From Blepharisma japonicum (lineage: Eukaryota; Ciliophora; Heterotrichea; Heterotrichida; Blepharismidae), in contig CATKHK010000071.1 of NCBI GenBank assembly GCA_949751835.1, positions 180,204 to 244,203 on the forward strand: a DNA stretch of 64,000 bases. Reading direction: 5' to 3'. Positions 1 through 64,000 of this stretch are shown piece by piece. The notes under the pieces are model-generated. The model saw only the letters and a list, made by a program, of their open reading frames with translations. It made no database searches and was not told where the DNA came from. The translations under genes and the position numbers were made by a program. Numbering within the stretch: position 1 is the first letter of the stretch; every line of letters starts with the position of its first letter.

Positions 1-1047
1 AGTAGGAATATTAGAATGAAATGTATTGCGAATTTCTTCAGCATGTCTTATTAAATCTTGGAGAGACCCTGTAATCTGAGGAAGTTCACTCGAAATTCTA
101 TCTGGCCTTACATTATTAAGCGCAACAATTTTCTTTTTCATTGAGTCTTCAAGATCTTTTATTGAGCTTTCAATTCGTTCTGCTGCACCCATAAACTTTT
201 TCATCTTTTCCATAGCATGTTCAAATTTTGCTTTCTGAGTATCTTTTTTTGATTTTTCTGCCATATGTGCTTCAAGCATTTTTTCTACTTGATCGTAATA
301 CCCTTCTTTGGCTTTAAGCTCATGATATCTTCTTGCAGTTTCGTCCAGCTCATTGATCATGCTCTCCACTTTTCCCACAAGTTCTTTATTATGGCCAGTT
401 AGTTCATCAATTAATTTTGATAGCTGAATATTGTCATTTTTTAGCTCGTCATTTTCTTCTCGTTTTTTTCCTAGTCTTATTTTTTGGACTTGGACTTCTC
501 CTCTGATTTCTTCTTGCTGGTGAATTAACTTTGCTCTTTCTAACTCTCATTCGACAAGTGAATTGTCGTATTGGTGCTTTAAATCTTCATATCTTTTTTC
601 TTCTTTTTCTAATATAAATCTTTGAGATAGCAGCTCAACTTCGAAGGCTTTTGATTTTTCTTGCAACTCTTGGACGATATTATTCTCTTTATTCAGTTTC
701 AGCTTAGCTCTTAGAGATAGCATTTCTCGGTTTAGTTCGTTGATTTTCATGTCTCTTGCATGCAACTGAAGCTGGATTTCTTCAGAAATTGGTCCGTTCT
801 GAGTCTTCAAGAGCTCGTTAGTCCTCTGTTTGGATTGGAATTTGAGCTCCAGCTCTGAGTCTAAGACTGAGTCCAATATATTTAGATTGTCAAGAGTTGA
901 GGAATCACTTTTTAATTTTGATTTTCTTGTGACACTTGCTGAGTTTCTAGTTGTTATGTCAGGTGTAAAAAGTGGGTTGGTCGCTTTATGGTTCTTTTTT
1001 CTTGTTGTGTCACTTGTATGGGTTGAATTCTATATAGCGGTTACCAT
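1..1047 (-). CDS. Coiled-coil protein, 3' end beyond window
   Basis: Partial gene of 344 codons that runs off the left edge. The frame is open across one TGA read as Trp. I place the start at ATG 1045-1047, which is followed directly by a 15-nt intron (1030-1044, GTAACCGCTATATAG). Without removing it the frame hits TAG at once; after removal it reads on from M-N-S-T-H. No other in-frame Met occurs for about 90 codons, which supports this start. The first about 60 residues are basic and rich in Ser and Thr. From about residue 65 to the window edge the protein is almost entirely heptad-like and rich in Glu, Lys and Leu, so it should form a long coiled coil. I do not recognise a family. A structural or cytoskeletal role is likely only in the general sense that long coiled coils suggest it. 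Confidence 0.75.
1030..1044 (-). other. 15-nt intron directly after the ATG
   Basis: GTAACCGCTATATAG, with an A six bases from the 3' end as in the other introns here. Exon 1 is only the ATG. Unspliced, the intron's own TAG would stop translation after five codons. Confidence 0.75.
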
Positions 1048-1363
1048 TGCTTATACTTTATAGGATTGCAATATTTATAAATGAATTTTACAGTTTTACT
1101 TTTGGCAGAATAGCTTATCAAGTATACAAAATATAATTTTTTCAGAAAATTCTTTGAAGAATATAATAACACACTTCTATTGCAAATTAAATAGCATTTA
1201 AAACTATAAATGCTAAATCTCGATGCTATAAACAAGATTTTATTTGATTAAAAATAAAATCTTCAGCTTTAAAATTATTTTCTTTAATATATCTATCATT
1301 AATCCCTTATTTTCCTAATTTTCTCATATATTCCATTTTAAACCCACGTCTGTAATAAAATCA
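1048..1363. other. Divergent intergenic region
   Basis: This AT-rich 316 bp separates two divergently transcribed genes, the coiled-coil gene and 14-3-3, and must hold both promoters. I see no recognisable box, repeat or RNA gene in it. Confidence 0.5.
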
Positions 1364-2113
1364 ATGGAGGATTTAACTTATAAAGCCAAACTCGCTGAAC
1401 AGGCTGAAAGGTACGATGATATGATCACTGTCATGAAAAACGTGATCAAGCAGGCTACCGAACTCAACGTAGACCAGCGTAACTTGCTCAGTGTTGGCTA
1501 CAAAAACATCGTAGGTGTTCGAAGAACAGCTTGGCGCACAATTTCTTCCCTCGAAGAAAAAGAAGAAAGTCGAGGAAACGCCAAGAGAGTAGAATTAGCA
1601 CGCGCTTATCGTCTGAAAATTGAAGAAGAGCTTAATAGAATCTGCCAAGACATTCTGAATGTTATCAGCGATGTCCTCAAAAAACAAAATTCGAGCGAGG
1701 CAAGGGTCTTTTTCTTAAAGATGCAGGGAGATTATTATAGGTATATGGCTGAATACCAAACTGCTGGAGCAAATAAAGCTAAATATGGGACCACTGCAGC
1801 TGATAATGCCCACAGAGTTTACCAAGAAGCTATGGATCTTGCAAATTCTGAACTCCCACCAACTCATCCAATAAGACTTGGGCTTGCACTTAATTATTCG
1901 GTTTTCCATTATGAAGTTAAGGAAAACCCTAGTGAAGCTTGCAATATGGCAAGAACTGCTTTTGATCAAGCTATTGCGGAACTTGATAACCTAGATGAAG
2001 ATCAATATAAGGATAGCACCACAATAATGCAACTTATCAGGGATAATTTAACTCTTTGGACGTCAGAAATGAACGAAGAGCCTAAGGATGGCACAAACGT
2101 CGAAGATCTTTAG
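1364..2113 (+). CDS. 14-3-3 protein
   Basis: Complete 249-aa 14-3-3 protein, the usual family length, with no intron. 14-3-3 dimers bind phosphoserine or phosphothreonine motifs in client proteins and change their activity or location. The N-terminal dimerisation helix with [12 protein letters not shown], the core [15 protein letters not shown] and the GDYYRYMAE motif are all recognisable. The phosphate-binding residues are present: Lys47 and Arg54 (equivalent to K49 and R56 of 14-3-3 zeta), and the Arg-Tyr pair in DYYRY. The LTLWTSE helix near the C-terminus is also intact, and the tail is acidic. Both Trp codons are TGG, as in other probably highly expressed genes of the window. The gene is divergent from the coiled-coil gene on its left and ends with TAG. 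Confidence 0.98.
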
Positions 2114-2404
2114 TTAATGAGGATTAATTATATTATTTGAGAGTATTTATTTATTAAGAAAGTCATTTTAGAAGTATGGTTGGTCGGGCTAAGTATTTTA
2201 GGAATAAATATTCATGCATTTTAGAGATAATGCTGGTTATAGAATTTCTCACAAGAAATTTTGCATTTATTATAAAAAATATTAAACAAGTAATCATTTC
2301 TAGATATTTATTACTCTCATTCTTCTTCAGATTTTATGACAGATTGCTATTTTAAAGTAAAATTGAAAATCTAAATAAATTTCTTTAAAAGACTAAATGT
2401 TATA

Positions 2405-2692
2405 TTAGTAAGGGCGGAAACTAGTCTGGCCTGCAGTATCAAGTTGAGAAGATAAGCTTTGCATTTGCCTATCAGTTTCTAATATTGTCTCAATCGTCAG
2501 AGGGAGGAGTAAAATAGCACTCACACTTGTCAAAGTCCACAGAAGATTTTTTGAGATTCTCAAAGTTTTAGAAGTATAATAACTAACCCAATTGCTCCAA
2601 AAGTTTATAATTATCTGTCCCACTTTTGATTCAGTTACAACTTTAATGTATTTTTGATATCTCAGCTCTACTATTTCCCCTTGCTTTGACAT
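2405..2692 (-). CDS. Small tail-anchored protein, Tom22/TOM9-like
   Basis: Complete 95-aa protein starting at ATG 2690-2692 and ending in TAA. A polar, charged N-terminal half is followed by one hydrophobic segment at about residues 48-68, then a short polar tail. The segment LLWTLTSVSAILLLPLTIE followed by ETDRQM resembles the membrane anchor and inner tail of Tom22 or plant TOM9, where a helix with a Pro is followed by an E-x-D-R-E/Q motif. Tom22 is the central receptor of the mitochondrial outer-membrane translocase. The resemblance is short, so other small tail-anchored proteins are possible. The gene lies tail-to-tail with 14-3-3. Confidence 0.5.
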   Translation of the reverse strand: MSKQGEIVELRYQKYIKVVTESKVGQIIINFWSNWVSYYTSKTLRISKNLLWTLTSVSAILLLPLTIETILETDRQMQSLSSQLDTAGQTSFRPY

Positions 2693-2876
2693 TTAATGGA
2701 ATATTAAGCATCTTTAATTAGAAAATTTAATAATTTCATTTTAAAATGACATTAATAGAGTATATCGTCTGAAACTCAAAAAAAACTTCAATTTTCAAGA
2801 GGACTTTATATATTATTCAAGAAATTATTCGGCATTCCCTTATAGTTAAATTATAGATATAAAATCTGCTTGAGAT

Positions 2877-4334
2877 TTATATTGATTTTTTACATTTTTC
2901 AAGTACAATTATTCCTCCTGTATTCATCTTAGCTAAATTGCTAGGCGATGGCGTTTTTCTTTTCTCATCTTCGTGCTTATTTAAAACTTTCATAAAGAAA
3001 TCGTCTATCTTTTTACTTTGTCTTAGCAAGTTTTCTTCCTGATCTTTTTTCTTTAATATATTTTTCTCAGCAAGTAATAATGTTTTTTTCAAGGTTGCTT
3101 CTTTTATTTCAGCTCTTGCCTTTTCTCTTTTAGCTTCGTGGTAATTTAAAGCATCTTCTTTTTTCAAAGTTGATTCTAGCTCTTTTCTGTGCTCTTCTTG
3201 GCGCTTAACATGAATTCCTTTATTTAGTTCTGAGATTCTTTTTGCTTCTTCGGCGAGCTTAGCTTTTCGTATTTTCTAAGTTAAAATTACTTCGGATTTT
3301 TTTGTACTTTCTTGCAGCTTCAATATCCTTACAATTCTTCTTTCCTCCATCTGAGATTGCAAAGTCTCTCTGGCTTCTCTTGCTCTTGCCGCAGAAAGAC
3401 TTCTTACATAGCTTGAGCTCGCTTTTTCCATTATAGAAAGTTGAGCTTTCCTTGCAGATTCTTCTAATTTTTTAGTAATTCTTTGTAGCTGATTTAAAGT
3501 TTCTTCATCATCATATTTATCATCAAAATACTCTTCGTCCAAGTTCAGCCTTTTTGTCGGACTTGTGCTGAATGACTCTTTTGATTTTAAATCATTGCTG
3601 AAGCTATGATACATCTTTAAAGCTTCATTTTCACTTATCATAGTTTGCTCATATTTCTTTTGCAGCATAGCTTTTCTTTTTTCTTCCAACTTAGATATTT
3701 TAAGACTCCTTTCTTTGTTTTGTAACTGTTTTTCTATCTCTATCGATTTTTCTTTTTTCTCAAATCTTTTTATATACTCCTTGGTTTTTTCTTCCTCAGA
3801 CACTTTAATTTTCTTCTTGTTGTCAAGAACTTTCTTATATCTAATTGATTGATTTCTTGCGAATCTTAAACGTTTCTGATTTACTTCACCTGGAGAAATA
3901 GGAACAGTTAGTGGGATATCAGGAGTTACAGATCTAATATAATATTTTCTCTTCGGAGAAAGCGATGGAGTGGATATATCTCTGACTGGAGTAAGGAAAA
4001 TTCCAGTCTGAAAAATGCTACTGTTATTCTTTGAGTGCGGTGATGATAACAAGTTGTTTTCAAGTATATATTGAGCAACCATGGTTACTTTTGCTGACCT
4101 TCTTGCTTCATGGTGATTATATCTGAGAATCTGGATATCTTTGTTAATTTTTGGATCTGCCATCTCATCAAATGACTTCTTAATAAGCTGCTCCGGCAAA
4201 AAGTTTAAGAACTTGCAAGCCTGTGTAATAAACGGATGTGAAAAGTTATGTTTTGTTATAAAAGCAGTGACTTTTTCTAGTTTTTTTGCATAGTCTTGTT
4301 TTGTGCAATTTAAGCTGTTAGGAAAATTATTCAT
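2877..4334 (-). CDS. Coiled-coil protein of unknown function
   Basis: A 480-aa protein made by joining two open stretches across a 15-nt intron at 3276-3290. I chose ATG 4332-4334 (MNNFPNSL); the open frame extends slightly upstream but has no ATG there. The N-terminal about 95 residues look globular and helical (FLNFLPEQLIKKSFDEM, then a basic stretch). A Ser/Pro-rich middle carries several SP and TP dipeptides that could be phosphorylated by proline-directed kinases. From about residue 185 to the end the protein is very rich in Lys, Glu and Arg and should form a long single helix or coiled coil. I recognise no family; a cytoskeletal or ciliary role is possible but not shown. It is divergent from the PRA1 gene at 4540. 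Confidence 0.75.
3276..3290 (-). other. 15-nt intron
   Basis: GTAATTTTAACTTAG, with an A six bases from the 3' end. It falls between codons (phase 0), and its TAG would otherwise end the frame. Confidence 0.85.
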
Positions 4335-4539
4335 TTCCTTTTGGAATGAACAAATTAAGTAATCATGGCAGATTAGGCCCAAAATTATATTTTATTGCTA
4401 TGGATTTTTCTCTACAGATTATTCCCTATTAAAATCTATCATAAATCAATTAATTATTATCCTTAATTATTTTTTAGCCAGATACCCTAATTAAATTTTT
4501 CTAAACAAATTTATCCTTCCTAAGAAAGTCGAATATAAT

Positions 4540-5103
4540 ATGGAAGATCAAAACGGTTCAAGGATAAAGAAATGGATGTCATACATCCAAAATTCCAACT
4601 TAGGCACTGCTCTCCAATATAAGGTCACTTTAACAAGCCTTAAGTCCAACATTCGTCCATGGATGACTGATATGTTTAACCCGGCCATGTTTTCTAAGCC
4701 ATCGGTAAAGCAAATCCCAATCAGACTTGGTGAAAACTTGGTCTATTTCATATCAAATTACGTCATCTTAACTATGCTTCTACTCGTTCTCGGAATGTAA
4801 TAATTATTCAGACTTTCACAGCCTTCCTTCCTTATTTCTTTGGTTGCTATTGGAGCTGTGTGGATTTATCTGTCGAAGAAGGACTTAAAAGTACATGGTC
4901 TAGAAGTCACAGATTTTCAGAAAAATATGGGAATTCTAGCACTGTTGGCACTAACTACTTTTATGCTTGCAGGAAATATGATCATTTATACGCTTTTCTT
5001 ATCGATGGTGCTGGCTGGGGTTCATTCGGTATATCATGATCAGCCTCAAATTCATTTGAAATTAGAAACTGATCTACCACCTAATACCTTATTACCTCTT
5101 TAA
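4540..5103 (+). CDS. PRA1/PRAF-family Rab-acceptor membrane protein
   Basis: A 182-aa protein encoded by two exons around a 15-nt intron at 4797-4811. PRA1 (prenylated Rab acceptor) proteins sit in ER, Golgi and endosomal membranes and act on prenylated Rab GTPases. The N-terminal cytosolic part has the family pattern of a Trp-rich, Arg/Pro motif (SNIRPWMTDMFNP, then LGENLVYFISNYV) leading into the first hydrophobic hairpin. After the intron come a short charged linker and a second hydrophobic hairpin (GILALLALTTFMLAGN, then IIYTLFLSMVLAGVHSVYH). The order and length fit the family. It starts at ATG 4540 and stops with TAA. The gene is divergent from the coiled-coil gene on its left with only about 205 bp between them. 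Confidence 0.88.
4797..4811 (+). other. 15-nt intron
   Basis: GTAATAATTATTCAG, with an A six bases from the 3' end. It joins V-L-G-I to L-S-Q-P between the two hydrophobic hairpins of the PRA1-family protein. Confidence 0.9.
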
Positions 5104-5636
5104 ACTAATCAGGTCAGTTAAAATTTGTCTTAAGAAATTGTGTTTAATTAGAGATAAAAATTTTATAAACGATCAGTTAACATTCAATTCAAATATTTCA
5201 GTGAGCCATAATAATAGAATATCAAGAGGCTATTGCCCATTTCTAAGATACTAAAAGATTAAATTGTAAAAAACCTTATATCCTTAAATTGCTTCAATTT
5301 TTGAGAAAATTTCTGATTGAAAATTTTTGAATTTATATTTAGATATTTTAATTAAGATGCAAAATAAAATTTATTGCTACATTTAATTTTTCAATATTAA
5401 AGCACATCGCTTTCCACTAAAAGACTCTAATTTACTGCTATACTTGGGAAACCTTAAGAAAAGAATTAAAATTAAAAATAAAAACTCATATCAACTTCCA
5501 GCTAATTTATATGCTTTTGAGATTAAAATCCTAAAAAAACGAGCATTTAAAAATTTAGTAATAGCCAAGCTGATCTTAGAATTTTTTATTAAATTTTGGT
5601 TGTTGAAGATATACTTTTCTCATGTTTGAAATAATA
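5104..5636. other. Intergenic region
   Basis: A 533-bp AT-rich spacer between two genes transcribed rightward. Short open stretches in it have lysine- and asparagine-rich translations typical of random AT-rich DNA. I see no RNA gene or repeat. Confidence 0.5.
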
Positions 5637-7508
5637 ATGGAGGGATTTTTGCTCAAGTGAACAAACTATGTGTACGGTTGACAACGAAGGTATTTCTTAC
5701 TTAAAAATGGGTTAATATCCTACTCAAAGAAAAGAGACGGAAAAATTAAAGGTGAAATTCGGCTACAGAAAGCTCAAGTTGTTAAACATTCTACCAACCC
5801 GAAACGATTTTCTATTGAAACTGATACAGACTCTCTCCAACTCAAAGCTCATAATAGTCATGAAGCTGAGCAGTGGATTCAAGCTCTAAAGAGCTTACAG
5901 CGAGAATTTTATAAACGACTTTCATGGTCGCCTTCTATATCCACAGAACAACAAGAGGCGCAAGAGAACTCATCTTTATTAAGTTTTTTGGTCTTAAAAT
6001 TAGGAGAAATATCAGGGTTTCATGCAGAAATGCAAGAAGCTGTCGATTTAATCCCTGAAAAAATTCGAGCCAGTACTCCAGGCTTGCAAAAAGTTCTAAA
6101 AATATCTTCAAAAATTAAACAAGTGGCTATTGATTCTCTTAAGGCTATTGACGAAGAAGATAAAAAGACTTTTCCAAAAATAAAGATTTCGCTTATTAAT
6201 GACCCAGAAAATATAGAAAACCCCAAATTTAGATATTCCCAAACTGATATAAATGAATATCAAGAAACTGATAGAAAAATCTTATTTGAAGAAGAATGTA
6301 AAGAAATTGAAGAAATTGAATTTGAAGATGCTAGAAGTCATATTTCAGATGAAGTCGAAAAAAAGAGCAATGATAGGCAGGTATCTACTGTTCCTTATAG
6401 AAAATCGTTACCTTTTTTAAGGAACCCAAACCAGAAGATAAATATTTGAAAAGTCATTAAAGATTCAATTGGAAAAGAATTGAGCAAAATCACTGTTCCC
6501 GTGTATTTTAATGAACCTTTAAGTTTTATTCAACGCTTCACAGAAGATTTAACTTATAGTGAAATTATAGAGAGAGCATGCTTTGAGAGCGATCCACAGC
6601 TACGCTTAGCATTAGTAGCTTGCTTTGCAGCTTCAGTTTACGCAAATGGTATAAATCGAACAATGAAACCTTTCAATCCCCTATTAGGTGAAACCTATGA
6701 GCTTGAGGCCAAAGGGTTCCGCTTAATTTCTGAGCAAGTAAGCCATCACCCTCCAGTATCTGCAATGCATTGTGAGCACCCCAAATATATTTATTGAGGA
6801 AATACAGAAGTAAAAACTCATTTCAAAGGAACCTACATTCAAGCAGTTCCGCATGGTATCTTTCACCTAGTTTTAAAAGAAACAAATGACCATATAGTCT
6901 GGCATAAGCCAAAAACTAACATCTACAATATTATTATGGGGAAAATCTATATTGATAATTCTGGCACCATTGAAATATCAAATTTTAATAATGGAGATAG
7001 AGCAACAATTGAGTATAAAAAGAAAGGATGGTTTGAAAAAGTCACACATGAGCTTGAAGGGAGCGTTTTCGACAATTTTGGCAATGAAAAGTACAAAATT
7101 GAAGGGAAATGAAATGAAGCTGTCATTATTAAAGATGTTTTATTAGATAAGGTGATATTTGGATACGAAGTTAATCAATTCCCTGAAGGATATGAACAAA
7201 GCTACTATTTCAGTGAGTATGCAATGCAATTAAATAGTCCACCAGAATATTTTATAAATTTACCAAAAACAGATTCAAGATATAGGCCAGATCAAAGAGC
7301 ATTGGAAAATGGAAATCTTAAGCTCGCAGCATCTGAAAAATGAAGATTGGAAGAAAAGCAAAGGTATGCAAGGAAAAAGAGAGAAGAAAGAGGAATTGAC
7401 TACAAGCCAAGGTGATTTTATTATGACCATGATGAATGACTTTACAGAGGAGGATACTGAGATTATAAAGATAGTGGTGATTTTTCAGATCTTCCAGACA
7501 TATTTTAA
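5637..7508 (+). CDS. Oxysterol-binding protein-related protein (PH + ORD)
   Basis: A 623-aa protein without introns, open throughout when TGA is Trp (at least eight such codons). ORPs move sterols and phosphoinositides between membranes at contact sites. Residues 1 to about 95 form a PH domain, beginning MEGFLLKW and ending in the typical W-I-Q-A-L helix. A charged linker follows. The OSBP-related domain runs from about residue 280 to 600; it has the family fingerprint EQVSHHPP at about 366-373, preceded by MKPFNPLLGETYE. The stretch KIYIDNSGTI...GWF is the usual ORD core. I see no FFAT motif. The start ATG is the first codon of the PH domain. The gene converges on a minus-strand gene with only 10 bp between the two stop codons. 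Confidence 0.95.
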
Positions 7509-7518
7509 GCTTGCTAAA

Positions 7519-8292
7519 TTATTCATCTATTACATTGACTTTACCTCTATTAGACTTTTTCTTCCTTTTCTCCATAGCAAGTTTATCTTTTATATAAATT
7601 TCCTTATCCTCTTCGAAAATTTCCCCTACTTCTTTGGTCTCTTCAAAAGAATCAATAAATGCTGTGATTTGTCCGTCTCTATTCATTATTCTTTTCTCCA
7701 GGGAGACTTCACTGTCTGATAGCTCTTTGTTTTTAGCAATATCGTCTTCATTTATTGAGATATTATCTTCGATATTGTGTGTTGTATTTTCAATGTAAAT
7801 ATTTGCAACGAATCCTGGAGAATTGATTTTTGGTATGAGTGCAATTGAGTGTTGTATTGCTAAAACCTAATCACCGAGTACTGTTGCAGAGATTAATATA
7901 TTTAGAGCAATAAGATAAAGTATTGGGAAGTAAGTAGTTATATTTGTCAACTTGCACTGGATATGTGCTGGTTGGAAGCAAAGAGAATTTATATCTTTAC
8001 AAATATCCACCGAGTACATAGACAAGCCAAATAGCGCTAAATAAATGATAGATAAGCTCCCAATGGCATAAATAATAATTGAGATCATAAGGAGAATTTT
8101 TAATTTGTATCTTATTGATGTTTCTTGCAAAAAGGAGCCTAAAAGTTGGAGACAAAAAGGTATCAAGATAAATCATGAATTAATATCACCCCATTTGAAA
8201 TTTGTTTTGAATTTATATTGGATAAGTGGAGTTGCAAAAGCACAAGAGAGCATTATGGCAATCATTGTAAAAGCGTTGAGGGTGAAGTTCAT
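7519..8292 (-). CDS. Multi-pass membrane protein of unknown function
   Basis: A 252-aa protein, two exons, starting at ATG 8290-8292. Residues 1-20 form a hydrophobic N-terminal helix that could be a signal peptide or anchor. Further hydrophobic segments follow at about 35-50, 63-90 and 120-140, so three or four membrane spans are expected, with a Cys-containing loop between the last two. After the intron the C-terminal about 110 residues are acidic and then basic (KRKKKSNRGK) and probably cytosolic. I recognise no family. The intron can be placed in two ways (7860-7874 or 7867-7881) that give the same protein. It converges with the OSBP gene and is divergent from the gene at 8607. Confidence 0.7.
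7860..7874 (-). other. 15-nt intron with two possible placements
   Basis: Either GTGATTAGGTTTTAG (7860-7874) or GTACTCGGTGATTAG (7867-7881) can be removed. Both restore the frame and both leave T-V-L-A-I-Q-H. Neither has the A six bases from the 3' end that the other introns share. I cannot decide between them from sequence. Confidence 0.7.
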
Positions 8293-8606
8293 AATTTTCT
8301 CTTTATTTTAGAAAAAATGTAACTGGATAGCTAAGATTGATTTATGTTGGCATTCAAAGAATTCTATTTAAATAAAATAAGCTTTTTCCAATAGAAGTAT
8401 AAATTTTAAGTCATATTGATTTTCAATAATTTTGAGCTAGAGATTTGAATAAAACCTTTTGAATTTGTGGATTATATATTATTTTACTGAATTTCAAAAT
8501 TATTAAGTATTTCTTCTAATCTAACAAAATTTCATTAAAAGTTGCATTTAATTCTTTATACTGATTACGAGCGTTGTAATGTGCCAGCCATTATATTTAG
8601 ATTAAT
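8293..8606. other. Divergent intergenic region
   Basis: A 314-bp AT-rich spacer between two divergent genes. I see no recognisable element. Confidence 0.5.
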
Positions 8607-9218
8607 ATGAAAAAGTCTTCTAGGATTACTCTCTCAGAAGCGGTTTATAATGCTTCAAAGCATGTTAGCTTAGGTTTTGCGAGAGATCTTGCATGGATCT
8701 CTTCGCCAATGAAGGATGATTTTGATCCTAAATTTTTCCATAAAAGTTTGAAGCATCTAAGGATTAGGGACAGGAATTATGACTTAGTCCATCAACAACC
8801 TAAAAGTCATCGAACTCATGTAAAGACAAAAACATATATTCATGTTAAACAACTTAGTTTTAACGAAAAGCCTAGCTCCTCAAAATCAACCTCTCCTAGT
8901 CTATCACCAAAAAAATCCATAAGATCAAATTCAAACGCCTTCATAGACCAATCCCCTAATATAAGCCCAGAATCTTCAGTGCGATCGATAACGAGGCGTT
9001 CTACGATATTAAGTCCTATTTTGCCAAAAACAGAAGATGAAGAGCTTGAAACTATAATATCTGGCGCAAGCAAGTTACATTCACAGACCCGCTCTCTGAA
9101 ACGGCATTTCTCTATGGGGTGTGTTAGTATTCAAAAAGATTATCAAGAATGTAAAAACTTGGTGAGATCAAAAAACCCATATGATAAGATTTTTGAAAAG
9201 CTGGTTTCAGAGCCATAA
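8607..9218 (+). CDS. Unknown basic, Ser-rich protein
   Basis: A complete 203-aa protein with ATG at 8607 and TAA stop, no intron. It has no membrane segment. The N-terminal 70 residues may be helical (ITLSEAVYNASKHVSLGFA). The middle (about 90-150) is a disordered Ser/Pro/Lys region with several SP sites that look like proline-directed phosphorylation sites. The C-terminus is helical and charged. I recognise no family. The steady codon use and a clean start and stop support a real gene. Its function cannot be inferred from position, since neighbours here are not functionally grouped. Confidence 0.65.
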   Translation: MKKSSRITLSEAVYNASKHVSLGFARDLAWISSPMKDDFDPKFFHKSLKHLRIRDRNYDLVHQQPKSHRTHVKTKTYIHVKQLSFNEKPSSSKSTSPSLSPKKSIRSNSNAFIDQSPNISPESSVRSITRRSTILSPILPKTEDEELETIISGASKLHSQTRSLKRHFSMGCVSIQKDYQECKNLVRSKNPYDKIFEKLVSEP

Positions 9219-9816
9219 GCTAGATCTCTGTACACTTAATTTTAAATAATTCTTTCAATATATGTGGAATTATTAAGATTCTATTTATGCAATTTTGGGA
9301 TATAGGAAATTATTAAGGAAAGTAATTGATAATAAATTTATAATTGTGCTGATACTGAATCTTAAATTCTTTATATTTTCTTTCAGTTGAAGCTCTAAAG
9401 CCTAATTCTACTGAACGATAAAATGGAATTATTAATATAACTTTCTGAAATCAGCCTGAACTAAAATTGTTGCTCATAAAATAAAAATTCTAAAGAACTT
9501 GACCACTAAGCTCTGAGTTATTTTATTTATGACAATGCTATTAGTATCAATCTAAATTCTTTGTTGATCACAGAAATGAAAAAAGTAGAATTATTATGTT
9601 TGAGCTCTAGAACTTTATAAACGATGTTTTGATTTCCCTCATAATTATTGAAGATAATTTTAATATATTAAAAACTTATATTAGAAGGATTGAATAACAA
9701 AACCATAACAAACTGGACTTTGATAAGAAAAGGTCAAACTTTTAAAAATTAATATCTTTATTTATTTACTCTAAAATTAACTAGTTAATTAATTTGCATA
9801 CTTCTCCCACAAGCAT
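9219..9816. other. Intergenic region between convergent genes
   Basis: A 598-bp AT-rich region between two convergent genes. I see no gene, repeat or structured RNA that I can support. Confidence 0.5.
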
Positions 9817-10587
9817 TTAGTCTAAAAGCCATGAATACTTTGCTCTAAGCTCTTCTATCTCCTTTTGATTCATAATCATGCGTTGCTTATTCAAAATTTG
9901 CCTATACTGTTGTTTAAAATAATTATCATTGTTTTCTCTATCGATAGCGAATATAAGAAGAATCTCAGGAGGATATTTGCATACAGTTAATCCATAATTA
10001 GCAAAAAGCTTACGCTTTATATTTTCGTCCACTTCGAAAATATCAGTATTTTCATTTCCAGTTGATTCTATCACTGCTATATTATTTTTTTCATAAATCT
10101 TTAGATCAGATAGCTCACTTAATATTTGCAAAGTAAGTTCTGGTGTTAAAAATAAAGGGATCAAAGCAGGATTTATTGGAGAATCTCCTCGCTTAACGCA
10201 ATCTATTTCATTTTTTATATCAAAAAGCAGTGCCTTAATTGCATTATCGTCTTTATATTTCACTTCGCAAGCGAACCTTAAAGTTTGTTTAGTAACATTG
10301 AATTTCCTCAAAGCTTTTGTCCTAGCATTTTTGAGATTTTCGTTGAATTGATCAGTAGTACTTTTAAAGTCATCAGAAGTTGACTCTTTTTCAGTATCAT
10401 TGAACTGTTTAGACGTAAAAAACTTGCTTAAAAACTCTTTTCTTATCTCATTTAATAATTTTACTACTATCCCTCTATCTATCTCTTTATCCACTTTTTC
10501 CTTATCTTTTTCATATGAAAAATAATAGATGAGGCTACATATGCCGACCACAATAGTGCTCCCGAAAAACATTTCTTTGAAATTCAT
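9817..10587 (-). CDS. Unknown protein with N-terminal membrane anchor
   Basis: A complete 256-aa protein, ATG 10585-10587 to TAA, no intron. Residues 8-24 (FGSTIVVGICSLIYYF) form one hydrophobic helix that is probably a signal anchor. The rest is charged and soluble-looking, with an Asp/Thr/Ser-rich linker near residues 60-85 and a mostly helical C-terminal domain ending in EIEELRAKYSWLLD. The middle has the pattern NPALIPLFLTPELTLQILSE. I recognise no family; a membrane-tethered protein facing the cytosol or an organelle lumen is the most that can be said. It is divergent from the MFS gene, with about 190 bp between the starts. Confidence 0.65.
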   Translation of the reverse strand: MNFKEMFFGSTIVVGICSLIYYFSYEKDKEKVDKEIDRGIVVKLLNEIRKEFLSKFFTSKQFNDTEKESTSDDFKSTTDQFNENLKNARTKALRKFNVTKQTLRFACEVKYKDDNAIKALLFDIKNEIDCVKRGDSPINPALIPLFLTPELTLQILSELSDLKIYEKNNIAVIESTGNENTDIFEVDENIKRKLFANYGLTVCKYPPEILLIFAIDRENNDNYFKQQYRQILNKQRMIMNQKEIEELRAKYSWLLD

Positions 10588-10776
10588 TTATTTATTCTTA
10601 CAATTTAAGGAAAAATGAGTTTCTGGCTATATAAAAAAATCTGCATTGTGATTTTTTGTAAAAATAGTTAAATAATTAGGTAGAACTTGATAAATCTGAT
10701 CGAATAACAGATAATAACAAAATATTGACTATAATTTCTTGTTGAAAAGTGAGCATAGAATGTCAATTTTTGATAA

Positions 10777-12183
10777 ATGGTATCTGAAAACGACTATGAA
10801 AAAGAACCTCTCGTAGACAAAACTGAGGAAAACGAAGTATCATGGAAGGATATTGAAAAACAAGAGTTTTCCGAATTAGCCAAGAGTCCTTATGACCTGT
10901 GGCTCATCTACCTTATCAAATTCATAGGGTTCGGTTGGGTGGCAATTATGTTTGTTGTAATTGCCGTCTACTGTACAGATATTCTTGATTTATCAGACCC
11001 TGAATATGGTGCCTTTGCTTTTGCATGCGGCTTTGCGTGCTTATTTTCTGCTTTTTTCTTGGGAAATTTTCCAGACAAATTTGGGATAAGGAAGTCTATT
11101 TTAGCTATTGCTGTTACTGGTTTAATTGCCTATATGGTTCTCGTGACTGTATCCAACGTGGCAGTTCGCTTAGTTTTTGTTTTCATCATTATGTGTGGAC
11201 CTTTATTTTTGAATAATCCCATTCTAAAATACGCTGTTAAAAAGTACACAACAGGAAAATCAAGGAGTCTTGCATTTTCATTTTATCTTTGCATCATGTT
11301 TTTGGGAGAGTGTGTTTCAAGTATATTTGTAGGTATTATGCTAAGCGTTGGAGATACGGATGAAAGCACATTTAGAATAATATTTTTAGTCATAGCTTGC
11401 ATATTGGTGGTCATTATAATCCTAACATTTTTCCTTAGAGAATTAGATTTTGAGTATAGGGCTCATGAAGAGGTAGATTCTCAGAAGAAAAACTGGTCAA
11501 CAAAAGAATATTTAGTAAGGGCGTTAAGTTATAAAAAATTCTGGAGGTATCTAGGACTTATTCTTTTAGAATCAGTCGTTTTTACTTTAGAAAACCATAT
11601 AGCCATTACACTTCCACTATATATGGAAAGAGACATTGATGAAGACGCGCCATTTGCATATTTTATTGGTTTATACCAGATTTTAATGACAATTTTGTGC
11701 CCATCACTGTCATTCCTGGTAAACTATTTCGAAAAATATACTCTATTTCTCATGAGTTCGGTGATCATATCTATGGCGCCACTTGTATTCGTAATTGACT
11801 CAAGCTATACTACCCTGACCTTGTTTATAGTTCTTGAATCTATAGGTTCAAGCGTGTTTTTGCCAAGACTAACCGATTATGCTTCAGAGATTACGCCTCA
11901 TGGAATTGAGGGAATTTATTTTGCTCTATCAAGTTTTCCATTTTCAATAGGATTTATGTTGGCAGGATTGACAGCAGGCGTTACACTAGATACTTATTGT
12001 CCAGAAGATGGAGAAAAAGAGTGCTGGAAAGTGTGGCTGATTATTTCCGTAATATCCACCACTGCAACTATAACGCTATTTCTAACTAGAAAATGGCTTG
12101 AAGAGCCTGTTTTGGACACACATCCTTTTGTTTCATGGTCAAAATGGTCAAAGGAAGACGATGACGAAGAAGATGATAATTAA
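10777..12183 (+). CDS. Major facilitator superfamily transporter
   Basis: A 468-aa protein without introns, close to the usual MFS length. About 12 hydrophobic segments are visible after an acidic 40-residue N-terminal cytosolic tail. The loop between helices 2 and 3 carries the MFS signature GNFPDKFGIRK (at about residues 97-107). A charged central loop (about 225-250) divides the two six-helix halves. The C-terminus is cytosolic and very acidic (EDDDEEDDN). The substrate cannot be told from sequence. All Trp codons (about ten) are TGG, in contrast to many neighbours, which fits a well-expressed gene. The start chosen is ATG 10777; an upstream ATG at 10760 is in another frame. It converges with the WD40 gene, 37 bp apart. 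Confidence 0.93.
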   Translation: MVSENDYEKEPLVDKTEENEVSWKDIEKQEFSELAKSPYDLWLIYLIKFIGFGWVAIMFVVIAVYCTDILDLSDPEYGAFAFACGFACLFSAFFLGNFPDKFGIRKSILAIAVTGLIAYMVLVTVSNVAVRLVFVFIIMCGPLFLNNPILKYAVKKYTTGKSRSLAFSFYLCIMFLGECVSSIFVGIMLSVGDTDESTFRIIFLVIACILVVIIILTFFLRELDFEYRAHEEVDSQKKNWSTKEYLVRALSYKKFWRYLGLILLESVVFTLENHIAITLPLYMERDIDEDAPFAYFIGLYQILMTILCPSLSFLVNYFEKYTLFLMSSVIISMAPLVFVIDSSYTTLTLFIVLESIGSSVFLPRLTDYASEITPHGIEGIYFALSSFPFSIGFMLAGLTAGVTLDTYCPEDGEKECWKVWLIISVISTTATITLFLTRKWLEEPVLDTHPFVSWSKWSKEDDDEEDDN

Positions 12184-12220
12184 ATTAATATAGCTAAATA
12201 TTTTGCTAAAGATATTATTT

Positions 12221-14167
12221 TTATTCAAGGGAAAATGACTCTAGCTCTTTGCATACAATTTCTTCAAACAGTTTCTCCATACTAGGAAGCTCAAATGATT
12301 TTACCTCATCCAGTTCAGAAATTGATTTCGTGCTTAAATACCTAGGCGCCGCCTCATATTTTTGTACTTCTTTTCTTTCAATTTGTTCAGGTCTTTCTAG
12401 TTCTGGGAGCTGATCAGACTCAACTTCCATTTGAACATCAAGATTTACGAATTCAAAATTTTTATCAATTATGATAGTTTGATTGTTGTATAGGGAAAAT
12501 GCTTTGGGAGAACTAACTTTGTAGATTTTTTCAGGAATGGAGGAATGAGCATCAAATTTCAATAATATATTAGTGCGCTTTTCTCTTAGGTCCTTAGGAG
12601 TAACTTTGCTTGCATTCAATCCAATAATAAAATGATTTCCTTCTGTTTCAATTCCATGGACAAAGTCTAATCTGAGATTCCAAACCATAAGGTTATTTCT
12701 ATAAGAGAATATCTTTTCCTGTGTTCTTACTATCAAAAAATCCTTTGCAGATTTTATTTGAATGAACCAATTTCCCTCAGGCTCATAAATTTCATGTTCT
12801 TTTTCAAAGTTTTGGTTCCATATAGAAATAATATGCTCGAATCCTACTACTAGATTTCCTTTGTTTTCACACAAATCAGTAGTAGCTAGCTCCCACATTT
12901 TTTTCTCGCAAAAATTTCTCCACTCTTTTTCTTCGAATTTTCACACAATAAAGCTGCTTTTTCCTATACTCACAAATGAATCTTGGTATGAAATGATTCT
13001 ATTTGCGGTATCGCTGTGTGGATGGAGAATTAAAGTGTTCAGCTTATTTTCGTTCCAAAATTTAAGGTATGTTATCGAAAAATTTGGACTGTTCGAAGCT
13101 TCTATTGTGGCCATTGCATTTATTGAAGGAATAAATGCGACCTGAATAACTTGAAGGGGGTAAGGATAGTTTCGATGAGTTCGGGATACAGGATTGCGCT
13201 TAACACAGTCAAACCTGATTACTTGATTGTTATTTGGATTGAAAAATTGCAAATATCCTGGAGAGCCATTCAATACGTACAATTCTTCATATCTTACTAG
13301 CCCAGTAAAAATCCTATTATAAGGAAGGATTTTTGAAGGATCAGTCAGCCCTTCAAATCGTGAAATTATTTTATTATCCGTACTGGATACCACTTTGACA
13401 GAATTGTCCAATAGTTTCACTACATAAAATGAATTATCATCACTAATCGTGAAATCTATAATTGTGCTCCCTAGTCTTGGAAGGAATGTTTGATTTCCAG
13501 ATGATTCATGCCATAGTACTAAAACTCCTTCTTCCCCTCCAGAAATTAAATAGCTTCCATCACTAGTGAATTTTAAAGTTGTGACTTTATGAGAATGCCA
13601 GTGCAATTTTTGTTTTGAGTTGTTTGGGAAAAATTTAATAATTTGTCCAGCTGTGTCACCAACAACTATGTATTTTTGCTCTGGCTGGATCTTAAGGCAG
13701 GATAGAGGAACTGTGTGCTCAAAGGATTTAGTCACTTGAGAAGTTAAATTATATGTAATAAATGAGGTTCCCTTAAGAATGGCTAGGCTCGATTCGTCTG
13801 GGAACATTTGAATCCCGATTGCATCTGAGACTTGGCCTTTAAGAATTGTTTGATGCTGAATCTGCAGTGTGGTAAGATCTAAAATATTTATCTGTAAATT
13901 GTTACCACTAATAAAGTAAAGATTTTTTGTGCTGGCAGTGAGCATTTTGATAGGCGCACTTGTGTCTATTTTTGTATAATTTGGGAGATTTCATATTACT
14001 ATGAGTCCATCTGCTCCACCTGTGTAAAGTTTTCTTGATTGTGTAAGCAAGGAACTAATAGATTCTTTGTGCACATGAAATTTTCGTACTTCTGATGAAG
14101 AAGTATCCAGTGAGCATAAAGTGCTTCCTAGGCTAAAAAACACAATTTTGTCTATTGCTCCTGCCAT
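12221..14167 (-). CDS. WD40-repeat protein, WDR75/Utp17-like
   Basis: A 648-aa protein, ATG 14165-14167 to TAA, no intron, with TGA read as Trp at two positions. It is built almost wholly of WD40-like blades, with repeats such as LYTGGADGLIVIW, YLISGGEEGVLVLW and LVVGFEHIISIWN, enough for two propellers. The spacing, and the late motif LVVGFEHIISIW after a segment ending W-K, resemble WDR75 (yeast Nan1/Utp17), a t-UTP subunit that couples rDNA transcription to early 18S rRNA processing in the nucleolus. The C-terminal tail is acidic and helical. The WD40 call is sure; the WDR75 assignment is by recall of motif pattern only and could be another two-propeller protein. Confidence 0.85.
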
Positions 14168-14711
14168 TAATTACAATAGGATTTTATGTGCTGTCTATGA
14201 TAGATAAAGGTTAAACTGCAATGAGCGCAGAAGCTAAGGAAAGAAAAAGAAGGGAAAAATTGATATATAAGTTCTTTACTAAAGATATATTCTCTCGAAA
14301 GTATTAATGACTTTGTGAGTTTAGTCATCAATGAATTTTTTGGAAAAGTCTTTTAGATTAAGTAATTAGACTTGTAGTATTTGTGAAACTTAAGCAGCAG
14401 AGAAATTTAAACTTATTCAGTTAAAGACAAAAAAAGTGGTTCTATCAAAGATACTAAGACTACTAGTAAATCCGATAAACTAATTTTTGGATCTGTCGAT
14501 TGTTTGGTAAACTTCTCTTAAGTGCTTCCAATATTGTTACCAATATCATAGCTAGACTGTTCAGATTTTAGACTTATTAATTTAATTTTTTTCAATCTAC
14601 ATTTAACTGAAATAGCATGATAAACAATAAAATAATAATTGAACTACAAATTTGACGATTAATTTGATAATTAATTTAATGATAAGATAATATAAACAAA
14701 TGCCAAGCAAT
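14168..14711. other. Intergenic region with a possible very small ORF
   Basis: 544 bp between two minus-strand genes. It is mostly AT-rich. On the + strand at 14221-14307 an ATG opens a 28-codon frame (MSAEAKERKRREKLIYKF...) that ends in TAA. Its charged, non-repetitive composition is more gene-like than its surroundings, but it is too short to call. Confidence 0.35.
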
Positions 14712-15917
14712 CTATACAGCTCTATATGTTTTATTTCTAAAATCATATTCTTCAGCATAAATTTCATCCTTAAATGGCCTTGGAATTAATTTCGGATTTA
14801 AAAATTCTGGTCCAGCACGTTTAACTGCATCAATCTCTAATGGAAGTTTCGCTAGTCCTACAACTAGCAACTCTTCTTTATCAATTTGAGATAATGGAAT
14901 TGATTTAGAGGTCATCATTTCTTGGCTAAATTTTTCTTGAAAATAGTTTCAATCTCTAAATGTTTTACTTGAGGTTTTGGTCATACCTGGCTTTCTTATT
15001 ATTTCTAGAGGCGATTTTGGCCTTTGAGAAATTCTTGTATAAAGTCCTAAAAATTTTTGTCCCATAGGAATGTAAGTTTCAAATTTTTGATTATTGGATT
15101 CTCTTAATGACATATATCAAGAAAAGGAATTTGTTTCATCTTTATCATGTAGATTTCTATCAATTTCATCAAGTTCTTCTAGTTTTTCTCTATATTCATT
15201 AGCCCTATTGAATAGTAAGTCTCCAGGTTTTTTCTTTGCTTTTATACTCAATTGTTTTTCTAATAAATTCCATTCATTTTGGATTTCATTAAAATGGTTT
15301 AATGTTCTTTGCTCTCTCCCTTGCCTTATTTTGTCATAAAGTATCATACTTGACAATTTTTTAGCTCCTGTAGTCGATTCAAGCTTCGAATTATTTTCAA
15401 TTTCGACTAGTCTCTCTTTGAATTTTTCTTCGTAATTTGTGTGGTCTCTTGTATTGAAATTTAATCTCGTCGAAGTCTTAGTCAAAACTTGTCCTGTTGG
15501 CTTTTCAGGAGTAGAGCGATCGTTGGATTTAGGATTTATAAATAATTTTGTTGGCCCAATAACGCTGTAAGGGAGTAAATTCCCCTTATTATCAAACTTG
15601 GGGAAAAAACTCTTTTTAGGAGCTGACGGTATTTTTTCTTGTAAGAAGCTAGCAACGTCGCCTTCATGCTCTAGCGCGAAATCTTCTTCAATCGAGCAAA
15701 GATTCTGAAAACTTTGATCATCACTTCTAACCCTTTTAAGGAGTTTAAAGCTTTTTGAAGGCCTCATAATCTGAGGTAGATTATCATTTTTCAATTCAAC
15801 TGGGCTTGAGCTTCGTTTTACTCTTACATGCTTCTGTTTTGGAAATTGAGAAGCTGAGCCAAGAGATTTTGCCATATTATTAAAGTTATCGCTAGTTAAG
15901 GATTTATCGTCCTTCAT
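14712..15917 (-). CDS. Unknown charged protein, overlaps upstream methyltransferase gene
   Basis: A 401-aa protein, ATG 15915-15917 to TAG, no intron, with TGA as Trp at two positions. The N-terminal 140 residues are basic and Ser-rich and probably disordered. Around residues 165-270 the sequence is helical and charged (a probable coiled coil). The C-terminal 130 residues look more ordered (KFETYIPMGQKFLGLYTRI, then LPLEIDAVKRAGPEFLNPKL). I recognise no family. If the first ATG is used, its first 14 nt overlap the 3' end of the methyltransferase gene in another frame. The next in-frame Met (residue 15, codon ending at 15875) would remove the overlap and leave only 28 bp between the genes. Confidence 0.65.
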
Positions 15918-16545
15918 CAATAAAGTTATTCCTTATCTTGATGCAGACATAAATATAATGTGAATTATTTCCTTCTTCTTTTGTCATAGCTGCAGTTGTA
16001 GATAGCACAGGCTTGGAAATTCGATACTCAAAGACGTTTCAAGAAAACTCTGGCTGCTTAAAATACCTATTTCTATTTTCAGGCGGTGCATAACTTATAG
16101 ATATATAAATCCCATCTGGCTTTAGCACTCTGTGTATTTGTGTTAGCATTCTTTTTGCCATAATATTTGAGCGATCACCACAAAGAATTGAGTCTAAAGT
16201 CCCTTTATCAATTACTGCGTCAAAACTGCCTGTGCCGAAATCCATAGACATCACGTCTTTGCAGTCAAATTCAATACCTTCTTTATCTTGATATAGGGAC
16301 TTCATATCATCAATCACAATAGGAGAGTTGTCAATATTCATGATGTATTGATAGCCTTCTTCAAGCATATCTTCTGCAAGTTTCGAATTGCCACAGCCAA
16401 CGTTTAAAATTTTTTCATTAAATTTGATATATTGGGTTATAATGTCTTTTATCCCTGACCACTTTTGGTACCAATCGAATTGCTCTTTTTTGTGCAAGTA
16501 TCTTTCTTGCCAATATCCAAGTCTTCCGTATTGGGCTGAAACCAT
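15904..16545 (-). CDS. EEF1AKMT4/METTL13-like lysine methyltransferase
   Basis: A 213-aa class I SAM-dependent methyltransferase. The start chosen is ATG 16543-16545 (MVSAQYGRLGYW). Motif I is ILNVGCGNSKLAEDM at about residues 46-60. It is followed by NIDNSPIVIDDMKS, the acidic post-I loop, then FDAVIDKGTLDSIL and VLKPDGIYISISYAPPENR. The run of GCGNS, D-x-S-P-V/I, and DKGTLD is typical of the EEF1AKMT4/METTL13 group, which methylate lysines of eEF1A. The C-terminus (HYIYVCIK) matches the closing beta strand of the fold. One TGA is Trp. The stop TAA (15904-15906) lies inside the first codons of the next gene. The exact substrate is inferred from the family. Confidence 0.87.
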
Positions 16546-17255
16546 TTTATTAGATAGTTCGAGAATTTGCAAATAGCAGCTTTATAATTGAAAAATTGTC
16601 CTTATTGGTTATTTATGTGTCTTGCTAATTTTTAGAGCGAAAGTAAGAATTATTAAAGTATCAGGCTGCTAATCAGAATTTTAATCATCTTATGGGATTT
16701 GCATGAGGCTAATTATGACTTAAGATTAAAAAGTATAGTTATTGTGCAAGATGTTTGAGGTAAGGTAGCTTTAAAACAAAAGTGCTTTTCAGCTGTAGAC
16801 CCTCTGTCATTTATGCAGGTACACATCGAAGATCTGAAAGCAGATTTCGTTGTTAAGCCTGCAATGGGTATCTAGTTTCATAAGGAAATATACACTTTAT
16901 GGTGCATATCTGTAGTTGCTGCACAAAAATAAAATTGACTTGCTCATCTTAATTTTTAGCAAATCAGTCAGAGAGTCAAAACACCATAAATATTTTTATA
17001 ATCGCTCCATTTATTTTGCAAAGCTAAAATATACCAAAGGCAAAAACAGAATAATGCAAGCTTATTGAAGCTATAAATTATGGTTTTATTTTTGTTTTAA
17101 TGAAGTGCCGTTTATGAATATTTAGATAATGTTTAAAATTAGCCATAAACCATAAAATGATATGCAACTCCAATGGAAAATAATTTATCTTGAATAATAC
17201 ATTTTAATTGTAAGAATTTACTACTTTAAATTAAACTGTTCAGGCTTAGGTTCGA
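16546..17255. other. Intergenic region with a possible structured RNA
   Basis: 710 bp between the methyltransferase start and tRNA-Pro. Most is AT-rich, but 16785-16925 is more balanced and contains nested inverted repeats, listed separately. Confidence 0.5.
16814..16919. ncRNA. Possible structured RNA (nested stems)
   Basis: Seen directly (+ strand): TGCAGG (16814-16819) pairs with CCTGCA (16858-16863). Inside it, CGAAGATCT (16827-16835) pairs with AGATTTCG (16842-16849) with one bulged A and a six-base loop, leaving unpaired pockets on both sides. Next to it, GCAA/TTGC (16861-16864 with 16916-16919, an alternative to the last pairs of the first stem) and GGTAT/ATATC (16867-16871 with 16906-16910) can enclose two short hairpins. 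The first arm resembles an H/ACA snoRNA hairpin with its pocket, and the run TTGTTAAGC recalls 5S rRNA loop A-C, but neither whole-molecule model fits. The strand is not known. Confidence 0.25.
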
Positions 17256-17327
17256 GGCCGTTTGGTCTAGTGGTATGATTCTCGCTTAGGGTGCGAGAGG
17301 TCCCGGGTTCAATTCCCGGAACGGCCC
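17256..17327 (+). tRNA. tRNA-Pro (AGG)
   Basis: 72 nt with a seven-base-pair acceptor stem (GGCCGTT with AACGGCC) and discriminator C at 17327. The anticodon arm is CTCGC-TTAGGGT-GCGAG, giving anticodon AGG at 17288-17290. The T arm is CCGGG-TTCAATT-CCCGG, with the B-box consensus. No CCA is encoded and there is no intron. Five T residues at 17328-17332 form the Pol III terminator. It decodes CCU and, with inosine at position 34, other Pro codons. Confidence 0.97.
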
Positions 17328-17332
17328 TTTTT
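17328..17332 (+). terminator. Pol III T-run terminator
   Basis: TTTTT directly after the discriminator base of tRNA-Pro, the usual RNA polymerase III termination signal. Confidence 0.8.
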
Positions 17333-17517
17333 AGCACTGAAATTAGATAATTAGCATTAAAAATAAAATTCAAGAGACCAAGATAGACAAAAAATCCACC
17401 AATATTCTTGCAGATAAATATCTTAAAGCAATAAAGCAATTTAATATATATTTTGATTTTCATAGGCATTTGAAAAAAATTTATTATAAAGAATTGCTGC
17501 ATGAAAATTCTAAATAA

Positions 17518-19557
17518 ATGGAAAAGCTAATCCCACTTTTCAATAAACTTCAAGAAGTCTTAATATCTGCTAATATTTCCCATATCATCAGTTTACCACA
17601 AATAGTAGTTGTAGGATCTCAATCTTCAGGCAAAAGCAGTGTTCTTGAAAGCATTGTAGGCAGAGACTTTCTTCCCCGAGGCTCTGGAATAGTAACCAAA
17701 TGTCCTCTCCGTCTAAAACTCGTAAAAAGTCAAGAATCTCACGAATATGGAATTTTTAAGCACATCCCAGATACGTTTTTTGACAACTTTGACGACATCC
17801 GTGAAGAAATAAAAAATAGAACCGCAGATCTTGTAGGCAATGGTAAATCGATTTCTACGAAGCCTATAGAGCTGACTATTTATTCTCCCAATGTTCTTGA
17901 TATCACTATGGTTGATTTGCCTGGAATAGTGAAGATCTCAGTTTCAGGGCAAAGTAATGATATTGAGCAGAGCATTCGTAATATGATTTTTGAGTATATT
18001 TCAAACCCAGATACTATAATATTAGCTATTTCAGCTGCTAATAATGATTTAGCCAATTCAGATGCTTTACAGCTTGCCCATCAGGTAGATCCAAATGGAG
18101 AGAGGACTATTGGAGTCCTCACAAAAATCGATATAATGGATAGAGGGACTGATGCCGTTGATATGCTGAATGGCACCGTCTTTCCTCTTAGACTTGGATA
18201 TGTAGGTGTCATGTGTAGAAGCCAGGAGGATATCAATAGAAATGTGACAATGAAGAAACATCTTTTGAAAGAAGAAAAATTCTTTAAAGAAAGCCCAGTT
18301 TATGGGAGGTATGCTGACAGGCTGGGGATCAAGTATTTGACGATGAGGCTTAATAAAATATTGCAAACACATATAAATAATAGCATTCCTGCAATAAAGA
18401 AAAAAGTTCACGACGAGCTCGAAGTTACTTTAGAGAAATTAAAGGAGTATGGGGAAGCTTTGTCATCTAGAGATGCAAAAACTGGAGTCCTATTAAGCGT
18501 AATACAAAAAGTTGCAAAAAGTTTTCAAGAAAATATTGAAGGGAAAAATGTGAGAAATGTTACAGAAGAACTTATGGGTGGAGCCAGAATAAATTATATT
18601 TTTCATCAAATTTTTGTCAGTGGGATTTCAAAGATTGATCCATTGCAAGAATTAAATGATCAAAAAATAAGAACTGCAGTCATGAATGCAACAGGACTTG
18701 GAAGCTCTTTATTTGTTCCTGAGTCTGCTTTTGAAATTTTAATTAAAAGCCAGATCCCAAGATTGCATGATCCAAGCTTGAATTGTATGAATTTAATATA
18801 TGAAGAGTTGAAGAGCATTATGTGTAAAATTGAGATTCCTGAGCTCGAAAGATTTAAAAAACTGAAAGATGCTGTTTCAGAAGTAATAAATCAGCTTTTA
18901 GCGTCCAGACTTAAGCCAACTAGAAAAATGATAGACCGTTTAATTGATGTTGAAGGTGCTTATATCAATACACACCATCCCCAATTTATTGGTGGCTCCA
19001 AAGCTCTTGTAACGGCTCAAGCCCAATTAAGGCCAGCTGTCCAAGAACCTCTAATTGACAAAAGTATCCTTCCTCAGCCAATCATTCAGAAGAAAAAAGA
19101 AGAAACAATTATGACATCTTCTTCTTGGTTTTCGTTTAGGGGACAAGATGTCCCTAAATCTGACCAAGAAGAAGAAAAAATCCCTGAAAAGCCAAAAATT
19201 AGCTTTGATTTTGCTGGTCCTCCTTCAAATCTGCAACCATCGTCAAAAATGACACCAGAAGAAAAAGAGCAAATTGAGATGATAAAAATCTTAATAAAAT
19301 CATATTTTGACATTGTAAGAGTAAACATCGGAGATCTGGTGCCCAAAACGATTATGGGATTTTTGGTAAACAGGTCAAAAGATGAGCTTCAAAGAGAATT
19401 GGTTAAGAAATTGTATAAAGAAGAGCAGTGCGACGAGTTGTTGGAAGAGTCTGATGGGATTACACAGGAAAGAGAAAAAGCTCACGAAGCCGCTGATGGG
19501 CTAAGAAAGGCAATTCATATTTTGAATGAAGTAAGGGAGTATAAGATTAGTGAGTAA
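17518..19557 (+). CDS. Dynamin-related GTPase
   Basis: A complete 679-aa dynamin-family protein, no intron. Dynamins polymerise on membranes and use GTP to divide or remodel them. The GTPase domain has the P-loop GSQSSGKS at residues 33-40, the switch-1 region RGSGIVTKCPL, VDLPG at about 138-142 and TKID at about 207. The middle/stalk region follows, then a variable, Pro- and Lys-rich insert (about 510-580) in the place where classical dynamins have a PH domain. The GTPase effector domain is at about 585-665. There is no PH domain and no C-terminal proline-rich tail, so it belongs with the DRP1/Vps1 type, which divide mitochondria, peroxisomes or endosomes. Which of these it serves cannot be told. 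Confidence 0.95.
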   Translation: MEKLIPLFNKLQEVLISANISHIISLPQIVVVGSQSSGKSSVLESIVGRDFLPRGSGIVTKCPLRLKLVKSQESHEYGIFKHIPDTFFDNFDDIREEIKNRTADLVGNGKSISTKPIELTIYSPNVLDITMVDLPGIVKISVSGQSNDIEQSIRNMIFEYISNPDTIILAISAANNDLANSDALQLAHQVDPNGERTIGVLTKIDIMDRGTDAVDMLNGTVFPLRLGYVGVMCRSQEDINRNVTMKKHLLKEEKFFKESPVYGRYADRLGIKYLTMRLNKILQTHINNSIPAIKKKVHDELEVTLEKLKEYGEALSSRDAKTGVLLSVIQKVAKSFQENIEGKNVRNVTEELMGGARINYIFHQIFVSGISKIDPLQELNDQKIRTAVMNATGLGSSLFVPESAFEILIKSQIPRLHDPSLNCMNLIYEELKSIMCKIEIPELERFKKLKDAVSEVINQLLASRLKPTRKMIDRLIDVEGAYINTHHPQFIGGSKALVTAQAQLRPAVQEPLIDKSILPQPIIQKKKEETIMTSSSWFSFRGQDVPKSDQEEEKIPEKPKISFDFAGPPSNLQPSSKMTPEEKEQIEMIKILIKSYFDIVRVNIGDLVPKTIMGFLVNRSKDELQRELVKKLYKEEQCDELLEESDGITQEREKAHEAADGLRKAIHILNEVREYKISE

Positions 19558-19938
19558 TTAAGAAATTAAAATGGAATATTTGCTTGATATCTTATAAATG
19601 GTTTATGGAAATCTGTTTTTGACTGACGATTATGCAATTAACCAATTCTTTAACTTATAAAAATTGTCCAGACTAATCTTGAATTGTACGAATACTTATT
19701 GATTATTCTTTCTCCCCTCACTTTACCTAAGCATGAAGTATTTGCTAAAATTTTTATTTGAAAATAATTACTTCCATTATGCATTTTTCCCTTAAACCAC
19801 CAATAGTCATTTTTTGCATCTTCCCTTACCGATTTCTCCGAAAACGTATCCTATCAGAATTCAAAAACCATGCTTAATTATGATTCGCTATTTAATTCAT
19901 AAATAGGTCTGACGCGATCTATCCTTTACAATGAATTT
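19558..19938. other. Intergenic region
   Basis: A 381-bp AT-rich spacer between two genes in the same direction. Nothing recognisable is seen in it. Confidence 0.5.
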
Positions 19939-21348
19939 ATGCAAATGGATTCACAAAGCGATCCCCAACCAGTACAAGACAATAATATGAATACACATAC
20001 ACATACAAACTTAAACGGAAACACAAATTCATCGATTCAAAATATTGACAATGACATTCGTGTCGCTGTCATAGGAAACGTTGACTCAGGGAAATCTACA
20101 TTAGTAGGCGTTCTCACTCGCTGTATTACAGATGATGGTCGTGGATCTGCTAGAAGCTATGTATTTAATTATAAGCATGAACTTTCTAATGGACGTACTT
20201 CGAGTATTTCGCATGAAATTATGGGATTTTCTCCAAACGGCTCACAAGTTTCCCCTGAACATTTGACAGATTCTAAAAACAAGACTTGAAACTATATTGT
20301 TGAAAATTCTAGCCATGTAGTTACGTTTTTAGACTTGTGTGGACATGAAGCATACTTAAAGACCACAATTTTTGGGCTTGTAGGGTTAATGCCTGACTAT
20401 GCTATGATTGTGATAGGAGCGAATATGGGACTTACAAGAATGACAAAGGAGCACATTGGCCTTGCCTTAGCTTTGAAAATTCCCATGTTTTTTGTTTTCA
20501 CGAAAATTGATATTGCCCCAGAAAATGTTTATAAAGAAAATATTGCTTTGCTAACTAAAGTTATCACCAATCCAGCCGCAGGAAGCAGACTTCCTTTACA
20601 TATAGACGATAATACTGATGTCACTGATCTTTGTAATATGATGGAAGCAAGAGTTTGCCCGATCTTTACTGTTTCTAATGTTACTGGACAAGGAATAGAG
20701 AAGCTAAGACAGTTTATGTTTAGATTGGAATCAAGGACTATGATAAGCGGAATTTTTGGCAAAAACGATGACCCAGTTGAATTTTTAATTGATGGCGTCT
20801 ATATGGTAACTGGAGTCGGACTTGTTATATCTGGAATTCTGAAATCTGGCACGGTAAGACTTAATGATAACTTGATGTTGGGTCCTGATAAAGCTGGCCA
20901 ATACAAAAGCGTTACTGTTAGAGGAATCCACATTAAAAGGGTTTCAGTTGACTATGCAATTTCTGGGCAATCAGTTTGTTTGAACATAAGATCAAATAAC
21001 AAAAAGGAACAATTAAAGAGAAATATCGTTAAAAAAGGTATGGTAGCGGTTGATAGATCATTATGTATGGAAACTGCTTGGGAATTTGATGCAGAAATTG
21101 TGGTTTTGCATCATGCAACTACTATCAGGCCTAACTATCAGCCAATCGTACATTGCGGAATTGTAAGGCAAGCTGCAAAAGTTATGAGCATGAATAAAGA
21201 ACTTTTAAGAACAGGTGATACCGCTCTAGTTCATTTCAGATTCATGTTTAGCCCAGAACTTATTCATTCAGGGATGACAATTTTATTTAGAGAAGGCAGA
21301 ACCAAAGGACTTGGCGTCATTTCACAAGTTTATTCTATGAGTAACTAA
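19939..21348 (+). CDS. GTPBP1/GTPBP2-like translational GTPase
   Basis: A 469-aa EF-Tu-type GTPase, no intron. The P-loop is GNVDSGKS at residues 46-53, followed by LVGVLTRCITDDGRGSAR, the family's usual switch-1 stretch. G3 is DLCGH at 132-136 (DLAGH in most relatives), and G4 is FTKID. The following beta-barrel domains are complete, ending in LIHSGMTILFREGRTKGLG. Residue 117 is Trp encoded by TGA (20287-20289), in the K-T-W-N position where the family has Trp; this is one of the clearest code markers in the window. GTPBP1 and GTPBP2 help clear stalled ribosomes and bind aminoacyl-tRNA. The N-terminal 38 residues are Asn- and Thr-rich and disordered. It converges with the channel gene 13 bp away. 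Confidence 0.94.
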
Positions 21349-21361
21349 ATGATTAGTTAAA

Positions 21362-23278
21362 TTAAGCATCGTTTATATTTATTTTTTTATCAATTTTTCT
21401 TTTCATTGCTTTTACTGCTCGGGAAATCTCCTTTTGATTTTTTAAAATTATTCTTATCAATTTTTCTTGCTTATTTTCTTCGTAGTTTTCTGTTTGTAGC
21501 CAAGAGGTGCTGAATTTAGATGGAGATCCTTCATTATTAATATCAATTGTGCTTTGTCTGAATTGTTTTTTTAGCTCCTCTTGATCGAACTCAGTATGCT
21601 CTATGTTTGCTAATAGTTCTCCGATTTTTATTTCGCGATTTGTTGATTTTGTGAGAAGATCGTTTTTCTTTTCAGGGTATCCTTCATTTAGCATGAGCAT
21701 AAATGCTTTTCTTGGCACAGCTAAAGCTTGTACAGGAATTTCTCCTGCTGCAACATAATCAATTGATACAGGAGCTTTTGTTATGCATGAATAGTCACCA
21801 ATAACAGTTCTTCCGTTTGAAAACTGAAGCAATACTTTTGGAGTACCATTAATAAAAGCTTCACAGTTAACCTTTCCTTTAGTAATAAACAGCACTTCAT
21901 GAGCTTTTGTGTTCTTTTGTAAAATGAGCTCTCCAGGCTTGAAAATTCTAGGCTGAAAATGAAAGGCTAAGTCATATTTAAAATTTCCTTGGCCTAGATA
22001 CTCTTTAAACCAAAAGAAAATGTCAGAATATAATCTGTTCACTATAGAATTAATAATTGATCTAGGAAGCCATTGCAGATATACGTGATCTGTAGCTATT
22101 AGATCTTCATATGTTTCTGCTTTCCAGTATTTTCCTGCAATATCTTTCAATCTGTTATTTTCTTTATAGTTAGCAAAATGCCCTACGATTTGAGCCCTAA
22201 GCTCTACTGGGATGTCTCCATGCTTTTGTTCCAAATTTTCAAGCCATTCATTTAGTTCCGCACTGTGGTCTGGCTCTGATAGAATTTCATTAAATTCAGA
22301 AACTGTACTGTTAAAAGTTGCCATAATAATAGAGTATGCTGCTATCCCAATAATAATCACTATTATCATAAATCCTTTTTCATATAAATTCACAGGCACA
22401 AGATCTCCAAATCCAATTGTTAGTAGAGTTGTGGAAATATAATACATCGTTCTCAGCAGCTTTTTGCTTTCTGAAAAATGTTGCAAGTAAACGTCGTCAA
22501 AATTGTGATCCCATTTCATGTACCAACCCCTAAATAAACAGGCTGTTGCATATATAAAAGTAAGCATAATAATAAGAAGCTGTGAGAGTCTTCACGTCAC
22601 ATCAAAGATAAACCGAATTAAGTTTAAGTCCTTTCCTTGCTGTGAAAGTTTTATTATCTTGAATAAAAAGCCCAAAAACCTGTACTGTAAGTTAAGAATT
22701 CGCCGAAATTTCAAAAATCTAAAAAGTCTAATCATATATTCAGTGTCTGGGTTAATAAACCTCCACGGTATCAAGCAAATCAAATCAACTAAAAATCAAG
22801 ATTTTAAATACCTTATCACTATAGACTTATGCGATATAATAAGGTTATCGTAATTATTTTTATAATCTGTGAAAAAGCAAAATATCAAATCAATGCCAAA
22901 AATACATTGCATAATTGTATCTCAAACTAAAGTACCTCCTTCAGGTGGGCCAAATGCTATAAAGTGCAAGCAGCTCCCAATTGCGTAAATAAGTAAAAAA
23001 TCAATAAATGTGCTAAAAATTACCTTTCATTTAGTATTGTAATGAATAATAAATCGAGGTTTCTTGAAGGAATCCCTTAGAATCTGCTGATTGATTATTC
23101 TCTCTATTCCCTTGATATAATTAAAATTTGGTTTTGTATCAGAAGAAAGGGAAAAAAGCTTATGGTGCTTATGTGGTTGAGTATTATACAGATTTCCCAT
23201 AAGAAGCTTTGCATGTTCAGAAAAATTTTCATACTGGTCTGTAGGCAGAGATTCTGCTGTTGCTAACCACCTTTTCAT
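21362..23278 (-). CDS. Voltage-gated-type K+ channel with C-terminal cNMP-binding-like domain (copy 1)
   Basis: A 638-aa six-transmembrane channel, ATG 23276-23278 to TAA, no intron, TGA as Trp at several positions. S1-S6 span about residues 85-330. The S4 region is MIRLFRFLKFRRIL, and the pore carries the K+ filter TTLLTIGFGD. After S6 there is a C-linker (about 350-425) and a CNBD-like fold (about 425-525; PRIFKPGELILQK, then GKVNCEAF). The phosphate-binding cassette is atypical: G-D replaces F-G-E, and the Arg that binds the cyclic phosphate is missing (APVSIDYVA), so ligand binding is doubtful, as in EAG/KCNH channels. It is a tandem paralog of the gene just upstream (23381-25414). Both share the N-terminal motif ESLPTD. 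Confidence 0.92.
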
Positions 23279-23380
23279 TTAAACTTATAAATTTTATTGA
23301 ATTCAGCCATAGCCAGCTCAAAAATTAATTTAATATGTATAAAAAATATAAAAACAATATTACAATTTTAAAGCTCGATA

Positions 23381-25414
23381 CTACTCGTCTTTAGTTTCAA
23401 CGATTCTTTTTGCAAACTCATCACTGGGAACAGATGTATGCGTCCGAGATAGATTTAACTTTTCTTTTTCCTCGAGATTTTTTACCTCCATGGCGCTTAA
23501 AAGCAATCTTTTTTTAGAAATATTTCGCTTGATAGTTCGAATTTTTCTTCTCAAGTCATGCTCGCACTTTTGTAACTTTTTCTTCATTTCAGCTTCAAAA
23601 TTGTCTTCATCACGAACTATTGGAGTAGTTTCAAAAAGTTCTGCTGCCATGCTTGACCTTCTTAAATCAATGTCTATAATTTCAGAGTTTTTAGTTACAA
23701 AATCACTTCCATTTCTTCGATTTAACTTTTTCTCCGCCCTAGCTATTGCAAGTTGTATTTTATTTTCTCTGTTTGTTGATTTAATAATCAACTCTTTTTT
23801 CTTGACAGGATATCCTTCGTTTAAAATTAATAAAAATGCTTTTTTAGGCACAGCAAAAGCTTGAACTATGCTTTTGCTTTTTACTACATAATCAACAGAT
23901 ACTGGGGCATTCATTAATATAGAAAAATCACCAACCACAGTTCTTCCTTTATTAAATTGCAATATCGTTTTATATTTACCATTTATTAAAGTTTCACATA
24001 TAACCTTTCCATTTAAAATAAAAAGTACTTCTTTGGCTTTTTCTCCTTTTTCATAAATTCTCTCTTCTGGCTCAAAGAATCTTGGCTGGAAATGAAAAAT
24101 CAAATCATATTTAAAATCTGAATTTCCAAAGTAGTTTTTAAACCAAAAGAATATATCTGTAAATAAAGAATTGAAAATATTTTTTATCAAAGATTTTGGT
24201 AAGCGTGATAAGTATTCATTGTCAATAGTAGCTATTTCATCATAGGTTTCAGCAGTCCAATATTTTCCAGATAAGTCCTTTAAACGATCATTTTCCCAAT
24301 AGTTAACAAAATGCTCAATTATTTTCGATCGAATCTCTTTCGGAATTTCTCCATGCTTTATTTCAATAGAATTCATCCAAGATTTCAAATCAGAATTTCA
24401 GTCTGGCTCAGAGAGCATAAAATTGAATTCTGAGACTGAGCTAATAAAAAGCCCCATTGCATATGAATAAAAGGCAATCCCAATTATAATCACAACTATC
24501 ATAAATGCTCTTTCATATAAGTTCACAGGTACATAATCACCAAATCCTAGAGTTGCTAGAGTTGTTGTTATAAAATAAAGTGTATGAAATAATCTATTTG
24601 AAGAAGTTGCTTCTTCATTAAAATAATGGTCTGCAAAGTTATGTGGAAAGAAGCTGCTATATCAATAGAATAAACAGCCTACCAAGTAAATAGAAAAGCA
24701 CATTATAATTAAATACCTCCAAAGGTTTCTAATGCAGCCTATTAGGAAGCGAGCTTTATTTAAATCTTTCACTATTTTTGAAATTTTCATAATTTTGAAG
24801 GCATCATTTAGCATATTATTAAATATTTTTATCACGCGCTCAATTCTGAAAAATCTTAAATTTCTGATTAAATATTCTAAATCAAACCAAATATAACGGA
24901 AAGGTATAAGACAGAGGATATCTCTAAAAAATCTAAATTTCAAATATCGCAAAATAATTTTTCTGTGTGAAACCACTCTTTCCCCGTTAGAGTCTTCGTA
25001 GTCAGTAAAAAATGCCAATATTAGATCTACGCCGAATATGCACTGCATTATTATATCAAGAGTTTCATATATATTTTCAGGTCTTCCAAATGCTAAATAA
25101 AATAAAGAGGTAATTAACGAATATCCAATCAAAAAATCAATAAAATTATTATAAAGCAGCTTTCACTTGGATTTATTACTGATTACTCAAGCAGATTTGC
25201 TCTTTTCTTTGTTTATTATATTGTATTTCAATGATTTATGAAAAAAATCATCAAGAATTGATTTTCTATAATGAGGGCTAGAAAAAAGTGTTTTTTGCTT
25301 CTTTATTTTAGCTGATTTATCATTATATAATTTCCCCATAATTAAACTGATATGTTCGTATTGACTTTCAATGTTATCTGTTGGCAAAGACTCACCGGTG
25401 ATAATCTGTTTCAT
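23381..25414 (-). CDS. Voltage-gated-type K+ channel with C-terminal cNMP-binding-like domain (copy 2)
   Basis: A 677-aa paralog of the gene at 21362-23278, about 100 bp upstream of it on the same strand. ATG 25412-25414 to TAG, no intron, TGA as Trp at several positions. S4 is LIRNLRFFRIERVIKIF. The K+ filter is TTTLATLGFGD. The C-linker and CNBD-like domain align with copy 1 almost without gaps through EGYP. The cassette again has G-D for G-E and no phosphate-binding Arg (NAPVSVDYV), so this loss predates the duplication. The C-terminal about 130 residues are charged and diverge from copy 1. Such channels set resting potential or shape repolarisation; which applies here is unknown. Confidence 0.92.
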
Positions 25415-25554
25415 GTGACAATTTTAAATAATTATTAATTTTATTAATATAGAAAAAAACATAACCATTTTTTCAAGTTTTTTGTAAAAGCATTATCTAT
25501 CTATTTAAAAATAAAACAAAATAAGCTATTCGAGTCATATAAATGAAAAACTTT

Positions 25555-28500
25555 TTATAAAGTATCTTCAGAAATGTCTTGATTTCCAGTTTGAAATTCA
25601 GAAGCAGCCGAATTTTCACCAGGATATTCAACTTCTGAAAACTGAGGTGTGATACTAACAGATCCTGTATCCTTTTCCCTCCTCTTTTTTGTCCAATTTC
25701 TTCAGCTTTTAAATACACTTCTCGCATATATCATTGCAAAGAATAAATTTGTTTTGCCTTTGCCTTTCAATTGGTTATTCTATATAATTTTTACTCTAAA
25801 TTCTGAATTGAACCCTGAGCTTATTTTTTCTCTTATTAATTGAAGCTTTTTAATAGTGCTGCTTTCTTCTTTTCTTATCAATTTCTGTGACTTTTTGTCT
25901 AAATGTTTAACTAAACCTACTGCATGTTTTCTTTTTAGGATTGCAAAAAGCATATCATTATAATATATATATCCTTCAGAATCTATATGAATATTCATAA
26001 TTGACAATAGCTTAATAATTTTCTCATTTGGAGTGCCCAATGGAACCCCTAAATCTTCTCCTAAAGAGTACATAAGCTCCACAAGAAACTTGTAATGAAT
26101 CCTTATTCCTTCACTTGCGACTGAATAAATTGCCCAAGCTTTTTTGAATTTCTTTACATCTTTGTTGAAAATGATTACCCCACTTTTTGCATCATTAGCA
26201 AAATCTTGGTAATCTTGCAAAATCACCATAACGAAAACGTTTAGCATAACAAAAGTGGTAGCAGCTATAAAAGTGCATCAGTATATGTAAGAAACTGTTT
26301 CTCCTGCTGAAGAATTCGCACAATCAAACATGGCATCAGGCCAGTTTTCGCCTGTTGAGTGTCTGAATAGCTTAACTAAAGCTTTATCGAAATTATGCAT
26401 GTTGCTATAATCATCGAACATAACTCCACTGTCAATAGAGTGATAAAGAAATACTCCGAGAATTGCATAAATAATATAAATTAACAGCAAAACTGATGAA
26501 ACATTAAGAATTGAAGGTATTGAATAGGAAACCAAAGTGATCAGCTCCTGAAGTGTTTTGAATTTCTTGACAAGTCTAATAATACGAGTCACCCTCAGGA
26601 CTCTTACTGTTCTAATGACTTGAGGAGCCCTGCTCAAAACTGAGCTCCCTGAAGAAATATAATAAGTCATGATTAAATCAATAATAGATGAAACTACAAC
26701 AAAAAAATCAAATCTGTTTCATCTATCTCAAAAATAAGTCACTCCCATTCCAGTAATCTTTATGATTCCTTCGCCTATAAATACATAGGTGAACGCAGAA
26801 TTTAAATTTTCCAGAACATTTGTTCATGTTGCAGAAGCCTGTTCATAGTAAAGGCACATCACAATGAAGTTAAATATAATACAAGTGCTCACAAATGCTT
26901 CAAAAGTCCAGTGATCTTGCATTGTGAAAAAAAATAATTGAAATCTATTCTCAGGCTTACTTGATTTTTCTATTTGAGGTTTTGATTGGGAAATTAAGGT
27001 TTGAAGCTCGACTCAGACCATCTGCTCTTTAGAAAGGATAAGTGAAGCTAAGGAGCTCTCATTTTTTTTAGCTTCAGTGAATTTTTCAAAGATGACACCA
27101 GCTAAAAGGTTGATAAAAAAGATTGATGATATCGTTAAGTGAATTATGAAATATATAGCAGCACTTGGGAAGTACCCTTGAATAGGGGCATGGCCATCTT
27201 TATAGCCACTTATTGTGAGGAACATGTAATCAGGCCAATTTTCTTGGGTAGTCAATATAAATGAAGCAATCATAGCATCTGGGACACTATCAAAATTGAA
27301 ATTTGAGTTCACCCAATCATATCCTAAAGATTGGCAATCGTCTATATTATCAATATTTGTGTTAGAGCATTTATACAATTTCCCACCAAATAACGATACC
27401 CCTAAAATAGCAAAAATAAGCCAAACAAGTAGAATTACAATTGCTACATTAAAAACACCTATAAGGGACTCTATCAAGGCATTAATCATAATTTTCATTT
27501 GAATATTATGGCTTATAATTCTCAGAGGTCTCAAAATTCTAAGCAGTCTTAAAACTTTAATTACAGGAACATTTACATTTGTTAAAGCAAGATCAATAAT
27601 TGATAGTGTTACTATCATACAATCCAATTGACACCAAGAATCTCTAAGATAAGACCCTTTCGATATCAGAAAGCCCATTGAAATACTTTTTATGACACCT
27701 TCTATACCAAAAAGTATTGTAAAAGCTATATCTAAATAATAGGAAACTACAACTCTTGTATCATCTTCAGAGTAGTCAAGTAAATAAGTATCCCAAATTA
27801 ATTTTAATGTGCTAGCCATAATAACCAATAGTATAAATCCTTCGAATTTTTGGCTGCTGGTCAGTTTGTATGCAGCTTTCCTTAAACAGTTATTTTTTGA
27901 AAATACAAAGAAACTTCGTTCACATTCAATCCCTTGATATAAAGTTTTTGTTTCTTTTTTAGTGCTTATTGTGTGCAAATCCTCCAAGGAAACATTGTCT
28001 TCACTGTCACTGTCGCTATCACTATCACCATCACTTAAATCTTCAAGCATTTTTAACCTTTTTTCTTTTTTTTTTCTTATTCTGGCTGTTATAGAAAAGA
28101 TGCTACTTCTCCTTTCACTTTTTGTTGAAATTGAATCCGTGGCAGTCCAAGTATCATCATCTTCGTCTTCATTTGAGAACATATCAAGTACTAAAGCCAA
28201 AAATATGTTCAATAAAATCTCATTTCCAAGTACTAATCACCAAGCTGGAAACAGTACTCCTGAATATCCATATGTAGATCTCATGCATACATATTGTATA
28301 TAATTTCAGCTCTCAGCAGTCATTATCTGAAAAATTGAAATAAAAGAAAAATAAAAGTCATTGAAATTATATTTATACTTAGACTCAGTAAAATCAAGTT
28401 TTCCTGCAAATAGTTGTAGACCAATGATTGTAAAGATCAAGAGGAAAAGTAGAACAAAAATCATTAAGTAAAAAAAATTTGCAAGATTTTTTGTTAATTT

Positions 28501-31494
28501 GCTGATTATGTGAGTCATGGTCTGAAGATATCTGAAAAGCCTGACAACTCTGATAACTCGGAAAATTCTTAAAATTCGAATCGCCCATAAAGCTTTAAAC
28601 GAAGTTCCTGAGTCTGCTAAAAATAGATATTCAATTAAGCCTAAAACAGTTATAACACCATCAAAGATATTCATTTTTTCTCTACAATAATTAGCAAACC
28701 CAAGACCTAAGACTTTTATTCCCATTTCTGCGACAAAAATCATTGTAAAAACAGAATTCATTGTAGTTAGAGTTGATTCAGTAGATGAATCAATACCATA
28801 ATGGTTTATTGATAAAACTATTGTATTAGCAATCACACATAAAATCATCACATAACTAAAACATTTGCTTTTTGAAATCAGTTTTAATGGATATGAAATC
28901 TTTTGTCATGTTCCTAAAGCTCCTCGACCTCATACTCTATATTTCATATTGTCAATTTTTTCTTTATATTCATTTGCTTTTATCCCATCATTTGAATTTA
29001 TGTCATATCCTGACCAGTCTCCAATGACATGATTTGTTATTTTATCCTTTTCTTTCACATTTTTTATTATTAAAGGCACTTCAATTGAAGTCATGTAAAA
29101 TGCTATTTTGGCTCTGAATTTTGTGCATAAAAAATTAAAAACCTCAGGCTTATCGCCAATGTTTCTATATCTGTCCAGAATATCTAAAACATTGTTATCT
29201 CACTTTTGAGTCAGACTTTCTAAATCATTTAATACACTGCCTCCTCTATAGACAAATGTATACTTTTTTGATGAACATTGCTCAATTTGATTTGTTTCTC
29301 CATTCAAAACATCATAAATAGAATCTGATGAAATCTCGTTGTTTTCCTCAATGTGAGGTTTAACTTTTGTCATATCAGAAACATTTTTAAGTTTTAGCGC
29401 TAAATCTTTTCGGATTTTTATATTTTTTACCTTCGTTAGCATTGGTGTTAATGTTTTGGTTGAAGTGATTTTTGATAGGGTTCTTTTGGATGTGTTTTGG
29501 AATAAAGATGTCATTCTTGATAGCAAACTCCCTTTGCGTGTTATTGAATCTTTAGGCTCATCACTTACAGAATGCGAATTCATCATACTCAGAGTTAATT
29601 CTGCTGGCTTTCCTGGGTTTAGCAAATCGTCTTCAAAACTATCGGCTGAGAATTTATTTGGGTATTTTAAATTTCTTTTTTCACTTAGAGGCTGAGAAGT
29701 AGTAAAGTTGTGAGCTTCAAATGCAATTTTCGGAGAAGGTAAGCTGTCATTTTGGTCTTTAACAGCAGCATCATTATTATTGATATTATTTTCAAGAGAA
29801 TTCATATCTTGAAAATCAGAAAAAGCATAATCCATAATTTTAGGCTTTGCTTGTTGAAAAATTCCACTCATTTTGAGTTTTTTTGAATTTAGGATTATAA
29901 TTTGATCCCCAGATCTTTTATTTCTATCTAAATGTGGAATTTCTTCTTTTTCTTCTCGATTGCCTTGAATTAAACTATTTTCTGGGTCGGAATCAGATTT
30001 ATCCATTTTTGATGGATTCCCTTCTTTTTTTATTTCATCATTTTCTCCAATTAAATTTTCCAGAATTGAAGAGTCGGCCGATTCTTCATCCTCTATTACT
30101 TCTTTCGATTTTTGTTTCAAGCGAGCTTTTTCCATTTCCTTTGAAAAATTTGAAAATAAAATGACTTCCATTAGATTCAAGACTAAAAAAGTCCCAATGA
30201 AAAGTAATACAATAGAAAAAATTATTGCCATTGGCTGATTAAAGGACTTTTCTTCAATCCTCATTATATCGCTTCAGCTTTCTTGGCTGATCGAAGTAAA
30301 GCATTGCAAAAATCCCATCATGACATTATCGAAATTAATCATTCCGTATTGAGGATTATTTAACGTATTTACACATTCATAGCCTTGGCCACAGTCCATA
30401 TTTCCACATGAAGTCATACTGCTTTGTGGATATTGCATAGCTCCTGATTCTAGGTTCATGCACTGGTAAGTAAACATCCCACTAAATAATTGGTTTCCGA
30501 TGATGCCAAAAATCAATAGAACAAAAAACAGTATAATAAAAATATTTGATAGTGGCAAAATTGACCCCAAAAGTGCTAAAACAAGCACACGCAGACCCTT
30601 AAGAGAAGATATGCTTTTCAAAGGTCTGAGAATTCTGAGTGATCTAAGAGCACTTAAATTAACCCCAGAATTTGCATAGTTCGCAGCTCATGCAGTCACT
30701 AGAATAGTAAAATCAAGGGCATTCCAAGGATCTCTAATATACGAAGTTTTCTTAAAAATAAATCCATAGGCCAAAACTTTTAGGGCAAATTCTACAGTAT
30801 AAACATATAAAAAAATCTGATCCATGATTGCTAGATTTTGAGGTTGGGAACTAGCATTTGGGTCTTCAATTGACAAAACTATCGCATTTGCAATAATGAA
30901 GCACAAAATAATAGCATCAAAAGCTGGGTTACTCACAATATGATAGCAAAACTGAGAAATTCCACATTTTATCCTTAATAAGGCCTTTCTTAATTCCAGA
31001 AGAGGATAATTATCATTTAATTCTTCAATAATTTCAAATTGAGTAAACTCCCTGATCTTTAAATAACCCTTGAGTGCCTCTGAGCTATCAAAGCTGAGCG
31101 TCGATTGATTGTCTTCATAAGAAGACCTAAGACTTTTGAGTGTATTTCCAGCTGAGTATTTTTTATTGCTATTATCCATGTCCAATTGCAGTAGAAAGCT
31201 AGGATTCATAGCAGTTGTGTGCAAATTATTTTTTCCAATAAAGGAGCTTCGGAAAGATTCATTTAGACTCGATTCAAAGATCATTGGAGAGTAATTTTGA
31301 TCAAATGATTTATTTTGGCCGTTTAGGGTAAAAGCATTACTTTCATAATCTGGTTGCTCTTCAATGTTGTTGGATTTATAGTGGTTTCTTCTACTTTTTG
31401 CATCAGTGCATTCGCTTGCGTTTGCTCAGTCATCAGAAATGCTCTCATATCCTAGTCTAGAATTATAATTGAGCCAATACGATTTTTCTTGCAT
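25555..31494 (-). CDS. Four-domain voltage-gated cation channel, paralog A
   Basis: A 1,974-aa alpha subunit of the Cav/Nav/NALCN superfamily, two exons. ATG 31492-31494; stop TAA 25555-25557. Four repeats of S1-S6 are present, each with an Arg-rich S4 (for example AIRILRIFRVIRVVRLFRY in domain II and RTVRVLRVTRIIRLVKKF in domain IV). The filter-bearing pore loops read SQESW, TAESW, TQENW and TGENW, so the ring is E-E-E-E, which in known channels means Ca2+ selectivity. The Trp of loops I and II are TGA codons. The I-II linker is long and Ser-rich. The C-terminal tail has VSITPQFSEVEYPGENS, shared with B and C. The 15-nt intron at 25780-25794 follows residue 1900. Confidence 0.94.
25780..25794 (-). 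other. 15-nt intron in channel A
   Basis: GTAAAAATTATATAG, with an A six bases from the 3' end, phase 0. C has a 16-nt intron, and B an exonised copy, at the same alignment position. Confidence 0.9.
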
Positions 31495-31929
31495 TTTTGT
31501 CCAAAATTATTGATAGGCAATATTTCGAATTTATACTTATTGCTTTAGAACACTTAGAAAAGCTCATATCATATAGATGAAATAAATGCATTACTTAGAA
31601 ATTTAACTTTTAAGCAGTTTCTAAAATAAAATAAAATTAAATAAAATTGATAAAAAAAATTGTATATATCAGAATTTATTTATAAAAATTAAAATATAAT
31701 AATTGAGAAATGGGGTTGTTGCTATTAATTAATTTTTCATGAAAATAAGTATCAGAAATGTTTCGCTTATTAAATAACGATTTAGTCATTTAGAAAGTCA
31801 CTTAATTTTTAGATAAGTGCAAAGCAAATAGATTTTAAATATTTATTATTTTATCCATGTCAAGTTTTTAATTTAAAAAAAAGAACGTTTAATAAACCTA
31901 ATATTAATTAAGCATTAATAGTTCTATAA
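31495..31929. other. Spacer between channel genes B and A
   Basis: 435 bp of AT-rich DNA between the stop of B and the start of A on the minus strand. It should hold the promoter of A. No repeat or leftover coding sequence that would mark the duplication boundary is visible. Confidence 0.5.
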
Positions 31930-34900
31930 TTATGTATTTATTTGTTCTTCAGATACAACTGAGTTTTCACCTGGAAACTCAATCTCAGAAAATTGTGGTG
32001 TCACACTAATTGACCCAGGATGTTTATTTTTTTTCTTTTTAACCCAATTTTCTCAGCTTTTGAATACTGTTTTTGCATATATCATTGCCATAATTAAATT
32101 GTTTTTTTGCCTGTCATTTTTCTGATTCTTCTGTGTAAATTTTCCCTTATTTCTTGTAGAATCTATTTTTTGTTTTAATTTTTGCAGCTTTTTGGACGTT
32201 TTTAGCTCTTCTTTTTTTAATAGCTTTTGAGAATCAATATCAACATCACTTTTGAGTGATTTTGAATATTTTCTTTTCATTACAGCAAATAGCATATCAT
32301 TATAATATACAAAACCCTCAAAATCTATATCAATTTCCATAATCGATAGTAGCTTAATGGCTTTTCCATAGGTATATTGATCGGAAACGCCTAAGCCATT
32401 CCCAAGCGCATACATAAAATCGACTAAATATTTATAGTGTATTTTCTTTCCGCGGGTTGATTCTGTATATGTTGCTCAGACTTTTTTGAATTTTTTTACA
32501 TCCTTATTAAACATAATAACACCACTTTGAGCGTCGTTTGTAAAATCTTCATAATCTTGAAGAATCACCATAACAAATAAATTCAGCATTATGAATGTGG
32601 TTAAAGAAATAAAAGATATTCAATATATGTAAGATACTGCCTTTCCTGCTGAAGATTTTGCACAATCATTCATTGCCGTCGCTCAACCTTCTCCAGTAGC
32701 ATGGATGAAAAGCTTTAGAAGTGCTTTATCGAAATTGTTCATATTATTGTAAGAATCGAAATTTCTTCCATTATCTATTGAGTGAAATAAATACACACCC
32801 AGAATAGCATAAATAACAAAAATTAATAGTAAAATAGCTGATACATTAAGGATAGATGGAATTGAATAGGAGAGTAGAGTAATCAAATCTTGCATAGTCT
32901 TGAATTTTTTTATAAGTCGAATAATTTTTGTGACTCGTAGCACCCTTAGTGTTCTTACCAATTGTGGTACCGTTGCCAATACTGAACCTTCTTGAGGAAT
33001 CATGCCAGAGAGGAAAAAATCCAAAATAGAAACAATAACTACAAAAAAATCAAAGCGATTTCACTTATCTTTAAAATAGCATCTACCAAGCCCAATTATT
33101 TTGATAGCCGCTTCAGAGATAAAAATACAGGTAAAGCTCAAGTTAAAAAACTCAAGAAATTGCTGATATTTTTGTGGTGCTTGATTATAATACAAACACA
33201 TTAATATAAAATTGAGGATAATACATGTAATTATAAATGTCTCAAAAATTCAATTGCTTTGGAATTTATAAAAAATTAGTCGGATTTTATTTTGCGGTTT
33301 ATTTATGGTATCAATTTCAGGCTTTGACTGAGTGATTAAAGATTGAATCTCTACCCATATCATTTGCTCTTTTGTTAGAAGAAGCGATCCTAATGAGCTC
33401 TCGTGTTTTTTAGCTTCTATAAACTTCTCAAAGACTACACCAATTAGTAAATTTATAAAAAAGATTGAGCACATGCACATATGAATAATAAAATAATAAG
33501 CTGCATTAGGGTTCTTGTTGGGATAAAGCGAATGGCCAGGCTTAGTTGTTGCGCAAGTTAAATACATGAAATCTGACCAATCATCTTCAGATGTCAGTAT
33601 AAATGATGCAACCATAGCTTCTAAAACGTTGTCAAAATTGAAAAAATATAAATCCCACGTGTAGCCCATCTCTTCACATTTTTCCTGGGTAAACATTCAA
33701 GAAAAAGAACAAAAATAAAGTTTTCCAGAGAATAGAGATACGCCTAAAATTGAAAAAATTAATCAAAGAATTAGAATTGCGCTTGCTACATTGAGAACTC
33801 CTATTAAAGACTCAATTAAGGCATTTATCATAATTTTCATTTGGATATTGTGTGTGATTATTCGTAAAGGCCGCAAGATTCTTAGCAGTCTTAAGACTTT
33901 AATCATTGGTCAGGAAAAATCTGTTAAAGACAAGTCTGTTATTGATAATATAACGATGGCAAAGTCCAATTGGAATCAGTGATTCCTTAAATATGACCCT
34001 TTAGAAACAACAAATCCCATGGATATAGATTTTATAGCCATTTCAACTCCAAAAATGCAAGTAAAAGCAATATCCAAATTATTTGATATGACAATATTGA
34101 TATTGTTCGAGTCCAAATCAAATAAATAAGTATCTCATATTAGCTTTATTGTGCTTAATGCTATCACGATCAAAGCACAGGCTTCAAATGCATGATTATT
34201 TGACAAACGATAACAAAACTTTCTCAGCTTATTTTCTTTAGAAAAAATTCAAAAGCTTCTCTTGCACTCAATGTCAGCAAAATAAATCATGCTTTTTCTA
34301 TTTATGCTATCATTTTTCAAGTCTTCTAATGACTTACCAGCATCATTTTCATTTTCTTGAAAAATCATTTCAGCACTGGGCTGTATCTTTTTTGAATTTT
34401 TGTGTTTTTGAGAAGTGATAGATGTTTTGTGAGATAGTCCAAGTCCAACTGAATAAGTTTCTGAGCTAGAATCTTCATCTTCATTAGAAAAAATATCAAG
34501 GGTCAAAGCTAAAGCAATGCTTAGTAAAATTTCATGTCCAACGATAAGCCAAACTACTGGAAAAAGAACACCGCTATATCCATAGTCAGTTCTCATTGAG
34601 TAAAGCTCTTGATAATTTCAATTAGCCCCTGTCATGATTTGGAAAATTGAAAGAAATGAAAAATAAAGATCATTGAAGTTATAGCCAATATGTGCTTCAT
34701 AAAATTCCATTTTTCCTGCAAATAGCTGAACTCCAAGTATTGTAAAAATAATCAAAAAGAGACCTTGAAAAATAATGATATACAAAAACATAGATACATT
34801 GTGCGATAATTTATCCATGATGTGATTCATAGTTTCCATGTATCTGAATAATTTTACGACTCTTGTTACCCTAAAAATTCTAAACACTCGAATTGCTCAT

Positions 34901-37824
34901 ATAGCACTAAATGTAGACTTTGAGCCGGATATATAGATAAACTCAATAAAGGCTAAGATAGAAATTGCACCATCAAACAAATTCATTTTTTCACGGCAAT
35001 ATCCTACTATCCCCATTGCTAGAATTTTTATTGCCATTTCTACAATAAAGATTATTGTAAACACTGAATTTATTTCAGAGAGTGTGTTGTCAAGATTTTC
35101 ATCAATTCCATAATAGTTTATCGACAATACTGTAGTGTTAAATATAATACAAATAATCATAAAATAAATGAAAAATTTACTTTTTATAAATACCAATAAA
35201 GGATATTTAAATTTTTCTCAACTTCCCATAAATCCTGGTGTCCAAATCATAAATGTCATGCTATCAATTTTTTCTTTGTATTCATTAGCTTTAGAATGCT
35301 TATCAATGTCATATCCTGATCAGTCACCTATAACATTATTTTTTTCAAAATCATTTTGCTTTAGAAATTTTATAATTTTTGGAACGTCAATCGTAATTTT
35401 AAAAAATGCTTTACTTTTTGAGTGCTTTTTACACAAATATTTGAAAATATCAGAAAAATCGCCTTTGTGTTTGTACTTATTCAAAACATTTGCTACCTCA
35501 TTTTCTCATCTCTGTGTAAGTTTTTCTATGTTTGTATAAATACTTTGGCTCTCTCTATATACAAATTTATAAACTGGAAGTTTTGGCAGTTTTTCAAATT
35601 CATTTTCAATTATAAAATCTTGCAGAACATCTTCTATAGAGCTTGAGCTAATTTCATTATTTTCTTCTATAAAAGCTTTAACTTTTGTGTTTTCAGAAAG
35701 TTTTTTTAGTTTTCCAATTAAATCTTTCTGAATTTTTAAATTTTTTATTCTTGTAACTACTTGAGGAAGCTTATCAGATGAACATTTGGTACCAGAGCGT
35801 TTAACATTAGAGCTAAATATAGTGGTTATTCTTGAAATTAATGATGGCTTTTTAGTCAATTTTTCTTTAGAATCATGATTTTGATCAAGATTAATATCTT
35901 TGCCAGAAATAATATTGTTTTTGATACGTGGTTTAATTAAGAGATCTTCTTCAATATTTAATGATAGCGAGCTTAGATCTACCGAATCGAAACTTTTAAT
36001 CTCTTGATTTGGAAGAATAAAATCCTGCTTTTGTCTCAGTTTGCTCATGCTCAAAGTGATTGATCCAAGGCTATCAGTTATCTCATTCTTATTGAAATTT
36101 AAACTGCTTTCACAGAAGTTTTCTGAAGAATCAATCAATTCGTACATCTCGCTTGTATTTCTATTCCTTGAAGCAATTTCAACTTTTTTAAAAATATCAT
36201 GCATCTTAAAACCCAACTTATTTAACTTTACAAATTTTTCATCAGGATTGTCAGAATTTTTTGATTTAAGTTCAAGCTCGTGATTTTCATATTGCAGTGA
36301 GGAATTATCAATACTCGATATATTTTTATCGTATTTCTCTGAAATTTCAGCATCTTCAATCGAGTCACTTTGAGAAATTAAATAGTTTAGCAATGATAAA
36401 TTTGCCGATTCATCTTCTTTTACATCTTTTAATTTATGCTTTAACCTCACTTTTTCCATTTCTTTTGAAAAATTTGAAAATAAAATCACTTCCATCATAT
36501 TCAACAGCAAAAAATTCCCAAAAAACATCAAAGATATACAATAGAGAATTGCAGCGAATTGATTAAGGGTTCTTTCCCCATATTCCATAATTTCAGCTCA
36601 GCCTTCTTTATTTATGATTATAAAGCTTTGTAGGACTCCAATTAAAACGTTATCAAAGTTTATAAAGCCGAATTCAGGATTTACTAGAGTTTGAACACAA
36701 ACATTTCCTGATGGGCATGCCATTGTCCCACACACTGTATAGCCGTCTAAAAAACTTTCACTATATTGGCCTGTTTCTAAATTCATGCATTGATATTTGA
36801 ATAGTCCTCCGAATAACTGATATCCTATTATTGCATATAATAAAAGAACAAAAAATAAGATTATTAGGATGTTCGCTAAAGGCACAATAGAGCCTAAAAG
36901 TGCTAGCACAAGCACTTTTAAACCTTTTAGAGATGAGATACTTTTTAATGGCCTGAGAACTCTTAAGCTTCGCAGAGCATTAAAATTTAAACCTTGATTT
37001 GAATAAAATCTCGAAATATAAACAGTAAATAAAATAAAAAAATCTAACACATTTCATGCATCTCTAAGATATGCATTTTTACAAAAAATAAACCCAAATG
37101 CAATAACTTTTAATGCAAATTCTGCTGTGTAAACATAAAAAAAAATATCTTCAAGAATTTCAAGGGGCTGAGATTGAGTAGATTTGTTTGGGTCTTCAAG
37201 CGCCAACACTACAGTATTCATAAAAATAAAACATAAAATTAAGATATCAAATATAGGATTTGAGACAATTTTATTGCAAAGCTGAACAAATGCACATCTT
37301 ATGCGGAGCATAGCTTTTCGCAATTCAAGCATTGGGAAATTGTCAAATTTTTCGTTAATCTCTTCGAATTCTGTTCACTCACGTATTCTTATATATCCTC
37401 TTGCTAGTTCTGAATCATCAAAATCAATGGTTGGTTTGCGTAATAGCAGTGATTTTACTGTTTGAAATTCTGGGACATTTGTATTAAGTTTTGAATGGTA
37501 ATATCCATTCTCTATGCGGTCATGATAAAAAGTAGATAAGGCATTTGCTTTAGGATAGTCTTCATCTCAATTTATTGTCTGCAAAGAATTATTTAAAGAT
37601 GTGTCTGATATCAAGCGCTGAGATTTAACTTTGCTAGTAATTGTATTCTTTTTTGAAGAAATAGAAAAATTAAATCTTTCTGCAGACTTACTAAAAAGGC
37701 TCTGACTCGGAATATTTGATTGAGAAGGGTTAGATTTTCTTGTTTTGCTTAGATATTTTTCAGAAAAACTTTCTTGATTCTCCGTATTAACCCAAGAAAA
37801 TGATTTAGTAGGCTTCTCCAACAT
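31930..37824 (-). CDS. Four-domain voltage-gated cation channel, paralog B (E-A-D-E filter)
   Basis: A 1,964-aa alpha subunit in one continuous frame, ATG 37822-37824 to TAA 31930-31932. Domain order matches A and C, and all four S4 helices keep their Arg/Lys ladder. The pore loops differ: domain I NKEGW (Glu407), domain II TGANW (Ala1067, codon 34624-34626), domain III SEDDW (Asp1414), domain IV TGEGW (Glu1712). The ring is thus E-A-D-E, not E-E-E-E. Near the C-terminus, residues 1894-1898 are encoded by 15 nt that correspond to the intron of A and C. The reading frame is intact over 5.9 kb, so it is not a pseudogene. Expected to pass cations with changed selectivity; this is inference. Confidence 0.93.
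32131..32145 (-). other. Exonised intron in channel B
   Basis: On the minus strand it reads GGAAAATTTACACAG: 15 nt, AG at the end, and an A six bases from the 3' end, but GG in place of the GT. It is read as five in-frame codons (G-K-F-T-Q). Removing them aligns the flanks with A and C without gaps. Confidence 0.75.
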
Positions 37825-38142
37825 TAATTTTAAGAAAATAATATAGCTAGAATAAAACCATTATTTGATATAAAAAGATCATCTAATATTTCAAATGGAT
37901 TATGTATTCTATTTTTTTATTCTAGTTTAAAATTCTTATCATTAAAATATCCCTAAAATTACTATGGAGTTTAATACTTGACGGAAATAGTAGATCTTAA
38001 ATGACTTGCATAATTCTGATTCAGAAAAAAATGAATCTGAAAGCAAATCCTAATTTTATTATTGCATATGAATTTGATATTTCTTGATTGTTTCGATAAG
38101 ATAGCACTTTAATTCAACTTATTTGAAAACGGATAATCCGTA
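37825..38142. other. Divergent intergenic region
   Basis: 318 bp of AT-rich DNA between channel B (leftward) and the FAM135-type gene (rightward). No defined element is seen. Confidence 0.5.
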
Positions 38143-40206
38143 ATGTCCCTTAAAGGAGAAGTGAAAATTGCCGTACATCTTGAACGCTTTAGAAATATTG
38201 AATTATTTAAGCAAGGATTATATCAGCTTCGTTTCAGACTATATTACACATTAGATTCAGAAGTAATTTACAAATAGACTTTTTATGCAAATCCAACAGA
38301 AGTATGAAGCCTAAACAAATCTGCAAGAAATTGGCTTAAAAAAGACCCTTCTAGCATTGTTTCAGCATATATTGATGACGAAATTCATGCTTATAACACT
38401 CGCTCTTTTCTAATCAGATATCAAGAAGAAAATTTCTTATTGAATGAGCTCTGTGTTTTTGTCTGCTCAGTCCCAATTAAAACAAATGTAGTTTTGACTC
38501 TTGAGGCAGAGCTTCTGTATAGTAATTTAGAAAAAAAGAATAAGAAAGGAGAATCTGACGAACTCAGAGTTCTGGATGCAAATCCAGTCATGAAGCAAGT
38601 TGCAGCAAAAACTTATATAATTAGCAATCTTTGAAATCCTATACACCAGTACTTACCTATAAGCTTTGATCCTACGTATTTTTGTTCAATTGATGCAATT
38701 ATTCACGTTTTGCCATTCTCCTATGACATCGGGCACAATGGAGTTATGAAAATTCAAAATGAATGCTTTGATCAATTAGATAAGGTTGAGAAAAAGGTTG
38801 CCGATCTATCATATTATAGCCTTTTAGACCCTTTAAGACTTAGCTATAACACTATCAGGGTATTAGCACTTTTAATCCAAAATTCAAATCTGGTCAAATC
38901 TGAAGATATCCAAAAATTTATTCCAAGAGAACTTAAAAATCCAACTTTTAATAGAGAAGATTTGAAAGTCAGCTTTTATGATTTAATAGAAACTGATGAT
39001 CCGGAAGAAATTTCTCAGAGAATTATGGAAGAGATCCAAATTGTGAGCTATGAAATCGAAAAATCGTTTATGATGCTAATACAACTTATAGAGATTTCTA
39101 ATACAACTCCAATTGATATCCTAAAGGGTTTTTTTGAGCAGCAAATTAATAAGCACTTTCAAGAGTATATAATAATTGAAAATAAAACCCCAAGCATGTA
39201 TCGAAATTACAGAGAATATGCTCAGAAAGCTGAAGAAATCCGCAGGTCTCCTTATTATGAAAATTTAGAAAGATTAGAAATTCATTCAGAAGATCTATAC
39301 CATGAAAATGATTGCCATCCTATATTTTTTTTAGAAAATTATAAAGCAGTAGAGACCAATTTGCTTCAATGGCAAGCACCTATTAAAATGGATCCTCATG
39401 ACCTGACAGTCTGCAAAATAAATGACATTCATGTATTAGTCCTTGTCCATGGATACAAAGGTTGTTCAGCTGATATGCATCTTATAAAAGGCTATATCAA
39501 CCAGATTTACCCTGATATTCACATTTTATCATCTAAGACTAACGAATACCAATCAGATTCCTTAATTGGCTTGCAAGGATACAACTTGGCTTCTGAAATA
39601 ATCCAATACATCTCCATGAATCGTATTCCTCTCCATCGATTAAAGCTTTCCTTTCTTGGACATTCTTTAGGCGGACTTATAGTTAGATCAGCTCTTCCTC
39701 ACTTAACCCGTCTAAAAGAAAACTTATATTCCCTTATAACCTTATCATCTCCTCATTTAGGTATTGGCATGTCATGGAACCCCCTGCTTGAGCTAGGAAA
39801 GTGATTTATAAAAAATTACCAAGGAAGCGATTCTTTTTCACAGATGACTTTCCAAGATTCAGCTAATTTAAAGGACAGCTATATTTATGAATTAAGTCAA
39901 CATCAAGGTATTGAATGATTTGAACACATTGTGTTGTTTAGCTGTCGAGATGATCCTTACGTTAACGAAGAGTCTGCAAGAATTCAGATGAACTCGCATA
40001 TGAAATATTCAGCAGGATATGAAGAAATGATAAATAATATTTGGGGAAAAGTTAATATGGAAAAAATCACAAGAATTGATGTGCACTTCAAGCATGAAGA
40101 TTTGAGGAAGCAGTGCTTGTGCTGTGGGAATAGACATATTGATTTTATCGACAACTCCTGCTTCATCAAGATGATTTGCTACAGCTTCCCTATATTGTTT
40201 ACATAG
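38143..40206 (+). CDS. FAM135-type protein with serine-hydrolase (DUF676) domain
   Basis: A 682-aa protein, two exons joined over a 15-nt intron at 38263-38277. The start, MSLKGEVKIAVHLERF followed by RNIELFKQGLYQLR, is the typical FAM135 N-terminus, and the first TGA (in EVWSLN) falls at a Trp expected there. The C-terminal half is an alpha/beta hydrolase: VLVHGYKGCSADM at about 422-434, the nucleophile elbow LGHSLGG with Ser503, and NRHIDFIDN, which probably carries the catalytic His. FAM135 and DUF676 proteins are putative lipases or esterases; the substrate is unknown. It is shorter than the animal proteins, mainly in the linker. It sits alone on the + strand between channels B and C and converges with C, 47 bp apart. 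Confidence 0.9.
38263..38277 (+). other. 15-nt intron
   Basis: GTAATTTACAAATAG, with an A six bases from the 3' end, phase 0, in the N-terminal domain of the FAM135-type gene. Its TAG closes the unspliced frame. Confidence 0.9.
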
Positions 40207-40253
40207 ATATTAATAGCATTAGCTTAAAATTATATTCACAAGCAGATTTTAAA

Positions 40254-43200
40254 CTAGACTATGATATCTTCAATTTCTGATGCGGCTAAGGAATTATTTC
40301 CGGGGAATTCTATTTCTGTAAATCTTGGTGTAATACTCACAGACCCTGTTGGGCTTGCATTTTCCCTTCTCTTTTTCGTCCAATTTCTCCAGCTTTTAAA
40401 TACACTTTTCGCATTAATCATAGCAAAAAACAAGTTGGTTTTTCCTTTACCATTCATTTGCGAACTCTATGTAAATTTTTACCTTTAATTCTGAATAGAA
40501 ATTTGTTGATATTTTATCTCTTAGCTCCTGCAATTTTCTGGAAGTGTTGTGCTCTTCTTTTCTAATTAATTTTTGCGACTTTGCGTCCAGATTTTTGGCT
40601 AAATCTTTTGCGTGCTTACGCTTCATGATGGAAAAAAGCATATCATTGTAATAAATATATCCATCTGCATCTATATGTAAATCCATAATAGATAGCAATT
40701 TAATAACTTTATCATGTGATGTTCCTTGAGCTACTCCTAATTCGGGCCCTAGCTCAAACATAAGCTCAACCAAGAATTTATAATGAATTCTCATCCCTAA
40801 GCTTTGCATTGCGTACACTCCTCATGCTTTTTTGAATTTTTTCACATCTTTATTGAAAATGATGACACCACTTTGAGCATCGTTTGCGAAATCTTCATAG
40901 TCTTGCAAAATAACCATTACAAACACATTTAGCATAATAAAGGTTGTTGCTGATATAAAGGTGCATCAGTATATGTATGAAATTGTTTTTCCGACTGAAG
41001 AGTGCATACAGTCTCATAGTGCGTTAGGCCAGTTTTCCCCTGTTGAGTGCCTGAATAGTTTTACTATAGCTTTATCAAAATTATGCATGTTGTTATAATC
41101 ATCAAAGCATTCCCCACTATCAATAGAATGATATAGATAAGCTCCAAGTACAGCATAAATGACAAAAATCAAGAGTAAGACAGCTGAGACATTTAGAATT
41201 GAAGGTATTGAGTATGATACTAATGTAATAAGCTCTTGCAAAGTTTTAAATTTCTTTACTAATCGTATTACCCTTGTCACCCTTAGAACTCTGATTGTTC
41301 TGATAAGTTGTGGGGCTGTGTTAATCAAGTTATTCCCTGATGTAATTATGTAGGTAAAAATTAAATCTATTATAGAAGAAACAACTACAAAAAAGTCAAA
41401 ACGATTTCAGCTGTTGTAAAAGTATAAAGAGCCCATTCCAGTAATCTTAATTGCACCTTCAGCAATAAAAATATATGTAAAGGCTGTATTAAAGTTTTCT
41501 AAAACACTCGTGTATTCCGCTGATGCCTGATCATAATAGAGACACATTAATATAAAATTTAGACCTATGCAGATGCTTATAAAAGTTCCAAAAATTCAGT
41601 GGTCTTGTAGATCATAAAAAAATTTTTGGAATATATTTTCAGGTTTATTTGATTTTTCTATCTGAGGTTTTGACTGAGCAATCAGAGTTTGAATTTCTAC
41701 CCAAACCATTTGCTCTTTAGATAAAATAAGGGCAGCTAGCGAGCTTTCATTCTTTTTGGCTTCAGCAAATTTTTCGAACATGACACCAATTAACAGATTG
41801 ATAAAAAAAATTGAGGATAATGACATATGAACAATAAAATAAGTAGCTGCACTAGGATAATAATTAGAGATAGGTGCATATCCTTCTTTGTATGCTGCAC
41901 ATGTTTGATACATTCAATCAGGTCATCCTTCTTGTGTGGTTAATATAAAGGAGTCAACAATTCCAGTTGGAACATCATCAAAATTAAAATCAATAACTGT
42001 TCATGTATATCCTAACTTTTCACATTGAACTTGGTTATCGATATTTGAGTTGGAGCAATTATATAGTTTCCCCCCAAATAATGATACGCCTAAAATCGAA
42101 AAAATGAGTCAAAGGAGGAGAATAGCAGCTGAGACATTTACCACTGAAATTAATGACTCTATTAAAGCATTAATCATAATTTTCATTTGCAAATTGTGGC
42201 TGATGATTCTTAGTGGTCTAAGAATTCTAAGAAGCCTCAGCACTTTGATAGCAGGAATATTCACATTTGTAAGAGCTTGGTCAATAACTGAAAGAATTAC
42301 AATAATGAAATCCAGTTGGCATCAGCTATCGCGTAGATATGATCCTTTTGAAATCAAAAAACCCATCGATATTGTTTTTATGATCATTTCACAACCAAAT
42401 ACTACAGTAAATGCAAGATCAAAATAATTAGAAATAACAACTTCTATATTATCAGAAGATAGTTCCAATAAATAAGTGTCCCAAATTAATTTCAGAGTGC
42501 TCACAACAATTACCACTAAAACAACGCTTTCATATTTTGGACTACTTGTTATAACATAACAAAATCTCCTCAGCTTATTTTCTTTTGATAAAATGAAAAA
42601 ACTTCTTTCGCACTCAATTCCTTGAAACAAGACCTTTGCTTTCTTCATTTCACTTTGCCGCTTTAAATCTTCCAAAGTTTTTGTTCCTTCAGCATCTTCA
42701 TCAATTTCTTCGCTTTCGCTCTCATCACTTAAGTCTTCTAAGATTTTTAACCGCTGCTCTTTTCTTTTTTTGATCCTTGATGATATTGAAAAAATGCTGC
42801 CACGCCTGCTTTCGCTCGTTAATGATCCTGTCATGTCAACGCTATCTTCATCTTCTTCAGTTGAAAACATATCTAGAACTAAAGCTAGAAAGATGTTCAG
42901 CAAAATATAATTTCCAAGCATAATCCAAAAAGCTGGGAATAAAACTCCTGCATAGCCATAGCTTGATCTCATAGTTGTATACACTTGATTATTCCAGTTT
43001 TCTTCTGTCATTATTTGAAAAGTGGAGAGAAATGCAAAATAGAAAGTATCCCAGTTATACTCATTATGAGCTTCAGCATAATTCAGCTTTCCAGAATAAA
43101 GTTGCAAACCCAATATTGTAAAAATCAAGACGAAAAGGGAAAGGAATATCATCAAATAAAAAAAATTCATCGTGTTTTTTTGAAGTTTTTTCAAGATATG

Positions 43201-46179
43201 GGTCATTGTTTGGAGGTATCTAAAAAGCCGTAGAACTCTAACAACTCTGAAAATTCGTAAAATTCTGATTGCCCTGAGAGCTTGAAGAGAGGTCCCAGAC
43301 AAAAATAAAAACTCGCATAGTCCAACAATAGAAATTGCGCCATCAAATAAATTCATCGCCTCTCTGCAATACCCAAGAAACCCAAGAGCAATTATTTTAA
43401 TGCCCATTTCTGAAATAAAAACGAAGGTGAAAACTGTATTTATGGTTGTTAGTGACTGCTGTGTGGATGAATCAATTCCATAGTGATTAATAGAAAGTGC
43501 GATAGTATTCGCAATCACGCAAAGAATCATAATATAGCTAAACCATCTATGTTTGACAAGCACTTTCAAAGGATATGCAAGCTTTTCCCAATTTCCAAGC
43601 GGACCATTATTCCATAGCCTAAAATTCATGCTATCCATTTTTTCTTTGTACTCATGAGTCTTTATTCCTTCATTAGTATTTACATCATATCCAGATCAAT
43701 CTCCAATCACATTTTTTGTCACCTTATCTTGCTCCTTAATAGTTTGAACAATGTTCGGGACTTCAATTGAAGTCATATAAAATGCCTTTTTTATTTTGTA
43801 TTTGCCGCATAAAAATCGAAAAATCTCATTTCTGTCACCTTTTTCACTATATTTATCAAGGACATCAGAGACTTTATTGTCTCATACTTGTGTGAGTTTT
43901 TCTAAATTAGATAAAACATCTCTCCCACCTCTATATGTAAATTTATATTCGAATAGCGGGATGTTATTTATTTCAGTATTAGATAAAATTTCACTCGAGA
44001 GGATGTCATACTCGGAAGTTGATGTAACTTCATGTAACTCATTGATAATAAATTTCACCTTAGTTGGTCCTGAATCATCTTTCATTTTTTTATGTAAATC
44101 TTTCCTTATTTTTAAATTCTTCACTCTACCCAACAAAATAGGTGAAATTGTTTTGTCACCAGTACTTTTAGAAGTTTGCTCTCTTTTTACAGGACTTTTG
44201 AACAAAGATGTCACTCTTGACAGCAATGAAGGTTTCTTTGATAAAACCCCACCTTTAGTTTCAATTGTTGCAGCGGGTGAGTTTCCCATGCTGGGAAATA
44301 CTGGAGGGCTGTTTGCAGCTCTTAAAAATGCCTCATCATTGGCATGGTCAATTGAATCATTTTGCTTTAGAGTTTTGCTTTCAGCAGTATGCTTTAAATT
44401 CAGATTATTTGATTTATCTCATTTTGGGGTCGGCAGGCTTTCCTCTAAATCCTTTACTGATATTTCTTCATTATTTTGCAATTTTATGCTGCTATCAACA
44501 GAATTAAATGCTTCAAAAAAATCGTCACCTTTATTTTTGAAGTTTAATCTTGCTTGCTTGTAAATTCCATGCATTTTTAGCTTTTTATTTTGACTGAACA
44601 AAATTTTTTCGTCTTTAAATAATGATCGGCTTGTTTCTTGCTGGTCTTTATAAATATCATCTCTATTTAAATCAATTTCTGATTCAGATTTATCGAGATT
44701 CATACGATCGTTGATATCCTGCTCAAAAGAATCATGGTCTTGGACATAATTTCCTAATAAAGATGATCCCACCGATTCTTCTTCGCAGACTTCTTTGTTT
44801 TTTTGCTGGACCCTTAAATTATCCATTTCTTTTGAAAAATTTGAATACAAAACGACTTCCATGATATTTAGTAGCAAATAAGTACCAATGAACATTAGCG
44901 AGATTGAAAACATAATGGCGATAGGCTGGTTAAATGCTTTTTCCCCAATAATCATTATTTGTGTCCACCCTTCTTCACTGATAGAAGTATAGCATTGCAA
45001 AAGACCTATTAAAGCATTATCTCAGTTTATTTTCCCATATACTGGGTTGTTCAAACTTTTAACGCATTCATAGCCTGGCGGACAAGTTTTGCTTCCACAG
45101 ACCCAGTCATCACCAGGAGCCATTAAATACTTTCCAGTCTCAAGATTCATGCATTGGTATTTAAAAAGTCCTCCAAACAGTTGATTTCCAATGATTCCGT
45201 ATATAAGTAGTGTAAAAAACAATATCAGAATAATATTGGATAAAGGTACAATAGATTTCAGTAAAGCGACAATAAGCACTCTTAGCCCAGGCAGAGAAGA
45301 AATGCTTTTGAGTGGTCTGAGAATTCTTAATGAACGTAATGCATTTAATTTAAGACCTGTTGTAGCATAATATGAGGCCCATGCAGTGCTCACAATGACG
45401 GCATCCAGAACATTTCAAGGGTCTCTTAAATAAGCTCCTTTATTGAGTATGAGCCCGAGTGCTAAAATTTTTAATCCAGCTTCTATTGTATATACATATA
45501 AAAATATATAATCAAGAATTTGTAAATGTTCAGGTTGAGTGCTTGCATTCGGATCCTCAATAGATAAAACTACAGTATTTGCAAAAATAAAGCACAAAAT
45601 AATCGCATCAAATACCGGATTCGATACTATGTGCAGACAGAACTGAGAAATCCCTGAAATTATTCGTAAAACTGCTTTTCTGAGCTCAAGCATAGGGTAA
45701 TCATCGTCTTTCCCTTCAATGACTTCAAAGGGCGTCCATTCCCTAATTTTTATATATTCTTCCAGCAGCTCATCGTCACCATAATTCGCCAATTGTTGGT
45801 TTATTGACACTGTTTTTGAGCTTAAAAACGAATTTGCAGCTGAATAAATTTTTTTGTTATTTGAATTTTCCTCTTCAATCCGTTGAAGAAACGAAGCATG
45901 CAGTGCAGTTACTTGCGGTTCAATACTAAGACGAGTTGGAGATCGAAGCGTTTCATTATAACTTGATTCCATTATGAGAGCGTGAAAAGGAGTTGTAGAA
46001 GGTCTGCTAGGGTAGCCTGATGAATAGGTATTCTTACGATTTAGCTCTTCATTGTGAATATTATTCGTCTTTTTCTTTCGAGTTGACTTTCTTCTATAGG
46101 TCTTCTCATACAAATCTTCAGAAATTTCTTCACCGTCAAGTCCAGATATGTGAGAATAGGGATTAATTGATCTTTCCAT
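40254..46179 (-). CDS. Four-domain voltage-gated cation channel, paralog C
   Basis: A 1,969-aa alpha subunit, ATG 46177-46179, stop TAG 40254-40256, two exons. Four S1-S6 repeats. S4 segments include NALRSLRILRPLKSIS (I), AIRILRIFRVVRVLRLFRY (II), KVLRLLRILRPLRIISHN (III) and RTIRVLRVTRVIRLVKKF (IV). The pore loops are SEEGW, TEENW, TQEGW and TGENW, an E-E-E-E ring as in Ca2+ channels. Between domains I and II lies a long, acidic, Ser-rich linker. A 16-nt intron (40467-40482) follows residue 1899; it is the only one not 15 nt long. C resembles A more than B does in pore and tail, and is separated from B by the oppositely oriented FAM135-type gene. No auxiliary subunit gene is seen nearby. Confidence 0.94.
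40467..40482 (-). other. 16-nt intron in channel C
   Basis: GTAAAAATTTACATAG. Its A is again six bases from the 3' end, so the extra base lies on the 5' side. Removing 16 nt shifts the frame into the conserved C-terminal tail (KGKTNLFFAMINAKSVFKSW), which proves the length. Confidence 0.92.
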
Positions 46180-46554
46180 TATAAGAGAAAGATAATTAAA
46201 AATTTTAATAAGGTTGAGCAGCTCATTTTTAGCAAGAAGAAAAACAGTTCTAGAGAGGATTCATTAATATTTGTGCTCTTGATAAAATATTATATAGAAG
46301 TGTTTAATTTTGAAGGTTATGCCTTCAGTAAGTAATTTAGAATATGAATATGGAAAAACCGTCCATCAGAGTAAACTTATTAAATTATTTTATTGCTATT
46401 ATAGTATTGACAATTAAAGCTATTGGATTTTAAATTATTTTAGAAATCAAAAGAACTGAACATCGTTAATATAGAAAACTGGAGAATTACTGGAAAAGAA
46501 ACACCAAGTATGGTCAATAAAATTTATTAATTAGTCATTTGCGTACATTTTTTA
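46180..46554. other. Intergenic region upstream of channel C
   Basis: 375 bp between the MND1 stop and the start of channel C, both on the minus strand. AT-rich, with no recognisable element; it must contain the promoter of C. Confidence 0.5.
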
Positions 46555-47184
46555 TTACTCAATTGAATCCAAATCACTTGGTAGTCCAAAGTGAGCATTT
46601 AAATCAGATTCTGAAATAGCTGGATTTTGCTTCATGAGCCAGGATTTTGCCAGCCAAATATTATCTGTCCATATATTAGCTTTCCTCTTGCATTCTTCAA
46701 CTTCTGCCAAATTTTGCTCATATGAAGCTTTTGAGCATTTTTTTAGTGAGTCTCTTTCAGCAGTCAGCTTTTCTTTTAATTCTTTAAGTCTTTTTAATGC
46801 TTTAAGTTGCTCAATCCTCTCTTTGCTCTGTGGTTTTTCTTCTTTCTTATTTTCAAGCTCTTGAGCCAATGCTTTCCTCTGTGTTTTTAACTCAGAAATA
46901 TTGCTTGATAAGTCTTCGATTTTTATTCTTCTCATTTGTTGTGATTTGGAGGGAAGAGCTCATAAGAAGTTTCCCGATCCGATTTTATCTTGCTCAACAA
47001 GGTTATCGTCTATTAAACTTTGAACTATATCTTTAATTGTTTGTAATACAACTCCTGCTTTGCTGCCAATACTTTCAATTTCTTTGAGATTAAAAACCTC
47101 TTTCTAAGTAGTCGTTACTCGTGTATAAAAAATATTGAGGATTCTTTGGCGCTTCTCTTCGACACTTAAACCTTTTTTGCCCAT
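46555..47184 (-). CDS. MND1: Meiotic nuclear division protein 1 (Mnd1)
   Basis: A 204-aa protein, nearly the same length as human and yeast Mnd1, made of two exons around a 15-nt intron (47104-47118). The start MGKKGLSVEEKRQRI and the winged-helix region (IKDIVQSLIDDNLVEQDKIG, then NFLWALPSKS, Trp as TGA) are characteristic. A coiled-coil middle follows, and the C-terminus NIWTDNIWLAKSW...LNAHFGLPSDLDSIE matches the family's WTDNI and FGIPEDFDY pattern. Mnd1 works with Hop2 to help Dmc1/Rad51 invade homologous DNA in meiosis, so its presence implies meiotic recombination in the micronucleus. It is divergent from the acyl-CoA-binding protein gene. The Hop2 partner is not in this window. Confidence 0.95.
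47104..47118 (-). other. 15-nt intron
   Basis: GTAACGACTACTTAG, with an A six bases from the 3' end, phase 0. Splicing joins IFYTR to KEVFNL, matching the Mnd1 family. Confidence 0.92.
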
Positions 47185-47504
47185 TTATAAAGGCGGGATC
47201 AAGAAAATTGAGTAATTAGTGTTTAAAGAAAGAAAATAAGAACAGAACGTCAATTTAAATTTAAGCTAGTATATAAAATAAGGATTAAAAATAAAATAAT
47301 ATTTATCAATAAGAATTACCCAAATTAATAATTAAATTGATTTTGATGCCAAGCTTCTTTAAGCTAGCTTATGAGCTATTAAAAATTAATTCGTCTTGAG
47401 CTATCTTCCTTATCAATCATATAAGTCATATTTTCTTCAGATAATAAAATACCGAATAGACGAAATTTTTATACAAGTTAATGGTGAACTTTTCTTAATA
47501 AATA
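47185..47504. other. Divergent intergenic region
   Basis: 320 bp of AT-rich DNA between the MND1 and acyl-CoA-binding protein starts. No defined element seen. Confidence 0.5.
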
Positions 47505-47786
47505 ATGGAATCCCAATTTGAGACTGCAGTGAAAGTCGTGAATGAATTTGGACAAAGCGGACAACAGCTAACAAATGACCAAGCCTTAGCCCTCTATGGA
47601 CTCTTCAAGCAAGCCACAGTCGGCGACGTCAACACCAGCAGACCAGGAATGTTTGATCCAAAAGGTAAAGCTAAATGGGATGCATGGAACGCTAAAAAGA
47701 GCCTAAGCCAAGCTGATGCCAGAGTCCAATATGTTCAAACTGCACACTCAGTGCTTCCTCCTGCATGGGCTTCCAGAATTGCGTAA
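47505..47786 (+). CDS. Acyl-CoA-binding protein
   Basis: A complete 93-aa protein, typical of single-domain ACBP, no intron. ACBP binds long-chain acyl-CoA in the cytosol, buffering it and carrying it between enzymes. The four-helix fold's signature residues are present: LALYGLFKQATVGD for the second helix with the Tyr and Lys that contact the ligand, then FDPKGKAKWDAWN with the Lys and Trp of the binding cleft, and the final helix with Y-V. Its codon use is noticeably richer in C and G at third positions than neighbouring genes, and all Trp are TGG, which suits an abundant protein. The C-terminus (PPAWASRIA) is slightly longer than in animals. Confidence 0.96.
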   Translation: MESQFETAVKVVNEFGQSGQQLTNDQALALYGLFKQATVGDVNTSRPGMFDPKGKAKWDAWNAKKSLSQADARVQYVQTAHSVLPPAWASRIA

Positions 47787-48610
47787 GTTAACTTAACATT
47801 TATTAAGTCAATCTTAATCTCAATCATAATACTTTCTGTCATTATTGTTTATTAAATTTTTGGAATCAAAAGCAAAACAGTGAAACTTAGAATATAGACG
47901 ATTAATTGGCATTGAAATTTTACTTTTGGAAAGAAATTTTAGAAGCAGAACTATAAATAGAGCAGATTAGTTCAAAAAAGAAGAAGAAGCATTCAAGATG
48001 TATAGTTGGTGTAAAATATATTAAATATAACCCAACTATTATCGATAAAAGTGTTTAAATATAAATTAGCTTCAACTTCTCTCGTTGGAATTTTATCAAC
48101 TGGATATTTAGAATTCTTAAATCTGCATCTGATTGAAATTTATTACTATTACTGATATCCTTTGAAAGAACCTGCTTTTAAATTATTTTAAAGGCTTTCA
48201 TTTGAAAAAAATGCAGATAAATAAAATTTGCAATATTTTTTGTGACATCTAATTTGATAAGGATCAAATCAATATAGGCTTTTTGAAGAAATTGATGTTT
48301 TGCACTAAGTTGGCAAGGCTTATGACTAATGTGAAGATGCAAATTGCCAGATTAATGAAACTAAATAGAAACTTTTGTGTTATTTTTAATTTTTTGACAT
48401 AAAATGGATTGGATTTCCTTTCATATTTTTAGATGCTATGCAACAAAAATAGTTATCTAATTTTAATTCAATTTTAAGTGATATAAACTAAATAGTAAAT
48501 GCCTAACGAATTCGTATTTATGAAGTAGATATTTAGCTATAATCATGATTAATTATTTATTTAATTGTTAATATTTGATTTTCAAGCTAAAGTTTTTATT
48601 ATTTCAAAGC
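47787..48610. other. Intergenic region with a possible gene remnant
   Basis: 824 bp between convergent genes. It is AT-rich, with one 8-bp inverted repeat (48002-48009 with 48032-48039). A 59-codon open frame on the minus strand at 48249-48428, ending in TAG, lacks an ATG and is listed separately. Confidence 0.45.
48249..48428 (-). pseudogene. Possible decayed or unresolved exon with one membrane segment
   Basis: The open frame (TGA as Trp once) contains a basic stretch then a hydrophobic run, FLFSFINLAICIFTLVIS, with codon use unlike the random AT-rich background (GCC, ATC, GTC and GCA codons). It has no ATG, the upstream frame is closed by TAA, and I find no 15- or 16-nt intron that would link it to an earlier exon. 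It may be a remnant or chance. Confidence 0.2.
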
Positions 48611-49390
48611 TTATAGTTTAGCTTCATTTTTCAAGTTTACTTCTTCTTCGACCTTTTGCTTTTTTCTTGGATGATCTTCACTCATGACTTTTCTAGCCTT
48701 TACGACAACGTTCTCAATGATAAGTGGCTCAATGTAATTAGCATCAAAGGGAGCGACTACTAAGAAAAAGCATCCGTTTCTAAAGTGCGATGTCACTTCT
48801 TTGACAACAATATTATTAAAAGTAATTAAGCAGTCTGACTCAGTTTCTATTGTGCCTCTCATTACTTTATCTCCTGAAGTGTTATTTATCAATAACTTAG
48901 CTGGCCTTTCTGTGGTAAATAACATAATTTTGAAGCGGACCGGCTTTGGTAATGAAACTTCGTTTCCTTCTAAATCCACTAATTTAGACACAAGGCAAAA
49001 TGCTCGCTCTTTATATACAGGATAAGGAATTGCGCTTAATAACTCAATTTTATATTGGAAATTCATGTGGTCTCCACAAATCATCGATAATAATTCCCAG
49101 CTATTAGTAGCTTCATTGCTTGGGATAATCACCGTTGAGTTGCTATTAGACCCTTTTAAGCCTCTTATTTCTTCTGAAACTTCGTTAATTTTTTCATTTG
49201 CCATTTGTGTTTGCTTTAATAGAAGAGTTATGATTTCAGCTTGCTGGCACATTGCCTGAGCTAATAGTGACAAATCTGAGCTTGTAAATGCAGCTTCTGA
49301 TGAATAGTTTTTCAATTTATTTATTTGAAACACCAATGCGCAACTACACTGGCCGTCTCCCACAGGACAAATATTGCTCCACTTACACAT
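48611..49390 (-). CDS. Unknown protein, possibly nuclear
   Basis: A complete 259-aa protein, ATG 49388-49390 to TAG, no intron. The N-terminus is rich in Cys (MCKWSNICPVGDGQCSC), which could bind a metal. Residues about 35-80 form a helix that may be coiled. The C-terminal half looks like a beta-sandwich: alternating hydrophobic strands with LVDLEGNEVSLPKPVRFKI and ITFNNIVVKEVTSHF. The tail HPRKKQKVEEE is a good nuclear localisation signal. The strand pattern with 'FRNGCFFLVV' recalls immunoglobulin-like DNA- or protein-binding folds, but I cannot assign a family. Its start codon sits in an 11-bp inverted repeat (see that entry). Confidence 0.7.
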   Translation of the reverse strand: MCKWSNICPVGDGQCSCALVFQINKLKNYSSEAAFTSSDLSLLAQAMCQQAEIITLLLKQTQMANEKINEVSEEIRGLKGSNSNSTVIIPSNEATNSWELLSMICGDHMNFQYKIELLSAIPYPVYKERAFCLVSKLVDLEGNEVSLPKPVRFKIMLFTTERPAKLLINNTSGDKVMRGTIETESDCLITFNNIVVKEVTSHFRNGCFFLVVAPFDANYIEPLIIENVVVKARKVMSEDHPRKKQKVEEEVNLKNEAKL

Positions 49391-49421
49391 TTCAAATGTC
49401 AGTAATGTCGATTTGAAATGT
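49387..49421 (-). repeat. Inverted repeat spanning a start codon
   Basis: ACATTTCAAAT (49387-49397) and ATTTGAAATGT (49411-49421) are perfect 11-base complements with a 13-base loop. The ATG of the minus-strand gene (49388-49390) lies in one arm, so the mRNA could pair over its own start codon if the 5' leader reaches 49421. Confidence 0.6.
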
Positions 49422-50250
49422 CTGGAATAAATGGCCTTATTCTCGTCCCTTTTAAGATAATATTAGCATAAGATTAAGTATTTTATAGCCAGAAAATTGC
49501 CAAATTGATGGAATAGCAATTAAGTGAAATGTAATAGGCTAAAAAAATTATTTTTCTGAATTAAATAGCTTTTATATTTTTGAAATTTTTGGAATAATAG
49601 GATTAGAATTTAGAAAAGAAATTTTAAATAAAGAAATTATGAAGACATAGAGAAAGCATACAAAAAATAAAAGATTTTGGTAAATATTAAGTCTGACTTA
49701 AAAATAATAATTTATTTTTTGCATTCAGAGGATTATTGAGGCGTAGCAAAATGGCTGATTAACACAATATTAATTGTGAGTCAGCTGAAAGTTAACTTTC
49801 AGCAAATATATTTTTGTTAGTTTAAAGATAAAAATTGTTTTTCTCTAAAGAATAAATTTGTGATTGGATTTTTGTGCATAGCTGTTCTTGCTATATGCTA
49901 AATAAAATCTCTTTGTTGAGAAATTTTGCTGGATAACTTATAAAGTTACAAGCTAAGCGCTCTCTATTGTATTTCTTACCATATTTTTGTCTCCAGTAGT
50001 CCATTATTTCGAGACTAATTTAATATGGAATTTCTTGAAGATGATTTTTCTTAAAAAACTATCTTCTTTTAAATTTGCTTAAATTGTAAGTATCAGAATC
50101 ATTAATTTATTAATGTTAATGCCTAGCATTTTGCTTTCTTTGAAAATGAATTAATTATTTTGGAATGCAAAATATTATTTTGTGAGTTATAAATATAGTA
50201 TTTTAAACCACTATATTTTAATATCGGCAGCTATATATAAACATTAATTA
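49422..50250. other. Intergenic region
   Basis: About 830 bp between two minus-strand genes. It is AT-rich with many in-frame stops on all frames. No RNA gene, repeat family or conserved exon is seen. Confidence 0.5.
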
Positions 50251-51822
50251 TTACAATGCCGAAAATTTAAAAGTTTTTGTTGTTTGGACTTTGCTTGTCA
50301 GGTCTCGTAAATTTTTAGTTACATAAACCATGTATTTATCAACTCTTTCAATCCCAATTATAGCAGATATCAGGTCTCTGAGATTAACCTTGTATTTTAT
50401 TTCATAGTTGTTTAATGAGCACTCACGAGTGAGCCTCTTTATTTCATTTTCTTGCATTTCAAGCAATTCGCTTCTCAGTTTTGCTAATATATTTTCTAAA
50501 ATCATAACTCCACTGATTCCTTCAGACCTTTCTTTTGATTTTTTCCCCATAACGGTTTCATCTTCATCGTAGATTTCTCAGATCAAGTTCATTCTTTTTG
50601 TGTGTTTATCTATTTTATATTCAGGCTTTTTCATTCTGATATTTTGTGTTAGTTTTGTTAATCTTTCTTGAATATTGTTCCATCTATTTCTCTCAGTAAA
50701 GGCTGGGATGCTTGATTTTCTTTCGGCTTGGGATAATAGAATTTCAGATTGCTCATCTATTTCTAAACTTTTTTTAGCGAGGAGATTTAGGGAATTAATA
50801 GCTAAAGTGTCTAAAAATCTCGGGAAATGTTCAGGCTGAGGGATTTCATTGATTTTTCATAAAGCTTTTATAATTCATTTGAGGCCTTCACTTCGAGTGT
50901 CTTTTCCTTCAATAAGAAGTTCGTAAAAATGTTTAGATTGTGCAGCTTGTACAGAATTTATTTGTTTTCTCAAAAGGCCTGCTTTGTCATCAAGCTCTTC
51001 AAGTTCGTCCGTTCGATTTTTTATTTCCTTCGAAATTTGCTCGATAATTAAATTAGTTTCAGCTTCTTTTCTATTCAACTCTTCCCTTCTATTTTGTTTT
51101 CTAGAAAGAATTGCTGCTATTTCTTCTTGATTTTTTCTTTTGTTTAACTTAGCCTTTCTTTCAGCTTCAGCAATATCATTTTTTCATTCTGAGTAAGCAT
51201 CTTGAACATTTTTCATTTCTTCTCTCATTTCCAAGCATTCTTTTCTTAATAATTCTCTCCTATCATTAACTTTCACATACTCTTTTTCTAATTCTATACA
51301 AATTTTCTTCAATTCGTCTTCATAGCTTTTATTAAATTTTGATTTTTCTTTATTTTCAAACTCTTCTTGCTTTTTTATTAATCTCATTTCAACTGTCTCT
51401 TGCACTTGTCCAAAGGAGTTTTTCGGCGTGATTTTATTTAAAGATGACGATGATCTTTCTTTGGATTTTCTTAATGATAAATGCTGCTCAACGAGATCTG
51501 CATGACTAAGTCTCCGTTTTAGTCTTTGCTGAGCTTCAATTAAATTTTCGATTGTTTCAATTCCTCGGACGTTTTCTTCTCATTTTTCTAATGAACCTAC
51601 AGCTTCTTTTTCGCCATCTTCACTTTGAAAGCGTCGAGCTCTTCTTGTTGTTTGGGCCAAAGCTATGGCTTTCGGATTGAATTTTTCTGATGATACTCGC
51701 AGGCTTGAGAGAGGATTTGAACGAATCGCAGTCCTGGAATCAATATTTTGCTGACTTAAATTCGGTAGAGAAGAACGCTTAGGAAAATCAGCGGAACTTG
51801 ATCTTAACGCAAAAATATTCAT
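50251..51822 (-). CDS. Coiled-coil protein of unknown function
   Basis: A 523-aa protein in one frame, ATG 51820-51822 to TAA, no intron, with TGA read as Trp at several sites. The first 80 residues are Ser- and Arg-rich and likely disordered. Residues about 105-285 are strongly helical with Lys/Glu heptads (ELKKICIELEKEYVKVNDRR; EQISKEIKNRTDELEELDDK), predicted to form a coiled coil. The C-terminal about 200 residues are helical and more varied, with the segment PEYKIDKHTKRMNLIWEIYD and a final helical bundle. I recognise no family. A cytoskeletal role is possible but unproven. Confidence 0.75.
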
Positions 51823-51979
51823 TTTTATTAGATGAAACCTTCGCTAAATGAAAAATACTCTAATCAAAGATTATTGAAGTAGATTAAATAAGAAATAATC
51901 GAATAATAAGTAAAATTGATAAGATTTTAATTAAAAATTTTATTGAAGTCTTCAACAAATTTAAAAAATTGTTACACTG

Positions 51980-52387
51980 TTAATGAGGTGTTAAAAATTC
52001 CAATGAATATTTATTTTCTAAATATTTTTCTGCCCTTTCCCAATTGAAGCGTCTATAGGTGATATTTTTATGGACTGCCCATTGCCTTAGCTTAGTTTTA
52101 TGCTCAGGAATCCATCTTCTCCTTTCTTTTTGTTTCATGTCACGTTCTGTATATAGACTCATAGGATTCCTATGGACACTGATTGGAGGAAATATAGACT
52201 CGCTGGCAGCGTTCGTCAGTTTTCTTTCCTTGCTTTTATTCGATTTAATTATAGGCTTTGGAGTTTGACTATTAGATGCAAAAATAGATGCAAGCTCAGC
52301 TTTAGTTTGAGAGAGTCTTTCTAATAAATCATAACTCCCTTCGGATGGTTTTGACACATGAAACTTTTTTGAGGTATTTTTTCTCAT
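51980..52387 (-). CDS. Small basic unknown protein
   Basis: A 135-aa protein, ATG 52385-52387 to TAA, no intron. It is highly basic, with no membrane segment. The second half has the charged, Trp-containing stretch MKQKERRRWIPEHKTKLRQW followed by NITYRRFNWERAEKYLENKY, which looks like an ordered helical motif. The first half is Ser/Lys-rich and probably disordered. All Trp codons are TGG. I recognise no family. It lies 38 bp from the stop of the PKG-like gene upstream of it on the same strand. Confidence 0.6.
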   Translation of the reverse strand: MRKNTSKKFHVSKPSEGSYDLLERLSQTKAELASIFASNSQTPKPIIKSNKSKERKLTNAASESIFPPISVHRNPMSLYTERDMKQKERRRWIPEHKTKLRQWAVHKNITYRRFNWERAEKYLENKYSLEFLTPH

Positions 52388-52425
52388 ATTTATCTAGCAC
52401 CTATTATATTAATTATACAAATTGA

Positions 52426-55020
52426 TTAAAAATCATTATCCCAGCCTATATGCAGACTTGGCTCTCTATCATATATTTTTGATTTAATTGGGTCGCTTAT
52501 CTCTTCAGCTTCAAAAACTTCGTACATATTCTTTGGGTTGCTGAGTGCTTCTTCAATCTCATTGTCTAAATCAATAAATCTTGGAACAAAAGGCATTTTC
52601 AAGGCTTTTGTTCTTAGTCGATCCCAATTTAAATTTTCAAATCATCTATTACATTTAAATGCTTTGGTCCCACCTCCAGTCCGAGCGGATGGATTTTTAT
52701 TAAGTAGCTGCTGTATTAAAGGTTTAGCCGAATTCGTTTGAAGCACAGAAGAAGGATATGAAATTCTGTGCTCAAGAATTTTCTCATAGATGGAATGTGG
52801 ATCAATTTCATCTTCTCCAAATGGGACTTTTCCATATAAAAGTTCGTATAAAACAATCCCTAAGCTTCACCAATCAGCATTGAAGCTGTAGCCAGAACCC
52901 AAAATTACCTCTGGGGCCATATAATGAGGAGAACCGATTGTGGTATAAGTTCTTCCATTAATAATTTTTGCAGCTGAAAAATCAATTAACACTGGATATC
53001 CTTCTTCATCAATAATTATATTTTCTGGCTTCAAATTTCTGAATATAATATTCCTCTCATGCAGATACTCAAAAATTAATGCAACTGAAGCGCTTAAATA
53101 TTTTGCATGTATTTCACTCACAAGCTGAATTTCTTTTAGAACGCAAAAAAGATCCTTTCCTTTTATATATTCTGATATGAAATACACTCTCCAATCATCT
53201 TTAACTGTAGATACAATATTGATAAGCATTGAATGGTTCACTTGTAATGCAATTTCTCTTTCCATTTGCAAGTTCATTTGAATCCCGAGCTTTTCAATTT
53301 TTTCTTTTAGTAAAGCTTTAACAGAATACAATCTATTCCTAGCTCGATCAGCCATAAGAAAAGCATTACCAAACATAGACTTCCCCAAAGGTTTAATAAT
53401 TGTTAAATCATTCAAAGAAATAGAAATTTCTTGTAATTCAATTCGATGCTCAATTCTAGCTCTAATTTCATCACTAATGATATCTAAAAAAATATTTTTT
53501 CCAATCATTCAACATATAACTGGCCCATCAGCTTGTATAGAAGCTGATCTAGTTGTACCATAAATTAATGCTCTCTCGCCAAAATAGTCATATTTCGTAA
53601 TTGTTCTTATTCTTTTATTTCCTTTTCTACATACAACTTTTCCTGATTTTATAATATAAAAGTACTCTCCTGGGCGATTTTCCAAAATAATAGAATCTCT
53701 ATCATTAAAATACATGACATTTAATGAATTTTTCAATGCTTGATGTTTAGTAACACTAAGGCCTGTGAATAAAAACACATTATCCAAAATCACTTTAAGA
53801 TCATTTGCTGCTGTAATTTCTTTAAGATCTCCTTCTATGCATTTTTCAATCATTGCTTTTGAAATTTCTGAGACATCAGTTTCAATTTCTGCTATAACAT
53901 CGTCAATAAAATCACAGTTAGGCGTAACTAATAAATCTCTATCGCCTATACAGGTTAAATTTCCATATTTTCTACCTGATAATGAAATTGCTGACCCTCT
54001 TAATACAATATAAAGGTTTACCCCTTTTTTCGTTCCTTTTGGGATAATTAATGCTCCAGGTTGATATCTGGTGGTTTTCATATCTTCAAGCAATTTTTCA
54101 ATCTGACTCTTGTTTAATGCTGACAAAACTTGGCTACCTTCAATTGCAATTCTTATAGAATTTTTATATATTATTTGTTGTAAGCTCTCTCCCAAAATTT
54201 CAAACAAACTTTGGCAGCTTATAGACACAACTTTTACGTCTCCAACGGCTGTTATTGTTGCTGATCTTGAATGATCATAAAGCTCTGATAATTCTCCAAA
54301 ATAGTCCCCTTTGACTAGATGCCTCACTTCGACATCATTTTTGCTGCAAGCTACTATGCCTTCTTTTATTATATAAAACAAAGTTCCATAGTCGCCTTCC
54401 CTTACGATTTTTTGTCCGTTTCCTCATCTTTGCGTACTAAGCGATGCCAAAATACGGTCTTTTTGAGCTTGAGTTAATGATTTGAAGATCGAGATGTTGT
54501 CAATAAACTTTTTATTTTCCTCATGGCCTAATAAATTTACTCTCCGAACTGCATCTTTAAATGTATCGCGATCAACTCCTCATAGGTGGCATTTTTCGAT
54601 TGAAATTATTGAAGCAGTTCGAGGTCTTGAATCAAGTAGCGCTAATTCTCCAAATCCAAAGCCAGGAAATATTATATTTTTTTTCGTTCCATTCATGACC
54701 ACCTCAAGTCTTCCACTTGCCAATATATAAAATGACTGGCCAGGCTTTCCCTCTTCAAAAACATACTCTCTTGGGCCTATTGTATAATGTTTCATTGCTC
54801 TAGCTACTTCAAATCTAGAATCCTCATCTAAACCTTTCAAAATAAAGTGATTCGCTAAGGCATTCATTATCATTTTCATGTCTTCTTCTGTTTTAAATCT
54901 TTCTTCAACATCCGCAGTTGCAACTTCTTGATTTTCATCACCAATTGAAGTGCTCTTATGCTTTCTTGAGATTAAAAGGTTGTCTCTTCTAGATACCAAA
55001 TTAGTGCATCCATTTCCCAT
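52426..55020 (-). CDS. PKG-like protein with four CNB domains and a predicted inactive kinase domain
   Basis: An 864-aa protein, ATG 55018-55020 to TAA, no intron, TGA as Trp at several sites. MGNGC at the N-terminus could be myristoylated and palmitoylated. Four CNB repeats follow: CNB1 with FGELALLDSRPRTAS (123-137), CNB2 with FGELSELYDHSRSAT (about 241), CNB3 degenerate (about 305-420), and CNB4 with FGERALIYGTTRSAS (about 480); 1, 2 and 4 keep the Glu and Arg that bind cGMP or cAMP. The AGC-type kinase domain (about 540-795) keeps the ATP-site Lys568 but has LGKSMFG for the Gly loop, FRN (Asn662) where HRD/YRD is expected, and DFS for DFG. Loss of the catalytic Asp predicts a pseudokinase. 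The C-terminal AGC tail is present. Confidence 0.92.
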
Positions 55021-55425
55021 TTTATTTATAATTGATGAATATTTTATGGAATTAGATTATCTTATATGGAAGATATGGCTAGAGTCTATATAAGTGGATA
55101 TCCCTTAATTTGGTGAAATAATAATATTAAATAAAAATAAAATAACAAAGAAAAAATTAGCTAGCAACTTTAAGAAATGATGCACATTTTCAGAGTTTAT
55201 AATTTTGAAGAAATCATAGTGTAAGCATAAGTGTGATGATAAACATGAAAAATTACTTTTATATTAGAAAAGAGATTGATTTAATATTATAATTATCTTT
55301 AATTTAGAGCATAATGAAATGAGATCTTGTATAATAATCTGATGCAAATAATAGAAATCATTTTAAATGGAGAATATATAGAATAGGACTCATGCTAAGT
55401 TAATTATGTAATAAATAAAAATCCT
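55021..55425. other. Intergenic region
   Basis: 405 bp between two minus-strand genes, AT-rich, no recognisable element. Confidence 0.5.
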
Positions 55426-55833
55426 TTATAATCCAAAATCTACTTCATTTTTGGCACTTTGGTTTCGAACTTTATAAACATTGCTTCCAGTTGTTTTCCA
55501 CGACCTTCCATCCATCCTTAATATCTGTCTATGGTCAGATCTCTTATAAACAAGTGATATATTAGAAAAGACTCCTGTATAAAGCTGTCTGAATGCAGGT
55601 TTCTTAAATGTCTGTAAACTATTGAGCCTTGTCAATGATTTTCTCTTTATCAAGCTATTCGTAGTCATTGGTCTTGATAAAAGTCCTGTTGATCTTTTGG
55701 TATTAGATAGATTTGTAAAAGACATTGTTTGGTAATGAATTTTATTCCTGAAATTTGCTCTGGAATGAGAGTCCCTTTCTTCTTCCCACATTTCCAGTTG
55801 CTGGAATTTTGATTCAAGCGATAAGATATTCAT
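55426..55833 (-). CDS. Small basic unknown protein
   Basis: A 135-aa protein, ATG 55831-55833 to TAA, no intron. It is basic and rich in Ser, Asn and Arg with no membrane span. The N-terminus MNILSLESKFQQLEMWEEER is a short amphipathic helix; the rest looks mostly disordered, with a more ordered piece RQLYTGVFSNISLVYKRSD. I recognise no family. A clean start and stop and even composition support a real gene, but support is otherwise weak. Confidence 0.55.
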   Translation of the reverse strand: MNILSLESKFQQLEMWEEERDSHSRANFRNKIHYQTMSFTNLSNTKRSTGLLSRPMTTNSLIKRKSLTRLNSLQTFKKPAFRQLYTGVFSNISLVYKRSDHRQILRMDGRSWKTTGSNVYKVRNQSAKNEVDFGL

Positions 55834-55929
55834 ATCAGTTATTTTTCAATAAAATAATATATAACAGAAATAAACTAGATCTTTAATTATTTTTCTCTTA
55901 AATAATCTTTATTTTCCTGTTTTGCAGTC

Positions 55930-56994
55930 TTAATCTATAATAGAATTTCTTGAGCTAACTTGTGCACTGAAAATAAATTCTTTATTTACAGATTCATTTT
56001 TATTAACAACTGATCCTCATGGGCTTTCATTAAAGTCTTTAACAATAACACTTTCATTAATATTCTCAATCTCCTCATCTTCGCTCTCTCTTTCACTGTG
56101 TCTTGAGTTTTTATATTTTTCAATATTGACCAAAGAATTAGCTACAAGCTGAGATAAAATTTTATTTCCTAGCGAATTTCTTATAAAAGGATGATTTAAT
56201 AGCTCTTTTGAGCTAGGCCTTTCTTGAAAGTTTACTATCAAACATTCATGAACAAAATCGTTGAATTCTTGAGACCATTTTTCGGGCTCAAACAATCCTT
56301 GAGCAGGGTTTCGTTGAACTGCTTGCAGAACTCTAATAGGATGAAGATGAGAATAAGGTGGCTGACCCTCAGCCATTTCAATAGCAGTAATCCCTAATGA
56401 CCAAATATCAGTTTTATGATTATAGCTTGTCTTAGAAACCACCTCAGGAGACATTCATAAGGGAGTCCCAATTAATGTTTCATTTTTAGTGTTCTTGCTC
56501 AAAACATGGGCAGAAACTCCAAAGTCACAAAGCTTAGCGACTCCTCTATGATCTATTAGAATATTTGCAGCCTTGATATCCCGATGTATTTTATTATTTT
56601 CATGCAAATAATTCAATCCTTTTAAAACAGCCTGGCAGATGCTCGAAATTTGTTGCTCATTTAACGGTGATTTATTGACTTTAATTAAATCTGCAACACT
56701 TCCAGCAATGCAGTATTCAATTATCATTCATAGCTCATCATCTTTTATATAAGATCCAATATATCCAACGATGTTTGGATGGCTTAATTGTTTCATAATC
56801 GAAATTTCTGTTTTTAATGAATCAATGTCATCGCCAATAGGGATTATTTTTATTGCTACTCGACTTCCTGTTAGCTTGTGGATGCCCCGAAATACAGATC
56901 CGTATGCACCTTCACCAATTTTGTCTCAGAGAAAAAACATTTCCTCAGGATCTTCATAATTAGATACTATGTCTTGCAAATCTAAAAAATTCAT
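55930..56994 (-). CDS. STE20/GCK-type (MST-like) Ser/Thr kinase
   Basis: A 354-aa protein, ATG 56992-56994 to TAA, no intron, with TGA as Trp at several positions. The kinase domain covers about residues 20-275. The Gly loop is IGEGAYGSVFRG, the ATP-site Lys is K49 in VAIK, the catalytic loop HRDIKAANI has Asp139, and DFG is at 157-159. The activation segment TLIGTPLWMSPEV is the STE20 consensus, followed by DIWSLGITAIEMAEGQPPY. The HRDIKAANI form and this signature place it in the GCK/MST branch. The 80-residue acidic tail lacks a clear SARAH domain, so it is not a full MST1/2. All catalytic residues are present, in contrast to the PKG-like neighbour. Such kinases often act upstream of NDR/LATS or MAP kinases. 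Confidence 0.93.
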
Positions 56995-58570
56995 AATTAT
57001 TATAAATGAGATATACCAGAGATGAAATATATAAAAGCAAGCTAGTTTATTTCCATTTAATATTCTAATATTTTAAATATATTGGATTAAAGAAAGAATA
57101 GGTTAAATTTTTATTTAATAGAAATCAATTTCTTAATAAAATAATCATAGAGTGGATTGCATCCATTATAGGTAATTTTCTTTGGGGTGGCTGAGGATTA
57201 CGAGGCGGATTCCTTACAATATCCAAGGATGAGACGTTAGAAATCATTTTCACCAGCAAGAATAGAATAAGCATTGAGAATAATATAAATTATAATGAGC
57301 CATATTAAAATATCAGTAAGCTAAATCAAATAATAGCTTTACAATATATTAAAAAATTCTATTTATATAGGGTAAGATTAAATAGATAGCCAGACATTAG
57401 TAGGATAAAAAAGTAGCAATGCATGTTATTTCCTAAGGCATCAGCTTTGATAATTCAAAATTTGCTATGTTCACCTCTTAATTTTATAAATCTAAAATAT
57501 AATATCAATGTTTTTATTATCTTTCAAAAATATGTGATTTTCTCGGAAATTCCTACGATAAATATTTGGTAAGACTGTAAAAGAAGATTTTTTAAAAAAA
57601 GCTAAAAAAATTTCAAAATTAGCAAAAGTTGTAATCAAAAAGGAAAATGCTGCAAAAGCAATTAACAAAAATAAAAAAATATAAAATCAAGCGTCACATA
57701 GTGTATGAGCGCAAATAATAAAGGATCATAAATTTATTAGAGATGGTCAATCTATGGATTAGAGATAATAATTTTAGCGTAAGTATTTTAACTTTCTAGG
57801 CATCTCTTTTTTTAAGATTGATTATCTCATATCTAATAGAATTATAAATCTTTTATTATTAGAAGCATATATTAGTGGCTTTTAATTTACTAATTTTTGC
57901 TTTTTTTTACTGTTTTGCTACTGTTTTTATAGGAAAATAAATTTCATTTTTCTCATTTGATTTTAAAGCTCATTTAGAATTTTATACAAAATCTAGTGGT
58001 TATATAATACAAATCATGCAAACAATAAATTACTTTTCTTACCGACAAATTAATTACTAATTCTTAGTATAAGAGATAGTCTTAGCTAATTGTATAAGGC
58101 TATTTAAAACAATTTTTATTGTATTAAAATTCAAAATGTCAGTATAAGAAATGAATTCACCTTTGCACCTTATCTTTCTTATAAATTTAATTTTCTTAAA
58201 TTAAGTATAATAAACTCATACTTTTATTTTGATGAATCTATCTCAAAACTTTCTTAACAATTCAAATAATAGAAGTAGCTAAACCATTTCTAATAATAAA
58301 TATCTTTAATAAAAAATACTCTAATTTTTCCCTAATATTGAAAATTCTAGCTAAGGATCCCACATATTTTCAAATAAATGAAATTTGATATTTTACAAAC
58401 CTATTAATAAAAGCTTCTTCATGAAATTATATATTCAATTAAATTATGATCAATACGAACTAATCCTTAGATTAATATTTATTCTTATTATTTGAGAACA
58501 GAATAAAAATTGCTTGCTAATTAAGCACAAAAAGAAACCATATTTAATCTATCTGTAACTGTCAATATAA
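56995..58570. other. Largest gene-free region
   Basis: 1,576 bp between two divergent genes, very AT-rich and closed in all frames over most of its length. The one exception is a GC-richer island at about 57184-57260, listed separately. No transposon ORF, terminal repeat or tRNA is supported. Confidence 0.5.
57065..57247 (-). other. GC-richer island; small ORF or RNA, unresolved
   Basis: A patch of about 75 bp (57184-57260) stands out from its AT-rich surroundings. On the minus strand an ATG at 57245-57247 opens a 60-codon frame (TGA as Trp once) with a proline-rich start (VRNPPRNPQPPQRKLPIMD) and TAG stop at 57065-57067. On the + strand the same bases look loosely tRNA-like (GGTGGCTGAG... 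with GGAT/ATCC), but no full cloverleaf forms. A further frame upstream encodes one hydrophobic segment. I cannot tell which, if any, is functional. Confidence 0.2.
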
Positions 58571-61500
58571 ATGTTTACGAAAGGCTACAGTATCAAATAC
58601 AATACAGAAACCTCTCTAAATGCTGTAAACGACATGACAACCTTTACACATGCTATCAAAGAATATGCTCCAAAAGAAACCAAAATTCCTTTCAAAGGAA
58701 ACTCTTTAGCTCTTTACGATGATGACAGCAAATTCATTTTTTGCAGTGTTGAAGGTCGTGTTGCGGCTTGTGATAGAAATAAAAATGATGAAATTATATA
58801 CGATGTCCAGCTTCCTGGAGGCGGACTTTATGCATTAACTTTATTTAAGGACGAGAAACACTTTTTGACAGGTGGAAAAGAAGGAGTCATTCGCCAATAT
58901 ACCCTAGGTAACAAAGAATTTAAGTTTGTAAGGGATTTTCGAGGTCACACCAACAAAATCAGCGAAATTATACTGTCAAAAGATGAGACGCAACTATATA
59001 GCTGTAGCGACGATAAAACTGTCAAAATTTGGAACATGGAAACTGGGACGTCAGAGGATATTTATACTCATGATGATCGTGCGTTAACTATGGATTTGTC
59101 ATCTGATGGAAGATATTTAACTACAGGCAGCGCTGATAAAACAGTCAATATTTATGATCTGCAAGAAAGAAAGATAATAGGAAACATTAGCGAAGCAACA
59201 AATTCAGTTTGGTATGTAAAATTCAACAAAACTTGTACAAAAATCGCTTCAGGAGATAATGATGGTGCTGGCTTTATTCATGAATTTGGGACCTGGAAGC
59301 TCCTTCATAAACTGATAGGCCATGAGAAAAGGGTTTCTTGTATTGAACTGATTAATAACGACAGGCGCTGCGTAACTGCAAGTAATGATACATCTTTAAG
59401 AGTTTGGGACTTAGTAAACAACTCTAACCCAATAATATGGAAATGGCATCTAAATTGGATAAAAGCTATGCTGATTAGCAGTAATGAGCTAAATGTGTTT
59501 TCAATATCAGAAGATCATAGAATTATAACTTGGAGAATCCCAGAGTTTGACGAAAATACCATTAGGCTAAAGGATGGACATACTAAAGATATTTATAACA
59601 TTGTTTACTCACAAAAGCGAGGATTATTTTTCACGAATGCAAATGATAACTTAGCTATTGCATGGGATTTCAACACAAAAAAGAAAGTTCATGAGTTTTC
59701 CCATAGCAATGGGATTTATGCTAAATGTTTGACTCATGATGAAAATTATTTAATTACTTGTACAGCAGGAAATGAAGTCATCTACTGGGATCTTGATTCA
59801 TATACACGATCTTCTCCAGAAGAGCCAAATGAATCAACAATCAAAGCTATTTTAGCAACTAAAGATGGGAAGTATTTAATTACTGGCGACAATATCTGCA
59901 GAGTTACCATAAAAAGCATAGGAACTTCAGGAAAAACTACAGTTCTAGCTGTTTTTAGAAAGCACAAGGCAACTGTCTGGTCACTTGCTGTTAACTCGAC
60001 ATCTACGCTTCTATTTTCAGGCGATGAATTAGGACTGATTTATGAAATAAACCTTATAGACGGAAATGAAATTTCTTGTTTTAAAGGCCACGGAGCAAAA
60101 GTAAAATGCATGGAAGTGTCTAAGAATGACAGCTTTTTGATATCTGGATCATGAGATAAAACTTTTAAAGTATGAAGCATAATAAAGCGAAGCTTAATAA
60201 GGAGTGTTGAGTTAGCCGATACTGTTAATACAATTTATTTCACAAATGACAACAACTATTTTATGGTAGCTCAAAAAAACCAATTTGTGTCTATATGAAG
60301 TATAAAAAACTTCACTTTGGTTACTGAAATCAAGTACGATAAAGATTGCACTGCATTAACTTTAACTCCAGACGAACAATATATTATAACAGCTGAGCAG
60401 AACGATATATATATCACAAAGAATCCATTATCATCGCTTAATTTTTGGATCTATGGAGATAGAGATATGTATGGATTCTTAATATATCTCAAATATATTG
60501 TTATGGGAGAGCCTAAGCCTTATAATCTGGAAATGAATAAATATCTGATATCTCCAGTTATGATGAATATTGTGCATGTATATAGCTACTTCAATCTAAC
60601 TGTCCATCTTAAAAAAGCATTAGAAGACAATGCTCCATTTTTCTCATCAAAAAAAAATGTCAGTCCTCTTTCTCTTTGTTTGTCAAAGGATTATCCAGAT
60701 GCAGCCAGTATAATTCTAAACTGGGTTATTAAAAACTTACAAACAAACATTTATGCTGCAAAATGTATAGAAGATTCCCTCACAACTTTAAATTTCAAAG
60801 GTTACCCAATTTTAAGTGAACTTTATGAGCATTTTTGGGTGAGCTCTAAAGATCATACTTTACCAAAATTCTGCCCGAAAAGCATTAAATTTCCAATAAC
60901 AATTTCTTCAAGAAGTCTTGAGCCCTTTTCTGAAAATTTCTTCAAAGAGCAGGTCAGTGTAAATGAAGGAAAATCTGTGAAGTATTTTATTTCAACAGTC
61001 AGTGTAAATATGGCTCCTGGGTCAAAAGAAAGCATTGCATTTTTAAGAAGTATATGAAAATGCACCAATGAAGAAATATTTAGAACAAAATACGTAAAGA
61101 ACTTGCTCCATTATAAATGAAATCAGCTTTGGTGGATAAAAGTTATAGAAGCATTTATATATGCTGTTTACATGGGTTATTTAATAGCTTACGCGATTAA
61201 CTTCCCTGGGTATGGAGCCGAAGCAGTACCATTGTTTATAATGAATCTTGTGCTTGTAGTGATCGTTATATATAGAGTTCTAACAGGCGGAACAGTAGTT
61301 TTAGAAAGTGGATGGGATATTATTGATTTTACCCGTTTTGCAGTTTTAATTATATATGTCATATTTATCTGGTCTGACTACTGGCAAAGAAACGACAATT
61401 ATTTATTTACGTTGCTTATCTTCTTATCATTCATCAGAGGTATTTCATATTTCCGCATATTTGAAGACACTCGCTATTTAATTCACCTTATTCAAGAAGT

Positions 61501-62179
61501 TTCTTTTGACATCGGATCATTTCTTGTATTATTGCTCTATTCCACTCTTTCATTTGGTGTGATTTTTTACACAATTCAAAATAACTCAAGCCTTCACATA
61601 AAAGACTATTTAACTATGGCTTATCGAATTGATTTAAATGACTTTGACACAAGCAATTTTAATTCTTTTGAATGGGTTATATTCGGTTTCGCAACGCTGA
61701 TCAACTCAATTATTATGCTAAATTTATTAATCAGCATCATGGGCGATACTTATGAAAGAGTCAATGATGGAATGATCGTCGCTGATGGTAAAGAATTGGC
61801 TAATTTAATTATTGATTGTGAATTACTGCTGATTTGGAAAAGAAGTAAAACGGTAAAAAAATATTTGCAAGGATGCAGAGAAGAAGGTGACAAAGTTGAT
61901 GAGGCGTGGGGAGGGTCGACGAGAGAAATAAAAGATAAAGTAACAGTGATGAAAAAAATTATAGATGAAGGGGATAAAGTAACTGTTGAAAGCATGAAAA
62001 AGCTGAATGATGAAATAAAGAAAGTTGTAGATGGCAAACTCAAACAAGAGGAAACTAATGCAGGGAAAATAATTGAAATTATTGATAAAGGAAGCTCCCA
62101 AGTGGCAGAAATGGAGGAAAATATATCGAAGTTGATTACAAAAATTGAAAAGCTAATGAAAAAGAATAATCCAAAATAA
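58571..62179 (+). CDS. WD40-repeat / TRP-like cation channel fusion
   Basis: A 1,202-aa protein in one frame, no intron, TGA as Trp several times. Residues about 40-640 are WD40 repeats, about 12 to 14 blades, for example LYSCSDDKTVKIWN and CVTASNDTSLRVWDL, enough for two propellers. A linker of about 200 residues follows. Residues about 850-1065 form a six-helix ion-transport region; its last helix ends MLNLLISIMGDTYERV, the motif that closes S6 in TRP and polycystin-type channels. The S4 equivalent (LSFIRGISYFRIF) has few charges, as in TRPs. The C-terminus is a Lys/Glu coiled coil, which in TRPs can drive tetramer assembly. The pore has no K+ filter, so a nonselective cation pore is expected. 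The stimulus is unknown. Confidence 0.9.
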
Positions 62180-62552
62180 AATAAGAGCATTTAAATAAGA
62201 TTTTAAATTTATTATCATTTCTTTTATAAATAAAATAAGAAAATTTAAAATAATTGGTAATTAATAAAATTTTTAAAATATGCAATATTGCAAAGGATTT
62301 GTTTTTAATTTTATTTACATGAATTGATTTTAAATATGTAAATATTCAATAAAAGCTTCTTATAAGTCTCTTTTTATATCTACATCAAAAATTCAAATGC
62401 ATTTTTAGTTCGATGCAGCTTTATTATAAGTGAGTATTAAAGCTTTTTGTCAATAAAAATTAACAAAAATATCTGCTTACTCACAATAAATTTACACTTT
62501 CTTCAATCTGCTCCTTATTTTCTAGCTAGCTTCATAATTCCTAATATAAAAT
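62180..62552. other. Intergenic region
   Basis: 373 bp of AT-rich DNA between two genes in the same direction. No recognisable element. Confidence 0.5.
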
Positions 62553-62960
62553 ATGCAGGAAGACCACGGGAAGTATTTTTCATTCGGAAGACATTCTTAT
62601 ACTGATTATCATGGCGATATGAACGATCCTACAGGCCTAATTGAATACCCAAACTCCAGCTTCCATCCAAGATTTCTTTCAGCTCGCAAATCAGGCTTAG
62701 AGCGTGGAATGGACCCTAAAGAGAAATGGATGGCTTACTGTAAGCCAAGCTGTACAAAAGAAGAAGCCATGGTAAAAAGATGTGAAGAAGCCTTGAAACT
62801 CCTTAAGGTTGGCGACAAGTCATGCATTTATAGGTATAGAGAATGGGTGGAATGTGTTGAAAATTGTGTGCAACCCAAAATCTTCTATCATCTTAGTGGA
62901 GCAAGCCGCAAAGGTCCAATAGATTGGCTCAAAGGACATGGGCTAACTGGACTTCATTAA
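62553..62960 (+). CDS. Complex III hinge protein (QCR6/UQCRH-like)
   Basis: A complete 135-aa protein, ATG to TAA, no intron. The C-terminal half carries C67-x9-C77-x13-C91-x13-C105, the exact cysteine spacing of the cytochrome bc1 hinge protein, and the last block CVQPKIFYHL matches the hinge ending CVAHKLFNSL. Two more Cys (63 and 101) extend the pattern. Hinge proteins sit on the intermembrane-space side of complex III next to cytochrome c1 and help dock cytochrome c. The N-terminal 60 residues (FSFGRHSYTDYHGD..) are an extension lacking the usual acidic stretch and look like a structured addition, not a presequence; import by the oxidative disulphide route is plausible. Confidence 0.83.
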   Translation: MQEDHGKYFSFGRHSYTDYHGDMNDPTGLIEYPNSSFHPRFLSARKSGLERGMDPKEKWMAYCKPSCTKEEAMVKRCEEALKLLKVGDKSCIYRYREWVECVENCVQPKIFYHLSGASRKGPIDWLKGHGLTGLH

Positions 62961-63461
62961 TAAAATTATGTGGAGAACATAAATTGGTGATTTTATATAT
63001 AAAATTAAACAATTAAAGGAATAGAAAAGTTAGATTAGGAATTTTTGCAGTTACGCAAAATACAAATAGAGTGATCACTTTTAAAACTGTAAAATCATTC
63101 TGATTTTGAATGTGCAAATATGATATTTAATCAATCAAGCTGTTATATTTGAATATAAAGTAAAAGAATATTTGATATAAGTTTTAAAATGTTTCCAGCT
63201 TTTATAATTTGAATATCATCATTCTTATATGTTATAAATTCGATCTATTTTAAGCTGAGTCATTTTATAAGATATCAGTTTAATAAAAATAAAACATTAT
63301 TTCGCGAAATAGGAAAATATTCATTATTGGCTTCTTTGCGAAGTTTTGTTTATAATTTACAAATCATTATTAATTAATTTTTGTTTCTCTTAGTAATAAA
63401 ATAATATCTAATTTCATAATTAATATACTTATAAAGATAAATGCAAAATCCTTTAAGCTTA
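62961..63461. other. Intergenic region between convergent genes
   Basis: 501 bp of AT-rich DNA between two convergent genes. Nothing recognisable. Confidence 0.5.
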
Positions 63462-64000
63462 TTAAAGAATCATCACCTTTTCTCTATTAATTCCTTGAGC
63501 TTCAACCATTTTACCTATCCATCTATTAAACCCAGACGGCCCGCATACCCACACCTTTGAAATTTTTTTATTTCCAATCTGGCTTCTAAGAATATCTTCA
63601 TTAATTTTGCCTCCAATTCTTTCATCATCAATATTTATGTGGACAATCAAGTGTGTACTGAACTTCTTTTGAGTTGCTTCTAACAGATCCAATCCAAAAG
63701 CCTCAGTCTTAGATCTGAAACTTACATATAAGAACAGACAAAATCCAGTTGGAGAATGGTCATTCCATATAGAATAAACTAGATCTAAAAATGGAAGAAT
63801 TCCAGTGCCAGCCGCAAAGCCTAAGCAAAGACCTGTAGGCAGCTGGTTAAGAGCCAAGCCTGGACCTAATGGACCTTTAATCTTCATAATGCTGTTGTTA
63901 TCAAGATTGTATATATAGTCAGACATTTTTCCATCTGGGTAATGTTTGATATACAATTTTAAGCTTCCAAAAGTACTTGGCTCATCGTATTGAGCTGTAT
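63462..64000 (-). CDS. NADH-cytochrome b5 reductase-like flavoprotein, partial
   Basis: The 3' part of a gene that continues beyond the right edge (179 codons seen). Visible are the end of the FAD-binding domain, with LKLYIKHYPDGKMSDYI (family form: VIKVYPNGKMSQYL), and GPLGPG. The NAD(P)H-binding domain follows with GTGILPFLDLV and, near the end, VWVCGPSGFNRWI, the CGPxG motif that binds nicotinamide. The order FAD then NADH domain is that of ferredoxin-NADP+ reductase-type proteins. Family members reduce cytochrome b5, or nitrate, or b5-fused partners; the missing N-terminus could carry a b5 domain or membrane anchor, so the subtype is open. The last residues (REKVMIL) are shorter than the usual F ending. 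Confidence 0.87.
   Translation of the reverse strand, partial: TAQYDEPSTFGSLKLYIKHYPDGKMSDYIYNLDNNSIMKIKGPLGPGLALNQLPTGLCLGFAAGTGILPFLDLVYSIWNDHSPTGFCLFLYVSFRSKTEAFGLDLLEATQKKFSTHLIVHINIDDERIGGKINEDILRSQIGNKKISKVWVCGPSGFNRWIGKMVEAQGINREKVMIL

Follow-up and report, generated by a model that had tools for sequence, protein, structure and literature searches.

The window analysed here, a 64,000-nucleotide stretch of Blepharisma japonicum DNA, carries three neighbouring four-domain channel genes, designated A, B and C, all of which lie on the minus strand and have frames that are open only when TGA is read as Trp. The genes and the parts of channel B, the latter with their profile matches on C71, are located as follows.

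25780..31506, minus strand: open frame of channel A, filter ring E-E-E-E
31930..37824, minus strand: channel B gene, four Ion_trans stretches (E 6.2e-183)
37822-37824, minus strand: start ATG of channel B, in the frame with TGA as Trp
36451..37257, minus strand: domain I (Ion_trans) of channel B, profile match C71:216654-217460
34468..35178, minus strand: domain II (Ion_trans) of channel B, profile match C71:214671-215381
33400..34194, minus strand: domain III (Ion_trans) of channel B, profile match C71:213603-214397
32530..33252, minus strand: domain IV (Ion_trans) of channel B, profile match C71:212733-213455
31930-31932, minus strand: stop TAA of channel B, in the frame with TGA as Trp
40447..46263, minus strand: open frame of channel C, filter ring E-E-E-E

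With TGA read as Trp, the frame of channel B runs from ATG to TAA over 1964 sense codons followed by the stop, the same length of open frame (1,964 codons) as given in a preliminary description of this DNA. The code is supported by the orthologue from Blepharisma stoltei, since all TGA codons of channel B (21/21) stand opposite Trp in that protein. The Trp two residues past Ala1067, the ring residue of loop II, is encoded by a TGA codon (34618-34620).

The four Ion_trans stretches of channel B were recovered in a Pfam search with 605.5 bits, and the top match among solved structures, by sequence, was the R-type alpha-1E (CaV2.3) chain (E 3.3e-148). NCBIfam yielded no match, and neither GPHH (PF16905) nor IQ (PF08763) was matched in B, A or C at E <= 1, in a search whose filters drop most matches above about 0.1. 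S4 charges had been described as kept in channel B, and both translation and alignment bear this out: charge repeats are present in 4/4 domains in the translation, the alignment showing only the start of S4-III, and R is replaced by K at 991 and 1633 in the alignment. Also present in the window are two adjoining single-domain channels that carry cyclic-nucleotide-binding domains, next to channel A (21362-25423, minus strand), and a gene for a FAM135-like serine esterase, which separates B from C (38278-40206, plus strand).

The selectivity filter of channel B and its relatives in the genome

Loops I to IV of channel B read NKEGW, TGANW, SEDDW and TGEGW, giving the filter ring E407-A1067-D1414-E1712. 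The preliminary description had placed an Ala in loop II at 34624-34626 within an E-A-D-E ring, and its residue numbering and coordinates were recovered at each of the four codons.

36604..36606, minus strand: Glu407 (GAA), loop I ring residue of channel B; the preceding residue is Lys (Gln in B. stoltei)
34624..34626, minus strand: Ala1067 (GCT), loop II ring residue; Glu in 12/12 related Blepharisma sequences
34513..34521, minus strand: Ser1102 and Ala1104 in S6 of domain II; Asn and Phe in the 12 others, common to the B. stoltei orthologue
33580..33588, minus strand: Glu1413-Asp1414-Asp1415, loop III acidic triplet; same in the B. stoltei orthologue
33583-33585, minus strand: Asp1414 (GAT), loop III ring residue
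32689..32691, minus strand: Glu1712 (GAA), loop IV ring residue

The corresponding loops are QESW, TAESW, QENW and TGENW in channel A and EEGW, TEENW, QEGW and TGENW in channel C, so that the loop II sequences and E-E-E-E rings earlier attributed to A and C were read the same. Loops II and III match A and C in length, and therefore Ala1067 and Asp1414 are not alignment slips; the same equality of length between B and its close paralogues excluded a slip as their source. Ala1067 aligns to the loop-II Glu of the R-type alpha-1E (CaV2.3) chain.

An Ion_trans profile search of the genome (45.2 Mb, 224 contigs) led to the extraction of at least 11 four-domain channels. Seven of the 10 with four readable loops have E-E-E-E (A, C, C16D, C16E, C16F, C95 and C51), the others being B with E-A-D-E, C26 with Q-E-E-E, and C6 with a short uncharged loop II; C159 is cut at a contig end and has Glu in each of its three visible loops. 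Identity of the E-E-E-E paralogues to channel B is about 54%. Three of the four-domain channels form a second tandem (C16:128711-146584, minus strand). Within it, C16D is the closest to B, and C16E shares 73% identity with C, which suggests the duplication of an older channel cluster.

Relative to C16D, loop II of channel B is acid-free (G-A-N versus D-E-N) and loop III is acidic throughout (E-D-D versus Q-E-S); loop III is Q-E-x in 6/7 close paralogues and R-E-A in C26. This gain of loop III acids (S-E-D-D-W) was absent from the preliminary description, as was the equality of filter charge in B and A. Summed from HFS-1 to HFS+1, the charge is -4 in B, A and C26, -5 in C16D and the B. stoltei orthologue of B, and -6 to -7 in C, C16E, C16F and C95, a spread that weakens compensation by exact filter charge. 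Glu1413 occupies the HFS-1 position and Asp1415 the HFS+1 position, while A, C, C16D and C16E have an acidic HFS+1 residue in none of their loops. Channels A and C had been presented as the known Ca2+-channel type: their E-E-E-E rings agree with this, but they have no acidic HFS+1 "beacon" in any loop. The contrast between a known Ca2+-channel pair and a changed B is consequently less clean, since the beacon Asp is missing from A and C and B has one.

Among the other departures, C26 (C26:436526-442177, minus strand) has TEERV in loop II, with Arg after Glu and Val replacing the filter Trp; the S4 of its domain I has a gap of three residues. Loop II of C6 (C6:161803-165993, minus strand) is TGNW, one residue short and without carboxylate, a form common to its B. 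stoltei orthologue P0216 (91% identity); loop II of animal NaV is likewise one residue short. Rings of Q-S-E-G or Q-S-D-G, together with Tyr instead of Trp in loop II, occur in three unnamed proteins, P0131, P0132 and P0133. A tree was built from 91 sequences, six of an initial 97 having been left out because their loops were missing or doubtful; in it, B and C16D grouped with a support of 0.999 inside an E-E-E-E group. C26 branched close to the base of the Blepharisma clade that includes B, with a support of 0.474 for its exact place, and C6 and the Q-S-E-G proteins fell elsewhere, P0131-P0133 forming a separate lineage. A quick alignment of 258 sequences, which is search-biased, largely animal and no census, and whose rows were not checked singly, contained 152 E-E-E-E rings, 57 E-E-D-D rings and 2 E-A-D-E rings, those of B and its orthologue only. 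Glu fills the domain II position in 242 of these 258 sequences; the remainder have Asp (6), Ser (3), Ala (2), Arg (1), Asn (1) or a gap (3), where the Arg and one gap may be alignment slips.

Channel B carries the C-terminal motif TPQFSEIEFPGENS (window 31960-32001, minus strand), and similar motifs end C16E, C95 and C26. The open-frame ends of A, C, C16D and C16F have no such motif, and the reading frames of these four may continue past a small intron.

Conservation and rate of change

Among the matches listed (best 120 of 3543), the closest named relatives of channel B were B. stoltei proteins, and P0004 was 90% identical to it across the whole query. The loops of P0004 read NQEGW, TGANW, SEDDW and TGEGW, and within the filter loops II, III and IV are identical to those of channel B. 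The preliminary description had asked whether E-A-D-E is kept in orthologues or whether these all have E-E-E-E; in the one B. stoltei orthologue compared, P0004, the ring is E-A-D-E. A Lys at HFS-1 of loop I could be taken for a NaV-like functional lysine, which was excluded by the Gln at this place in the orthologue. For A and C26, no B. stoltei orthologue was found among the matches listed (best 120 of 3543) or in a second search, which listed only P0004 and P0005 from B. stoltei and from which the relatives P0006-P0009, recovered in the first search, were missing.

Identity between channel B and its B. stoltei orthologue was 89.7% (93.9% inside the four domains, 85.3% elsewhere), compared to 92.1-94.4% overall and 95.3-97.3% in the domains for the other between-species pairs (C16D, C71C, C16E, C16F and C95). 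At 28 filter positions, B differed between species at 2, both in loop I (2/7 there), and the five other pairs at 0. Channel B thus evolves slightly faster than its paralogues, yet under constraint, as identity to the orthologue is higher in the domains than outside.

Twelve related Blepharisma sequences, which agree in 385 columns, served as a reference set. Channel B departs at 27 of the 385, and 26 of these departures are common to the orthologue, among them both ring changes (1067 and 1414), where 12/12 others differ. Four of the 26 columns (1067, 1414, 1709 and 1715) are no more than three residues away from a ring position, and 1079, 1102 and 1104 are further domain II columns, the last two in S6. 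The number itself is not unusual, since the same count gave 23, 6, 5, 23 and 31 shared columns in five other pairs. None of these was at a ring position, although this control can score only ring column 1712, as variation is already present in columns 407 (C26), 1067 and 1414 (B); direct reading of the loops gives E-E-E-E in all five pairs. Changes near the filter are not unique to channel B, as C95 shows three of them in or close to it (1063, 1070 and 1410).

When eight paralogues were compared pairwise, the filter-to-core odds were 0.99-2.17 in the 7/7 pairs that include B and 0.00-0.94 in the 21/21 pairs without it, the filter of B thus differing from its relatives as strongly as the remaining core or more so. 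Uncorrected p < 0.05 was reached in 2/28 pairs, B-C16D (0.046, more change) and C-C16E (0.009, less change). This is a pattern, not proof, because the pairs share ancestry and only B-C16D falls below 0.05 in that direction.

Comparison with known channels

Channel B shares four Ion_trans domains and charged S4s with CaV1 and CaV2, but these have E-E-E-E or E-D-E-E rings, a loop-II beacon Asp where B has Asn, and, as high-voltage-activated channels, the GPHH and IQ domains that B lacks at the thresholds given above. The low-voltage-activated T-type CaV3 channels (E-E-D-D) share the loop III Asp but have Glu in loop II and Asp in loop IV, in place of the Ala and Glu of B. The zebrafish slow-muscle DHPR (Q-E-E-E) is, as described in PMC8184209, another natural loss of one ring carboxylate, in loop I and not loop II; paralogue C26 has the same Q-E-E-E. 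A neutral ring residue is found in NaV1 and NaV2 as well, but in domain IV, in rings of DEKA, DKEA or DEEA and with a loop II one residue shorter, whereas loop II is full length in B and short in paralogue C6. NALCN combines Arg/Lys-poor S4s with either a Lys in loop II or III or an E-E-E-E ring, and B resembles it in neither respect.

A survey of 277 four-domain channels reported E/E/E/E as dominant beside many other filters, including E/S/L/L, E/Q/D/E, N/E/D/N and N/D/D/N in Paramecium, with selectivities given there as unknown (PMC5824947). The Paramecium tetraurelia E/Q/D/E filter, compared by its published letters only, combines a neutral loop II with a loop III Asp as in B, with Gln in loop II versus Ala in B (PMC5824947). 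Odd ciliate filters have been published already, and the present case is strengthened by its conservation in an orthologue and by recurrent ring loss within one genome. A whole-word search of the open-licence literature for EADE, a format in which filters, often printed with slashes, may escape, found no paper, nor did an exact-phrase search for four-domain voltage-gated channels named together with Paramecium and Tetrahymena; in passages of one paper, Blepharisma appears only for mating chemoattraction (PMC7935092).

Ion selectivity of channel B

We propose that gene duplication within the Blepharisma lineage gave rise to channel B, which judged by its sequence is probably a working voltage-gated four-domain cation channel and may pass a different ion mix, a more guarded reading than the new selectivity put forward in the preliminary description. 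Its filter would have been rebuilt relative to the nearest paralogue C16D, presumably in the direction of losing loop II acids and adding loop III acids, to give the asymmetric E-A-D-E ring. The pore is most likely conducting, with looser Ca2+ binding and weaker Ca2+ block than an E-E-E-E pore, and in cells expected to express the gene depolarisation would admit a mixture of Ca2+ and monovalent ions. The probability of conduction with a weaker Ca2+ preference than that of an E-E-E-E pore is put at roughly 0.5.

This reading is considered the most likely because the matching CaV1 mutant, E705A, conducts well, the simulated Ca2+ conductance being 1.06 relative to wild type (PMC12146731, Table 1) and the Ba2+ conductance 1.36 and 1.49 in the experiments cited there (PMC12146731). 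Counted against it, these values were obtained for an animal channel whose loop II has a beacon Asp, which B does not have. In simulation, Ca2+ conductance was lowered to 0.37 by E1101A (loop-III Glu) and to 0.03 by D706A (the loop-II beacon Asp itself) (PMC12146731). According to earlier work cited in PMC8184209, any substitution at the EEEE locus moves Ca2+ affinity from micromolar to millimolar and costs the channel both Ca2+ selectivity and Ca2+ conductance; the affinity shift favours this reading, and the lost conductance counts against it. The two sources pull apart on conductance after ring loss.

The main rival, to which we give appreciable but clearly lower weight, is that channel B is still Ca2+-selective, the loop III acids replacing those of loop II so that total charge and a lopsided Ca2+ site are kept. 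The acids E1413, D1414 and D1415 may offset the lost Glu, and Ca2+ selectivity may be preserved because D1415 lies at HFS+1, where Asp accompanies Ca2+ selectivity (PMC10120453); moreover, CaV1 did not need the loop-II Glu to conduct Ca2+ in the simulation (PMC12146731). The charge of -4 (-5 in the orthologue) equals that of A and approaches that of C16D, and an acidic HFS+1 residue distinguishes B from A, C, C16D and C16E, but the charge also lies, with A and C26, at the low end of the paralogues. The side chain of E1413 at HFS-1, as we assume from animal structures, may moreover point off the pore. The beacon Asp tied to Ca2+ selectivity in four-domain channels sits in domain II or IV, not III (PMC10120453). 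That B might conduct no Ca2+ and act as a voltage sensor or regulatory subunit, like fish skeletal-muscle DHPRs, is considered unlikely: natural DHPRs without Ca2+ conduction are described, the zebrafish slow-muscle one having Q-E-E-E, and a rabbit clone given this change lost its inward Ca2+ current (PMC8184209), yet loss of the loop-II Glu spared conductance in CaV1 (PMC12146731). Similarly, Ser replaces the S6 Asn of domain II in B, but in C16F, whose ring is intact, the S6 Asn of domain I is likewise replaced by Ser.

A decaying duplicate, its ring changed under relaxed constraint, is quite improbable. The between-species identity of B is the lowest of six pairs and its two filter differences are consistent with decay, but 1964 codons without in-frame TAA or TAG, a predicted B. 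stoltei protein of full length and identical filter loops II to IV argue against it, in line with the preliminary description, which had viewed B as not decaying. We regard the chance that Ala1067 stems from a sequencing error, a chimeric assembly or a wrong genetic code as negligible, and no support for any of these was found. Read error and wrong code are excluded by the B. stoltei protein, in which the same residues occur, together with the TGA-Trp correspondence. Also against this rival, the genome has no second match above 70% DNA identity to 2001 bases of B (34000-36000).

If channel B conducts, as in the preferred reading, it would offer a natural loop-II Ala with a loop-III acid cluster in two species, with E-E-E-E paralogues alongside, and hence a direct test of whether Ca2+ selectivity is based on the four-Glu ring, the total filter charge or the HFS+1 site. 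More speculatively, and with considerable doubt, B and C6 could be Blepharisma's own voltage-gated sodium-permeable channels, which evolved from duplicated Ca2+ channels and lack the Lys of the animal ones: in B, acids of the filter would have moved from domain II to domain III, and in C6 loop II would have become one residue shorter, as in animal NaV. If true, B and C6 would provide separate Na+ and Ca2+ excitability in a ciliate. Both are candidates for testing in ciliates, since Na+-selective currents have been recorded in Paramecium (PMC8208649), yet the 2018 survey reported four-domain sodium-selective channels as identified only in Metazoa (PMC5824947).
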